From assembly GCA_961205875.1 (NCBI GenBank), contig OY540813.1:13487001-13551000 (forward strand): DNA of 64,000 nt, written 5' to 3'. Numbering within the stretch: the stretch's first letter is position 1; every line of letters starts with the position of its first letter. This DNA is from Sialis fuliginosa (Eukaryota; Arthropoda; Insecta; Megaloptera; Sialidae). Below the pieces are notes generated by a model. The model did not search any database. It worked only from the letters and a program-made list of their open reading frames with translations, and had not been told where the DNA came from. The translations under genes and the position numbers were made by a program. Shown piece after piece: positions 1 to 64,000 of this stretch.

Positions 1-698
1 TTTATTTGTTAATAATAGGGGAAGGATGTCTCGACGGTCTTAGCGCATTTGATAGTCTTAAAGTTAATGATGTCAGCTATATTTTAAAAAAAATTGGAGT
101 CTAGGATCGCGCCAAGCTGAGATATTAACTATTCAACTTTTTGTTAATTTATCAATTTTAATTGACATTTACGGTTATTTTTGAACATTTTTTAGGGGCA
201 GAGAGGGTGGAAAAATAAATCTCGCCCAGGGTGCCAGACTTTCTAAGTCTGGCTCTGCCCGCAGTACATTGAAAACACTAGTATCAGAAAATCAAGGAGT
301 TCAATTATTTAGGTCAATGTTAATATTTTAATTGTTATTTAATCAAAAGAGTGGTTCCACAATCATTTGAACCTTAACCCAATGTATTACAATGTTTGGA
401 ATAGATTAAATACGTTGTTATTAAGAAAATTAATTACACATTTTTATCAATACATACTTCTTAAATGAAAGTCAAATCGCAATGATAAAATAAATGAAAA
501 AACCCATATTCACAGATTTAAATAAAAATTTTTTAAATCAAAAGAGTGATCATTCTGCTTGTTTGGTTTTATTTTACATTTTTATTAAATTAATTTTACA
601 TTTGAATTTTTAATGCCGTACTACATATATAACGACGATTAAGGATTAATGCAGTTAATAAAAAGTTGCAGAGTACTATGTCCCTAGACTAAAAATTG

Positions 699-1354
699 CA
701 GTGGCGCCTTACACAATAGATACTTAAGGGAGTATTGAGGTGTGACGCTTAAAATTTTAAGTTTATATATTATTTATATTATTATTTTTATACAAATTTT
801 TTTTTAATCTTATGATACTTTATGTTTTTTGGGGTCAAAGCAGACTCCTCGAAAGAAACTTTAGTGGGTGGTGGGAAGTACATCTCGCACAGACTTGTCT
901 TTATCGTATTACCTAGAATTAGACATTTATATTATTAAATAACAAAATGGCAGACTTGTAAAAAAAATTGCAAAGATCGTGTTTTTTTCATTGAAAATCG
1001 AAAAAAAAAATTATTAATAAAAATAAATAATTTTAGGTAATACGATAACTATTAGTGTGTAAAACAATGTGTTAAAATTATAGCTTATATAGTTTTGCTT
1101 CCCACCAACTGAAAAGATCCCGATGTAAAAGACGAAGGGAGGTGAGTTGAGGAAATAAGTAAAGAATTGTGTGTATGTTGAAGATCTTATTTTATTCTTC
1201 AATCAATTGCGAGAACAAAAAAAGGTCATCAGAAATTGTAAAATGAAAATTTATTGAATATTGCAAAAAAATATTAAGTATTTTTATTCGAGAAAAAATT
1301 GGTGGCTCCGTATATTTATTTTACTTGAGGCCCCCGACTTTTAAAACGTGCCAC
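699..1354. mobile_element. degraded hAT-like MITE (CAGTGGCGCC family)
   Basis: The left end reads CAGTGGCGCC and the right end reads GTGCCACTA, an imperfect terminal inverted repeat. Internal inverted arms support it: a GGTGGTGGGAAG block near 867 pairs with CTTCCCACC near 1,099, and TCGTATTACCTA near 905 pairs with TAGGTAATACGA near 1,034. The right part (GAGGCCCCCGACT near 1,327) matches the small element at 10,143-10,241. No clean target duplication is visible, so the ends are uncertain. Confidence 0.35.
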
Positions 1355-2505
1355 TAATACTATACTCGTGTACACCATGTGACTTAAAAATACTTTGAAA
1401 ATTAAATATAATAAATAATACATATAATTACTTTGTTGATTTTTTTACAGTTATATATTATGTATAAACAACACTATTTATTTGTCTTTCTTCCATGTAA
1501 AATAATTAAAAATCATTCATATCAAACATTTTCATAATCACTTAACAATTTAATAAATTTCCACAAAAAGAATAAAGCACGAAACTAAATAATATATTCA
1601 CAGATAATTATAGATCACAATAACATTATATTCTATCAGTGACTAGAAATTTCCGCAATTAGATTGCCGGCCGCGTTAGCACGTGGATATGTTACGTTTA
1701 CGTCGAAAAACACAAAATGAAGTGAGAACGTCGCGTCGTTAGGTACTAATCATATGTTTCATATAGATAATGACAAACAAATTGAGATCATACACACTGT
1801 TTTTCCAACCCCCACCACTGTTACTTTCGATTTGATAACAGATACATCCTCAAACTGACATGATTTCTAGAAATTTACTTAATGTTTGAATGTATAATAT
1901 TTACTTATGCCAACCTTCAATGAAAAAATATGTTTATGTCATATGAATTCTTTAGATACTACGATAGTAAACGTGCAAATATTGTTTATTATTTACGTGA
2001 AATACATATGTATATACATTATAATTGAGCTTAAAAGTTTTTATTAAAATTAATTTTTACTAGGTCATATGCAGCACCGGAATATTTGAGTTTTTTATGC
2101 CCCAAATTCTCAAAACAAACATTTTTTTGGTTGAACACAATGTACAGGAAGAAAACAATTTTTTACGGTAGAAATACATTTGTATATATTAATTAGAAAA
2201 TATCAATTGAATAAAAATATAATTTAGGTATACAGGGTGCCCCGTAAACATACCGATAATCAGAAGTTGTCGAGGATATTAAAATAATCTCTGATCAAAT
2301 ATTGTAATGAGTGCAACCCACAAAAATTTATATTTCTGCTCCAGAGAGCACCCAAACGTTATATTTTTATGTTTATCTCAACTTTTAGAAAATTTTACAA
2401 ATGATAAAAAGTTATTGTAATTAGCTAGACAAATTAAAAAAGTATTTTGACGAGACTTTGTATTTTGAATATATTTATACAAATGATTTTTAATATTAAT
2501 ATATG

Positions 2506-3040
2506 CTTCTTAAACAAGGGCCGCTAGGGCTGCACAGCATCCGGACGGGAGAACCTAGGGGGCGGCATACATAACTGATTTTTTTTACTGAAGGCAGTAT
2601 TTAATAGTTCGCATAAAGGAAGTTATTGTAATTAAAAAAAATTTGAATTTTTACAAATGTGACAATTTAAAAAAAAAACGATTACAATATTCTATATAGA
2701 ATGTTTTTTTTAATCTTCTGTTTAACGAAAAGTAACTTGAAACTATAAAATATGCAGTAGTAGAATAATTAACTAACCCATTTATATTTAAATCGAGTGA
2801 ATGAAAGTAATACAACTATACTAAAAAATATGATAATTTTTCATTTTACCAGCATTTACATATACTTTACTAATTACAATATGACTAATTTACAATATGA
2901 AAAATTAGACTATATTACAAATAATACTTAAAAACTATTCCGAGGTTTCTTTGATTTATAGATTCAGAGTAATATATGGATAAGTCATATTTCGCATCCC
3001 AGCGCGAATATATGCGGTTAATATGCTAGAGCCGGCCCTG
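2506..3040. mobile_element. possible hAT-like MITE with 8-bp target duplication
   Basis: The right end is AGAGCCGGCCCTG and the left side has AGGGCCGCTAGGG about 9 bases in, so the terminal repeat is imperfect. Flanks 2,498-2,505 and 3,041-3,048 are identical (AATATATG), the 8-bp length typical of hAT insertions. This sequence is simple AT, so the match could be chance. Confidence 0.35.
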
Positions 3041-3166
3041 AATATATGTATCTATTTACCATGCTGCCAATGATTAGCTATTTATTCATATGTAAGTATA
3101 ATAGTAAAGGTAATTAAGTTCATTATATAAAAAGACTTGTACGCAACATGAATTCCGTTGGACATA

Positions 3167-3568
3167 CAGTAGAATCCGGATATTACGACTCCGTTTATAA
3201 TGGCTAACCGTTTTTAGCAACGGCTCCGGTTTAAGTGACCAACTGCTTACAGCGACCTATTTTGACAGTAAATTGTCCGGTTAGAACGACACGCAGTATA
3301 TATTTACATGCATAGAATGTAGGTTCATTGTATCTCTGATCAAACTGTAATACATTATATATATACCTATATAATGTGCAATGTTTAAGTAAATACCATT
3401 AAAGTTACTTTTTATTAATTTTAATGTTTGTTTTATTTAAATAGAAATTAATCTAATTATAATAAGAATTACAGTAATAAAAAATTATCCGGTCGTTTAG
3501 TGCGTCGTCCGGTTAGTACGACGAAGTGTCGCCGGTCTATTGAGGGTCGTTATATCCGGATTCTACTG
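3167..3568. mobile_element. pogo/Tigger-like MITE
   Basis: This 402-bp element lies between two TA dinucleotides (3,165-3,166 and 3,569-3,570), the target duplication of the Tc1/mariner/pogo superfamily. Its terminal inverted repeats start CAGTAGAATCCGGATAT on both strands and stay similar for about 27 bp. The CAGTA start is characteristic of pogo/Tigger ends. There is no transposase reading frame, so it is non-autonomous. The interior is rich in short GACG/CGTC motifs, unlike the AT-rich surroundings. Confidence 0.8.
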
Positions 3569-3759
3569 TACATCCTTATTTTATTCCTACTCTGACCTAA
3601 TATAAGGAAAGTTAAATATTAAATTGTTATACACATATTTGCATTTACATATATAGATATAAGTGTAGGTATATATGTTTATTATTTAAGAGATAAAATT
3701 CACTGAATTGTAGTATCAAATTTGTAGTCATATAACATATTAAATTATTAAACATGTTA

Positions 3760-3903
3760 TTTAAATTAAATATACACCTTAACCACAATAAAGCAAAATG
3801 TCACTCGACACGTGTTTCGACTTCAGAAGAAGTTCTCATCAGGAGCATAATAGTTTCAGGTGGCGATTCACATCGTTTTATTGTGATTAAATATTTAATT
3901 AAG
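3760..3903 (-). ncRNA. hammerhead ribozyme motif, minimal type I (retrozyme or Penelope-like relic)
   Basis: Read on the minus strand, the core is CTGATGA (3,842 to 3,836), then a stem II hairpin (3,835 to 3,819; pairs G-C, A-U, C-G, U-A, U-A, C-G with one bulged A and a UUCU loop), then GAA (3,818 to 3,816), then a two-pair stem III (AC/GU, 3,815-3,814 with 3,809-3,808) closed by an ACGU loop, then the cleavage base C at 3,807. Stem I continues with CUCG pairing to the GAGU that follows the cleavage site (3,843-3,846 with 3,803-3,806), then, after an internal loop, a long helix between 3,871-3,903 and about 3,760-3,800. All conserved catalytic-core bases of the hammerhead family are present. 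The very short stem III is known from Penelope-like elements and metazoan retrozymes. Cleavage is inferred, not shown. A small reading frame on the plus strand here is accidental. Confidence 0.75.
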
Positions 3904-4868
3904 AAACCGCAATTTCTCCGTTTACCAATAATAAACATGTTACGTTCGCATATTTGATAGGAGCGTTAATTAATCAAAACATATTTTTCTCATGCAATTA
4001 TAAGAAAATATTAAAACCAATTAAAAGTAAATCATTTATTTGACTAATTACTAATAACTATAATTATAAAAACAACATAAATTTAAATTATCAGGATTCA
4101 AGACTATATGTATACATATTATCAAAATATTGATATAAATTAGGTAAGTATTATTTTTGCATAATATTTATTTCCAAGAATTCATTCTCTAAATCACAAT
4201 GATAATAAAGACGTTTTTTTAATTTTTTTAATAAATACCAAAAATAAAATTTTCGGGAATTCCCAACAATTTTCAGCATAAAACATTGAAATCTAAAAAA
4301 CTGTTTATGCAATAGTTTGTGAAAAAACCCAAATAATATGTATAACTAACGATTGTGTCAGTACAAAATACGCAAACAGTGGCGAAACCATATTATATTT
4401 GCTACAGGCCCCGCGCTGACTTAATCCGACACTGGTTTAAGGTACGAATCGTGCATTTTACCGTCAAAAACCACGACAACCACTGCATTCTTAAATGAAG
4501 TAGAGTATAGACAGTATTACTCAACTTTTACAATAAAAAAATTTATTTTGTTATCTTCAAAATTTATTATTGTCTAATGAGTCTAGTTCTAGTAGATAAA
4601 AATACTATTATATAGTAATTTGCGCAGTGATCCGTGAACTACGGGTTAAAGATATCATAAAAACAACGGAGACGTTCAGAAACAAAACAAAAAATCCGCA
4701 AAGCATGTGAAATTGTAAATGATAAAAATAAAGTTTTGTTTAAATAACCTTATCTACTAGGAAGTATGAAATATAAATAATAACATTTTTGGTAAATATG
4801 TAGATTTAATATTGTAGGTACAATTTGTACTAAAATTAAAATTAAAATTAAATTATTCATTATTTATA
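3904..4868. other. gene-free AT-rich spacer
   Basis: No gene or convincing repeat was seen. Near 4,378-4,438 there is a short remnant starting CAGTGGCGAAACC and ending CGACACTGG, possibly a relic of the CAGTGGCGCC-ended transposon family found elsewhere in the window. Confidence 0.5.
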
Positions 4869-5541
4869 CCGGATGTTTTTTTAAAGACTTTTCAACGGAG
4901 TATTTTCAAAATAACAAATTTTCTGAAAAAATGTTTCGTACAAAAGTTTTATGGTTTCGAGGGAGTGATCTTGATAGGTTTTCAGGGTTAAATTTTTTTT
5001 TTCCAAATCTAATCCTGTATTTTTTGTTACAAATTCGTAATTCACGAGAAAAAATAACCATGGGACTTTTTTCTGAAAATGTTCACTTTTTATGATATGG
5101 AGCAAAACATACAAAAATTTATGGATTTTCAATAATTTTTTACTCAAAAACTATGAATTCATAAAAATAATCGCAAGAAACAAAAAGTGGTTAGATTTAA
5201 CAAAAGTTCTTGGGGATTTTTTTTATATGTACTTAATTCATTTATTTATTTTTTTCAGAATTTTCCTTTATAAAAAGTTGTTTAAAAAAATAATTTTGGA
5301 AAAAAAATTATTCCAGATTCCTTGCTTAGTTCTAAGTTCTTTTTTAATCTTTTTTTTTTTTAAATTGATAGTTTTCGAGTAAAATTTCCAGAAAAAATAT
5401 TGCAGACAAAAGTTGTTTATTATTTTTCGTTAATTAGGAATCTCTAAAAAAATTGGGTTTAAATTTGAAAAAGAAAAGTTTAACCTGAAAATTCGTTATT
5501 TCGGAAATAATCTGCTGGAAAGTCTTTAAAAAAACATCCGG
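4869..5541. mobile_element. Tc1/mariner-like MITE
   Basis: This 673-bp element is bounded by TA at 4,867-4,868 and 5,542-5,543. Its inverted repeats of about 25 bp start CCGGATGTTTTTTTAAAGAC at both ends. The interior holds overlapping reading frames of 88 and 96 codons on opposite strands. They are low-complexity Lys/Phe/Leu translations of an A/T-skewed repeat and resemble no transposase that I know. It is a non-autonomous element. Confidence 0.8.
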
Positions 5542-5979
5542 TATATCTAATTCTTTAAATTAAGAACGGTCCTGTGCACGTCAATGTACAAGTATTTGCA
5601 ATTAAAATATACACCTATTAGATAGATATACCTACACTCTGTAATGGATTGCCATTGTCAGAGTTTATACGATATGTAAATAAATAACAGTATCAAAATT
5701 ACGACTCCTTATTAGAATTAGTAATGTGTGAATGATGTTTTAGTATTTCATTACATCATGTTTGTTTATTGACAGAAATGTATTTAATATTTTGACTTTC
5801 ACCTTTTGTAGGTTTGTACATATTACATGTCCAGGAAATATTTTATGTTTATTTAAAATACTACATTAATATGACATAAAAACGATGGAATGTTGGGTTT
5901 GTTTCATGTAATTCTCAATTTAAACATAGGGAGGAGGTACGGTGGGATGAAATGTATCCCCTTTTTATAGCATGTTATC

Positions 5980-6075
5980 GATATATATTATAAAACGCAA
6001 CGTCTGTCTCTCTGTCCGTTAGTGCGCTTATCACTCAAGAACCACTTATCCGATTTTGTGTTTTTTTTTAATTTA
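5980..6075 (-). mobile_element. RTE-like LINE 3' end fragment
   Basis: Read on the minus strand this resembles the terminal stretch of RTE-clade non-LTR retrotransposons: a CCGATTTTGTG-like block, a run related to GACAGAGAGACAGACG, then TTATAATATA. It is a diverged counterpart, in reverse orientation, of the clearer copy at 36,210-36,335. No reverse transcriptase sequence adjoins it, so it is a 5'-truncated relic. Confidence 0.5.
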
Positions 6076-6440
6076 TTGATATGTTCTTTGTCCAGATTTT
6101 AATATATATCTTGTTACATTTGGTAACATAAGGAATAAGCAGTGACGATAATAGTAAATCAAGTCGGAAAAAAGTTTGCCGACAGCGCGCTCTTTTGCAA
6201 TACGCTGCCTAATCCGTTAAATATTGAACACATATATATACTCAAAAATTGGGCTTTCGAAGTTCTGTTCAAAATTAATCGAATATGGTGCTATTTTGAC
6301 CTCAAATTCGGATTCAGCGCCTCAAAATATATAGAAATACAATGGTTTCTGAAAAAATTATTAACCTTTTTTGTGTGACTGTGTAATCTTTGTATTTTTA
6401 ATCTTTTCTTTGTTGAATGAATTGAAGAATTTGCTTTAGT

Positions 6441-6710
6441 GCAAATTAGCTACCAGCTAACGCTATCTGCTAGGTATTAAATATAAATGACAATCACTGA
6501 CAGATGTAGCCAATGAAATCGTACATATAATAACTTCAACGCATGCGTATTAAGTAGAAATCAGCGACATAAAATAAGTGCTGCCAAGTGTACTTCATAA
6601 AATGCATAGCATTTACATTACTATACATTTATTACCACTACTTTAAAATATCGAGCAATTTCATAACAATTTGACTCCTGGCAGATAGCGTTAGCTGGAA
6701 GCAAATTTGC
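6441..6710. mobile_element. fold-back element with 34-bp arms
   Basis: The arm at 6,441-6,474 (contains CCAGCTAACGCTATCTGC) is the inverted copy of 6,677-6,710 (contains GCAGATAGCGTTAGCTGG), with about three mismatches over 34 bases. Arm spacing is about 200 bp. No transposase and no clear target duplication were seen, so superfamily and true ends are unknown. Confidence 0.6.
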
Positions 6711-8241
6711 GTGCAAATTATATATAATACCGGGCTTTAGTACCTAAATCAATTTATTTTTATTACCTACGTTTCAAATAATAAAGCTATACATTATTTC
6801 TTACCTATAATTGCTTCCATTAGAAATATTAATAAATCATTAATTTGTACACCAAAAATATGTTTGCATATACATATATATACATATATAAGTATTTCAC
6901 TATCACAGATTGTTTTACATTATATTCTAATAGTTTTGAATTAACCGCAATTCTACTACATAAATAGAAAACATCTATTTTTATTTTAATATTTTGACTA
7001 ATTTATTATTAGATATTATTATTATTTCAGTATCAACTAGATACATACAAAAATAACGTTAAAATCAAGACTTGAAATTCAAGTTTCTTTCGTAACACTG
7101 ATTTTGTATTTTGTAAATAAAAACTATAAGGAAGAAATCATTTACTTCTTCCTTTTTATTTTATTTTCATTACAAAAAAAAACAGCATAAAAGAGAAGGG
7201 GGACATTATTATGTATCATTGATAAAAAATCATTCTAGCATGATATACATATGTATATAATACATATTTAAATGAACATTATAATTAATGAGATACTTTT
7301 AATGCAAATTACTATTGAACTATAATATAAAGTTCATATAAGATACGAGTACAATACAATGATCTAGCTTATAAATTTTTCTTTTTTTGTAAATACAAAT
7401 AAAGTTAATGGTGATTTATAAATTTCGTAATAAAAAATGAATCAATTGTCTCTAATATGTAAAATGTAGACTTTTTTATTAATAATTAATATATAAATCT
7501 AGTAGCATCGTATACTTACCCATTTAAAAAAAAATCAATTAACACTCAACAAAAATATCCATATCCAATTTCACGCTATTTCAATAAACAACCACAAAAA
7601 GTGTGTTCTTAGTTTAAAGAACTGCGTGATACAAACAGTGGCGCGTTATGATAGTCAGGAGTCTCAGGTAGAAAAATCCACGGTACCCCTTTTCCTGTTT
7701 TTAGGGAAACAATGAAGTTAAAAATATCAAAATTTATACCAACATTGAAATAATTTTCATCGATACAATAAAGTCCTTTTTGGTCTTTAGTTTATTTAAT
7801 TTTTCAGAAAGGTAAATACATATTTTCGTCTAAATTAAAATTAAAAACATAAAAAGGAGTTCACAGATTCCCCCCCCCCCTCAGCTCGTCCCCCTTCACC
7901 GCGGGGCTCTAGACAGTTTCCTGTAGTGTACTACCTTCAAAACGCAAAGAAAAGTTGATTTCACCATGGTGGCTGTGCGTGCGTAGGTATGTGTCAGAAT
8001 TTAGAATTTTCTTTCGTTCACGATAACTACTGTAAAAATGCACCGATTTGAATTATTTCTGGAGAAAATGTTTGCCCAGTGAGTACTCCAGACCTATTGA
8101 TTTGGATTCTAATCGGATTAAAGTTTTGGAAATATTCGAAATTTTGTACCTATTATCGTCTAAAAAGTGAACGTTGCGAGTATTATCTCACCAATTTATT
8201 CTACAAATGTGTATTATAGTCCAGTAATTTTAGATTTCAAC

Positions 8242-8948
8242 TGCGAAAAGAATAGCAGTTAGCTGAATTTTTGTATACGCCTTCGTTACGGTGTTTTAAA
8301 TAACGAGTAGAAAATCCCCATCGATATCGTGTCGGTGTTGCGAAATATTAAAGGTATAAGGACACGAAAAACGATTTTTCGCAAATATCTCGCTTTCTAT
8401 AGCTCGGGGGTCAATGGGGGTTATATTTTATATTTATATTTTCGTGGTGTATAGCTAAAAAAAAGTTATAATAACTTCCATTGACTGGCATTGACCCCCG
8501 AGCCATAGAAAGCGAGATTCTGAGATATTAACTATTCAATTTACTTCTTTGTTAGTTTATGAGTTTTAATTTGTTTTTAAAAAGGGAAGGAGGTCGCGAG
8601 GGTCTTTAAGTGCGTGATACTCTTAAAGATAATAGTGTAAACTACATTTAAAAAAAAATTGAGTCTGTAGGATCGCGCCAAGCTGAGATATTAACTATTC
8701 AATTTACTTCTTTGTTAGTTTATGAGTATTAATTTGTTTTTAAAAAGGGAAGGAGGTCGCGAGGGTCTTTAAGTGCGTGATACTCTTAAAGATAATAGTG
8801 TAAGCTACATTTAAAAAAAAATTTGAGTCTGTAGGATCGCGCCAAGCTGAGATATTAACTATTCAATATCGATGGGAACTTTTTACACGTTATTTAAAAT
8901 ACCGTAACGAAGGTGTATACAAAAATTCAGCTCACTATTTTTTTCGCA
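8242..8948. mobile_element. palindromic transposon with internal 164-bp tandem repeats
   Basis: Long terminal inverted repeats of about 85 bp begin TGCGAAAA at both ends (8,242 onward and up to 8,948) and share blocks such as GCTGAATTTTTGTATAC and CTTCGTTACGGT. Inside, a second inverted pair (ATCTCGCTTTCTATAGCTCG near 8,389 and its complement near 8,497) forms a hairpin. Next come about two and a quarter tandem copies of a 164-bp unit (GATCGCGCC starts at 8,671 and 8,835). A diverged copy of the same unit lies at 1-160. No coding capacity is present. Superfamily was not assigned. Confidence 0.7.
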
Positions 8949-10142
8949 TTATATTTAAATTTTTCATATAGGTACAATAAAATATATTATATTCAATAAA
9001 AATGATTTAAAAAGATATATAAGTCATGTATGGTTCTCCTTATCATTAATTTAAGTTTCTTAAGGCATTTTTAACGTTGTATAACACTTGTAGGTAATTT
9101 AAGATAATTATTATTTTTAAAAATGATTCAAATGTTCTTTAGATGTGATTAACCATTAGTGATTAAACTATAAAAAGATAATATTAGCATTAAATAATAC
9201 TAAATTTGTAATACTCATATTTTAATAATGAAAACCCTATGCTGAGAATAATCTTGTATATAGTCATCCTCTATAATATAAACTATTATAATAATTCACA
9301 CAATTTTTTTAAATCTAGATTTATTTATATGACTTCATGAAAACTTTGTACATATTTACAAATAAATCGCGACCTTACAAATAAAAATTATTTAGTTAAA
9401 TTATCTGTATTCGTTTATCTTTGTATTATGAATACAATACAATATAGACTATAAAGGAAGAGTTTTAGTTGATAAAAAACCAATTTATAAAAAAAAACGA
9501 TAAAAACTAATAAAAATATTATTATCGTAAAACCACGTAGTATGAACGTGTTTAATTTACTTCGTTGAAGACACAACAAATTATTTATGAAGGTATAGTG
9601 GGTAAATAAGACCTCATTTTTAAATATTTGTCTTTTAGATTAAAATATATCAAGGCAAAGTTTCTCATTTTTTTCATAATTACGCAGAGAATCTATGTAT
9701 ATTATTAATACGTGAACATCGAAAATTGTCGTACGTTTTCTTAGTATTTATTATAAAATGAGGTGATAGAAACTATCATTCGAAAAGTACTGTGCCATAG
9801 ATGTACATAAAAAAATCATGTGTGTATGTTGCCGTTAAGGCAGGTAAGATAAAATTAACATACACAATGCATCGTTCAACAGCATAGCAATACTCCTAGC
9901 GCCATCAAGCAGGAAAAATAAATCGTTTTTAGTGATATAATAGATTTATGTCAAACGTAGAGAATGCGTATAGAGATTTCAATTCGCGTTCAATTGTTGT
10001 GAAAAGCATGTTAGGTTAGGAAAGGTGCCATAGATGTGAACAAAAAAATCATGTGTGTATGTTGCCGTTAAGACAGGTAAAATATTGGACGAATTTCGAC
10101 CATAGGCGATACTAGTTCTCTTTATAATATAATACTTTAATA
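8949..10142. other. gene-free region with a spaced direct repeat
   Basis: No gene was found. A direct repeat of about 60 bp occurs at 9,792-9,851 and 10,025-10,085, sharing ATCATGTGTGTATGTTGCCG and flanked in both copies by GTGCCATAGATGT. The offset is 233 bp. The rest is AT-rich sequence without visible structure. Confidence 0.55.
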
Positions 10143-10241
10143 CAGTGGCGCGTTCAAATTTTGAAATTTTATTTATTCCACTAAAAAAATGGGAGCCGCG
10201 GATACTTATTCCACCTGAGGCCCCCGACTATGGCGCCACTG
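10143..10241. mobile_element. 99-bp mini-MITE, CAGTGGCGCC family
   Basis: It starts CAGTGGCGCG and ends GGCGCCACTG, a perfect 9-base inverted terminus with one further mismatch. The internal block GAGGCCCCCGACTA is shared with the degraded element ending near 1,354. CAGTG termini with GGCG are common in hAT-type elements. The 8-bp flanks match only in part. An AT palindrome (TAATTAATTAATTA and its complement) follows at 10,255-10,345. Confidence 0.55.
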
Positions 10242-10642
10242 CTGGATTATCTAATTATAATAATTAATTAATTAATTATCATTATTGATTAATAAATAAT
10301 TATCATTTATTAAGAATTGTCATTAATTAATTAATTATAATTATTACTATGCGCCCCTGGGCAATGCCCCTCCTCAATTCGGACCTATTTTTTGGACTAG
10401 TTTTCAATGCGAAAAAGGTAACCATTTGAAATATGTACAATTTTAAATTATTTAAAAAAATGTCGATAACAATAAAACAATTTTTTTTACACGTATTGAT
10501 TTCATTTTACACACGATTCATTTTTTAAAAATTAGTGTAAAATTTATACAATTTATTATTTTCGTACAATGAAGTTCTTTTCCTTGTTTTTTCTATTAAA
10601 TTAAATTAATTAATAAATCTTTTCTTAGACAGTGTTAGACTG

Positions 10643-11838
10643 CATGGGCGCCAAGAGGAGGGTGCAAGGAGGTGCACTTGCACCCCCTGTCAAAAAAGAA
10701 AAAACACATGAAAAAATTAAGAAATACAATTTTTATTTTAACATTCACTGTTTGAATAACAGTTTTAAGTCGCCTTGGTTATTGTCCAAAAATTAATGTA
10801 CCATTTTAACTAATACTTGATGAAAATTACGTTTTACCAAAAAATATGACGCGAATAAAAGGTCTACATGGGCGTAGCCAGGATTTTGTTCAAGGGGGGG
10901 GGGGGCAATTTTTTTTTTTTTAAACCAATTGCTCGGCGTGTTTTGCCTAGGACCCCGAGGTAATGAGAGAGGGGTGAGCAAAAAAAGCTCTCACATTATT
11001 ATGGTAACCATACCTAAAAAGTTTTATAAAAATTTTTTTTAATAAAAATATTTTCAATGGGCCTATTTAATATATATTTAATTTTCCCTGATATTTTAGT
11101 TTACATGTAAAAATAAAAGATTGTGATTAAAAAAAACTTCGATATTTGATTTTCTGGATCCAAAATATAAATTTACGTTCAAAAATCCAATGGACATCAT
11201 AGAAATCTAAAAATATCCCTGTTTATAATGACAATAATACTGATTTACTTATTTCTTTTTGTCCACAAGCTTGCCCCCCCCCCTGCCCCACCCTGGCTAC
11301 GCCCATGGAGGTCTACACGCATAATACAAAATATAAAAATATTTATATTATATAAAATCCTGTTGTAATATTTTAGCACAAAACTTTTTAATTTTTTTTT
11401 TTTTGACTCATTATCATACCAATCGATTAACAGCTTCAAACAATGACCAAATGAAAGTTTATTATATTATATATTTCTATTGAAAAATACATTTGTGCCA
11501 TGTCAATGCCTGTTAGAAATGCCTGGCACAAAACTTTTCATTTTTCTCAAAGGCTATAGCCAGGTAAGCATACAAAATCGGCATTTGCATAAATTTGGCT
11601 GATTTTTTTTTTGAAGTAACATTCTATGTAATTTTCAACCTGACCAAATATTAGCTTCCAAAAAAATAGTTTTCGAAAAAAAAAATTATTTTTTGATTTT
11701 CAACCGCTAGAGACGTAATTATCCTCACATGCGTTCCACAGATGCATATTAAAATACCCACGTAATATGAATTTTAAACAAATTTAATTTTATATACCTA
11801 GATGCACCCCCCTGAAAGAAATACTGCCGGCGCCCATG
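10643..11838. mobile_element. hAT-like MITE, outer element of a nest
   Basis: Termini are CATGGGCGCC and GGCGCCCATG. They are flanked by a perfect 8-bp duplication TTAGACTG (10,635-10,642 and 11,839-11,846), the hallmark length of hAT insertions. GGTGCAA/TGCACCCCC blocks lie just inside the ends. There is no transposase frame. A second MITE (10,867-11,307) has inserted within it, so the original element was about 750 bp. Confidence 0.8.
10867..11307. mobile_element. hAT-like MITE nested inside the outer one
   Basis: Termini are CATGGGCGTAGCCAGG and CCTGGCTACGCCCATG, a perfect 16-bp inverted repeat. The flanks AAGGTCTA (10,859-10,866) and GAGGTCTA (11,308-11,315) match in 7 of 8 bases. A run of G near the left end faces a run of C near the right end. 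Small reading frames here are by-products of the repeat. It inserted after the outer element. Confidence 0.8.
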
Positions 11839-11846
11839 TTAGACTG

Positions 11847-12676
11847 TATATATTTACTATGTGCAAAAAAGGAATTGGCTGTAGTTACTAACTATATGTA
11901 TATCTATTTAATTAATACACATGGGTATAAGAAAGTAAAAGAAATTGATGTATAAATTAAAAACATAAATAAATGAAGAATTTTTTACAATGCCATTAAA
12001 AAAGTAATCATAAATAATTATTGTTATTAATTATAAATAATTATAATCTAACATTATACAAGAGTTTTTGTTCGTAAAATATTATCTTTTATGAATCAAC
12101 CTTGATGCTATTCAAAGTTTGTAAAAAATGTATTTTCAAATACCGTGTTGCTGTTTTGTTTTCTTTGGTCTAAACACGGCATAAGGAGTACAAGTGTCTT
12201 ATAACATCTGTAATTTGTTGCTAAACAAGGTTGGGGTAGCCCGGAGGGATACCGAGAATTCGGCGGGACCGATGCCCTGACAAAAGTTAAAATATAGAGG
12301 CCGTAGCCGGAAAGGTATGGGAACTGTACCATTGAATCAATTTAGCAGATTTTTTTTTCATAGATTGCTTTTTAAATAAAATTAAAACGCCCTAAATGTC
12401 TATTCTTCAAAATGTTCATGTTTGCTGAAAACATTTTTATTTAAAAAAAAAATCTTGTCTAGAGTTTCTAATGTTAGTTTGCAGCGGCAATGTGATTTGT
12501 TACTCCTAAAGTTAATTATAAACATTTCGAAACGATCTAGGGTGATTTTATGTTACTTATTTTTATATAATTAGAAATTGAATTATTATTAATTGTCTAA
12601 AAATCCTAAAATAAAATAGAAGGATAAATAAAACATTTTTCCAATTAGATAGCTAATATTTATTTTAAAAAATACA
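11847..12676. other. intergenic region downstream of Edem2
   Basis: No confident gene was found. A moderately GC-rich patch at 12,180-12,330 gives a 74-codon minus-strand frame without any recognisable domain and is probably old repeat DNA. On the minus strand an AATAAA lies within about 20 bases after the Edem2 stop, so part of this stretch is likely Edem2 3' untranslated region. Confidence 0.45.
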
Positions 12677-15600
12677 TTAGTCATCAAAGAACTCTCCCAT
12701 CATTGATATTCTTTGTAAGAATGGTTGCGCTGGACATAACAATAAACTATACTTTTTTTCCCAAGTTGTATTCTTATAATATCTATTTTCTTTTCTTATT
12801 CTTTCTAACATTTGTTGAGGATCAAAGCTATTTTTCTTAGTAGCTGTCTCTATAAAGTTATTTACAAATTCTGGAATTATTTTAAAAGTATTATTTGTAC
12901 TATTTGGTAAAATTGTTGTGTTTGTATCTAAAGTTGGTTTAATAGCAGATTCATTATCTTCAGTAATTTCTTTTTCCGAATCTACTTTTTCTCTTGATGT
13001 TTCAGATTTCTCATCATCCATTTCATGTTTTTTCAATTTGACAATTTCTACTGTTCCTTCGAAGTGATTTAACTTTTCTACCTTACCTTTATCTTCATTT
13101 TGTTTTTCTTGTAAAACACTACCAGTTTCAATATTTTCTTTTTTACCTTGTTTGATACTTTCAACAGTATGTCCTCTAAACGATTTCATATTTACTTTCA
13201 ATGGTTTTATTTTAAATAGTTTTTCTTTAGGAACATTATAACAACATTCAAGAGCTGCAGGGTCTATAGGATGTGCTTCGGTGTTGAAAATATACCCTCC
13301 AGAATCAATGACACACTGACCATTAGGAGTATTTATGATTGTACCATATTCACCAGTATTATGAATAAAATTATCTGGATCGAATAATAAATATAAATAT
13401 TTTGTTGTTTCTGCCAGAAAAAATGATTCCATCCGATCTTCTTTCCGATGATCACGAACATCTTTAATCTAAAACAAATATGATATATATGTAATAAAAT
13501 TTTATTTAAAAATCAATATTCTCAAAATCCATATGAAATGTAAATGATTTCAGTAACTTGCCAGTCTTATGGTAAAATAGGTTATAGTCATATGTATTAA
13601 GATATGAAAATCATAATAAAGTGACATAGTTATTGATATTAATGTTCAAAATTTTTATAGAGGCGAAATGGGTTGATAATAATTACATTTTAAAAATACA
13701 ATTTTAATTAGAAAAACATCACATTAATAGTCAAGCAGTCTGAATAGAATGCAGTATGTTTAATATTAAATTCCATACCGTTGCATATCCACAAGGTGTT
13801 CTTGCACTATGTTGTAAACTTCGAAGAATATCTTCACCAATTTCTAATAAGTAAGGATCCTTAGTCGCTCTATACAAATACATAACAGATTCAATTAATT
13901 CAGGACGTAACGGGTAGCTCTCTCGGTTATTTCCTGCTTCTCTTTGAGGAATGTTAAAGAATTCTGGTGTAAACCCATACAATTTCCAAACAAAATGGTA
14001 ATTATGAATTGAACGAAGAGCTTTGCTAGTATCACCTATAATAAAAATTAAAAAATAACAGTGCAAGATCTTTGATATTCTATCATGAAATACACATAAT
14101 CATTTTAGAAATATACCAAGCTCACAACTGATGTTTAAATTTTTTCTGTTTCACTGTTTTAAAACTAATTTCTAACATAAAATACAATTATCAAAAAAAA
14201 AAAAATACTAAATACCTATTAAGCTCAATATTCCTGGCCAATAAGCTTCAAGTGACTGAAATACTGGTAATGTAACTTGTCCTTTTGTCATTGATACCCA
14301 AACATACCAGTCATCTTTCTTCATATATTTATCAATAGTAGTTCTAGCTTCGTGAAACATTTGTAAAAGTTCCGGACGTTGTAAAAGTAAAGCGCCTTTA
14401 ACTAAATATTCATAGTACGAGTCAATACCAGCACCAATTCCTGCATCCTGTGCAGTCCAACGTCCAGTAGCAATGTCTATATGGTTACCAACGAGCCCGA
14501 TTGCTGAACGATGATTGTATAGTGCATATAAAGAATTCATTGCAACCTTAACAAATAAAAAGATTTCAATTTTTATTATTTAACTACTTGTGCAATCTAC
14601 GTTATACATCAGCCTTTTCCAATCTTTAGTTTGCGGCCTAATACTGATCCGCGGTATTCCTAAAAACAATTAAAAACATGTCTATTTTATGTAAAATAAT
14701 AAACACACAATTCCTAAACCTATCAGTATAACTAAGTAAATTTATTATTTATTAATTATATGTATAGGTGATCACAAAATGGGAACACGACGCTTTAAAA
14801 AGTTTGGGAAAGGCTGTTATATACACATTGTACACCATTCTAAATCTTGGAGAATATTAACAGGTTGACTGCCATAAAGAAATCACAAAAAAAGGCTCAG
14901 ATGCCAAATATACGAGGTTTGTGTACCTCAGAGGTCGTATACGACCGCCATGGCATATCGAACTTTTTATACGACAATCGTATACGACCGCCATGGCAGT
15001 CAACCTGTTAAGTATAAAAAATATGTATGTATTAAAAGTTCCTATTGAAATATTTTAACAAATATACAGAAATATACACCATTAATTAGTAGTAACATTT
15101 TGCTTATATATTTTAGTCCTCTTATCAGCAACAACAATAACAATAGATCAAGTTAAAATTTTGAAATCGGAGAACATTTTTTTTCTCATTTTAAAACGAT
15201 CTTAAAGCTTCTCATATCTTCGATATGATGAGGAAGCAATTATAAATAATTATATTATTGATTAAATAAATTTTTCTAGAATGTTCAACTTTTTATTTTT
15301 TCGAGTTTACTTTTTAGTTTCTGATACCTTTTGATATAAGATATATAACAAAAAATATACTCACTTCTTCATACAGAGGGTCGCCAGTTAATCTACTCAA
15401 GGTACCGAATTCTACAATAAAAGTTCCAACGCCAGCTGTACAAGTAACTGTTGTTTCACCTTTGGGAACACCATATTTCAAATTCACCGTACCATAAGGC
15501 ATTCCGGATTTTGTATCAAATGCTGCTATTAAACGTTTTGCAACATCTTCAGCTAGCCTTAGAAGTGGCCCATTACACGGCCAACCAGGTTCTAATTTTA

Positions 15601-16249
15601 CACCAGCCCTAATTTTTTTACATAGTTATTAATAATAATATTTACTAAAACTTCTACTATTTAAGCCAGTAATTACTAATAAATTCATAAAATTAATACA
15701 TACCTATGTGACATAAGATGAGCACTAAGAAGTCCACCAATTATACGTATATTTGTTTCAAAAACTGAAACATTAATATTCGCATCGAAATTTGCTCTGC
15801 TAGTAACAATATCAACCACTCTTTGAAATTCAGTATAATTACCCATTACTGCTAACGTATCAAGAGCATCAATTAATGTCAGAGAGTAACTGCAATATCA
15901 ATTTAAAGTAGTTTTATGAATTTGATTAACTTAAAATAAATAATTTACCTTCCCCAAGTATCAATACCATCACAACTTAAAGGTCGTAGCTCATCATATG
16001 GATATGCATATTTTAAATAACTATCATATGCATGTTGGAACATTTCCCTTACTTCTTCTCTAAATATAAAAATAATTACATATTATGTATAAAGCACTAT
16101 CAAGTCGATATTGAAGAATATAATGATACATTAACTAACCTCAATTTACGTACGTCTTTTTTATCATAATGACGAATCCCATTTGTTTCATAAGTAAAAA
16201 ATAAATTTAAATGAATAAATATTACAATATAAGAATATTTTATTGGCAT
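12677..16249 (-). CDS. Edem2: ER degradation-enhancing alpha-mannosidase-like protein 2 (EDEM2)
   Basis: This is a glycoside hydrolase family 47 protein that trims mannose from misfolded N-glycoproteins in the ER lumen and commits them to degradation. The coding exons are 16249-16140, 16059-15949, 15889-15704, 15608-15365, 14546-14216, 14035-13779 and 13468-12677. All introns are GT-AG, and the model reads through 676 residues. A signal peptide (about 1-21, [20 protein letters not shown]) opens it. The GH47 signatures [15 protein letters not shown] (catalytic-site Glu at 118), [21 protein letters not shown] and FNTEAHP are intact. The tail [20 protein letters not shown] matches the EDEM2 tail rather than EDEM1 or EDEM3, including the Cys (658) that in human EDEM2 bonds to TXNDC11. 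Residues about 500-610 are an acidic, low-complexity insert, making it about 100 residues longer than human EDEM2. An intron carries a piggyBac-like MITE. Confidence 0.95.
14861..15007. mobile_element. piggyBac-like MITE in an Edem2 intron
   Basis: This 147-bp element sits between TTAA (14,857-14,860) and TTAA (15,008-15,011), the target duplication used by piggyBac. Terminal inverted repeats CAGGTTGACTGCCAT are perfect over 15 bases. Inside, a 20-bp direct repeat (CGTATACGACCGCCATGGCA) occurs twice near the right end. No transposase is present. It lies well away from the exon borders, so an effect on splicing is not expected. Confidence 0.85.
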
Positions 16250-17408
16250 TGTAATGATTTTTTACATTTCTGTTTATGTATTTCACGAATTTCACCCAAA
16301 GATTTTACCGATTTTACCACACAACAATTTTTAGGAAGTTTTATAGAAAGATATATGTCATAATGACAGTTATCTATAAACGTTGGCATTATTGAAAGTC
16401 CCTAATATTTGTTATGCGTTTAATTTAAAATTTTTGGTTCGAGTCTCACTACCAAAGAGATAATATGACATAGAGAAAGTGAACCATAGCACTTCATATA
16501 AGTGGGCGTTAATCATAAATAATAAGAGAAAGAAAATATTGAGTACCTACATGTGTCTTTGTCTTGACGCATTCTTAAGTTTTCTTTGCATAATGGCGTA
16601 TCAATTTAAACGTTTACTGTTGAAGTCAGTACATTATATTTACGATAAATTTTCATCTGGGAAGACAACCGGAAACGGATGTTTACTCATGTCAATTTTT
16701 ACATTTTCGAATTATTTTTTAAATAAAAAAAAAAATTTTAAGATAAAAAATGTCGAGTATGTATTATCTATAATTTATTTCCCATACTTTTTTTCCAACA
16801 TTTATGATTTATTCAGAAAGAATTTTTTAAAATAATTATTTAGAATCGCCCAAACTGTTCACTCTCAGTATTACGTATAAACACAGAACATTCGTATAAA
16901 TAAGTCCCATGGTATCTATTAAATAGCGAACTTTTCCATTTTTTTCAAAATTGGCCGATTGTGAGTATAAAAATCAAATTTTAGTTTTGAAAATTTCATC
17001 ACGTATATATTATTTCCTCTTATTTTCGTAAAAATCCTTTCATATTTACGTAAATTGTTGCATTACTAGTGTTAAAAAAAGTTTTTCGACAATTTTTTTA
17101 TTTTTGAGGTTAGGATGTGTTTGAAAAGTAACGCTACCTATGCAGTTCTATAGTCTATTAACTTACAAGTATTTTATTATTTTTTTTTATTTTCCTATGA
17201 CATAGAACCGGAGATATTTCAAAAACAGTGTAGCGATACACTCGAAATGTATCAAAATTGCACAATTATGCAATTTTTTCGGGATGCACATGGCCGATTT
17301 TCCTAACTTTTTCGATATTCAACTCATCTTCGAACATTTAAAGAGAAAATCCAAAAAGATCCAACTTCCCAAATGCGTCACTATTCATCACTTTTTTGTG
17401 TCTATTCC
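16250..17408. other. upstream of Edem2, no gene seen
   Basis: AT-rich. It presumably includes the Edem2 promoter and 5' untranslated region, but I can mark no core element with confidence. A 118-codon plus-strand frame at 16,479-16,835 has no domain, biased composition and no splice context, so I do not call it a gene. The 9-bp target duplication of the next element ends here (17,400-17,408). Confidence 0.45.
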
Positions 17409-17910
17409 CAAGGTATATAAAGACAAGGTAGTCTCAACAATTCCTTGACCAATCAGCGTTGGCGCGGGAATTGACGTCACCTGGGGGATAAATAGAATAT
17501 TAATTACAAAAAATTCCTTTATTTATTCTTGCTTTCGTATTTTTTGATATTTTAACAACACATACAATCAAATAAATACAAATTCGACATAGCAAAATCA
17601 TAAAGTACTGTCATAATCATATAACGTATTGCCAACTTAAGAATAGTAAAAATGATGCTTCCCGAATTGACCAAATTGTCTTTGACAGCTTTTTTATGAT
17701 TTTACAATGTCAAATTTGTACTTATTTGATTGTATGTGTTGTAAAAATATCAAAAAATACGAAAACAAAAATAAATAAAAGAATTTTTTGTAATTAATAT
17801 TCTATTAAAAATTTATGACATTTGAATATATCCCCCAGGTGACGTCAATTCCCGCGCCAACGCTGATTGGTCATGGAATTGTTGAGACTACCTTGTCTTT
17901 ATATACCTTG
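17409..17910. mobile_element. long-arm fold-back MITE (Mutator-like by target duplication)
   Basis: This 502-bp element has inverted arms of roughly 200 bp each, starting CAAGGTATATAAAGACAAGG on both strands and including GGCGCGGGAATTGACGTCAC. It is almost entirely palindromic, with a short unpaired centre. A perfect 9-bp duplication GTCTATTCC flanks it (17,400-17,408 and 17,911-17,919). Nine bases with long terminal repeats suggest the Mutator-like superfamily, but this rests on length alone. No coding sequence. Confidence 0.8.
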
Positions 17911-17934
17911 GTCTATTCCCTCTACTAATAGTTA

Positions 17935-19438
17935 GTCGGGGAGGTGAGCGACAAAATTTTGTAACTATTTTATAAAAGCTGATTTTTTGATATTACGTAA
18001 CATTTGTGGTGTAGAGATACCGTAAGTCAGCTAGTTTCGTTAGCGTTTGGCGCGGGGGCGGCTTTATTTTTGTAAAAAATCGATACACGTTGCAACTACT
18101 TTATAAAATTTGAAAATTTATTTGTAAACAGTATACTAAGTAAGAACCCCTTTTATCATAATCAGCCTTCAAAATCTTGCAACCGGGCGCGTCAGCAGCG
18201 CGTTTAACTTAACGAGTTTAACGCGCTGCTTTAAAGCCACCCACGCGCCAAACGCTAACGAAACTAGCTGTCTGACGGCAGGCTGTATCTCTACACCACG
18301 GGGGTGTCACTCTGGTGCTAAAACTGGAAACTCAGTTTGACATTACCGGGTGTGGGGATCTCAGACGCATGGGCGGTAAGGGGATACCGGGTATAGGGAT
18401 CTCGGACGTATAAGAGGTAAAGGGAAGTGTTTTGCACAATAGTGCAACGTTGATAAAAATTATACAACTATGTAAAAAAAGATTGGTGATGAAGACGCTA
18501 AGTTCTTCTAAAATGGCGTACAGAATTTGTAGAAGAATATCGTTTGCAGAACGTTGACATTATTTTTTAGTATTAATGTAAGTATTTAATTATTATTAGT
18601 TTTTCTATTACATATGACAAATTTGCATGTTTATTTTAATTTATATGCATGAGATACAACTTTTGATTAACTTTTTTTATTAAAAACAAGTACAAATATT
18701 TGTATGCTAATAATTAACTTAAAATTTAATAATATTTCTTCCTCAGTTTACAGATACTACATACACCATATTTCCTGATCTCCTTGAAGATAAAGAAACA
18801 TTTAGGATATCGGTATGTGATAATAAGTTTTACGTGATTTTATTAAATTTTATTATTAAATCAAATATTTACCTATATTAAAAGCAAGCAACAAGTTATG
18901 TTTTATTCTTTTAATTCAATAAATAAATAAATCTAGTGAATTTACTGTACAAAAATGTGAATCATGAAATTCATCGTAATAAACAAATTAAAACTATATG
19001 TATTATATTTTTATTTCGTTCACCTTTACGTAAGAATATTCTATTTATCTTTTAACAATCCGTGATGTTTTATTGTGTCTGACATAATTTGTACATTTAT
19101 ATTTTGTACAATCAAAAATATTGTTTGACATATTAAAACATCATGGGTTGTATAGGTTAGGTTTAATTCCAATAAACAGAAAACATATGTGGATTTCAAA
19201 TATTTGTATACTGCTACGTGATTGGTGCAAAGAAAATGTATACCCAACCAATCAGATCCGTCCCACCTCGTAATGTCAAACTATGTTTCCAGTAAAATAA
19301 CGTTGAGTGTCGCTTCTGTATATTTATTATTCTGTGCTCTACACCACAAATGTGACGTAGTATCTTTATTCTGTGCGTAATATCAAAAAATCAGCCTTTA
19401 GAAAGTAGTTGCAATATTTTGTCGCTCACCTCTCGGAC
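17935..19438. mobile_element. composite fold-back transposon with nested palindrome
   Basis: Outer arms: GGGGAGGTGAGCGACAAAAT at about 17,938 and its diverged complement near 19,416-19,436. The arms continue inward through GATTTTTTGATATTACG and GTGGTGTAGAG (left, to about 18,018; right, from about 19,334). They resume as ACTGGAAAC..AGTTTGACATTAC (left about 18,325-18,347; right about 19,270-19,296). Between the two left-arm halves lies a second palindrome (next entry). The 0.9-kb centre has no coding frame of note. Two tandem units starting TACCGGGTGTGGGGATCT lie near 18,346-18,425. It starts only 24 bp after the neighbouring element. Confidence 0.7.
18005..18301. mobile_element. inner palindromic element interrupting the left arm
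   Basis: Arms at about 18,005-18,060 and 18,240-18,301 share GTGGTGTAGAGATAC, CTAGTTTCGTTAGCG and TTTGGCGCG with their complements. It splits the left arm of the larger fold-back, while the right arm is continuous, so it probably inserted later. The exact ends are unclear because the GGTGTAGAG block belongs to both palindromes. Confidence 0.55.
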
Positions 19439-20053
19439 TATCAAGGGGCATCACATCTCTAAATTCGACACTGGTACGACTGGTACGATATACGCATGTG
19501 CGCACGCGTATTATGTTGAATTTTCAGCCATATATTACAAATAAACATGTTCTCAGTAATGTCAGCATTTAGTAGCTATATTTTTTGAGCAACGGTAATT
19601 TAAGTAGGTACATATTTTAGTACGTTTTGTACTTACTGATCAATTCACGTTGTTCACCACCAGATTTTAGATAAAGTGAAAGTGAACAAAAATAATTTAA
19701 TTAAATAAGAATGTGCGTATAAGTATACTATCTGAGAAAGTCAACAATATTTATCTATAATTCCTTAGTGGATAAACATTACAACCAATCATTGAATAAT
19801 AATGTTTATTAAAACATAGAATAAATCGAATAAATATAATAATAATAATATAAACGGAAATTACGTTTATCAGTATCTGAAGTTCCGTTTCAATTTTATT
19901 TTATTTCGATCGCACAATAAAGATTTTTAAATTGTTTTGTTAGTTGGAACCTGTCGGAATAATAATACATAGTAGCTAAAGTGATTGAGAAATAAATGTA
20001 CTTGAAAAAGGAAGAAGTGTACATTTTGTGATTATAAGTACTAAAAGTTAACA
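19439..20053. promoter_or_regulatory. presumed maelstrom 5' region
   Basis: No gene was found in these 615 bp before the maelstrom start. A 24-bp strictly alternating purine-pyrimidine run, including CGCATGTGCGCACGCG, lies at 19,488-19,511, about 540 bp before the start codon. I cannot place a TATA box or initiator with confidence. The 5' untranslated region is probably in the last 200 bases. Confidence 0.35.
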
Positions 20054-23000
20054 ATGGCTGGAAAAAATAAGAAAAAGTCAAATAATAAAACCCCTTGCAA
20101 TGCTTTTTATTTTTTCATGTTACATATACAAAACGAAAGAAAAAAGGGCATATCTTTAGGTGAAGTGTCGAAAATAGCTGGTGAATTATGGATGGTAAAA
20201 TAAACATTTACGTTTCTTTAAGCACATTAAGATTATTAATATAGATTATTATAATATATTAAATATAATTTGTAGAATATGTCGCCTCAACAGCGAGGAC
20301 CATTTGAAGCATTAGCTAAAGCTGAAAAAGAACACCAACGAAAAAATGGAGAGAAGTTAACATCACAAGGTGTTCCTTACAGTGTAATAGATCAAGAAAA
20401 AATGTTACGTAAAGATCAAGAAAATGCAATGAAAGTTGCCATAGAAGAATATGTGAAAAGAGCCGAATACAATAATTGTAAGTAGCAATTTTTTATTATA
20501 TTATGTTTAATAAATGATAGGTATCACTATTTCAACCAAAAATTTATAAAATTATATTTTTTGTAATGTTTGTTAACTATATTTATTATTATGTGGTATT
20601 TACTCATATTGAATACAATAATTATTTCAGCATTAGAAGATGTTGACTTCTTTTTTATTGATATCAACAAATTTGTAACAACAAATGATAACAGGCATCT
20701 TCTTGCTGAATTAGCAATTTCAAGATTCAACTTGCGTAAAGGCGTTTATGATACATTCCATTTATTTATAAATCCAGGTATTTGGTATATCTATATACAT
20801 TCAAAAATATTTTTATGAAAAAATTAATATTTATTATTATTTATCTAATAGGTCCTATACCGACTGGATATAGCTATGATGCCAAAGCTTATACTAGTGA
20901 ACACCATCACTTACCTTTACCGCCTGAAGCTTTTGGAGATTCTGATATGGCTTTTGTCTATGCTAAAATCATGCAATTCCTATCGGTATGTTTAAAAAAT
21001 GAAACAAAATATTTAAATGTTATATTATTGTTTTTTTAATTTTAGAATGAGCAAGAAACTATCCAACCACTTTATACGAAATCAGACAATATGGAATTTA
21101 TTAATCAGGCATTACAACAGATTTGTTATGATTCAGGTAAATAGTATAACTATAATAACATTGTTTTCGTTCACTTGATCATTTCAGTAATATTATTTTG
21201 GTCTGTATTATCCTATACTGATACCTGAATATTCTATGCACTATTACAATAACGCATAACACACATCCATTCTGCAGGATATATAGTAGCAATTGTGTTC
21301 AGACCAACCAACTGCCCAGTATCAGGGATAACCACCCCAATTTGCATATTCATGTCACAATCTGCAGTGACTTTACATGTGCTGTACAACATACTGATAT
21401 TTTATTATTTTATTTTTAGAACTTGAAAGTGATTTTCAAGTATACAACATATCTGAAATGTTTATGCATATGCGAAATGCTTGTGCAAGAAAAGCTGGAT
21501 CTCAGAATGAAATGTATCCAACAATTAGTATGGCTGATATTGAAATAGATAAAGATCTTTATGATTATTCTAAACGAATTGCTTGTGATGTAAATAAATA
21601 TGGTTATAGTTCTTATTTGAGTTGTATTAATAAATGATTTCTTCCAGTTCCATGAAGGTACCGATGTTTTACATAAATGCTGTTTGTCACGGGTTAAACG
21701 CTGGGGTTTTATAATAGCTGACAACTGTTGCCAAGATTTAGATATAAATCTTATTCCAGGAAAACATATACCATACAAAGCTGCTATTGAGAAGGAGTTT
21801 GATGATGTAAGTGAAAAATGTATATTTATCTGAAAAAAGAAACTGTCCAAAGAGTAAATAAAAATTAACAAAACTAATTAAAAATGTTTTCATTGTAAGG
21901 GTTGGTCTCAAGTCAGTGGTCGTACATCTCGTAACTCTGCAAAACCATCTAACATAAGAAATAAAGGAAATTATGCTTCAAGTGTATGTTCCGGAGCTTA
22001 TAGAGCAAAGTCACCTACTAATGAATCAATTGTATCTGGAGTATCTAATATATCTTTGACACAACGTAGTATACGTTCAATATCACCCAATTCTGTTGTT
22101 TCTAAGATTTCTAAACAAACTGATGATGTAATGGATATTCGTTTGCCTAAAACTCAATGTAAGTAATTAATACTTATTAATAGAAAGTAATGTCTATTTA
22201 ATATGAGTTACTCAGTTGCCATTTTTTGGGTAATTAGGTATTCCATGGCATTTAGAGAAATTTCCACTTTGCAAATTTATCACTAAGAGAAGACTGTTGT
22301 GTAGACTTTAAATATAATTTTCATAATAAATAGTCAGAAAAACTGTTAATTTAAGAAAAATATCAAACGTTTGACGTAAAAGTGGATGCCATATTGGAAT
22401 AGAATTTTTGATTCATGTAGTACATCTATAATGACATACCAGTTCATGCTACAATGTATGTGGCATAACAAATTTTAAATTCATTTACAATTAGTGTTAT
22501 GTAAACTTTTTCAATTTTGATAATTATTAATTTTAAACATTTTCTTTTTAATTTATTTCATTATGATTTTTACTTTTTAATTGGAATACTGCTCATGTCC
22601 TCCCTTTATAATGAATAAATCCCTGATTGGAATAAAAGCGTAATAAGACTCATGTATCCCGGCCCCCCCTTCAAAACAAATAAATATTTTGCCATTTATT
22701 GCATGAAGTGACATTTCAAGTAAATATTATATAAAAAAGGTGACCTGCATTGTACATGCCCGTGAATTCGTGTTTATACGATTCCTTTACGTCAACTATG
22801 AGTTTTTTTAATGTCTAAGGTATTTTTTTGTCATTTTAAAAATTAATATACATATAAACATAAGAATTCAAATATTGATGACTAATTTTAGCAGTCAGTG
22901 TTAATTTTGAAATAAATATTATACTCTTATGAATAAAACACACATAACAAGGGTTAAAATATTTGTTTTCATTTTTATATACATCGTTCAGTGGAAGTCA

Positions 23001-24129
23001 TAATGCCACGGGATCCAGTGATATATTTTTTTGTGTTACAACAAGTATTTGATTAGAGCAGTAGTTGATAGAAAGCAAACACTATAATTTAATATCTAAT
23101 TTATTTACCAATAAATTTAAAAAAGTTGTATTGGCTTTTGAATAACACATAATATATCTTACACCTATAAATTAAATTAAATTAATTTAATTTACAAATA
23201 TAATTTTTTTTATTTTAGCTATTTGTGGTGCTGATTCATCATTTAATGCAGGTAATATGATGTTCATAGTTTTAAATTTTCATATAAGTGCACTATAAAA
23301 ATATGCAATATACGTACATAGATTTCATTTATTGAAAATAAAATAAACTTTTTAGGAACCAGTTACGCATCAGTCAGTAGCCGTGGAAGAACAGTAAAAA
23401 ATAATGTAGTTGTGTCAGCTTTTGGTAAGCAATTTTAATTTATGTTTATATACAATATTTTTATTTGTAAAACATTCAAAATTGTATATTTATTTTCAAT
23501 TTACATTAGATTTATTTTACATATTCTTTTATATAAACATAAGAATACAATAGACATATTTATTATCATATATATTTCACAAACGTTATTTAAGATAAGA
23601 GTAAACAATCTGCTATAATCTATACGCTAGAGATGTGTAATTCATGAACGATTCGTTCTTAATTTTCGGTGAGCGAATCGACTCGAGTCAGTATTTTAAA
23701 AAATAATCGTTCTTTTTATTATTATATTGTAAAATATAAAATGTTTTTATTCCTGATCTATGCTTGTATACCAAGAAGAATAGCTTAACTAAACCTGATT
23801 AGTTATGTCAGGTGTAATGCGCCATCTACACAAACTTTTACACCCGGTTTTATTACATCAGTTACAGTAAAACTGAAATAACAGTGCTGTGTAAACTTAC
23901 TCAGTGATACACAGAAACAGATTATAAATTTTTTTTACCTCTGAACTATTGTGATAAATGTTGCCTCTCTCCTCCATTATTTAACATTTTTAATTTTATG
24001 TAACTAATCTATTATATTTTTGATTCTTTTACATTAATTAAACAATTTACTATTGTAAATTTATATGCATATCTTTATTAAATATTTTTAGGTCGTGGAC
24101 GTGGACTCATCAAAAAAGATGGAAATTGA
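20054..24129 (+). CDS. mael: Maelstrom (piRNA pathway HMG-box protein)
   Basis: Maelstrom acts in nuclear piRNA-guided transposon silencing and in germline nuage. The coding exons are 20054-20194, 20276-20477, 20631-20777, 20852-20985, 21046-21136, 21420-21589, 21648-21806, 21900-22158, 23219-23251, 23356-23424 and 24092-24129. The frame closes at 480 residues, near the usual 430-460. Residues 3-75 form the HMG box (NAFYFFMLHIQNERKK, then ELWMNMSPQQRGPFEALAK). From about 115 (DVDFFFIDINKF) to about 350 runs the RNase H-like Maelstrom domain, with the conserved Glu/His/Cys cluster in FHEGTDVLHKCCLSRVKRW and IADNCC. The tail is Ser-rich and ends in arginine-glycine motifs (SSRGR, FGRGRG). The start is the first Met before the HMG box. 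A polyadenylation signal AATAAA lies at 24,466. The last large intron holds a hAT-like end (AGAGATGTGTAATTCATGAA near 23,631). Confidence 0.95.
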
Positions 24130-25101
24130 AATATTATATTTATATTTTTTTAATGTGTTCCTTATATTAATTTTTATTGATTTTAATAATGTTTCATTAC
24201 TTTGTTTTTTATCTTGAATGCAGTTGTTTATTGTTGTAAATGAAATATTTACAAAATGTGATTAGATTTAGAATAATATTATTTTTGTTTAAAGATGCAT
24301 TCAAACCAAAGTGATATAGTATAGACTAGTACAATTACGAAAATCACTGACATTAATTCTAAAAGTAAAATTTAAAAAATTAATTTAATGTAGCAGTCTT
24401 CATAACGTTACTGGCCTAATAGTAGAGATACTTTTTCTGCATTTCTATCATTGATAAAAGCATTCAATAAATCAGTAAAAATTAAATTTCATTTTTTATA
24501 TTTGAATATGTATTTTACAACCATTTTTTATTCATTTTACTACTAATGGTGCGTGATAAATTTTTTTGTATTATACCACGTTGGTTTATATTTAAAACAA
24601 CATAATGTATAACTACCATGTATTACATTTGTTTGAGAGCACCTTATTATTGATTTTATAATAAATTAATATGAAATTAGTTATATATATTTTTTATTTA
24701 AATAAAATAGTATGAAATTAGTTATATATATTTTTTATTTAAATAAAATAGTATGAAATCAGTTATATATATTTTTTATTTAAATAAAATAATATGAAAT
24801 GAGTTATATATATTTTTTATTTAAATAAAATAAATAAATTTTAATTACAATATATGAATATTAATTTTGTAATTAAATCATATAGCAAACGTCCAGTGCC
24901 AATTAGTATTAAAAATTTATGATTTTTTTTAATAAATATATAAGAAAACATGTTTGTTAGTTTTGCAAATAATATTTTTATAATGAAAAATTTAAAGTAT
25001 AAAATATGTTAAAATGGGTTAAAATAAAATTGCAGTTGTTAAATATAATTATCTTATATTATTTATGAGATTTTATTATTATACATGACAAAAACATTGA
25101 T
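24130..25101. other. intergenic gap between convergent mael and GILT genes
   Basis: It contains the maelstrom 3' untranslated region (AATAAA at 24,466-24,471), the 41-bp minisatellite, and, on the minus strand, an AATAAA at 25,072-25,077 just after the GILT stop. Nothing else was recognised. Confidence 0.6.
24669..24832. repeat. minisatellite, four copies of 41 bp
   Basis: The unit begins ATGAAATTAGTTATATATAT and recurs at 24,671, 24,712, 24,753 and 24,794, so the period is exactly 41. Copies differ by only one to three bases, so the array is young. Confidence 0.9.
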
Positions 25102-28100
25102 TTAAGTACAATTTGCATAAATGTGATTTTCTGATAAGAATGCACAAACAACTGATCGGAAATTTTTCAAAGAATCTTGTTGAACTTTTCTATTGAACTC
25201 CTAAAAATGAATATATTTTATTATTTTTATGTCAGTTAATACTTACAATACTTTCACAAAAATTATTTTTGTTTCACATTAACTATAATGACTTCACAAT
25301 CAACTTAGCTATCATAAATAGGTATTCATTTGTTCTGTTAAATATTAAGTGGAAAATGTATTGGTTATGTAATTCATTTATTTGATAAAAAAAAGAATTA
25401 AATGTATCAGTAACAAAAATTTGTATTTAAATTATTAAAACTAATTATCTTAATATTATGAGACTAGAAAGATAAACATGATTTCAATTTACTGGTGAAA
25501 TATAATACAAATAAAAAGTGCTATTCAACTTATTTTAGTAGCAGGACAATTTTTGAGAGTGGGAGGAAATATTACTCTGTTTAATTTGTGGAAAGTTATT
25601 TTTCTTTGTGGATCACTAGTAGTACAGCGCTGCTAAAGTTTTTAATAGTATAATAATTGTCAACTCTACTTTAAATTATTTAATTAATAAAATGAACAAA
25701 GGGTAATACTATATTTATTAACTATAACTATAATGAGTTTAATATTTAAAATAATAGTTAATTTAATTATATTACTAATTTTTCATCATTAAAATAAAAT
25801 ATTTAATCGAAATGTTATAAATTATAAATTAATTTTTCATCAAAAATTAATTAAACCAATTTTGTATTGTTTTATTTTCATTTATAATATTTTTTATTAT
25901 ACAAGAAGATTAAATATTTATTTGATTTTAACCTCTCATCAAGTGTTGCACCCACAAAGCGTTTTAAAAGTGCCCACTAGTTAATTGTTTTTTTAATGAG
26001 GATAATTTATACTGATTGCAATAAATACCTACGAGGTACCACACATGGGTGGCTATAGCATAGCTCAACGCAATAATCGTTCATCATTGCCATTTAAATA
26101 ATATTTTTCAAAGAAATGAATATTTTTATATACATACATTTATACTTTTTGAATTAAATATATATTTTTCTGCATGTTTTAATTTGAAAAACTATAAAAT
26201 ATAAGTTTTTAAATAATAGCATGGGGATACTTACTTCACCAAAAATAATTGTTGGTATAAAGTTTGGTTGATAAGTTTTTGTAAGACTCTCTGCCTCTAG
26301 TTGTAAAATTGTTCCAGTATTTGTTTGAAAACATTGTTCTACATTCTTCCAATCCAGGTTAACCATATATGCACACTAAAAAGAATAGGAATTTTACAAC
26401 AGCGCGTAAAAAAATCACAGCAATAGAAATTGTGTTTTTTAAATCTTTTCACCCTTTTTTTAAACTTATTCAACCGCGTAAAAGTTAATCCGTGTAAATG
26501 GAGGGATTACTGTATATGATTAAAATAAACAGCAAAGCTGTGCTCAATTATATATTATTGTTAACTTGAAATACTTAAAAAAAAACAAGTACTATACAAA
26601 AAGAATTGCTTCAAAACTACAGTTATTTTATAGTAGTATTTGTTACTTTTATTTACTAGACCAGGCACTGGAGGTCATTTCGTTTGCAAAATTTGAAAGG
26701 TCAGCCATTAAAATTGCTGAAAATTATATCCTCCAACATACAAATCTGGCTGTATCTCTTAAGCCGGGTCTAATAAAAATATTGTAGGAGGTATTTTGAA
26801 CTGCCAATTAATAACGTAAACAATGTACAAAATATAAAGAAAATATAAAATAACTGTATGTATGTCTTCACTTAAAGAAATCAACTGTTACTACTTACTT
26901 CTTGTGGGCTATGTTGCAGACTCATAAAACACTTGACAAAATGAACTTGACTATTGCTTGGAAGGAACTGTAGAGCACATGATTGTACTTTATTTCCAAC
27001 ACATTCGTTTGGTCCATGTTGACAAGCAAAAGATTTTCCTAGCTTGGAGTTGAAACTCTATTCAATAAAAAAAATATATCAATAATAGTTATAGTTGATA
27101 TGTCAGATGATTCATTGATCTTTTCTTATACATATACTGTGCCTACAGTGAACATGTATCTACTTATATAAAATAAATCTGATTAAAAAAAAATAATTTT
27201 TATAAAGATATAAAAAACGAATGGAACATAAATTATAGAAAATAACATTAGAGAATGTTTTTTATATTTATATTTTTGAAATAAGTTGTAGAGATAGAGA
27301 TAACTTGTTTCAAAAATTGACAAAAGACATTCGTTTCCATTAGTAAGAATAAAAATATAGCATGCACCGTATGAAAAAAATTGTGTTAATAAGCACCCTT
27401 TATAAATTGATAATGGATCGATGAATCAACCGGTATAAGATATTTGATTGTGAAATATTTTAAGATTTTTTACTTCCATGTTCTGAAAGAAATGGAAGTA
27501 TTATTATGATATCCTTATTTATAAAAAAAATAACATGATTTTATTATATTAATATAACAGTTTGTTTTGTTTTAAATATTTTCCAGTAATAAAAATCTGT
27601 TATTAAAATTTTACAATATGTTATTATAAAATTTTATTAATTTATTACCATAAAATGAAATAAAAAAATTGCAATTTGAACATAAAACATTTTTTTAATA
27701 GTGGCTCTTTCAACCTTTCCATTTTATTGCATTTATAGAATTTAAAAAAATATATATTATATTTTATTTTTGTATTATGAATTACCTATAATTAACTTAA
27801 TAAATAAGTAAATTAACTTACCGAAGATTTTCCAAATGGAACAAAATTAATATCCAAATATTGACCAAGTTCCTTCCAAGTTGGATACAACTGGTCTTGA
27901 ATAAAAGATATACTATCTGGACATAATGATTCATAAAGTATAGTTATCGGAAGCTGAAATTAATATTTTTTTTAGTTAAATTTAAATTAATTTGTGCTAA
28001 TTTGTTATTTATCTAATTGAACCAACAAATATAGTACCGGTAAATTTCTTACTTTTTTTAAATTTTGTTGACATCGTACATTATAAATTAAAAAAATCAA

Positions 28101-28130
28101 TAGAAATAGATTTTTATTAAGTGAAAGCAT
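25102..28130 (-). CDS. GILT-family lysosomal thiol reductase
   Basis: Gamma-interferon-inducible lysosomal thiol reductase relatives reduce disulfides in endosomes and lysosomes. The coding exons are 28130-28053, 27953-27822, 27057-26899, 26375-26235 and 25200-25102, giving 202 residues, all GT-AG and in frame. Residues 1-20 are a signal peptide (MLSLNKNLFLLIFLIYNVRC). The thioredoxin-like active site is C37-P-D-S40, so the second cysteine of the classical CXXC is serine. The family signature CQHGPNECVGNKVQSC (82-97) is exact. Later cysteines (C112, C124, C138) fit the fold, and PNFIPTIIFG precedes the last exon. The insect family is multi-copy and I cannot choose a paralogue, so no symbol is given. 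The upstream Met is the first in frame and begins the signal peptide. Confidence 0.92.
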
Positions 28131-30580
28131 TTTTTAAATTAAAATCAGTTTTTTGTAAACAGGACAAACTGTTAAAGACAATTTTAACTGTTGTACTAAC
28201 CAGTTCAATATGTAAATATATATAGTTTCGAAAGTTTAATTTTATCCACCTACTTGTTAAAGTGAGAAGTTTTATGTGAAAGTAACTCTCCTTTTTTATC
28301 ACTTATTCTTGTGAAACCGGTATTATGTACTTGAAATAAAAAATGTATCATTAACATTAAAAAAAAAATTACATGAAACTTTATTATTGACTTTAATTGG
28401 TACCTATATGCATATAATATGTATAATGTTTTTCAAAAAAAGTTGCAATTAATTAAACATTTCTCACAGTTTTTTAATTATGATTTTTATTGATCATAAT
28501 TTATTAAACACTTATTTTTTTAATATTCAGAATCAATGGCGTAACTAGGGGTTGGCAAACCCGGCCTTTGGTAGAGTTGTTAGGCCTAGGGGGGTGGCAA
28601 AATGGGTGAGAATAGCATTAACAGGATTAAAAATGACATGAGGAGTAAAAAAAGGCCTTCATTCACAACAGGGAGATGCTATTTTTAGTGTTCGTGAGGT
28701 AGACGCTGACCCCATGCTACGCTACTGTTCAGAACTGTAGCAACTATTTATATCTTACAAAAGCAAAATTTGTTTACAGCACCCTAATGTTCTCTTGTGC
28801 TTTTATTTTCATTTATATAAAATGTTAAAAATACTTTGTATATATAAGTATTTGTATCGAAAAAAAATTTAAGATCAAATCTAAAAAAAACATTTTTAAA
28901 CTGAAACTCTGCTTTCAAATGAGATGAATTTTGTTTAAAAAAATGTTTAACCACTTATGCACCTTTAGGAATTAAAGTTTAAAAAAAATTCCCTGCAACA
29001 ATTATGTATTAATAATAATAATAATTATGCATTAGCAGCATGAGTATTGAAATGATAAAGTGCCTAATTGAATAATTAGATCATAATTTAAATAATAGAT
29101 CAGCTAGTTAGCAGAACAGTGTATATAAATATACTACATTATATCTGCTGTTTTACTACCACGAGGATCATTTACGACTTCATACAAGACTCCTATCAAA
29201 TGTAATGTTCATTTAAAATATATCTAATTTTAGTATGGCTATAGATGATGATTTATTTAATAATTCTAATCTACTATAAAATAAACTTAATCAGGATTTA
29301 ACAGAAGATCTTCATCAATAAGCAGTTTTCATTCAACATTTTTAGATAAAATGTTTTAATTTCATGTGTGTTTCTTATATGTGTACTGCAACTAAAATTT
29401 ATTTCTTCGTGGCATCAACATTGGGATTGTTTACTAAAATAAGAAATATAAATTATAGGATATAGTTAGGAATTAAAATAATCATCTCGTTAATTGCGTG
29501 TGATTAATTTTGAATAGCTTATATAACTAACTTATTTGATGCAGCTAATTGTAAGAGTAATGATAAGCACAGGTAAAAGGTAAGTTAAATAGTAATTTTT
29601 ATAATTGAACAGGTAGTTTATTTGCATGCTTTTTTTTAACCAGCTTATATTATGTATACCTAAGTGTGATGAAGGGGGTAGTGCAGTACTAGTATTTACT
29701 TATCTATGGGGTAGTGTATTAACCCGTGTTCCTCTATGTGTGTTCAATTAATTTTTTGTATGTATTCATATTAATAAATTTGCAAAATTCCCTTCCTTGA
29801 TCCTTGGATTACTTTCTGGCTACACCCATGATTAACTATTCATTAGATTTATTACTATTTTATTCACATAATTATATACTTCTCAAAATAAGAGACTTGG
29901 GGGGCTTGGGGGTATTTCTTGTGTTATGTACATCTGTGATGTACATAAACATATTTTCATTTTCGAGGGTAACGGGCTATAAAATGTTAAGAACTGTTGT
30001 TATAATATTTTCTATGATCTATGGTAACAATTGTGTGCATGTTTTTTTAAAAACGTAAAAAATTCAACAATTAAACGTGACAAAGAACATGATTATATTA
30101 AGAAGTTAAAATTTTAATGATTTTTAAAATTAATACATAAATGTAGTACCTACATATTATTTTAATTTTGTATAACCGGCAAATTACATAATTAGGATTA
30201 TAAGTAATAAATTTTAAAACGTGTGTAACAAATAATAGGAGTTTAAACTTGTTGAAATATTAAGAATCTGCATACATAGAACGTGATTTTGATTTAATTC
30301 ACATTTAATTTGGGAAACTTCAACTTATTTGAACTATATTGTACTGCTTTCACATAAATTAAAATGTAAGTACTTACCTAGATCTTTTTAGATGATTATT
30401 AAGTTTTAATTTGTTAAATTACTTAAATTTAAAGCAAACTAAGTTGATTAATTTGTTAAGTTTTTTATTTCTTAAATATTACTTTAATTAATAGTTAAAA
30501 TAATATGTACATGAAACGTGAATGATCATAACCTATAATTTATATTTTAGAGAGGTTATAACATTATTACGAATATTACA
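28131..30580. other. divergent intergenic region, GILT to Gemin5
   Basis: It holds the 194-bp hAT-like MITE at 28,534-28,727 and presumably both promoters. A possible 3' splice site (ATATTTTAG at 30,542-30,550) upstream of the Gemin5 start hints at a 5' untranslated intron. A lone hAT-like end (CTGGCTACACCCATG) lies near 29,816. No gene was seen. An 84-codon frame at 29,804-30,058 overlaps that repeat and lacks any domain. Confidence 0.45.
28534..28727. mobile_element. hAT-like MITE, 194 bp
   Basis: The left end CAATGGCGTAACTAGGGG faces right-end CCCCATGCTACGCTACTG, an imperfect inverted repeat of about 18 bp. Flanks TTCAGAAT (28,526-28,533) and TTCAGAAC (28,728-28,735) match in 7 of 8 bases. 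No coding sequence. It is a relative by sequence style of the two nested elements near 11 kb. Confidence 0.75.
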
Positions 30581-33500
30581 ATGGAAGAGTTAATTATTCC
30601 ACCTTCACCTAAATGGTTTCAAAGTTCTATAATTACATGTGCACCAGACAATACTGTTATTTATGGAGCTAATTCTGCTTTAGTTATAATACAGCCACCT
30701 AATAAAAACCGAACAACTTCTGATATTAAGTTTATCAATCCAGCACATAATGAGAAGTATGTACATTTTTTTTTAAATTTAATACTTATACTTGATCTCA
30801 ACAATTTTCTTATTTATTTTTAAGAGTATGCGCTGTTACATTAGATCCTTTGTTATGGAACAAACCAGATAAATTAGTAGGAACAATTGGAGAAGATAAA
30901 ATGGTCCGATTATGGGATTTAAATGCATTGAATTTAAAGTTAGCTCATAATGCTCATGTTGTAAGTTATTAAGTTAATATTTAAGTTTTATAATCTGTCA
31001 TATAAATCAGTACCAGATTTAAAAAAAAAAAACATTTGAAAGCAGTCAATAAATAATTGCAACACAGAATTGTGATGTGCTTATCGTAGTTCTCGTGCAA
31101 ACATCATTTCAATAGAATTTTTTTTTAAATTCAGGGGTTAAAAAAAGAATGATATTTATCCGAACGTAAAATTTTAGAGACCGACGGTTTTAAACTCGAG
31201 GTGAAAAACCAGAACCCCCGGTTTACCTTTTTTTTTGGTCACCACTTATCCATCTAGTTGCAAAACTTTTTTTTGTCACTATCTAACCTCCATAGGAAGC
31301 CCCACTTTACAAATTTGTCAGGAGTCATTTTGTAATTACGTCACAGGAATAAAATAGATAATATTGGTGAATTAGAGCCCCTTTCTGCTGTTCATGACAC
31401 CCCATATTTTAAATTTGGCACTGCACATCACTTTTAGATTTGAAATACAAATCTACAACTATATTATTTTTATCAACAGAATAGTGGCGCCGTACCTATT
31501 GGTATTTCTATGGTTGGTAACAATATAACAAGTATGATGAATGATGGAAGTATAGCTGTTTGGGACATTGCAAGTAACGTAGCTAGGGTTTTGTATTTTA
31601 AAGTACCATCACATTGGAGAGTTACGTGTATGTCAGCAAATCCTGCTGATTCATCATGTATTGCATTTGGTAGCAATAAAGGACTTGTATTTATTTATTC
31701 CACTAAAGGTAAAACTATATGATGTTTAGAGATAAGAGAGTCAAAATTAGTAATGAGCAGAAATATGAATATAATATAATGTAATATTACAAGTATTAAA
31801 TAATATTAAATTCAGATGAACATTAACATTTTCCCGATCAACATGGTTACACTTTTCAAAAAGAGATTTTCTTTTTTAAGACCAGTTTTTTGGGGGAATT
31901 TTTAATTTGTTTTAATTAAGAGTTATCATCATCAGTCACTAACTGGGACAAAATGACACTTCGAGACTTACCTACAAATAAATTATTTTTGGCTTGACTC
32001 AGGGGACGTAAATATAAACAAATAGTATAAATAAATTAAATTAATACAATATATATTTATAGGGTCAGGACAGATTTTAAACAAATTATATGGCCATGAA
32101 TCAGAAATAGTAAACTTATGTTGGCGTCCAAGGTATGACAATGATGGCATTGTAGAAAATATTACGCTTGAGAAATCTGATGAAGAATTGAATTCAAGTA
32201 GCGATAAAGATTCATATAGAGAATGTAGTACTGATGATGCAACTTTAAAGGATTCTCCTGAGAGAAAAACAGACCAGGTAACTGAAAACAACCCAGATAC
32301 AGAAACAATTGTTGATACAATTGAAAAAAAACCAGATGCTGAAATGATTATTGTTGATATAACTGAAAAAAAGCCGGATGCTGAAATAATTATTGTTGAT
32401 ACAGCTGAAAAGAAACAAGATGCTGAAATGATTATTGTTGATACAACTGAAAAGAAACCAGATTCTGAAACAATTATTGTTGATACAACTGAAAAAAAAC
32501 CAGTTGCTGAAACAATTGTTATTGATACAACTGAAAAGAAACCAAATTCTAAAAAAATGATTGTTGATACAACTGAAAAAAAACCGGTTGCTGAAACAAT
32601 TGTTATTGATACAACTGAAAAGAAACCAGATTCTGAAACAATTATTGTTGATACAACTGAAAATAAACCAGATGCTGAAACAATTATTGTTGATAAAATT
32701 GAAAAAAAACCAGTTGCTGAAACAATTGTTATTGATACAATTGAAAAGAAATCCGAGGTTAATACAGTTGTTGATGTAACTGAAAAAAGATCGGATGCAG
32801 ATACAACTGAAAAGATAGTAGATGATGATACAAATACTGTTGATACAACTAAAAAGAAACCTGTTAAAAAGAATCCTTGGGTTGATTTGAAGTTTCCAGA
32901 TGATGATGATTTCAAAAACAATGAAAATATAACTGAAAGAAGTGATGAACCTATTACAAATTATCTTGAAGAATGCAGAATTTTGCGAAAAGAAATTGAT
33001 AGTGCAGAATCTTCTACTTATTCGCCGGAATCATATTCAACTAGTGAAAATGAACCAACAGTATCAACACTACGAAAAGTTGATAAAAATAAGGAGATTA
33101 AAAACATAACTAAAGACATGAAAAAATTAGAATTAGAAAAGGAAGATTGTAATTTAAATAGAGTTAGAAATTCATTGTTACTTTCTTGTGCTAAAAAAGG
33201 GTATTTATATTAAGAATAGTAAAATAGAATTATATTTGATAATATATATATTTTTTAAACAGGCAATTATCTATATGGAATCGCCATGGTCGCCTTCTTT
33301 ATCAGTTAACAATAGGAGCATTCCGCCGAAATAGTAAATTATTTCGAAATAGAGATAATATGATGTCGAATTGGTCAGTTGCTGCTTGGCCTGAACCAGG
33401 ACTAGTAATTACTACATCTCCATCGGGGGAACTTTTAGCTTGGAATCTTCTTGGTAGTCAAAAAGGGTAATAATATTACATTTTTTTTTTTTTTAATATG

Positions 33501-36500
33501 ATCATTTGAATATAAGGAGTCATTCTGGTAAAGCAGTTGAAAAGTAAAATGATTTTCATAAATTTTTTCAATGAAAACTGGTTTTTTGTATTATGTATAT
33601 TATTGAACATAACAATAATTGAAAATAATGATAAAAAAATTCTTCAAACAAAATGGTTGCTTCTAAAACTTGCATGTGATCTACACAAGTGTTTTATTCA
33701 CTTTGGCATATTTAAACGATATCTTCATGTTATAAGAGGGTTAAAATGTATTGAAAGTACCTCCTATAGAAATTAGAGACTTCACACTTTGAATAATAGA
33801 GGTTTTGGGGCCTGAAGGGAACAGAACAGACATTTTGTTTAACTATATCATAAAAGACAATATTTGGAATTTTCCATCCTAATTTTTACTGTTTATTCTA
33901 ATTTATACAAACAATCAAAATTTGCAAAAATAACGATTTGACTGGAATGACTTCTTAACTCCATACAAAAACTTAAAAATATTTTTTAGAATTGGCTTCT
34001 AAACTACCCTATCTTAGTTCCAAATAAAAATATTGGTGAAACTTAAGTATAATACGTACATTCAGGTTTTTTTCTTTTGTATGTTGGTAAACACTTACAT
34101 GAGTTACGCAAAAGGAAATCAATTTAGTATAAAAACAGGGATTAAATCTCCGCTGCAACAAATAAGGAATTTTTATTTATAAACAGTTCATTACGGAGAT
34201 TGAATCCCCCTAACCAAAACTAACCAACCTGATTTTACCCTAATAGATTGTCCTAACCAAAGACAGTTAACGTGTATATTATTAGAGAATCAACTCTGTT
34301 CCATTCAATCACTGAAGTAAATCATATGCGCGCGCAACACCCAAGTAACATAGTACCAACAAATGAAAATATGAAATCTATGTGTACATGCTAAACTAAA
34401 GTTTTGTCAAAATATTTTATATAACATTATTAATTATTAGTTAAATTATAGTTACTCTAAAAATGTGTTTAAAAAATAGTTCTTTTTAGTTTGATATGAT
34501 AAATTACTACACTTAGAATTAATAATAATAATAAGTTCAGTATAATAGTAATTATATCTCTTCAAACCCATTAATTATATGACACATTTAGAAATAAATA
34601 AAAACTATATGAGTTTTACATTAAAAAATTTATAAAAAAATTATTATCTTATTGTTTTAGCAAACCATATCGAGTAGTACATTCAGATCATAGTAAATCT
34701 ATCAATGCACTTACTGTTATGTCAAAAGCAATTGCTTCTAATGAAAACTATAATAGCAATAGTCTAGCATGGAGCTTGGGTACAGATAACCAGTTATTCT
34801 GTGTGAGTTTGGGTTTTGATCGATCTGCGCTGGTTAATCTACCTCTATTTAATGGTTTTGTATACTCGATTGTAGCTTCTCCTCTAGATCCAACTAGGTA
34901 AGCTATGTAATAATTTGTAACTGATAAAACTAAATACTCTCACCCAATTGTAAATGAAAAACAGAAAAGTAATACAAATAATTCAGTGCAATCTTTTATT
35001 TTAAAATTAATAGAATATTATGTTATTGTAGAATTGCAATTGGTGTAGGAGATAGCACAATACGTTTATTCAACATTAGTCGTCCATACTCTACAAAGGT
35101 AACAATGGCTACTGTTAGTTCTCGTATTAAAGGAAAAGTGATGTCAATAGCCTGGCATCCGGTGCGTGAAACATGCTTAGCTTTTGGTACATATTTTGGA
35201 CAAGTCGGTCTAATGGATGCTGGAAATCCATCAAAAGTTCCTATTATTTTTAAACAGTATTTTTCAAAACCTATTTATTCACTATCATGGGGACCACTGA
35301 ATGACAATACGGAAGAATTTGGCTTGTATGTTGTTTCAGACGGTGTATGTGGTATTTATAATTCAAATAATGACAGTGGTAAGTAATATTACAGGTCATT
35401 TCACACCAAATAATCTGGTGATTACACCTCATTATTTCTGTGTTTGGCATGGAATTACTCATACATATAATTTTAACTTGATTTTTTAATTGTTTAGATC
35501 CTGTTAAATTAAAACTAAAAACTAGTGAACCCTGCTTATCTTTGAATGACATTAAAGTCACTGAAGTAAGTTGGCAATTGAAAAAAAATCTATTAGCAGT
35601 AGGTTGCCGAGATGGACGTATATTTATCGTATCTTCTAATCATGAAGTATTACTGACATTATATGGTCATAAAAGAAGTATCCAGTCGTTAGTGTGGCAT
35701 CCACAAACAATGACTTCTGATGAAGATAACACAAAAGTTGTTGAAAGGTCTAATTGGTTAGCGTCAGGCTCTTTGAACAGTGATATTATTGTATTTGATT
35801 GTGGAAATATTTCCAATGATAAAAGTAAAGAAATAGATGAACAGAATCAGATGAGAGTTGATGAAGTAAAGGAGTTAAAGGAGTCTGATAATGAACAGAT
35901 TGTAAGTGAAATGATGGTTGATTCTGTTAAAGAGGATCCAGAAAAAAGTGAAGAGAAAGAGAAGGAAGAAATCGATGAAGATTTTGATAAAACTAAAATA
36001 AATAGAGTTATTGCAATGTTAAAAGGACATTCAAATTCAGTTAATTGTATTGCTTGGAGTTCGCATCAATCAGGAGTGATGGTTTCTGTTTCTAATGATG
36101 GGACAGCTTTAGTAAGTAACATTTTTTAAGTTATACTTCTTTAGGCACATTCAGAGTGAAATTTTAGTGATTTTGTGTTTTTTATTTAATCAAATTTTTT
36201 TGGGGATACAATATGTCCTTCCTGAGAATGCAAGCTATCTCTTTGTCAAATTTCATCAAGATCTGTTCAGCGGTTTATCCGTGTAAAGATTACAAAGAGA
36301 CAGAGTTACTTTTGCATTTATAATATTACTATGGATTATATTTTTCCTTAAATTCAAAATGACCCGATTATTTTTAAATAATGTAGCAATTGATGTATTA
36401 AAGTAAATAAGATGATAATGCATATTGATGGTTTGATTGTTGTTTTATTTTGATAACTACAAACATTAATCTGTAGTAAATCGATAGTACTTATCTCAAA

Positions 36501-39500
36501 TATATGTAGATGAAAGTTTGCTAAAATTTACATGGCAGAATACAAAAAAATTAATTTGGATACATTCCTCTTACAAAATATGTGAAAATCGTATCTATAC
36601 AGATTGTTCATAATATTGCTTTTGTCCTAATGCCTTTGTTCTTATGTTTGGCTGTATTATGATGGACACTTTACAATATAAGTGCAACTTCTCCGCACTA
36701 GATCTCCAAAACTATTAACCTATTTGTCGTGACGTACATGTACATTTTGGCACAGATGTTTGTCTTGGTTGGGTGACTTACTATTCTATCATAATTCTTT
36801 CCAGATACTGGAAGGCAGTGCAGATAATTCATTCTCCTTGCCATCCTCAACAGGTTAATCTTATATTGATGATTCAAAAACAGTTATATATATCAGAAAA
36901 TTAAGTTAACTTTAATATTAATAATTAGTGTTCCACCATGCAAATTTTAGTAAACTTTCTTCTAACTTATATATTATTGATTTCTCAGAACATTATTTGG
37001 TTACATTGAACTTACCAGTTCAGTACATAAGTTAAAGGTGATTTGCACGCCTATAATATTAAATAATTTTAAATTAATGTCTTAGGTATGGGATGTACCT
37101 GAATCTAAAATCATATCAGTATTTAGTGGACATAACGGAGAGCCTATATTTAGTGTATTATGGAGCACACTTCATCCCAATTTTGTGTTTACTGGTGGAC
37201 ATGATAAAGTTCTGCAAATTTGGGATTTAACTAAATATCCTGTCGACTCACCAAGTTAGTGTTTTGTATATTGAAAATAAATTAATGTTTATATATACCT
37301 ATATATATATTTTAATTTAATACTTTTTTTATTGTAGAACATCAACCAAATAAATTGTCTTCAAGTACAGAAACCAATATTCATTACATTTCAAGCAAAG
37401 ACTCAGAGAAGAAAAAAATCTGTGAAAAATGTAAAAGCCAGAACGCAGAAAAATCTGGAAATAACGCTACAGTTATCGAATCTACAGGTATGTTTTTATT
37501 AACATCGGTTTTTAAATTTACGTTACTATAAATAAAATGTTCTTTATGGTTTTTGAATAATAAGATCAAATTCAATAATGTCTTAGGTTTGTAATGCATC
37601 AAGCCTAGTTATATAGTTGCTTAGGGATTAAATTATAAATTACACTTTTTATCTTCAGATCCTAAAAATAGTAATAGAAGTGGTATGTTGCCACGGACAT
37701 CAAAGAAACAAAATGTTCAAGATATTGAAAACTGTTGGCGTTTATTAAAATTAATGGAAAATAAAGAAGATAACGCTGAACTAGTAATTGATTCTGACAC
37801 AAGTTTTGTAGATCATTTACGCTTTTACAGCTCACGAGAAGATGCCAATAAATTGCTAGATTTAGAACGTATGTTTTTAACATAATATACAAATAGTTGT
37901 GTGGTTGTATAATTTTATGTTTATCCATAGAAACTTCACATAAAGAATACAAACGTTGGGCATCTTATGAACAAATTATGTTATGGCGGAATCAAACACA
38001 ACAATTAGTGAAAGATGCTATTGATCGAAAAATGATTACTGATTGGGTAGTCAGCCTTACACCTTCGGTATCAAATAAGTAAGTTTTTTTTATATTTAAA
38101 ATTTAATTAAATTTTTTTATTTTAAATTAAAATAAATGTTTTATAATTTTTTAAAGTTATTTTTGGTAATCTGCATGCACTCTACCAGAGATTGAATCCT
38201 ATTTTTATTTATAATAACTCCCTGCTTTGTCACTAAAAATTGAATACAAGTTTTTTTATAGTTCCAACTAATGACGGCAGTCTTGATTTTGTCACTTTTT
38301 TAAATTAATAAACCACCTCATTAGTTTCAGGGTTTGGTAGTCATTCCTTGCAAAATTCAATTAATGAATATAAAAAACCCAGATATCTTCAAAATAATTC
38401 ACAAACCACTTCAAAAACATAATAACCCATGAGCTGTAATTATCGTAGTTCTTTGTAACAATAATTATTGTTTGAATAAATTAATCATTTAATTCAAATA
38501 TAGATGACAACACATGCAGTAATATTTGTATGATAAAAATGTAGTTGCATCTATTTTATAACTTATATAAATGTTCATAAAAACAAATACAACACGGGTG
38601 AATCATCACTATATAGTTTAACCTTAATTTTTCAGCATACACTACCTGGGGGTGTATTTTACGTATTTTTTCCTCGGTAAAAATTAATAACATTTTTTTT
38701 TAAATTAAATAAAGATCATTGATAGTTGTATGTAATAAAAAAATAATGAAAAAACTGCACAAAATTGTACGGCGATACACTATTTGAATTTACAGTCTCG
38801 CTGTATCGGTACGGCCATAACGCTCAAAGGATTAATTTACCTGTCAATAAGTGAATATTATGTATGTATATGTTTCGGGCAAAGCTCGCGGGGTATGTCA
38901 AGTCGATACTGCCTGGTCAATATCAGCATTGCACATCGCTGCTGGGCAAAGTTTGCAGAAATAATTAATTAATGGACTCAGTCCGATTTAAATTATGCAT
39001 ATCAAATTTTTTAAATAGTTTTTTTTTTACATTTATAGGCTTTATATCGACACTTGCAAAGCTTATGCAGAACAGTTAGTAGAATCAGGTGAAGCATTGA
39101 AAGCTGCTTCATATTACCTGGCTATTCATAGTATTGCTGAAGCAGTAAGAACACTGGTTGATGCTAAACTGTATAGAGAAGCTTTGTGTATTGCTCGAGT
39201 ACGTCTTTCAAATGATGTTTGTAATTATGTAATTGAAGAATGGGCTAAAGATACTACTAATGTTGGACTATCGATTATAGCTGTTGAATGGTATGTATAT
39301 TTTCATATAATATATTAAACATCATATTTTCCATTGTATTTGATTGCGTCCCTATGTTCTGATACATTCACCGAACTCACAGTTTCAATAATTTAATTTA
39401 TTAATGCCTGATCTTTCTGTGAGGTGTCAAATCGTTGACACTAGATCTACTTTTAGTATTGAGTCAATATATTTGTTATAGTTATATAAGTCTTGGCAAA

Positions 39501-39827
39501 TTTAATGAAGCTGCAATGATACTGAGTAAACGGCCAGACAGAGAATCTATTAAACTAGCAGCAAGGTTAGCACAGCTTGCTAAGAATACAGATCTGTTGA
39601 TGGCATTGCAATGTCGTCTTGAAAAAGATTACAAATCTACTTCATCTCAAAGCGGTAAAGATTCTGAGAAAGAATTAAAAGAAATAACTGAGAATATTCA
39701 TTTGACTGGAGGGATTTCATCTAGAGGGCAAATGATAGATGTTCAAAGAATGTTTGAAGAACAATTAACAAATCGAGAATTGAGAGGAGGACAGCGTATT
39801 GTAAATGGAGATATCATAGATGAGTGA
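30581..39827 (+). CDS. Gemin5: Gemin5 (SMN complex, snRNA-binding WD40 protein)
   Basis: Gemin5 recognises the snRNP code of pre-snRNAs and hands them to the SMN complex for Sm-core assembly. The Drosophila counterpart is rigor mortis. The coding exons are 30581-30756, 30825-30960, 31480-31708, 32063-33200, 33263-33466, 34661-34897, 35032-35378, 35498-36111, 37086-37254, 37338-37487, 37659-37868, 37931-38078, 39039-39290 and 39482-39827, giving 1451 residues in frame. The N-terminus MEELIIPPSPKWF matches Gemin5. WD40 blades run to about residue 1085 (examples RLWDLNAL, AIGVGDSTIRLFN, QIWDLTKYP). A TPR-like helical part follows (KAASYYLAIHSIAEAVRTL, near 1270). Residues about 256-445 are a tandem-repeat insert, and a second acidic insert lies near 935-995. 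The C-terminal RNA-binding region of vertebrate Gemin5 is absent. One intron contains RTE debris at 36,210-36,335. Confidence 0.93.
32277..32858 (+). repeat. tandem 42-bp coding repeat inside Gemin5
   Basis: About twelve near-identical units encode TEKKPDAETIIVDT or close variants (changes mainly D/V, A/S, T/M, I/V), one codon-perfect 14-residue block after another. It lies wholly within the 1,138-bp fourth coding exon, in a loop between WD40 strands. The array is Lys/Asp/Glu-rich and predicted to be disordered. Its antisense strand is also open for 312 codons, a shadow of the repeat. Confidence 0.95.
36210..36335 (+). mobile_element. RTE-clade LINE 3' end, truncated
   Basis: Blocks typical of RTE-type retrotransposon 3' ends appear in order: TTTCATCAAGATCTGTTCAG, CGGTTTATCCGTG, AAAGAGACAGAGTTACTTT and GCATTTATAATATTACTATG. 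No reverse transcriptase sequence is attached. It sits in the Gemin5 intron between exons 8 and 9, sense to the gene. Confidence 0.75.
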
Positions 39828-42321
39828 TCAATTAATACGTTGTTCGATTAAGAGTATCTTTTGTGATATAATTTTTATAAATGCTAAATTAGTTAACATT
39901 TTTAATACCTAGTATGTTTAATTCAAACTTAAAAATTTTTTAAGTTCGATTGAAAAATATGTTTATTTAAAAAATTTTTACAAGGTATACTAAAAAAGAA
40001 TTTAATGTTTTAATGTTGAAGAATCTTTTAAGTTAATTTTTACTGAAAGTATTTAATTTTTTAATTAATTTTTATATTTGTTCACTTCTGTATTAATACA
40101 TGGTGCAACAATATATATAACTTCTGAACAAAATGTAATAGATAAAAAAAATAAGTTGGAAGTAGTAGTCGTACTTCCAACTTTAAAAAAAATATATTTT
40201 GTTCATAAGTTGTATGAAAAGTAAGTCTTAAAGTGACTTTTTCTGCAACCTGTATTTCATATATTAAAAAAATAATTATTTATTAATTTTATAACATGTA
40301 AAGCAGTTACTAGTTTAAGGAACTATTTCAATTTACAGTCAAGTACCAAATATCTGTGTGACAACAGGCTAAAACAATTTCAAATTAATACTGAAAAATG
40401 TTAAACTTTTAAACTTGATGAATAACATTTTCCTTGAACAATACTTTCCTCTTAATACAATGGCAACTATAAACAAATCACCATAATAGACTTTATAGAT
40501 GGGTAATGTTTTGCATTACTTTACACAATATATAATATATACATTTGATATTTGAATATAGTCGGTCCTTTACTGTAGACTTTAGATATTGATTTGTCTT
40601 TTTCATCTTAATAACAATTATAATTTCAATTACATTTGTATTACCAACTATATGTTTAAATATTCTATTAATGTTACTAAAATTCTTATTTACATGTCTT
40701 TTCTAAAAGTTGTTACAATATGTTTAATATTCACATCACTATTTTTGTATGTTTCTAAAGAATTTATTTCTTAATTTAATTTAAATATAGTTATTATTGT
40801 TCACGCATTGTTATATTTTTCTATAAATAAATGAATAAAATGATATTATTTCTTATTATTAAAAAAAGTTTAGAACAAAACTCTTTACAAAGGAACTGCA
40901 TACAAATTATATTAATTCCATTTCTAATATTATTTATTCAATCAATAAAACTTACCTCTGAAATGTATGTATATCTATATAATATAAAGAGAATTCTGAC
41001 TCATTAACCCATAGTTCTCAAATACTTGGATCTACAATCGTGAAATTTTAGGAGTATCTTCCTTTTATGATGAAGGGATTTTTTGAAATTCAATCTCTAA
41101 AAGGGTTAATATGTTTATCAGGTGAAATATTATTTTATTCAAATGTAAAAAAATGGTTCCAGACCAACAGTACAACTGATATTAGAATGGGGTACTAGTA
41201 TAGTATATTATACTTGATGTTATTAGGCATAACAATGTTCTGTGGGAATAATGGTCTTGTAAATAAATAAAAAGTATATATTATTAACTTTTATTAAAAC
41301 CTTACAATACAATATAAAAACATATATAAAATAATATTAATATCAAGTCTTTTTGGCACTTGGCATGTTTAACATAACATTACATTACATATTCCAAATT
41401 TAGCTTCACGTTCATATTTACAAAGAATAATATATATATATATTTTCCACTAATTATCAAGCCATGTATAAATTATATTAACATTAAGGTATTAAAGGTG
41501 TGCTAATTGACATTTATAAAAAATAAAAGTTTTAAAATACCCTTACACAAAAATACATAATATCAAATAATGGCATTATCATGTATGTATATGTACATAT
41601 AACAAAGATACATTTTTATTGATCCAAGTGCCTACATAGTTATTAAATTTAATTTAACATATGTAATACTATTATCCGTTTCTTCATATATTGCTTGTGA
41701 TATAAAAAATAATCTGTACCAATTTCTTATTATAACTTTTATTTTTTAAATAAATGCCAACTAACAGCTTCATTTAAAATATCTGTCTACCAGAGATTTG
41801 TTTTATAAAATATTGTTATCATTAACAAACAATATTTTTAAAGAAATCTATATTACAATATAGCTTTTTTACATTTATCTTATCAAAAGTAAAACAGTTA
41901 TATTGTTTTCTTTAGTATATCAGACTATTTTAAAACAATTATAGAAAATTGCATAAATATAACTTAATAGAAACTATACATAATTATTATATATACAATT
42001 GAATTTATTTATTCACAAACAAATGAAGTATGTACCTGAATTGTTTTCTAAAAGTTTAAACAATACTTAATATATACACTTCGTAGTTTATTTTATTTAA
42101 AACATTGTTTTTAAATATGACCATAACGACCAATCATTATTAGTATTTCACATGAGCAATTTAAATAACACGAGTAACTCTTGTTTATTTTTTATATTTA
42201 TTATTATTTAACAAATATCTTAAATGTCTATAAATAAATAGTTTTGTAACACAGGCACTCATTGAAGGGACAAATACAACAATAAATAACAAACATTAAC
42301 AAACTACATATGCATCTATTT
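39828..42321. other. convergent gap between Gemin5 and the giant mucin gene
   Basis: It contains the two 3' untranslated regions. A hairpin MITE lies at 40,099-40,252. Candidate Gemin5 polyadenylation signals (AATAAA) cluster at 40,825-40,840. No gene was seen. A 61-codon frame at 40,589-40,774 is hydrophobic low-complexity sequence and not convincing. Confidence 0.5.
40099..40252. mobile_element. hairpin MITE after Gemin5, TA-flanked
   Basis: This 154-bp near-palindrome is flanked by TA on both sides. The ends CATGGTGCA and TGCAACCTG are imperfect inverted copies. GAACAAAAT blocks pair further in. The centre is a perfect 12-bp stem, AAGTTGGAAGTA (40,153-40,164) with its complement (40,172-40,183), and a 7-base loop. 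It falls where the Gemin5 3' untranslated region should be. Confidence 0.65.
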
Positions 42322-45300
42322 CTACAGCGAATCGAATCCTGATATATCACTACCCTGAAAAACAAAAGATAATAATAATGAATTATTATTTTCTGTTTTA
42401 TTAGATGTTTCTATTTTTCCTTACCCTGTCAGGTTTATATAAATGTGTATGAGGTAGTAAAAATGTTGATCCAATATCTCGTTCTGCCATTGTATTTGCC
42501 TCCTACAAAGTAATATAAATATAATTTCACATTTCATTTAACATTAAATATTTATCAGTTTTTCTTAATTTAATAACGTAGAAGTAAAGTTTATCAGCAA
42601 ACTGAAAAGATACCTAGGGAACATTAAAGTATTACGTAAGTATAATTCCGTTGATTTCGGACCTCTTTGTAAAAAAAAATAATAAAACTGTAGACTCCCC
42701 CCTCCCCAAAGGATAAGATATAAAAAGTTTTTTTATAATTTTATTAGACATCAAAATTAAAACAAAATAAAATTATTTGTAAGATTCATGAACTATTTAT
42801 TTAAGAATTGAATAAGTAAGGATCATTCACCTTTACACCATGGGCTCTGTATCCATGTTTCAATATTATGAACAAAATAAATTAAATAACCTTTCTGAGA
42901 TTCCCTGAATTGAGCATCACAAATCACATATAGTCTGTGATTTGTATTGAGCATCACTAGATTTAAATAGACTACTACGTACTATTGTACGCTACACTGT
43001 AGTGTAGAAATAAGGGAATTTCTGGAACGTGTGTTTATTTCTTATAAAGAAATTGATATGGAAGTAAAAAAATTAATTTTAATTAATAGATATCATTTTT
43101 AAAATGTTTATTATTGTGTAGTTTTAACTTTGCGTAAGATTTTTGGTCTCCCTTCCACCCTCTGTCAGCAAAGTAAGAATTTTTTTTACCCCCACCCCCT
43201 TCTTAAGCCTGCTTACATAATAATCAAATGCCCCCTTATGTTGAAATGATAAACCTAATTACCTATTAAATCCTGGCAAATACATAAAAATAATTAAAAA
43301 TTTTAAAATAAATAATAGGATTATTTACATCATTATTGTGATGCTGTGAAGAAGGTTTAGAGTCATAACCTCCCATACTTCTTAAAGATTTAGTTGGGGG
43401 CTGAATTGTAGTTTCATCATATGATCGTGCTTCAGAGACGGTTCTAAAATATTTAAATGGAATTATTAATTATAAATATTTATATCAATATTTTAACAAA
43501 TATATTACTTACTTTACCCGTGGTGTTGTATCTAACCAATCAGCCATTGGATCGATATCTTCATTACTGAAACATTAATAAAAACACTATGCAAATACGT
43601 TCATCAATTTATTTTTACAAGAGTCAAATACCTATTTTTACGAAGTGTAGTAAATTGTGATCGACCACCTGTGCTTGATAAAACGTCTGCTTTATGAACT
43701 AATGTTGCATTCTCACTTCGATCTGCTTCTGTACCACCAACAGTAGCAGATACTTCAAATCCAGCTGACACAAGAGCGCCTGCTTTTATTAAACCACATT
43801 CACTCGGTGTAACACTCTGTCTACGGCGACTCTCCTAATTTAAATATAAGAGCAAAATGATTTATTATTTCTATAATATGATGAAGGATTATGTACTTTT
43901 ATTAAATTTATTAACACGTCCACCAAGTCACCATAACAAAAAAAAAGTAATCTTTCATTTGGAATTTCTCCCATTAAAAATGTTCACTTCATATTGACTA
44001 TAACAATATTATTCTTTAGAATTAATTAAGTTTAAAATAATATCTCTTATACCTTGCCACCTTCAAGATATCCAAGTAGTTTGTCTTGCTGTGTTGCACT
44101 AACTTGAGAAGTTCTTCTAGAGCCATGAGGATGGGCAGAGGAAGTAAGTAATGGGGAAAGAGGTGGTGCTGGATGGTACTTAGCTCGAGGGATCATTACA
44201 GTTAAAGAACGGTCACGTTGAACCCCATAAGTACTTGTATCACCAGCACCTATTTCTGCGTCAATTTGTTTTGAAGATGCCGATTGTTTTCTGTTCTTCT
44301 TTTGTTTCTGTAAATATTATTTGAATTAGTTTACATTTAATAATTTAAATAATTAATTCAGTTGTAATTGTTTAAAATCGACACTACAAGATGTGTAATT
44401 AAGCTTAAATTATAGTATGTAGTTTAAAAATGCATTTTTTTACTTTGACTATGTATGGTAAAGTGTTGGAATCACTATGACTAGCTTCACTAGCTGAATC
44501 GAGAACAAAAGCACGTGTGTCTGCTGCTGCAGACGCTCGTTGTGGTAAGAAAGCATGTGCAGTGCGACCACCATTTGGAGGGACATTTCCTCGGACACCT
44601 GGATGACGACGCCCTCTCTTTGTACAAGCTAGTATTCCACAAACCAACAGTAATATGAAGAGTACTGCACCAAGTGTTACCAGTGCGATTAAAAGTACTG
44701 TAAATAAAAATGTATGTTGAAAATTACATAAATATTCAATATCTTGATTATTCATCATGATTCTTTTTATTCTTTATCAGTGGTTTTTAAATTTTTGTAA
44801 GTATTAGGTCAAGGTATACATATACCTTGGTATTAGGTACAATAATATAAAATTTAAAAATTCACCAAACAAGTGCATATTTATATGTGTCAGCTGTAGA
44901 ATCTATGTAGATATCAAATTGTATCAAAATTTTCTGGTTAATTTATTAACATATTTATTTTAAATATATAAAAAAAATAAAAACAAACTTGTTTGTCTAA
45001 ACGTCAAAATTATATTTAACGTCACTACTATTATATTATTTTAAATATAGATACATTTAAAAAATTGCAGTAATCTTTTTGACACATTAAAGTGTATAAA
45101 TATTTTTAGATATTTTACCTTTCAGATTGATATGACAGCTTTCACCCGCGTACCATTGGAAACACTGACAGCGGATTCTACCTGGATCTATCGTACTCTC
45201 ATGACATGTTCCGTGATACCTACATTTTGCACACCCTACAGGAGCAGTTGAACATACTCTTCCAGGGAATTGGGGGTTCTCGGATAAATCAGCAAATCCT

Positions 45301-48300
45301 ACAATACAGCAATTATATAGGTAAATACAAATATTTATTGTGTTGTCAAATAATAAATAGTTTAAAATATTTTATTTTGCTATAAAGTTACCATTACATA
45401 TAGATATTATAAGAAATATAATATTACATGTAAATTCAATTCTTACCTTCACGACAGCTACAGGTATAAGTTCCTCTTAAATTAAAGCATTGGGCATTTT
45501 CAGCACAATCATGTAATCGAATGTCTGTACATTCATCAAAATCAGATATTGAAACAGCACCAGTAACTCCATTGAGAGTTTCTGCACTTGATGAATTTTC
45601 TTCTGTTAATTCTAACACTGGGAGTGCTATAAGAGGTGTTCCTCCTATACTGTAATTTGTGTGCCTTAAATGTCTTTCAAATACATCTGCAAGTTGGGTT
45701 TCTTCTGTGTTTTCTTGTAACTGTAATTAAAATTAATATAAATTATTTAGAAAAATTGCATTGCTTAAAGTTCTATTCTCGAAATGAGGTCTGGTATAAA
45801 TTTTGTTACAGTGTACAGACATATCTTGCTATGGTAATTTTGTTTCATATTTAAATGTTTACAAAATTTTTATGTTAATATAATATACGCTTTGTTACTA
45901 ACCTGAACATTGAAGGTGTTAATTATTCCTTTATCATGAGGTTCGGGCATGAAATTTTGCAAGCGCAGTCCAAGATAAAGATCTCTCAGATCACTTTGCA
46001 TTAATAAACGGTGCAAAGCATCTTGAGTGGCCATTGAAAGATGTCTTCCTAAAGAACTATTGTTGTCTGATAATGCAGACACCCATCGCAATGGTTCTGT
46101 TCCCAGTGATGCAAGTCCCATCCGCACAGTGTATGTATAGGTAGCTGTAATAATTAATAATAGTTTACGTATTAAATTTAGAATATATGGGGTTGCTACA
46201 AACTGCTTTAATTTACAAAATACACTTACGTTTACATGGTCTGTCAGGGAACATTCTGGCGAATCCTGGTCTACAAACACATCTCATAATACCATGAATA
46301 TTTTTACAAAGTTCATTTCTTGCTGTTTTGCAATCAGGTCTACATTCGCTAACATTATGTCCTCTATCAGGAGAATCTAATCTTGGTGGTGAAGCAACTA
46401 TAACTCCACCAAATTTAACACGATTTATTTCATTATCTTCAAGTTGTTCATCTCGAATAATTTCATATTCTTCTTCTGATGGTGGTACATCTTTTATATT
46501 TGGAATTGCACTACCTTTTGTATCAGTCATTACTACAAATATAGACTCATTTTCATCAGAATTATCATTATTGATCTTGGAGACATCGTTATTGTGTTTA
46601 TCGTAGTAATTTTCTTCATATTCATGACTATGGTCATTACTGTTACTGTTATCATTAGTGATACTGACGTAGGTGCCATCATCATCTGTTATTATAATAT
46701 CCTCAACAGAATCTACCGGAACGTCTGGAGATTTTAAAACTGTTGTAGCTGCTACTGGGAATGATGGATATTTGCTGTTAAATTCGACTTCAGGATTATA
46801 TAATGTACTTGTTGGATTTGTATTAACGGTTGTTGTTACAGTCGATATAATGCTGGTAGGTTGAACTAAAGTATGAGTTTCAGTAACTGTATCCACTATT
46901 GTTGAAGTTTGAGTTTTAGTAATAAGAAGAGTCAGTGTGGAAGGAGGATTACCTTGACTCTTCACAATTGTAGTTTTTGTAGTCGTTACAGTTAAAGTTT
47001 GTGTATGTGTTATATAACGTGTAGGTAAAATTAATTTTGTATAATCTTTTTTATTATTATTTTGAACTGCAGAGCTTGATAGTTTTGGTTCAATCTCATT
47101 GCCAGCATGATGTTTTATAGGAGGCATTGTTGTAGTTTCATGTGTTTTGATGTCTAGATTTACTGGTTTTGTGTACAAATTATCAAATATTGTTTCCTCT
47201 GATGAAGTTTTGATTGGTTTTACTTTATTAGTCATTGATAACTTTACTACATCTAACGATTTTGTTGGTAAAATATTCTCAATTGGATAAGATGTTTCTG
47301 ATCCTACAATAATGAAGTCTGTTTTTCTATTGGGCAATTTTGAAACATCCATACTACTATAATCTTTATTTTCAGAAATTGTATGCCAATTTGAAACTGT
47401 CTCTTTAACTTTAATTGATTTAGTTGGTTGTATTCTTACATTAGATTCGTTGCTCATGATGACTTCTTTTTTGGATTCAGAATTAATACTATCTTGAACT
47501 GTTTCTTTAATTTTTGGATTAGATTCTGAATAAATTGGAGAAACCAAAGTTGTTGGCCTTTGCCAAATAAAAACAGGTCTTCTAGTTGTTATAGGATAGT
47601 CATCAAAATATTTTCTTTCTGTAGTTGATTCAAGTTTGATAAAATCTGGTTGTTTAACCGTGGGTCTTCTAGAATATGGCCGTTTTGTTGTAGTTGTGGT
47701 TGTCAAAGTTCTAATCGTTGCAGGGGTTGATGTAGTTTTTCTGATAATGGGCTTAACTGTACTTGTGGTAGTCCTTTGAGTAAAGTTATTGATATTAAAT
47801 GGAGGTCTGTATGTTGATATCTCAACATTTAATGATGTTTTTTGTGTAGTCTCCGTTAAAGGTGGTGGACTTAAACCCATTACTTCATTATTTCTAATTG
47901 GATACTTATTAACAGGTGGTGGCGGTTTCATTTCTTCAGATGGTTTTGGAATAAATGCTTGAGGATTTGAATTGCTGTTAATGTTACTCTTTGTCACTTC
48001 GGCATAAGGAGCATTTATTTCTGGAGGTGGTAGCATTCCTTCAACACTTTCATGCATAGACATTTTATCATAAACATTTTCTTTTGTTGGAGGTTGTAAA
48101 TCAATTAAAGGTGTATTAGTTGCTGTAATATTTGACTGTATTGTTTCAAAATTATGAGGATTTGTTGATTCTTTTGTTACAAACAATTCTGATTTTTCTT
48201 CCGTTTCAAATTCAGTGGTAATAGTACTTAGTGTTGTAGTTCTTAGTGGCTTGTAGACTGTTACATTTTTACGAGGTCTATTAATCTCTCCTGTATTCAA

Positions 48301-51300
48301 ATCTTGTTTTAATATTTCATGTATTGGGTTGAACGGTTTTCGTGTAGTATATTTAACTGAATAAGGTCTTGGTGTTGTTGACTTATATTTTATTATATTA
48401 ATAGTACTGCTATTTAGTTTCTGATTAATAAAGTAATTTAATTCAGTTGTTATTTCATGATTAATTTTCGGTTTGGTGTATATATTATTGAAGGGTTGTT
48501 CAGTTTGTGATCCAGTATTCTTAAAATCTGTTTGTGAACCAATGATTTGTTTATCTGTTACATATAAAGAAGTATCCACTGGCAATGAAGTTGGATGAGG
48601 TCGTTTTTCAATATTTTCATATTTGTTATTTGAATTTTCATACGGCTGTGTACGGTGATTATGTGTATGTACTGTTGGTTTTAACAATACATGAGTTTGA
48701 GGAGGTCTTCGCTCAAATGGCTGTGGTTGGTTGATGATATCTATGCCAGGAATTCTTGGATATGGTGATTTAATATTAGTGTAGTAAACTGACTGCTCAT
48801 GAGCAACTGGGAGTTTTATTACTTCACTCTGACCTTTCATTTTATTTGTAGGATCTTTTGTTTCCGTATCAGTAGAGTAACTTTGCCCATTATAATTATT
48901 TTTCTGTGGTTGTTTATGGCCTTTGACAATCGGTTCATTAATTGGTTGCCTTTCCAATATTTCTTGTGGAACTTCACCTGGTCGTAAAGGTCGTTGTTTT
49001 GATTCTTGAATCACCTCACCTTCATCAGTTAGTTCATCTTGGTTGTTACTGTCCCCAAATCTATCATCATCCACAATCTCTGCTTCATGTATAGGAATAA
49101 CCATTGGTTTTGTTTGAGGTCGAATATTTAGTTTAGGTTGTGGTGGAGGTGGTGGTGACATAAATTCAATTATTTCATGCTTGCTTGGTTTCATTGAATA
49201 ATGAGGTGGTCTTAAATAATCTGGCCTCAATGTTGGTTGTCTATTTTCTGTTGGAATTTTAATTCCATTATCGGCATATATTGAATCATGTAGATATGGT
49301 TGTGTATTTGTGTGTTTTGTTTGATAATGCTTATTAGAATTATGCCTATTTAATGGTGCATCTATTACAATTCCAACATGTTCATGGGTATCAATTCCAG
49401 TTAAAGGATGTGGTGATACATTAACGTTAATATCTTCAGACCCAATATGATCAACATTAACATTAATTCCGTAAGGTGAAGAATCATGATTAGGTCCTCC
49501 AAACGCCACAGAGTGCCCTGAAATACTCAAACCCATGTTATGGTGTTCTTTTTGGTGATGATTGTCAAACATTATTGGTCCATGATTTTCTTTCCGATCT
49601 GTTGGATCAGCATCATATACATTCCCACTACTGTAGTTTTTAGCATATATTTCTAAATGTTTTTCTGTAGTTGCACCAAATGAAATTGGAGGTACATTGA
49701 CGTTAATATTATGATTATTAACATGTGAATTTACATTCACTACACTTCCAGTTTTTAATCTGTTAAGGTCTTTCTTTTCAATGCCAAATGATAATGGTGG
49801 AACATTTATATCAACTCCATGTGAAGCAACATAAGAATCAATATTAATCACATTGCTAGCTGGCCTTGGTATAACAATTGAACTTCCAGAAGAATATTGA
49901 GAATCACTAAAGGCATTAATAGCGGAAAAACCAGGTTCTACTTCAGGTTCAGGATATGGAGAAGGATCATCAAAATATTGTCCATTTTTATGAGGCTCTC
50001 CAGAACCACCAAATATTAATGCAGTTGCACTTCCATGAGGTATTACCACATTAGCAACTTGGGATGGTTGAAGATTAACTAATAACGGTTGTCCTGTTGA
50101 TCTTTCTATAACTTCTGGCAATAAAATTGAATCTCCTAAAGTCACTGGTTGGATGTCTTGGGGCTGATTTTGATTGTCAATACTAGAAGCTTTTGTAGGT
50201 GCATAGAATGGTATATTACGAATTATTATATTATCTGAATTTGAAATTTCTGAATTGCCATAGTTAGAAGGTGATCCATGATTATAATTTTGTGATAAAA
50301 TCTCATGGTTTTTATTTATGTAACCTTCATGATGTACTTCTTGATAACTTATAGGATTTATTATATTAGGTCTGCTTGAAGGTAAAGGTGGAGGAGACAA
50401 ACCAATATCATCTCCATTTTCAATTAGATTTGGTTTATTTCTAGAAAAAATTGAATTAAATGGGCGTTGATGATTATCAGCAAATGTTACATTATGAGCT
50501 TTTTCGTGAAGTGAAGGCACAGGTATACTGACAGGAGGAGGACCAAAATAGTCATCTCTATTAGGTTTCCTTTGATAATTCAATCTTTCAGCTTCGCTTT
50601 TTTTAGGTGCAGGTAATGGAGGTGGTTGCATTCCAATAGGTACTTCATTTCCATTATTTTGAATAAATGGTATTCTAGGTCCAACAATTGCAGGTTTACC
50701 AACAATTACATCTGAATTTGCAGTTATTACTTGTCCAGGTGAAATAGGAATACCGCCATTGACTAATGGACTTTCATAAGTAGGTTTACCGACTGTTATT
50801 TTTCCATGGTTTTCATACCATGGTTTGTCTTGAATTAGAGGACTATTTAAAATATGCTCTACATTTTGGCTTTCTGCTATTAATATATCTTCATCTGCAA
50901 TCCTCCCTACTGGAATATAAATAGGAGCTCGACTTTGTGGATCCGCTGGTGGTATTTGAGTTTTAACTTTAGTTGGTACCGACTGTTTACTTTGAATTCC
51001 TCCATCTGTATCATTTCTTCTAGACAATTGTAAATTGTTTTGAATCAATCCACCAATTGCGTGGAATACAGGTCTTAGAGCTGTCAAGCTGTTTATATTC
51101 AATGATCCTAATAAATTTGATACGCCTGAAGTCGAAGGAACAGTTGTTTTCAGTGGTGTAATTTTATTTGTAGGTTTCTTAAGTGACGGATCTGATACAG
51201 GAATAATTGACTTAGTTCCATTTTCATGATTTATCACAATTACTTGCTCTCCTGGTAGTATAGTTGCACCTGCAGGTGTTACAGTTTTAGAAATTATTAT

Positions 51301-54300
51301 CGAAGTCTTATAATTTTGTGAATTAAGTGTAAATGCTGTGCTTGCTGGATTTTTGTGATTTTTTGTTTTAGATATTTGATTATTCGTTGACTTTATACTG
51401 GATTTAGTTGTATGCACACTATTCTTAGTTGAAATTGAATTCAATACATTTAACGATGATTCGATCTGATTAAGCTCATCAAAAAATATGATTGTAGAAC
51501 CTGTTATGACACTTGGAGATTCCATAATTGTATTCATGTTTGTTTTATCTTGCTTATTTTTATCAACAGCCGTTATTTCTATTTCGTCTCCATTTTTTAA
51601 TGTTGCTACAGTAACTATTTCATTTTCAGCTTTAATTAATGAGCTTTTAAGAGATTCCAAATAACCACTGCCAAAATTAGAAGGATCTAATGTTTCTGTA
51701 ACCACATTATCAATAACTTTAGTTCTTGAGTTAATTATAGTAGACGTTGAACCATTCTTAGCATCTTTTAATAAAGTTGTGAAGTATGTAAATGTTGTTA
51801 AATAAGTTTTTGTTGCTAAAATTTTCATAGAGTCATCAAAATTGTTATCTTTAATCATAGTTGAGCCTTTTATTGGTTCAGTTACAATAACACTTTGAGC
51901 CTGAGAAGTTGTGTGCGTACGTTTTGGATGCAAGTATAACTTTTCTGTAACTACATCGCTTGAAGTAGATACATTTGTTCGTACTACAGCACTCCCGTCT
52001 TCCATAAATGTATTATAATACGTATAAGTTACAAAATACGTTTTTACAACATCTGTAGTGGCATATTCTTTAGTTGCAGAAGGTGCAATGTCATCTACAT
52101 CTATAGCAATATATGAAGTCATAACTGAAGTAGATTTTGGTGGAACTGACTCAGTAACGACAACTTGCGTTATAACATCACTTGTACTTATAACCTTTTG
52201 TTTATTTCCTTCGGTTAAAGTTCTAGTTAATGCAACAGTGCTGTAGTATGTATTTGTGTCTTGTATCGGTAATGCTATTTCAGAAGGTTGAAGTAGAGAC
52301 AGATAATCATCGGGTGCTGTTACAGTGTTAGCAACTGTATGCTTTGAAGTAATTACTATTGGTTGATTGCCATCATGTATTGTATTGTAATATGTGTAAG
52401 TAGTATGGAATACACCAGTAGCCAAATTTGGATTCTGAAAACAAAATGAATGTTAATTATAAATAGTTAATATTTATTTTAATAAAACATTAGTTCTCAA
52501 TGAATGAATGTTATAATGAATGTTTTTAGCAGACAAAAATTATGGACAACACACTTAACAGAAAATTGAAACATGATTAACTAATTTACCACTGTATTTA
52601 TGTAAGTGCTTATATAATACCTGTGTCAAAGTGATTCCAGATGGCTCTGGTGTACGATGAGTATTTCTTTCTTCAGTAGCAATATTAGATACAACTTGTT
52701 CTCTACTGCTAACTGTGGTTGTTCCATCTCGTACATATGTTGTAAGATACGTAAATGTTGTCATACAAGTTTTTGTTACAAATTGATTTGACTGAAGTGC
52801 CTAAAAAGTAATAAATCAATAAATAAATGTCTAACTAATAATGTAATTGTTAAATATGTTTATTTTAAATATTATTTAAACTTAAACATACTTCATCTGC
52901 ATCTTGTGGTAGCAGCATGGACATATGGTCAGTTAGTGTAGTAGGTGCTAATGTACGGATAGATGACATATTTTCTGGGTCTCTTCTGGTGGCTCTTTCC
53001 CCTGCTACAATAACACCTACGCCATTTGACATAACCCGCGTAGCAAGTCTTATTCCTCGAGCTTCATCATCTTCTGTATTTTCCAAATTGTCATCATAAA
53101 AATCTAATAATTATTAAGATAATTGTTTAAATAGATGAATAATGTGTAGAATCAATAAGTACATAATATCCAATATACACTTGTACAATATAATTTGTTG
53201 ATAATATGTATAATACAAAAAAGAAAATTTAATATGTACAAAATCAAGTTAAGAAAATGATATAAATTACCTGAAAAATGATAGCGAAATGAAAAAATAC
53301 ACGAAATAAAAAAATAAGAAAATAAAAATACAAGCTTAATTTCTAAAGAAATAAAAAAATAACAATTCATATATTTAACATATTTATTACATTGTTATTC
53401 AGTGCTGTAGCGCCTGTAGCTATAAAAAATTATGTTTTTTTTTTAAATAGACCGGGGCACATTGCATATTGTACCGATAGTAGAAATTAGAGTGCCAAAC
53501 ACAAAATAATATTTTATTTAAAAGTTTTGGAGTTAATCTAAAAAAACATGATTTAATTAATATAATTTATTTATACATTGTTATGTTTCCAATTTAGTTT
53601 TTGTATAACTACAGTATTGATAATATTTTTTTATAAATATGGAACCATAGGATAAAAGGAAGTATGTGTATATAGGTATGTATAAATAAAAATATTCTAT
53701 ATTAAAGTGAAAATTAATAAAAAAAAAAAAATTAGAATACACTATTTATTTTTCATTGTGTGTTTTCTAAGATAAATTAATTTAACGGATTACAAAACAT
53801 CCACTCGGAAATAAAGAATACTAATAAAATAATAAGAGATATAAATAAAAACATTTTTAACGTAAACAACCATATAACTAACAACAATATGTAGATATGC
53901 AAATATTTTAATAAACAATAATAGTTAAATTTTACAAAATATTTATATTCCATTTAATAAAAGTAACATTATGAGCATACAATTCATTTCTACTTATTGT
54001 CAGCAATTATAAATTGAAATATTACTACGTATCATATTATAAAATGTGGAATACATTGAACTCACCTATTGTTTGTGAATTGTGTTGTACATCTTGGATT
54101 TTTATGGAACCACCAAAAGGATTATCAGTCTGGTACTCGTTATATCCAGTAAAAGTCTTTGTCAGAGTTTCAGTAATCGTTAATGTCTTTGTACGTAATT
54201 TGACTTCTGTGGAAGTAGTCACCACATTACTTTGATCTCCCACTCGAGTAATTACGTAAGTATATGTCCCTGGTCTAATATGAGTCGTTGTCGTTGTTCG

Positions 54301-57300
54301 ATAGGATAAAGTTGTATGTATAGTAGGAGTAAGTTTATATTCGATATCTTTTTTGTCGGTATCAGAAGAAAAAGAAGACAGTAATATGTTTTCGCTTGAA
54401 GAAAGTAAGTGAATTGTATTTTTACTGTTAGTCATATGTATAATATGTACATCAGTAGCAGTAGAAATAGTAGTAAATTTGTCATTGCTACTAGTAATTG
54501 AGTCATTTAGTTTCAGATTTAAAGAAACCAATAGTTGTATATTTGAATTATTTACACGTTCAGTTTCACTAGGAACTACAGAAAAGGAATTGTTTGTTTT
54601 GTTTATAATTTCTGGAAACTTTTCAATTGAAAAATCATGTACAAATATTTGATCGAGTATTAATGTTGTGGTATTATTAATATTTTTGTCGTTATTGTTT
54701 GAAATTGGAAATTTTTCTAACTCTGGAATTGATGTCTTTGTATGTTCTTCTTGCTTTTCTTCATTTAGTTGCAATTTTCTTTGACCATTTACTAATGTCA
54801 AATATAATTCTGGAGGTAGTTCTATTTCAAGGTCTAATGTTGGAATGAACGATGAGTTATTATCTTCTTGAATTTTTTCTGTGGTACTCAATATTTCATT
54901 TTTATTTTCTAAATTATAAAATGAGTTTTCTGGTAAATCTGAATTTCTTACGTTCGTTAAGTAACTCGTATGATAATTGTTAAGTTCAGATATGTAATTT
55001 GAATTCGTGGTGCTAATCAATCTTTTTTTTGTTATAGTAATAATTCGTCGATTATTCATAGATGATATTAGTTCAGTATGATCATTTAATATGTTTTTGG
55101 TTCTTATTGGTCTTTTTTTTACGACTGTAATAGTTTTCCTAGTAGGAATCCTTTTAGTAGTCATATAATTATCATTTGTAGTCCCATTTAAATAATCGTT
55201 ATCAACTACTTTTCTTCTTGCTACTAATTTTTTAACTATTCTTTTTGTTGCAACATTTTTTAAATCTCTTTTATATCTTTTAAAAACTAAACTATCTACA
55301 TTTATTAAATATTTATTATAACTATCATTATTATTTTTATTATACAAATTTAATATTGAATTATTATATATAAAATTTATTTTATTTAAATTATTTTGAT
55401 TCTTTATGCCCCTCAAATCAGAAACAATTTCAACTTTAATTTTTTTAGTGAATGGGGCATTTTTAATATGGTTTATCTTCCTAAAAAATAACTTTTTGGT
55501 TTATTTTCCGAATCAACCAATGTAACTAAATCTAATTTAATATCATCAGAAGATTTCACACTATTACTTTTGTAAGAAATACTTGGTGTACTTTCTTTAA
55601 TGTATTTACTAACATCACCAACAATACTTTCAAGACTTTCTGTCTCTGATGCAGATTCACTTCCCTCAATGTTTATTTCGTTGATTGCAGGCATTAAATA
55701 TGAATCGGTATACTCATACCTTGTATTATATAATTCGGGTATAACAGATGCTTCTACTTGAAAATATTCTGCTGCTCTTTTCCTTAATGTACTATCTTCT
55801 CCTACAATTACTGTAGAAAGAACTGTACTGAATTCTCCTGGCCGTCTACCTGAGACATACAATGTAATAATACTGGTTTCTTTAGGAGGTGGTGCAGGTT
55901 GTTTAGGTTTCTTTGGTTTTTTTCTAGAAGATTTTCGTCTAGGTGCATCTGTTACTATTGGTTCTTCATCATAAATATTTTGTTCATCTAAATTTTCATT
56001 ATCTTTATCAAAATCAGCTAATGGAATTATCAAACTATTTTTACTATCTAAACTATCTTGAAATAAGGCTTGAGCCAAAGGTTGCTCTTGACTCTGAAGT
56101 AAATTAAGCGGTGGTTGACCGCCAAGTCCTAAAACTTGTTGCTGCTGTTGTTGTTGCAATAATAAGGGTAGTAGCAAACTGTTTAATCCAGCGTTAGGTA
56201 CAGGAGTGGGAGTCACCACTATTGTATCTGTAATGAATTCTGTTGCTGTTACAACTTCTTCACTGCTGTCAACAATAGTTGTAAGGATTTTTTGTCCCCG
56301 ATATGTCAATGGCACTACGGTTGATGTAGCTTTTGTAACTGTTGTAACATATGTTGTGGATCTGGTTTTGTATTCTGTCGTTGGTGTTGCTGGAGCAACT
56401 GGATTTTGATTTAATGCTAATAAAGGATTTTGATTTGGTAGACCAAGATTTCCTAAAAGTAATTGTGATAATAATATGTTGGCTAATGGTGCTTGAGCAG
56501 CTAATGCTGGTTGAATAGTTGAAACTACTTGTTCTACGTTATACACAGTGCTTGGAATAACATGAGAGAAAGATGTTTTCCTTCCTCGTATGTATGTTGG
56601 TGTAAAAATAATACCTGTAGTTGGTGTCTCATTTAATATAAATTGAGTAATTTCAGTTGCACCATTACCTCCAATTGCAGTTACTTCATTTGTTAAAATT
56701 AAAAATTGAGCTCCATTTCTGCTAACTGTTGTTGAATATTGACTAGGTCCTAAAACTTCAGTACTAGGTTTTGCAGTGACAATATTTTTATACTCTGTTA
56801 ACTTTCCATTTACAACAGGTATAGTAATTTCTGTTGGAATATGATGCGTTACTGTAATTGTTCCATCATTAGATGGAACATATGAATAATCAAGTTTATC
56901 GTTATTTCTTCCTCTCGCTCTTTGAGTTGTTCTACTTCTAGATGTTGTTCTAGGTTTTGAAGTACCTGGCCTTCTGGAAGCCTCAGGTTGTTGTGAATAG
57001 CTTCTTAAACGAGGTGCTTTTGGTCTTGATACAGTAGGGCTTGCTGTTCGCCGAGAAGAAGATGTTGGTGCAGCACTTGGTCTTCTAAAATTTGATCTTG
57101 TATTTGTAGATGAATCTTTTTCACGTAATGTAAATTGTGATCTGCCTTGATTATTAGATGACCGTGTTGGTGAAATTCTTGACTCTGAAGGGGTAGTTCT
57201 TTGTCTTGAAGAGTATCTTCGGGGTGGTTTAGGAGTTTCTGCATCTTCATATTGAATGTCTTCTTGCACGTCTGATTTAGCAGCAGCTGTTGGTTTTGGA

Positions 57301-60300
57301 CTTGGTCTTCTAAATCTTGAAAAATTACTTCTACTACCATAATCTGCTTGACGTTTAGTACGCTTTCTTATGCCAAAGGGTCTAACTTGAACAGGATTGT
57401 ATGCTCTTCCATTACGATTAGGTGCTTTGACTAATCGACTATTTATATTTGTATTAGAACTTTCATAATCATTATCATCTTCTTCTAGTTCTTCTTCAAG
57501 ATTATCTTCTTGTTCTTCTTCTGGATCCCCTTCTTTTATTTCTTCTTCCTCTTTTATTTCTTCTTCTTCTTTCGGTTGTTCTGTAGTGGTTCTTGGCTTA
57601 AATAATCCACGTGGAGGGAATAAATTGTTTGCCGGTCTCTGTCTGGGGGATACATTCTGAATATTTAATAATGGTGGTCTACTAAATGGTTTGGCTTTTG
57701 GTTTTGGTGTGGTCGTTGTAGTTGTTGAAGTAGTAGTTGATAATCTAGTTCTTCCTTTTCTAATAGTTGTAGTACCTCGAGGTGTTGTGGAAGCAGGAGA
57801 TACTGAACGATTCAATGGTCTAGGGAAACGTCTAAAAGGAGTACGTCTCAATGTAGATGCTTCAGTTGTAGATGTCAAAGCAAGAGTAGTATCAAAATCT
57901 TCTTCATCTAATGTATCAGGTCTATCTGTTAAAACTGTAGTAAGATCATTTTCGGAATCATTAATGTCTGCTTGAGTAGTTGCTGTTTTTGATGCAAATG
58001 AATTGCTTATTCCAGATGAAAGTGTTGGTCGTATCCCTCGAAATCTGGAACTACTAGCATATATGTTACTAGATCTGAATGGATATTGAGAAGATGCACT
58101 GTTTCTAAAACCACCTCTCCTAGAAGTTGCCCCATTAAAGTTTGTTGATGTTGGCTGTATTCTTACTTGAGATCTTCCTCTTCCACTTACTGCAGCCGAA
58201 GATGACAAAATTCCGCTACTTGCTGGTCTTGTTTTTGCATATCTTCGGTCTCCAACACTTGATGGCCCACTACCTGGTATTATTGATGAACTTTGTCTAG
58301 GCCTACCAAAGCGCCCTCTTGTACTTTTTGGTCTCGACGTAGGTGTGGCGGTAATTGTAGGTGTGAAATCAGATCGCGTTATAGTAGTTGCGCTAGTAGC
58401 TTTATTTTTCTTTGGTTTTGGAGCAAATGTTGGCCGACCACGTGAAACAAACGGTCTAATTACAGGAGTAAATGTACGCCTTCTGGTTGTAAAGCCAAGG
58501 CGTGATTTAGTTCGTGTATTACCATCCTCATCTTCATCTTCATTTTCAGTATCATTTTCTTTATCATTGTGATCCTCAGTTAGAGAACTTTCGATTACTA
58601 CAGGTGATGGGCTAATAGAACTTGCTGTAGGCGATACTGTAAATGTTGGACCTACTGTTTCTGTTGGAGATATTTTCGTGGCTAAAGTAGCATCTTTCGT
58701 TTTTTCAATTATAAAACTCGATGTGCTTTCAATAATTTGTGCATATCTACCTTCAATTACAGTGCCAACAACTTTCGATTGATAAATAGTTGTTGTTCGA
58801 TTCTGTACAATAGCACCTTCGATTAAACGAACTAGACCTGTGCGGTGTGGTCTTGTTTCGATATCTGAAGGTAAAGCTGATTTTTTAACCTCATCAACTA
58901 ATAAAGAACTAGTACTTTCAATTACTTGTGCATATAAATTATCGATGTATGTTCCAATTGCTTTTGTTGTGTAAAAAAGTGTACTAACTCCATCAGCATC
59001 AACAATTTTTCCTTGATTTATACTAACAGTTCCTGTGGGTTGTAATTTAACTGTTTCAGTAGGTTGTATCGTCTCGGAAATTATTTGCGTGGTGCTTTCT
59101 TTAACTTTTGCATATAAACCATCAATATAAGTTCCATACACACCTGTAGAGACAACTGTTGTTGTACCATCATTTACTTCACTAGATATAATTGTTGACA
59201 ATAACCCTGTTGAAAGTAATGACTGTGTATCTGTTTTTTGTGATGGTTTGTCATTACTATCTAATGCGTTTAGAGTGTTATCTCCAATATCAAGAGCCCT
59301 AGCTGAATGCTCAGAGTTATCTGTACTATTTACTATATTAGTCACAGTTTCTAAACGACTATTTACTACAGTACTGTCACTAACATATGATGTTGTATAA
59401 TAAGTATATGTTGTATAATATGTTGTTAAATTGTCATTTGTTAAGGTTTCCTCTGGTTCAGGTAAAGATTTTCCAACAGGACTTGCTTCTAATTCTAAAG
59501 TAGATTTATTAATAGTTTCTGTAACTGGCGTCGCCACAATTACCGACAGTTCATTTTCAGTCTGTGTTGGAGTAACGCTTGGAGTTATAACGTTTGATAT
59601 AGTTTCTTCTCGACTTGTAGTTGTAGTAGTACCATCTTTATAAAATGTTGTCCAGTATGTAAAAGTAGTAAAGTATGTAATAGGAAGACTCGAATCTTCA
59701 ACACTAAGTGAACGAGTCGGAGTTAATGTTTCAGTTACAACATTGGTTACTGTTTCTAATCTTGAAACAATACTACTTGCTGTTGTTCCTAAATACATTG
59801 TAGTGAAGTAGGTAAACGTAGTATAACTTGTTTGTAAAAGTAGCGTTGGTGATGGCATAATTTCAGAATCGTTATTGGATTCAGAACTAATTTGATCTTC
59901 TAAAAATATATTTCTTTTTTCGACATTATCTATGATTCGTCTTTCGCCATCTGAACTACTACTTCGAACATCGGTAATTGTTTTCGTAGTAACATCTTCT
60001 TCCTCTTCAGTACTACTACTTGGTTTTCTTTTCATAGTACTGTAGGTTGGTTCAGTATGACTAGATAGCACCTGAGTTGGTACAATATCATTATTAATCG
60101 ACGTTTCCAAGTCTATTTGATGAACATCTGTTTCACTAACTTTATTTAAAAAATCAACTTCTGATACTTGATTAGATGATCTTATAATTGTACTGTTGTA
60201 TATATTCGCCGATTTTATTTTTAAATTCATGATTTTTTCTCTGCTACTTGAATTAAATTCATCATCATCTGTATTTAAGTTATCTTCTAATTCAGCATAT

Positions 60301-63300
60301 TTTTGTTCAACAGAAATTGAATCAGTTTTTAGAGGCTTTTCAGTAACTGATGGAGTAACATAGTTTGTGTAAACTTCAGTTCGACTTGAAACTTCAGTTT
60401 CACCGTCAATAAATACGGTTGTAAAATATGTATACGTAGTGTAATAAGTTTGTACTGCAGCAGCAGATACTTTTATTTTAGAATCATCTAATATTGGTGT
60501 TTTTATATGTTTATCAGATGGATATAATGTAGTTGGTATTCTAGCATCTACATTAGTTGGTACTATATCAGCGAAATCTTCAAAACTGGCAGGTTTGGGT
60601 TTGGAATAATAGTTGGTATTGTGTACTAAACTATCTTCTCTTCCAAATAAACCTGCCACTACTGGATCTGACGCTTGTAGATGTGAATTATCTAAAGTCG
60701 AAGAAATAACATTGGTTATTACAACTTTTCTGCTAGAAACACTTGATGTAGATTCTTGGAAAAATGTTGTAAGATAAGTATATGTAGTGTATAAAGTTTT
60801 ATATACTAGCTCGATTTCTTCTTCGCCATCTTTGGTTATTTCTGTAGTAATGTCGTCAGTTATATGCTTTCTTTCAGTTACTATTTCCAGTGGTGTAGTT
60901 ATAATTGGAGAATCATTGGTAGTTGGTAACTCTATTGTTGTTAAATGTTCTGTTGTGAGTTCACAATCTTCGTCACAAAAATCGTTTACTTTATCAGTTT
61001 TATTTTCTATATCAGAAGTTTCAGAAGTTGTGGTAGGATTTTCTTCAACAGCATTTACAGTAGTTTGTTCTAAAGTAGATTTGACTTCTATTTTATCGAT
61101 TGATGTAGAAGAAATTTCATCTATTATAGTTTGCTCTGAAGTAGGTTTGACATCTATTTTATCGATTGATGTAGGAGAAATGTCATTTGTTGTAGTTTGT
61201 TCTGAAGTAGATTCTAATTCTATTTTATCAACTGATATGGAAGAAATTACATTTTTTATAGAACAAGGTTGTGTTTCATAATTTATCTCTGACGTAGTTA
61301 CTTCATGAGATTTAATAGATGTCGTTTCTGATGTTTCGTCAATAGGAATAAAGAATGTTGTAAAGTATGTATAAGTTTTATAGATTGTATCTGACTGAAC
61401 ATTAGAACAAGATATATCAGCTTTCTGAATTTCATTAATAACATCATTTTCTTCTGTAGTAGTTGAAATTATCAAAGTGGTTGGTTTTTCAGTAGGTATT
61501 TCGTCTTCAATTGTTGTTGGCTGCTTTGTTGTAGTAATATCATTTGGTAAAGTAACTTTTTTCTCAGTGTCAGCGAAAATATCATATTCCGTTTGTTTTC
61601 CAGTTGTTTGGCCAATAGTTGTTTGTTTTGTTGGAGGTTTTGTTGTATCTTTATTTGTCGTAAACAGTTCTTCGGTTGTTATTTCAGCATTGGTTGTTAC
61701 TGTACTTTTCTCTGTTTTGTCATCAATTTGAGAAGGTTTGTTTTCAATAACTGTGGCACTACTTGTACTATTAATATCAAATATATCATCAATAAATATT
61801 GTTGTATATCCACTTAAAACTTGTTTTGTGCTCGAATAAAAAATGTCATCATCATGCGAATCTTTAGATGAAACAGTTATAGAAGATGCTGAACTTAAAG
61901 GTTCTGTAGGAGTTTGGGAGGCTTTTGCAGCAAGAGAAGAGAAAAACTTTGCAATTTCTTCTTCGGACGGAGTAGATAGCATTGGAAGCATTTGTGTTTC
62001 AGAAGGTTGAATCGTTTCCTCTGTGAACATAGAAGTCAAGATGCTAGAGTCGCTGCTAGAGTCGCTACTAGATATTGTTGCTTCTAATTCAGCCATAGTA
62101 ACTGTATCATATTTCTTCGAATCTTGTTCATGAGCTAAAACAGACATCTTTTTTTTCATTTCGATTTCTCTATCTTCTGGATTTTCAATATCTTTACTTT
62201 TTGGTTCGCGATTTGTAGCATCAATCACCATAGTTGGAAGTGATGTTTCCATATTTAATTTGTGACCAGTAACTGTTTTTGTAATCATTCCTGGATCATG
62301 CGAATAAAATGTTTTTAATTTTGTTGCAATTCTTTCGGTAGTTGTTTTTGTTGATTTAGTTTCTACAGTAGGTATTGTAGCGTCACCCGGAAATATTGTA
62401 ACACGACCAGAATTTACTTTTTCGCTACTAGTGCTTGGAGAAAAAACAATTACTGTATCACCCACAGTTGTAGTAAAATCAGCAAATCCGAAGTACGTAA
62501 CAGTATCAAATTCTTTTAAATCTTGTTTTACCAGTTTACCTCCACTCAATAATACTTTTGGTTTTCTTTCTTTAATTGTAGTAAGTTTTGATTTTTCGGT
62601 GGCAACATCGTTTGCATAACCACTAGGAGAGAACACATTGCCTATAGTGAACGTTGCTAAAGCGTCATTTTGTTTAACTTTATCGGGTTGCACATCATCT
62701 AAATTTATTTGTTTTGAAGTTCTTCTACCATTTATATCATTTTCGCTATTTCTTTCAAACTGATATGCGTGTTCTAATTTAATATCAAGAGGATTCGCTC
62801 TAAAAGTAAAGATATTTTTACTATCATTTTCTGAATTTATATACTGTTTTTCGGTGTTCTCTGGTTCATTACTATTCCAGTCTTCGTTTTCACTTTCTGA
62901 ATATGTTGACACTTGTGCAAATGGTTCCGGTAACTCTTCCCATTTAGAAGCAGTTATAACTTCCATCGGCTCTTCAGGTACATATTTTTTCGGTGAATAC
63001 CATGTATCGATTTTGGTTGTTGGGTACACAATATATGGTTCAACTTTATTTGGCGAGACGTAATCAATATTTTTGATAAAGTTGACTCCGTTCAAAGCCA
63101 ATTCGTCTACTTCTAAATTCGGTTTATTAGGAATATTGGAAAATTTTTCTTCACTGTAGTTAGGATAACCAACATACGAAGATGATTTCGGAGAGTATAT
63201 GACGCGAGAGCTAGTTGTAAGCAGATGTGCATAAAGACGTCCATCAGCAAGAGTTGTTCCGAGCACTCGCGTTGCGTATTCCGTGGTGGCGTCACCTTCG

Positions 63301-63421
63301 ATGAACGTTCTAGCTGTTTCCGTAACTAGTCCTAAAGTAGGAGATACTCGTAGAAATCTACCAGCATGAGCTACTCCTTTCGATGTCTTATCGTTGTCCA
63401 CCAATAATACAGCTCTAACGG
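42322..63421 (-). CDS. giant mucin-like transmembrane protein, SEA and EGF domains (5' partial)
   Basis: Visible coding exons: 63421-55720, 55480-54066, 53103-52892, 52800-52621, 52434-46230, 46144-45903, 45720-45447, 45298-45119, 44697-44444, 44307-44053, 43834-43632, 43566-43513, 43443-43329, 42502-42425 and 42354-42322. All are in frame, about 5,800 residues. The first exon, with the signal peptide, lies beyond the window. The ectodomain holds about eleven repeats of a motif like YFTTFTYWTTFYKDG..SREE..NVIT, and four of GTYIDGLYAKVKEST type. I recall such repeats as Pfam DUF4758, an arthropod family. Thr/Ser/Pro-rich mucin and Pro-rich stretches fill the rest. Near the membrane come an EGF-like module (end of exon 5), a SEA domain (exons 6-7), a calcium-type EGF (DECTD..CSCREG) and a third EGF-like module (exon 8). 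The transmembrane helix is LLIALVTLGAVLFILLLVCG, followed by CTKRGRR and a tail of about 300 residues. It is likely an apical-matrix or cell-surface mucin. No orthologue name is claimed. Confidence 0.9.
55481..55719 (-). other. intron with open reading frame, candidate retained intron
   Basis: The upstream exon is open in one frame past a strong donor (AG then GTATGAGT at 55,719) until a stop at 55,473. The downstream exon is in another frame and starts after TTATTTTTTAG (acceptor at 55,481). Splicing these 239 bases joins YNTR to KINHIKN and keeps the frame to the membrane anchor. Reading through gives about 80 further residues and a stop. Confidence 0.6.
61040..61262 (-). repeat. threefold coding repeat in the mucin
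   Basis: Three copies of about 22 residues, of the form SIDKIEVKSTSEQTTTNDIS, lie in tandem in the first visible exon. Copies differ at a few positions. It is typical of mucin repeats that expand by slippage or unequal exchange. Confidence 0.8.
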
Positions 63422-64000
63422 CTGTAGGGGTGTTGTTATATGTATCATGTGTAAATGTAGAGAATAGTTGGTTGGAAATTGTTTACGAATGTTGATTGAT
63501 TCATTGTTGAGAATTCATTGTAGCGATGGCCAGACAGTGGTGAGAAAAACATAGAAAGGATAGATGAAAACAAAAAATGAGAAAACAAATACAATTACAG
63601 ATAATAGCCTGGCCTTTTAAAATTATTTATCAGACAATAATAGGTACATGAAGAAGAAGAAAAATTATTTATTTAAAATTCAACAATGCTTTGAATTGTA
63701 CATAGATCAATTTTAATAAACCAGTCTATAATAAATGTATATAGTCAAAATAAAAATAAATAAAAATAAACCATTCACCGAAAAGTTTAGAAGCAGAAAA
63801 AATTATACTGACACAAAATTTACAAAATTATTTATCATTGGATAGTTACAATTTAATGATAAATTAACATGGTTAGTAAAATAGGCAAATGTTAAAATAT
63901 AGTTAATATAAACTCATAATCATGAAATAAGATTTTTACAGAAGTATTCTAAAAAAAAATTTTTTTTACTATACAAAAAAAACATTATTTTATATTTAAC
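63422..64000. other. intron or upstream region of the mucin gene
   Basis: The reading frame of the 7.7-kb exon meets a stop upstream, and a 3' splice site (CCCCTACAG, ending at 63,422 on the minus strand) explains where the exon starts. The rest is AT-rich, with no exon visible up to the edge. The first coding exon must be further right. Confidence 0.6.

Follow-up and report, generated by a model that had tools for sequence, protein, structure and literature searches.

The closest described systems to the locus studied here are the metazoan non-LTR retrozymes (Cervera and de la Pena 2020, PMC7229834), the hammerheads of Penelope-like elements and Terminons (PMC7761336, PMC6155905) and the pDo500 satellite of Dolichopoda cave crickets (PMC2837043), all of them cited, here and below, from the sections of these papers that were available to us. 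In those sections, retrozyme RNAs are given as around 170-400 nt long and low in GC, with duplications, where present, of more than 4 bp, and a two-pair stem III closed by a tetraloop is described as invertebrate-like (PMC7229834). Dispersed minimal type I motifs occur in non-coding animal DNA (PMC7761336), and isolated hammerheads are reported from rodent Clec2 and from human introns (PMC6155905). Most invertebrate motifs are described as cutting well as monomers (PMC7229834, PMC7761336), and dimer action is reported for newt and viroid motifs (PMC6155905), for Penelope (PMC7761336) and for the axolotl (PMC7229834).

As shown in Table 1, a type I hammerhead was located on the minus strand at 3847-3802 of the window (the whole 64-kb stretch of Sialis fuliginosa DNA that was analysed), where every core letter can be read directly and stems I, II and III have 5, 6 and 2 pairs, respectively, with stem I open. 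Type I hammerheads share the consensus CUGANGA ... GAA, A15.1-U16.1 and H17, and the locus carries it. The earlier note had claimed CTGATGA, a 6-pair stem II with one bulge, GAA, a 2-pair stem III with its loop and a C before the cleavage point, and each of these was found in the letters; it had also described the motif as a lone one, in agreement with a descriptor scan requiring the stems, which over the 64 kb and both strands returned the 3802-3847 motif as its single match, with no second hammerhead. We take the cut to fall between 3807 and 3806, applying the hammerhead numbering to the minus-strand letters. Judging from the sequence, we regard the motif as genuine, with high but not full confidence.

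Table 1. Features of the hammerhead locus (positions within the window; for minus-strand parts, in reading order where the higher number comes first)
Feature	Position	Strand	Basis or remark
Type I hammerhead, stems I-III and catalytic core	3802-3847	-	letters, Rfam, descriptor scan, simulation
CTGATGA core	3842-3836	-	letters
Stem II	G3835-C3819, then 3833-3829 with 3824-3820 (6 pairs)	-	letters
Stem II bulge	A3834	-	letters
Stem II loop	3828-3825	-	letters
GAA core	3818-3816	-	letters
Stem III, 2 pairs	A3815-T3808, C3814-G3809	-	letters
Stem III loop ACGT	3813-3810	-	letters
Stem III and loop, ACACGTGT	3808-3815	-	8-base palindrome, able to pair with a second copy
C17	3807	-	letters
Stem I, 5 pairs	3843-3847 with 3806-3802	-	outermost two are G-U
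Predicted cleavage site, between 3807 and 3806	3806-3807	-	5'-OH product would begin at 3806
Long helix, inner arm	3779-3792		pairs with 3877-3890, 93%
Long helix, inner arm	3877-3890		pairs with 3779-3792
Long helix, outer arm	3764-3773		pairs with 3891-3900, 100%
Long helix, outer arm	3891-3900		pairs with 3764-3773
Candidate target-site duplication, copy 1	3746-3759		13/14 identical to 3929-3942
Candidate target-site duplication, copy 2	3929-3942		13/14 identical to 3746-3759
Inferred 169-bp inserted element	3760-3928	-	inferred from bracketing direct repeat; 33.1% G+C

The core letters by themselves are not rare. A loose consensus without stems gave 25 matches at 7 start points in the 64-kb window, with a mean of 10.39 expected from shuffles, 3 of 100 of which reached at least 25. 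When stems were required, 3000 Markov-simulated 64-kb windows produced 80 loose matches; 10 matches had at least 13 total pairs together with a loop III no longer than 6, and none equalled the 3802-3847 motif on every stem, supporting the minus-strand hammerhead that had been claimed; an earlier run with stems required had given 3 loose matches in 150 windows. The covariance search proposed in the earlier note was less favourable. Rfam RF00163 (Hammerhead_1) aligns its core and stem III with 3802-3847 and is the top of 5 Rfam matches in the 261-bp region, but with 19.7 bits (E 0.024 when 4227 families are compared with 261 bases; around 1.4e-3 by arithmetic for that family alone over 64 kb) it does not reach its gathering score of 34 bits. 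A scan of the full window gave no matches at the gathering threshold and 6 weak ones at a relaxed cut-off, the hammerhead not being among them.

Folding was predicted with ViennaRNA, a program that does not score the hammerhead core itself. In monomer folds, stems I and III had probabilities of at most 0.007 at all 11 nascent lengths, the three isolated pieces of 51-61 nt all took another minimum-energy structure, and a 194-nt fold constrained to the hammerhead lay 9 kcal/mol above the minimum, in such a way that single molecules are predicted to favour competing folds over the hammerhead. A monomer as the working form of the ribozyme thus receives no support from folding, with the caveat that the core is ignored. 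For two molecules, the lowest-energy co-fold (-24.7) combines stem II with a stem I of 4 pairs and an intermolecular stem III of 8 pairs, in line with the earlier idea that the short stem III suits dimer action. A strict double hammerhead reaches -21.9 versus -18.6 for two separate 60-nt monomers; it lies 2.8 kcal/mol above the co-fold minimum with the 60-nt motif and 1.8 kcal/mol with the 48-nt one, the minimum departing from it at core-adjacent pairs. According to these models, two molecules would favour a near-double-hammerhead through the palindromic stem III.

The predicted co-fold resembles the dimer action described, in the sections at hand, for newt, viroid, Penelope and axolotl hammerheads. 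Like the locus, pDo500 is a hammerhead from an insect, for which single and double forms have been proposed, but it belongs to a satellite with roughly 500-bp repeats, and its double-form stem III is described as intramolecular, whereas here it is modelled as intermolecular (PMC2837043, available sections). Minimal type I motifs suited to dimer action are likewise described for Penelope-like elements and Terminons (PMC7761336, PMC6155905, same limits), and the Sialis motif, also predicted to be weak alone, differs from them in having a two-pair stem III with a loop and in being a single motif with no reverse transcriptase found in 1-18 kb. The weak predicted monomer also separates the locus from most invertebrate retrozyme hammerheads, which are efficient as monomers in the published sections; either the copy has decayed or the folding program misjudges the hammerhead core.

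The hammerhead lies inside a long hairpin. The earlier note had seen stem I extended by a helix of more than 20 pairs, and the helix was indeed found, with 24 pairs in 14-nt arms (93%) and 10-nt arms (100%) and a 5-nt bulge between them. The direct extension did not hold: when the fold is constrained to the hammerhead, a small GUGA-loop hairpin of 4 pairs and some unpaired stretches intervene, so that the long helix is modelled as enclosing the hammerhead and not as continuing its 5-pair stem I. None of 200 shuffles was equally stable as the 144-nt hairpin (z -3.65), and 115 of 2662 window tiles fold at least as well.

A 14-bp direct repeat (13 of 14 positions identical, copies 183 bp apart) brackets the hairpin and 169 bp, and the similarity of the copies ends at the repeat, with none outward, as in a target-site duplication. 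The repeat is AT-rich and was spotted post hoc, and 1.5-2.6% of randomly chosen places carry a comparable one by chance, depending on flank size (86 of 5000 with 60-nt flanks, 76 of 5000 with 45 and 132 of 5000 with 80); demanding two G/C as well gave 65 of 5000, and an exact 11-mer with 60-nt flanks, 91 of 4000. From the sequence, its reading as a target-site duplication is suggestive only. A partial second tandem unit was also considered and rejected, as the similarity at offset 183 is confined to the repeat and TRF reports no array there. The element so delimited would measure 169 bp, or 183 counting one duplication copy, and 27 of 300 shuffles were as stable as its circular 169-nt fold (z -1.46), in which self-pairing is not notable in prediction. 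Compared with the metazoan non-LTR retrozymes, as far as described in the available sections (PMC7229834), the locus shares the type I hammerhead with two-pair stem III and tetraloop, and an inferred unit near 170 bp with low GC and no genes of its own seen, and the candidate duplication, at more than 4 bp, may be a further common trait; it differs in presenting one unit, with no tandem array in the window, and in a predicted circle that is not notably stable.

Relatives were sought inside and outside the window. No other copies of the element were found within it, the best outside match being 33 nt long at 85% (E 0.001), and the best matches outside the locus are short and fall at AT-rich ends. 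Neither tandem hammerhead units of 150-450 bp, the usual mark of retrozymes, nor minimal hammerheads in tandem in pseudo-LTRs, the mark of Penelope, were found in the window, which holds the single motif and no TRF array at the locus. Penelope-like elements encode a reverse transcriptase, usually with a GIY-YIG endonuclease. Six-frame Pfam searches over 1-18 kb matched no reverse transcriptase or endonuclease family, in accordance with the earlier note, which saw no reverse transcriptase nearby; the scan can be considered to work because it recovered the host GH47 exons. Pattern scans gave 0 loci in prokaryotic genome contigs and 3 in viral contigs, all of which we rejected as chance matches: the stem-aware descriptor finds a hammerhead in none of the three, each match falls within a reading frame that runs for hundreds of codons, two of them (L002 and L003) agree at all 236 bases compared around the match, and Rfam found no hammerhead on L003. 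The absence of relatives says little on animal genomes, since the collections scanned were viral and prokaryotic.

GC content in the window is only 19-36% per 2 kb. A GH47 gene is spread there over several pieces and frames, and WD40/RIG pieces are present as well; the hammerhead locus is apparently non-coding. Several other repeats were observed. A MITE-like element at 3160-3575, 189 bp from the hairpin arms, has 30-nt inverted ends (90%) that we take to resemble pogo/Tigger termini. An element with inverted arms (71 nt, 90%) at 8257-8936 includes a hairpin at 8387-8518 (97%) and 2.1 copies of a 163-bp sequence duplicated in tandem, and has a relative at 1-137, at the left window end. Inverted arms of 79 nt (81%), 535 nt apart, occupy 4859-5551, and a 42-bp tandem repeat (11.3 copies) at 32280-32751 lies inside an open plus-strand frame, the opposite strand having long open frames as well. 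Two very long minus-strand frames, measuring 2079 and 2669 aa between stops, span 46213-63482; the longer shows strong matches in 7 stretches to DUF4758 (putative sperm flagellar membrane protein), a mainly arthropod domain that in the 2079-aa frame, with 18.8 bits, does not reach the Pfam cut-off of 27. Together these genes and frames point to an animal genome, probably that of an arthropod.

We consider it reasonably probable that the locus holds a single copy of a small non-autonomous element that carries a type I hammerhead and belongs to the metazoan retrozyme or Penelope kind. This reading is supported by the complete core together with the lack of any simulated window equal on every stem, by RF00163 as the top match of its region, by the intermolecular stem III of the dimer co-fold, by the candidate duplication that brackets the locus, and by a length comparable to the RNAs of around 170-400 nt in the available sections of PMC7229834. 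Against it stand the presence of one motif only, an Rfam score under the threshold and unlisted window-wide, a monomer predicted to fold otherwise and a circle not notably self-paired, an AT-rich, post hoc repeat with the chance rate given above, and the lack of relatives in the collections scanned. The retrozyme-like relic of the earlier note survives as the best reading, with the candidate duplication added; no tandem units were found in the window.

Beyond the motif, palindrome, predicted dimer fold, hairpin and candidate 14-bp duplication seen here, we infer cleavage, circularisation and retrotransposition. A minus-strand read-through transcript would cut at the predicted site, and the products would end in a 2',3'-cyclic phosphate and a 5'-OH; the reaction would probably be most efficient between two copies paired by their palindromic stem III. 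According to the published model for multicopy relatives, cutting would trim unit-length RNA, which a host ligase would circularise and a reverse transcriptase would copy back into DNA. The solo copy in the window is probably now passive, and perhaps decayed. As a tentative and rather doubtful extension, the hammerhead may be silent as one RNA and switched on when two RNAs meet via the 8-base palindrome, a concentration-gated self-cutting carried by a monomeric, TSD-flanked insertion of ~169 bp, a size near the lower limit of the 170-400 nt published for retrozyme RNAs.

Derivation from a complete Penelope-like element, of which a pseudo-LTR hammerhead survived truncation or decay, would also account for the very short stem III and the weak predicted monomer, Penelope minimal type I hammerheads being described as possible dimers (PMC7761336, PMC6155905, available sections). 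We hold this origin to be unlikely: reverse transcriptase and endonuclease families were unmatched in six frames over 1-18 kb, the candidate duplication encloses just 169 bp, and Penelope motifs usually go without the variable part of helix III (PMC7761336, available sections), where the locus has two pairs and a loop. That AT-rich intergenic DNA holds a hairpin which happens to spell a hammerhead is improbable, given the 0 of 3000 simulated windows equal on every stem, the stem III type shared with published invertebrate motifs (PMC7229834, available sections), and a dimer fold and bracketing repeat that fit an element; in its favour count the Rfam score under threshold, the 80 loose matches and the 10 with at least 13 pairs in those same simulations, the three viral-contig loci rejected as chance, and the selection of the motif out of a large scan.

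Retention by the host of a single-copy hammerhead for RNA processing, comparable to rodent Clec2 and human introns, would agree with a single isolated motif in the window. It appears very improbable, with no Pfam domains in six frames over 1-9 kb, the nearest recognised coding exon (GH47) 8.8 kb off, although unrecognised exons could be closer, a weak monomer prediction and repeat-like inverted arms on either side. The inverted arms, which are 14 and 10 nt long, and the neighbouring MITE-like arm pair could instead point to a foldback or MITE-like DNA transposon holding the hammerhead by chance, an extremely improbable origin given that a 5-nt bulge interrupts the arms and that they end 4 bp and 28 bp short of the two ends of the 169-bp element.

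The single-copy element that we favour is thus genuine-looking but ordinary, a dispersed motif of a kind already published (PMC7761336, available sections). Solo copies with clean duplications would reveal the insertion of hammerhead elements from circular RNA, and would also show their decay outside tandem arrays; otherwise, the locus adds one more member, probably an arthropod one, to a widespread hammerhead class.
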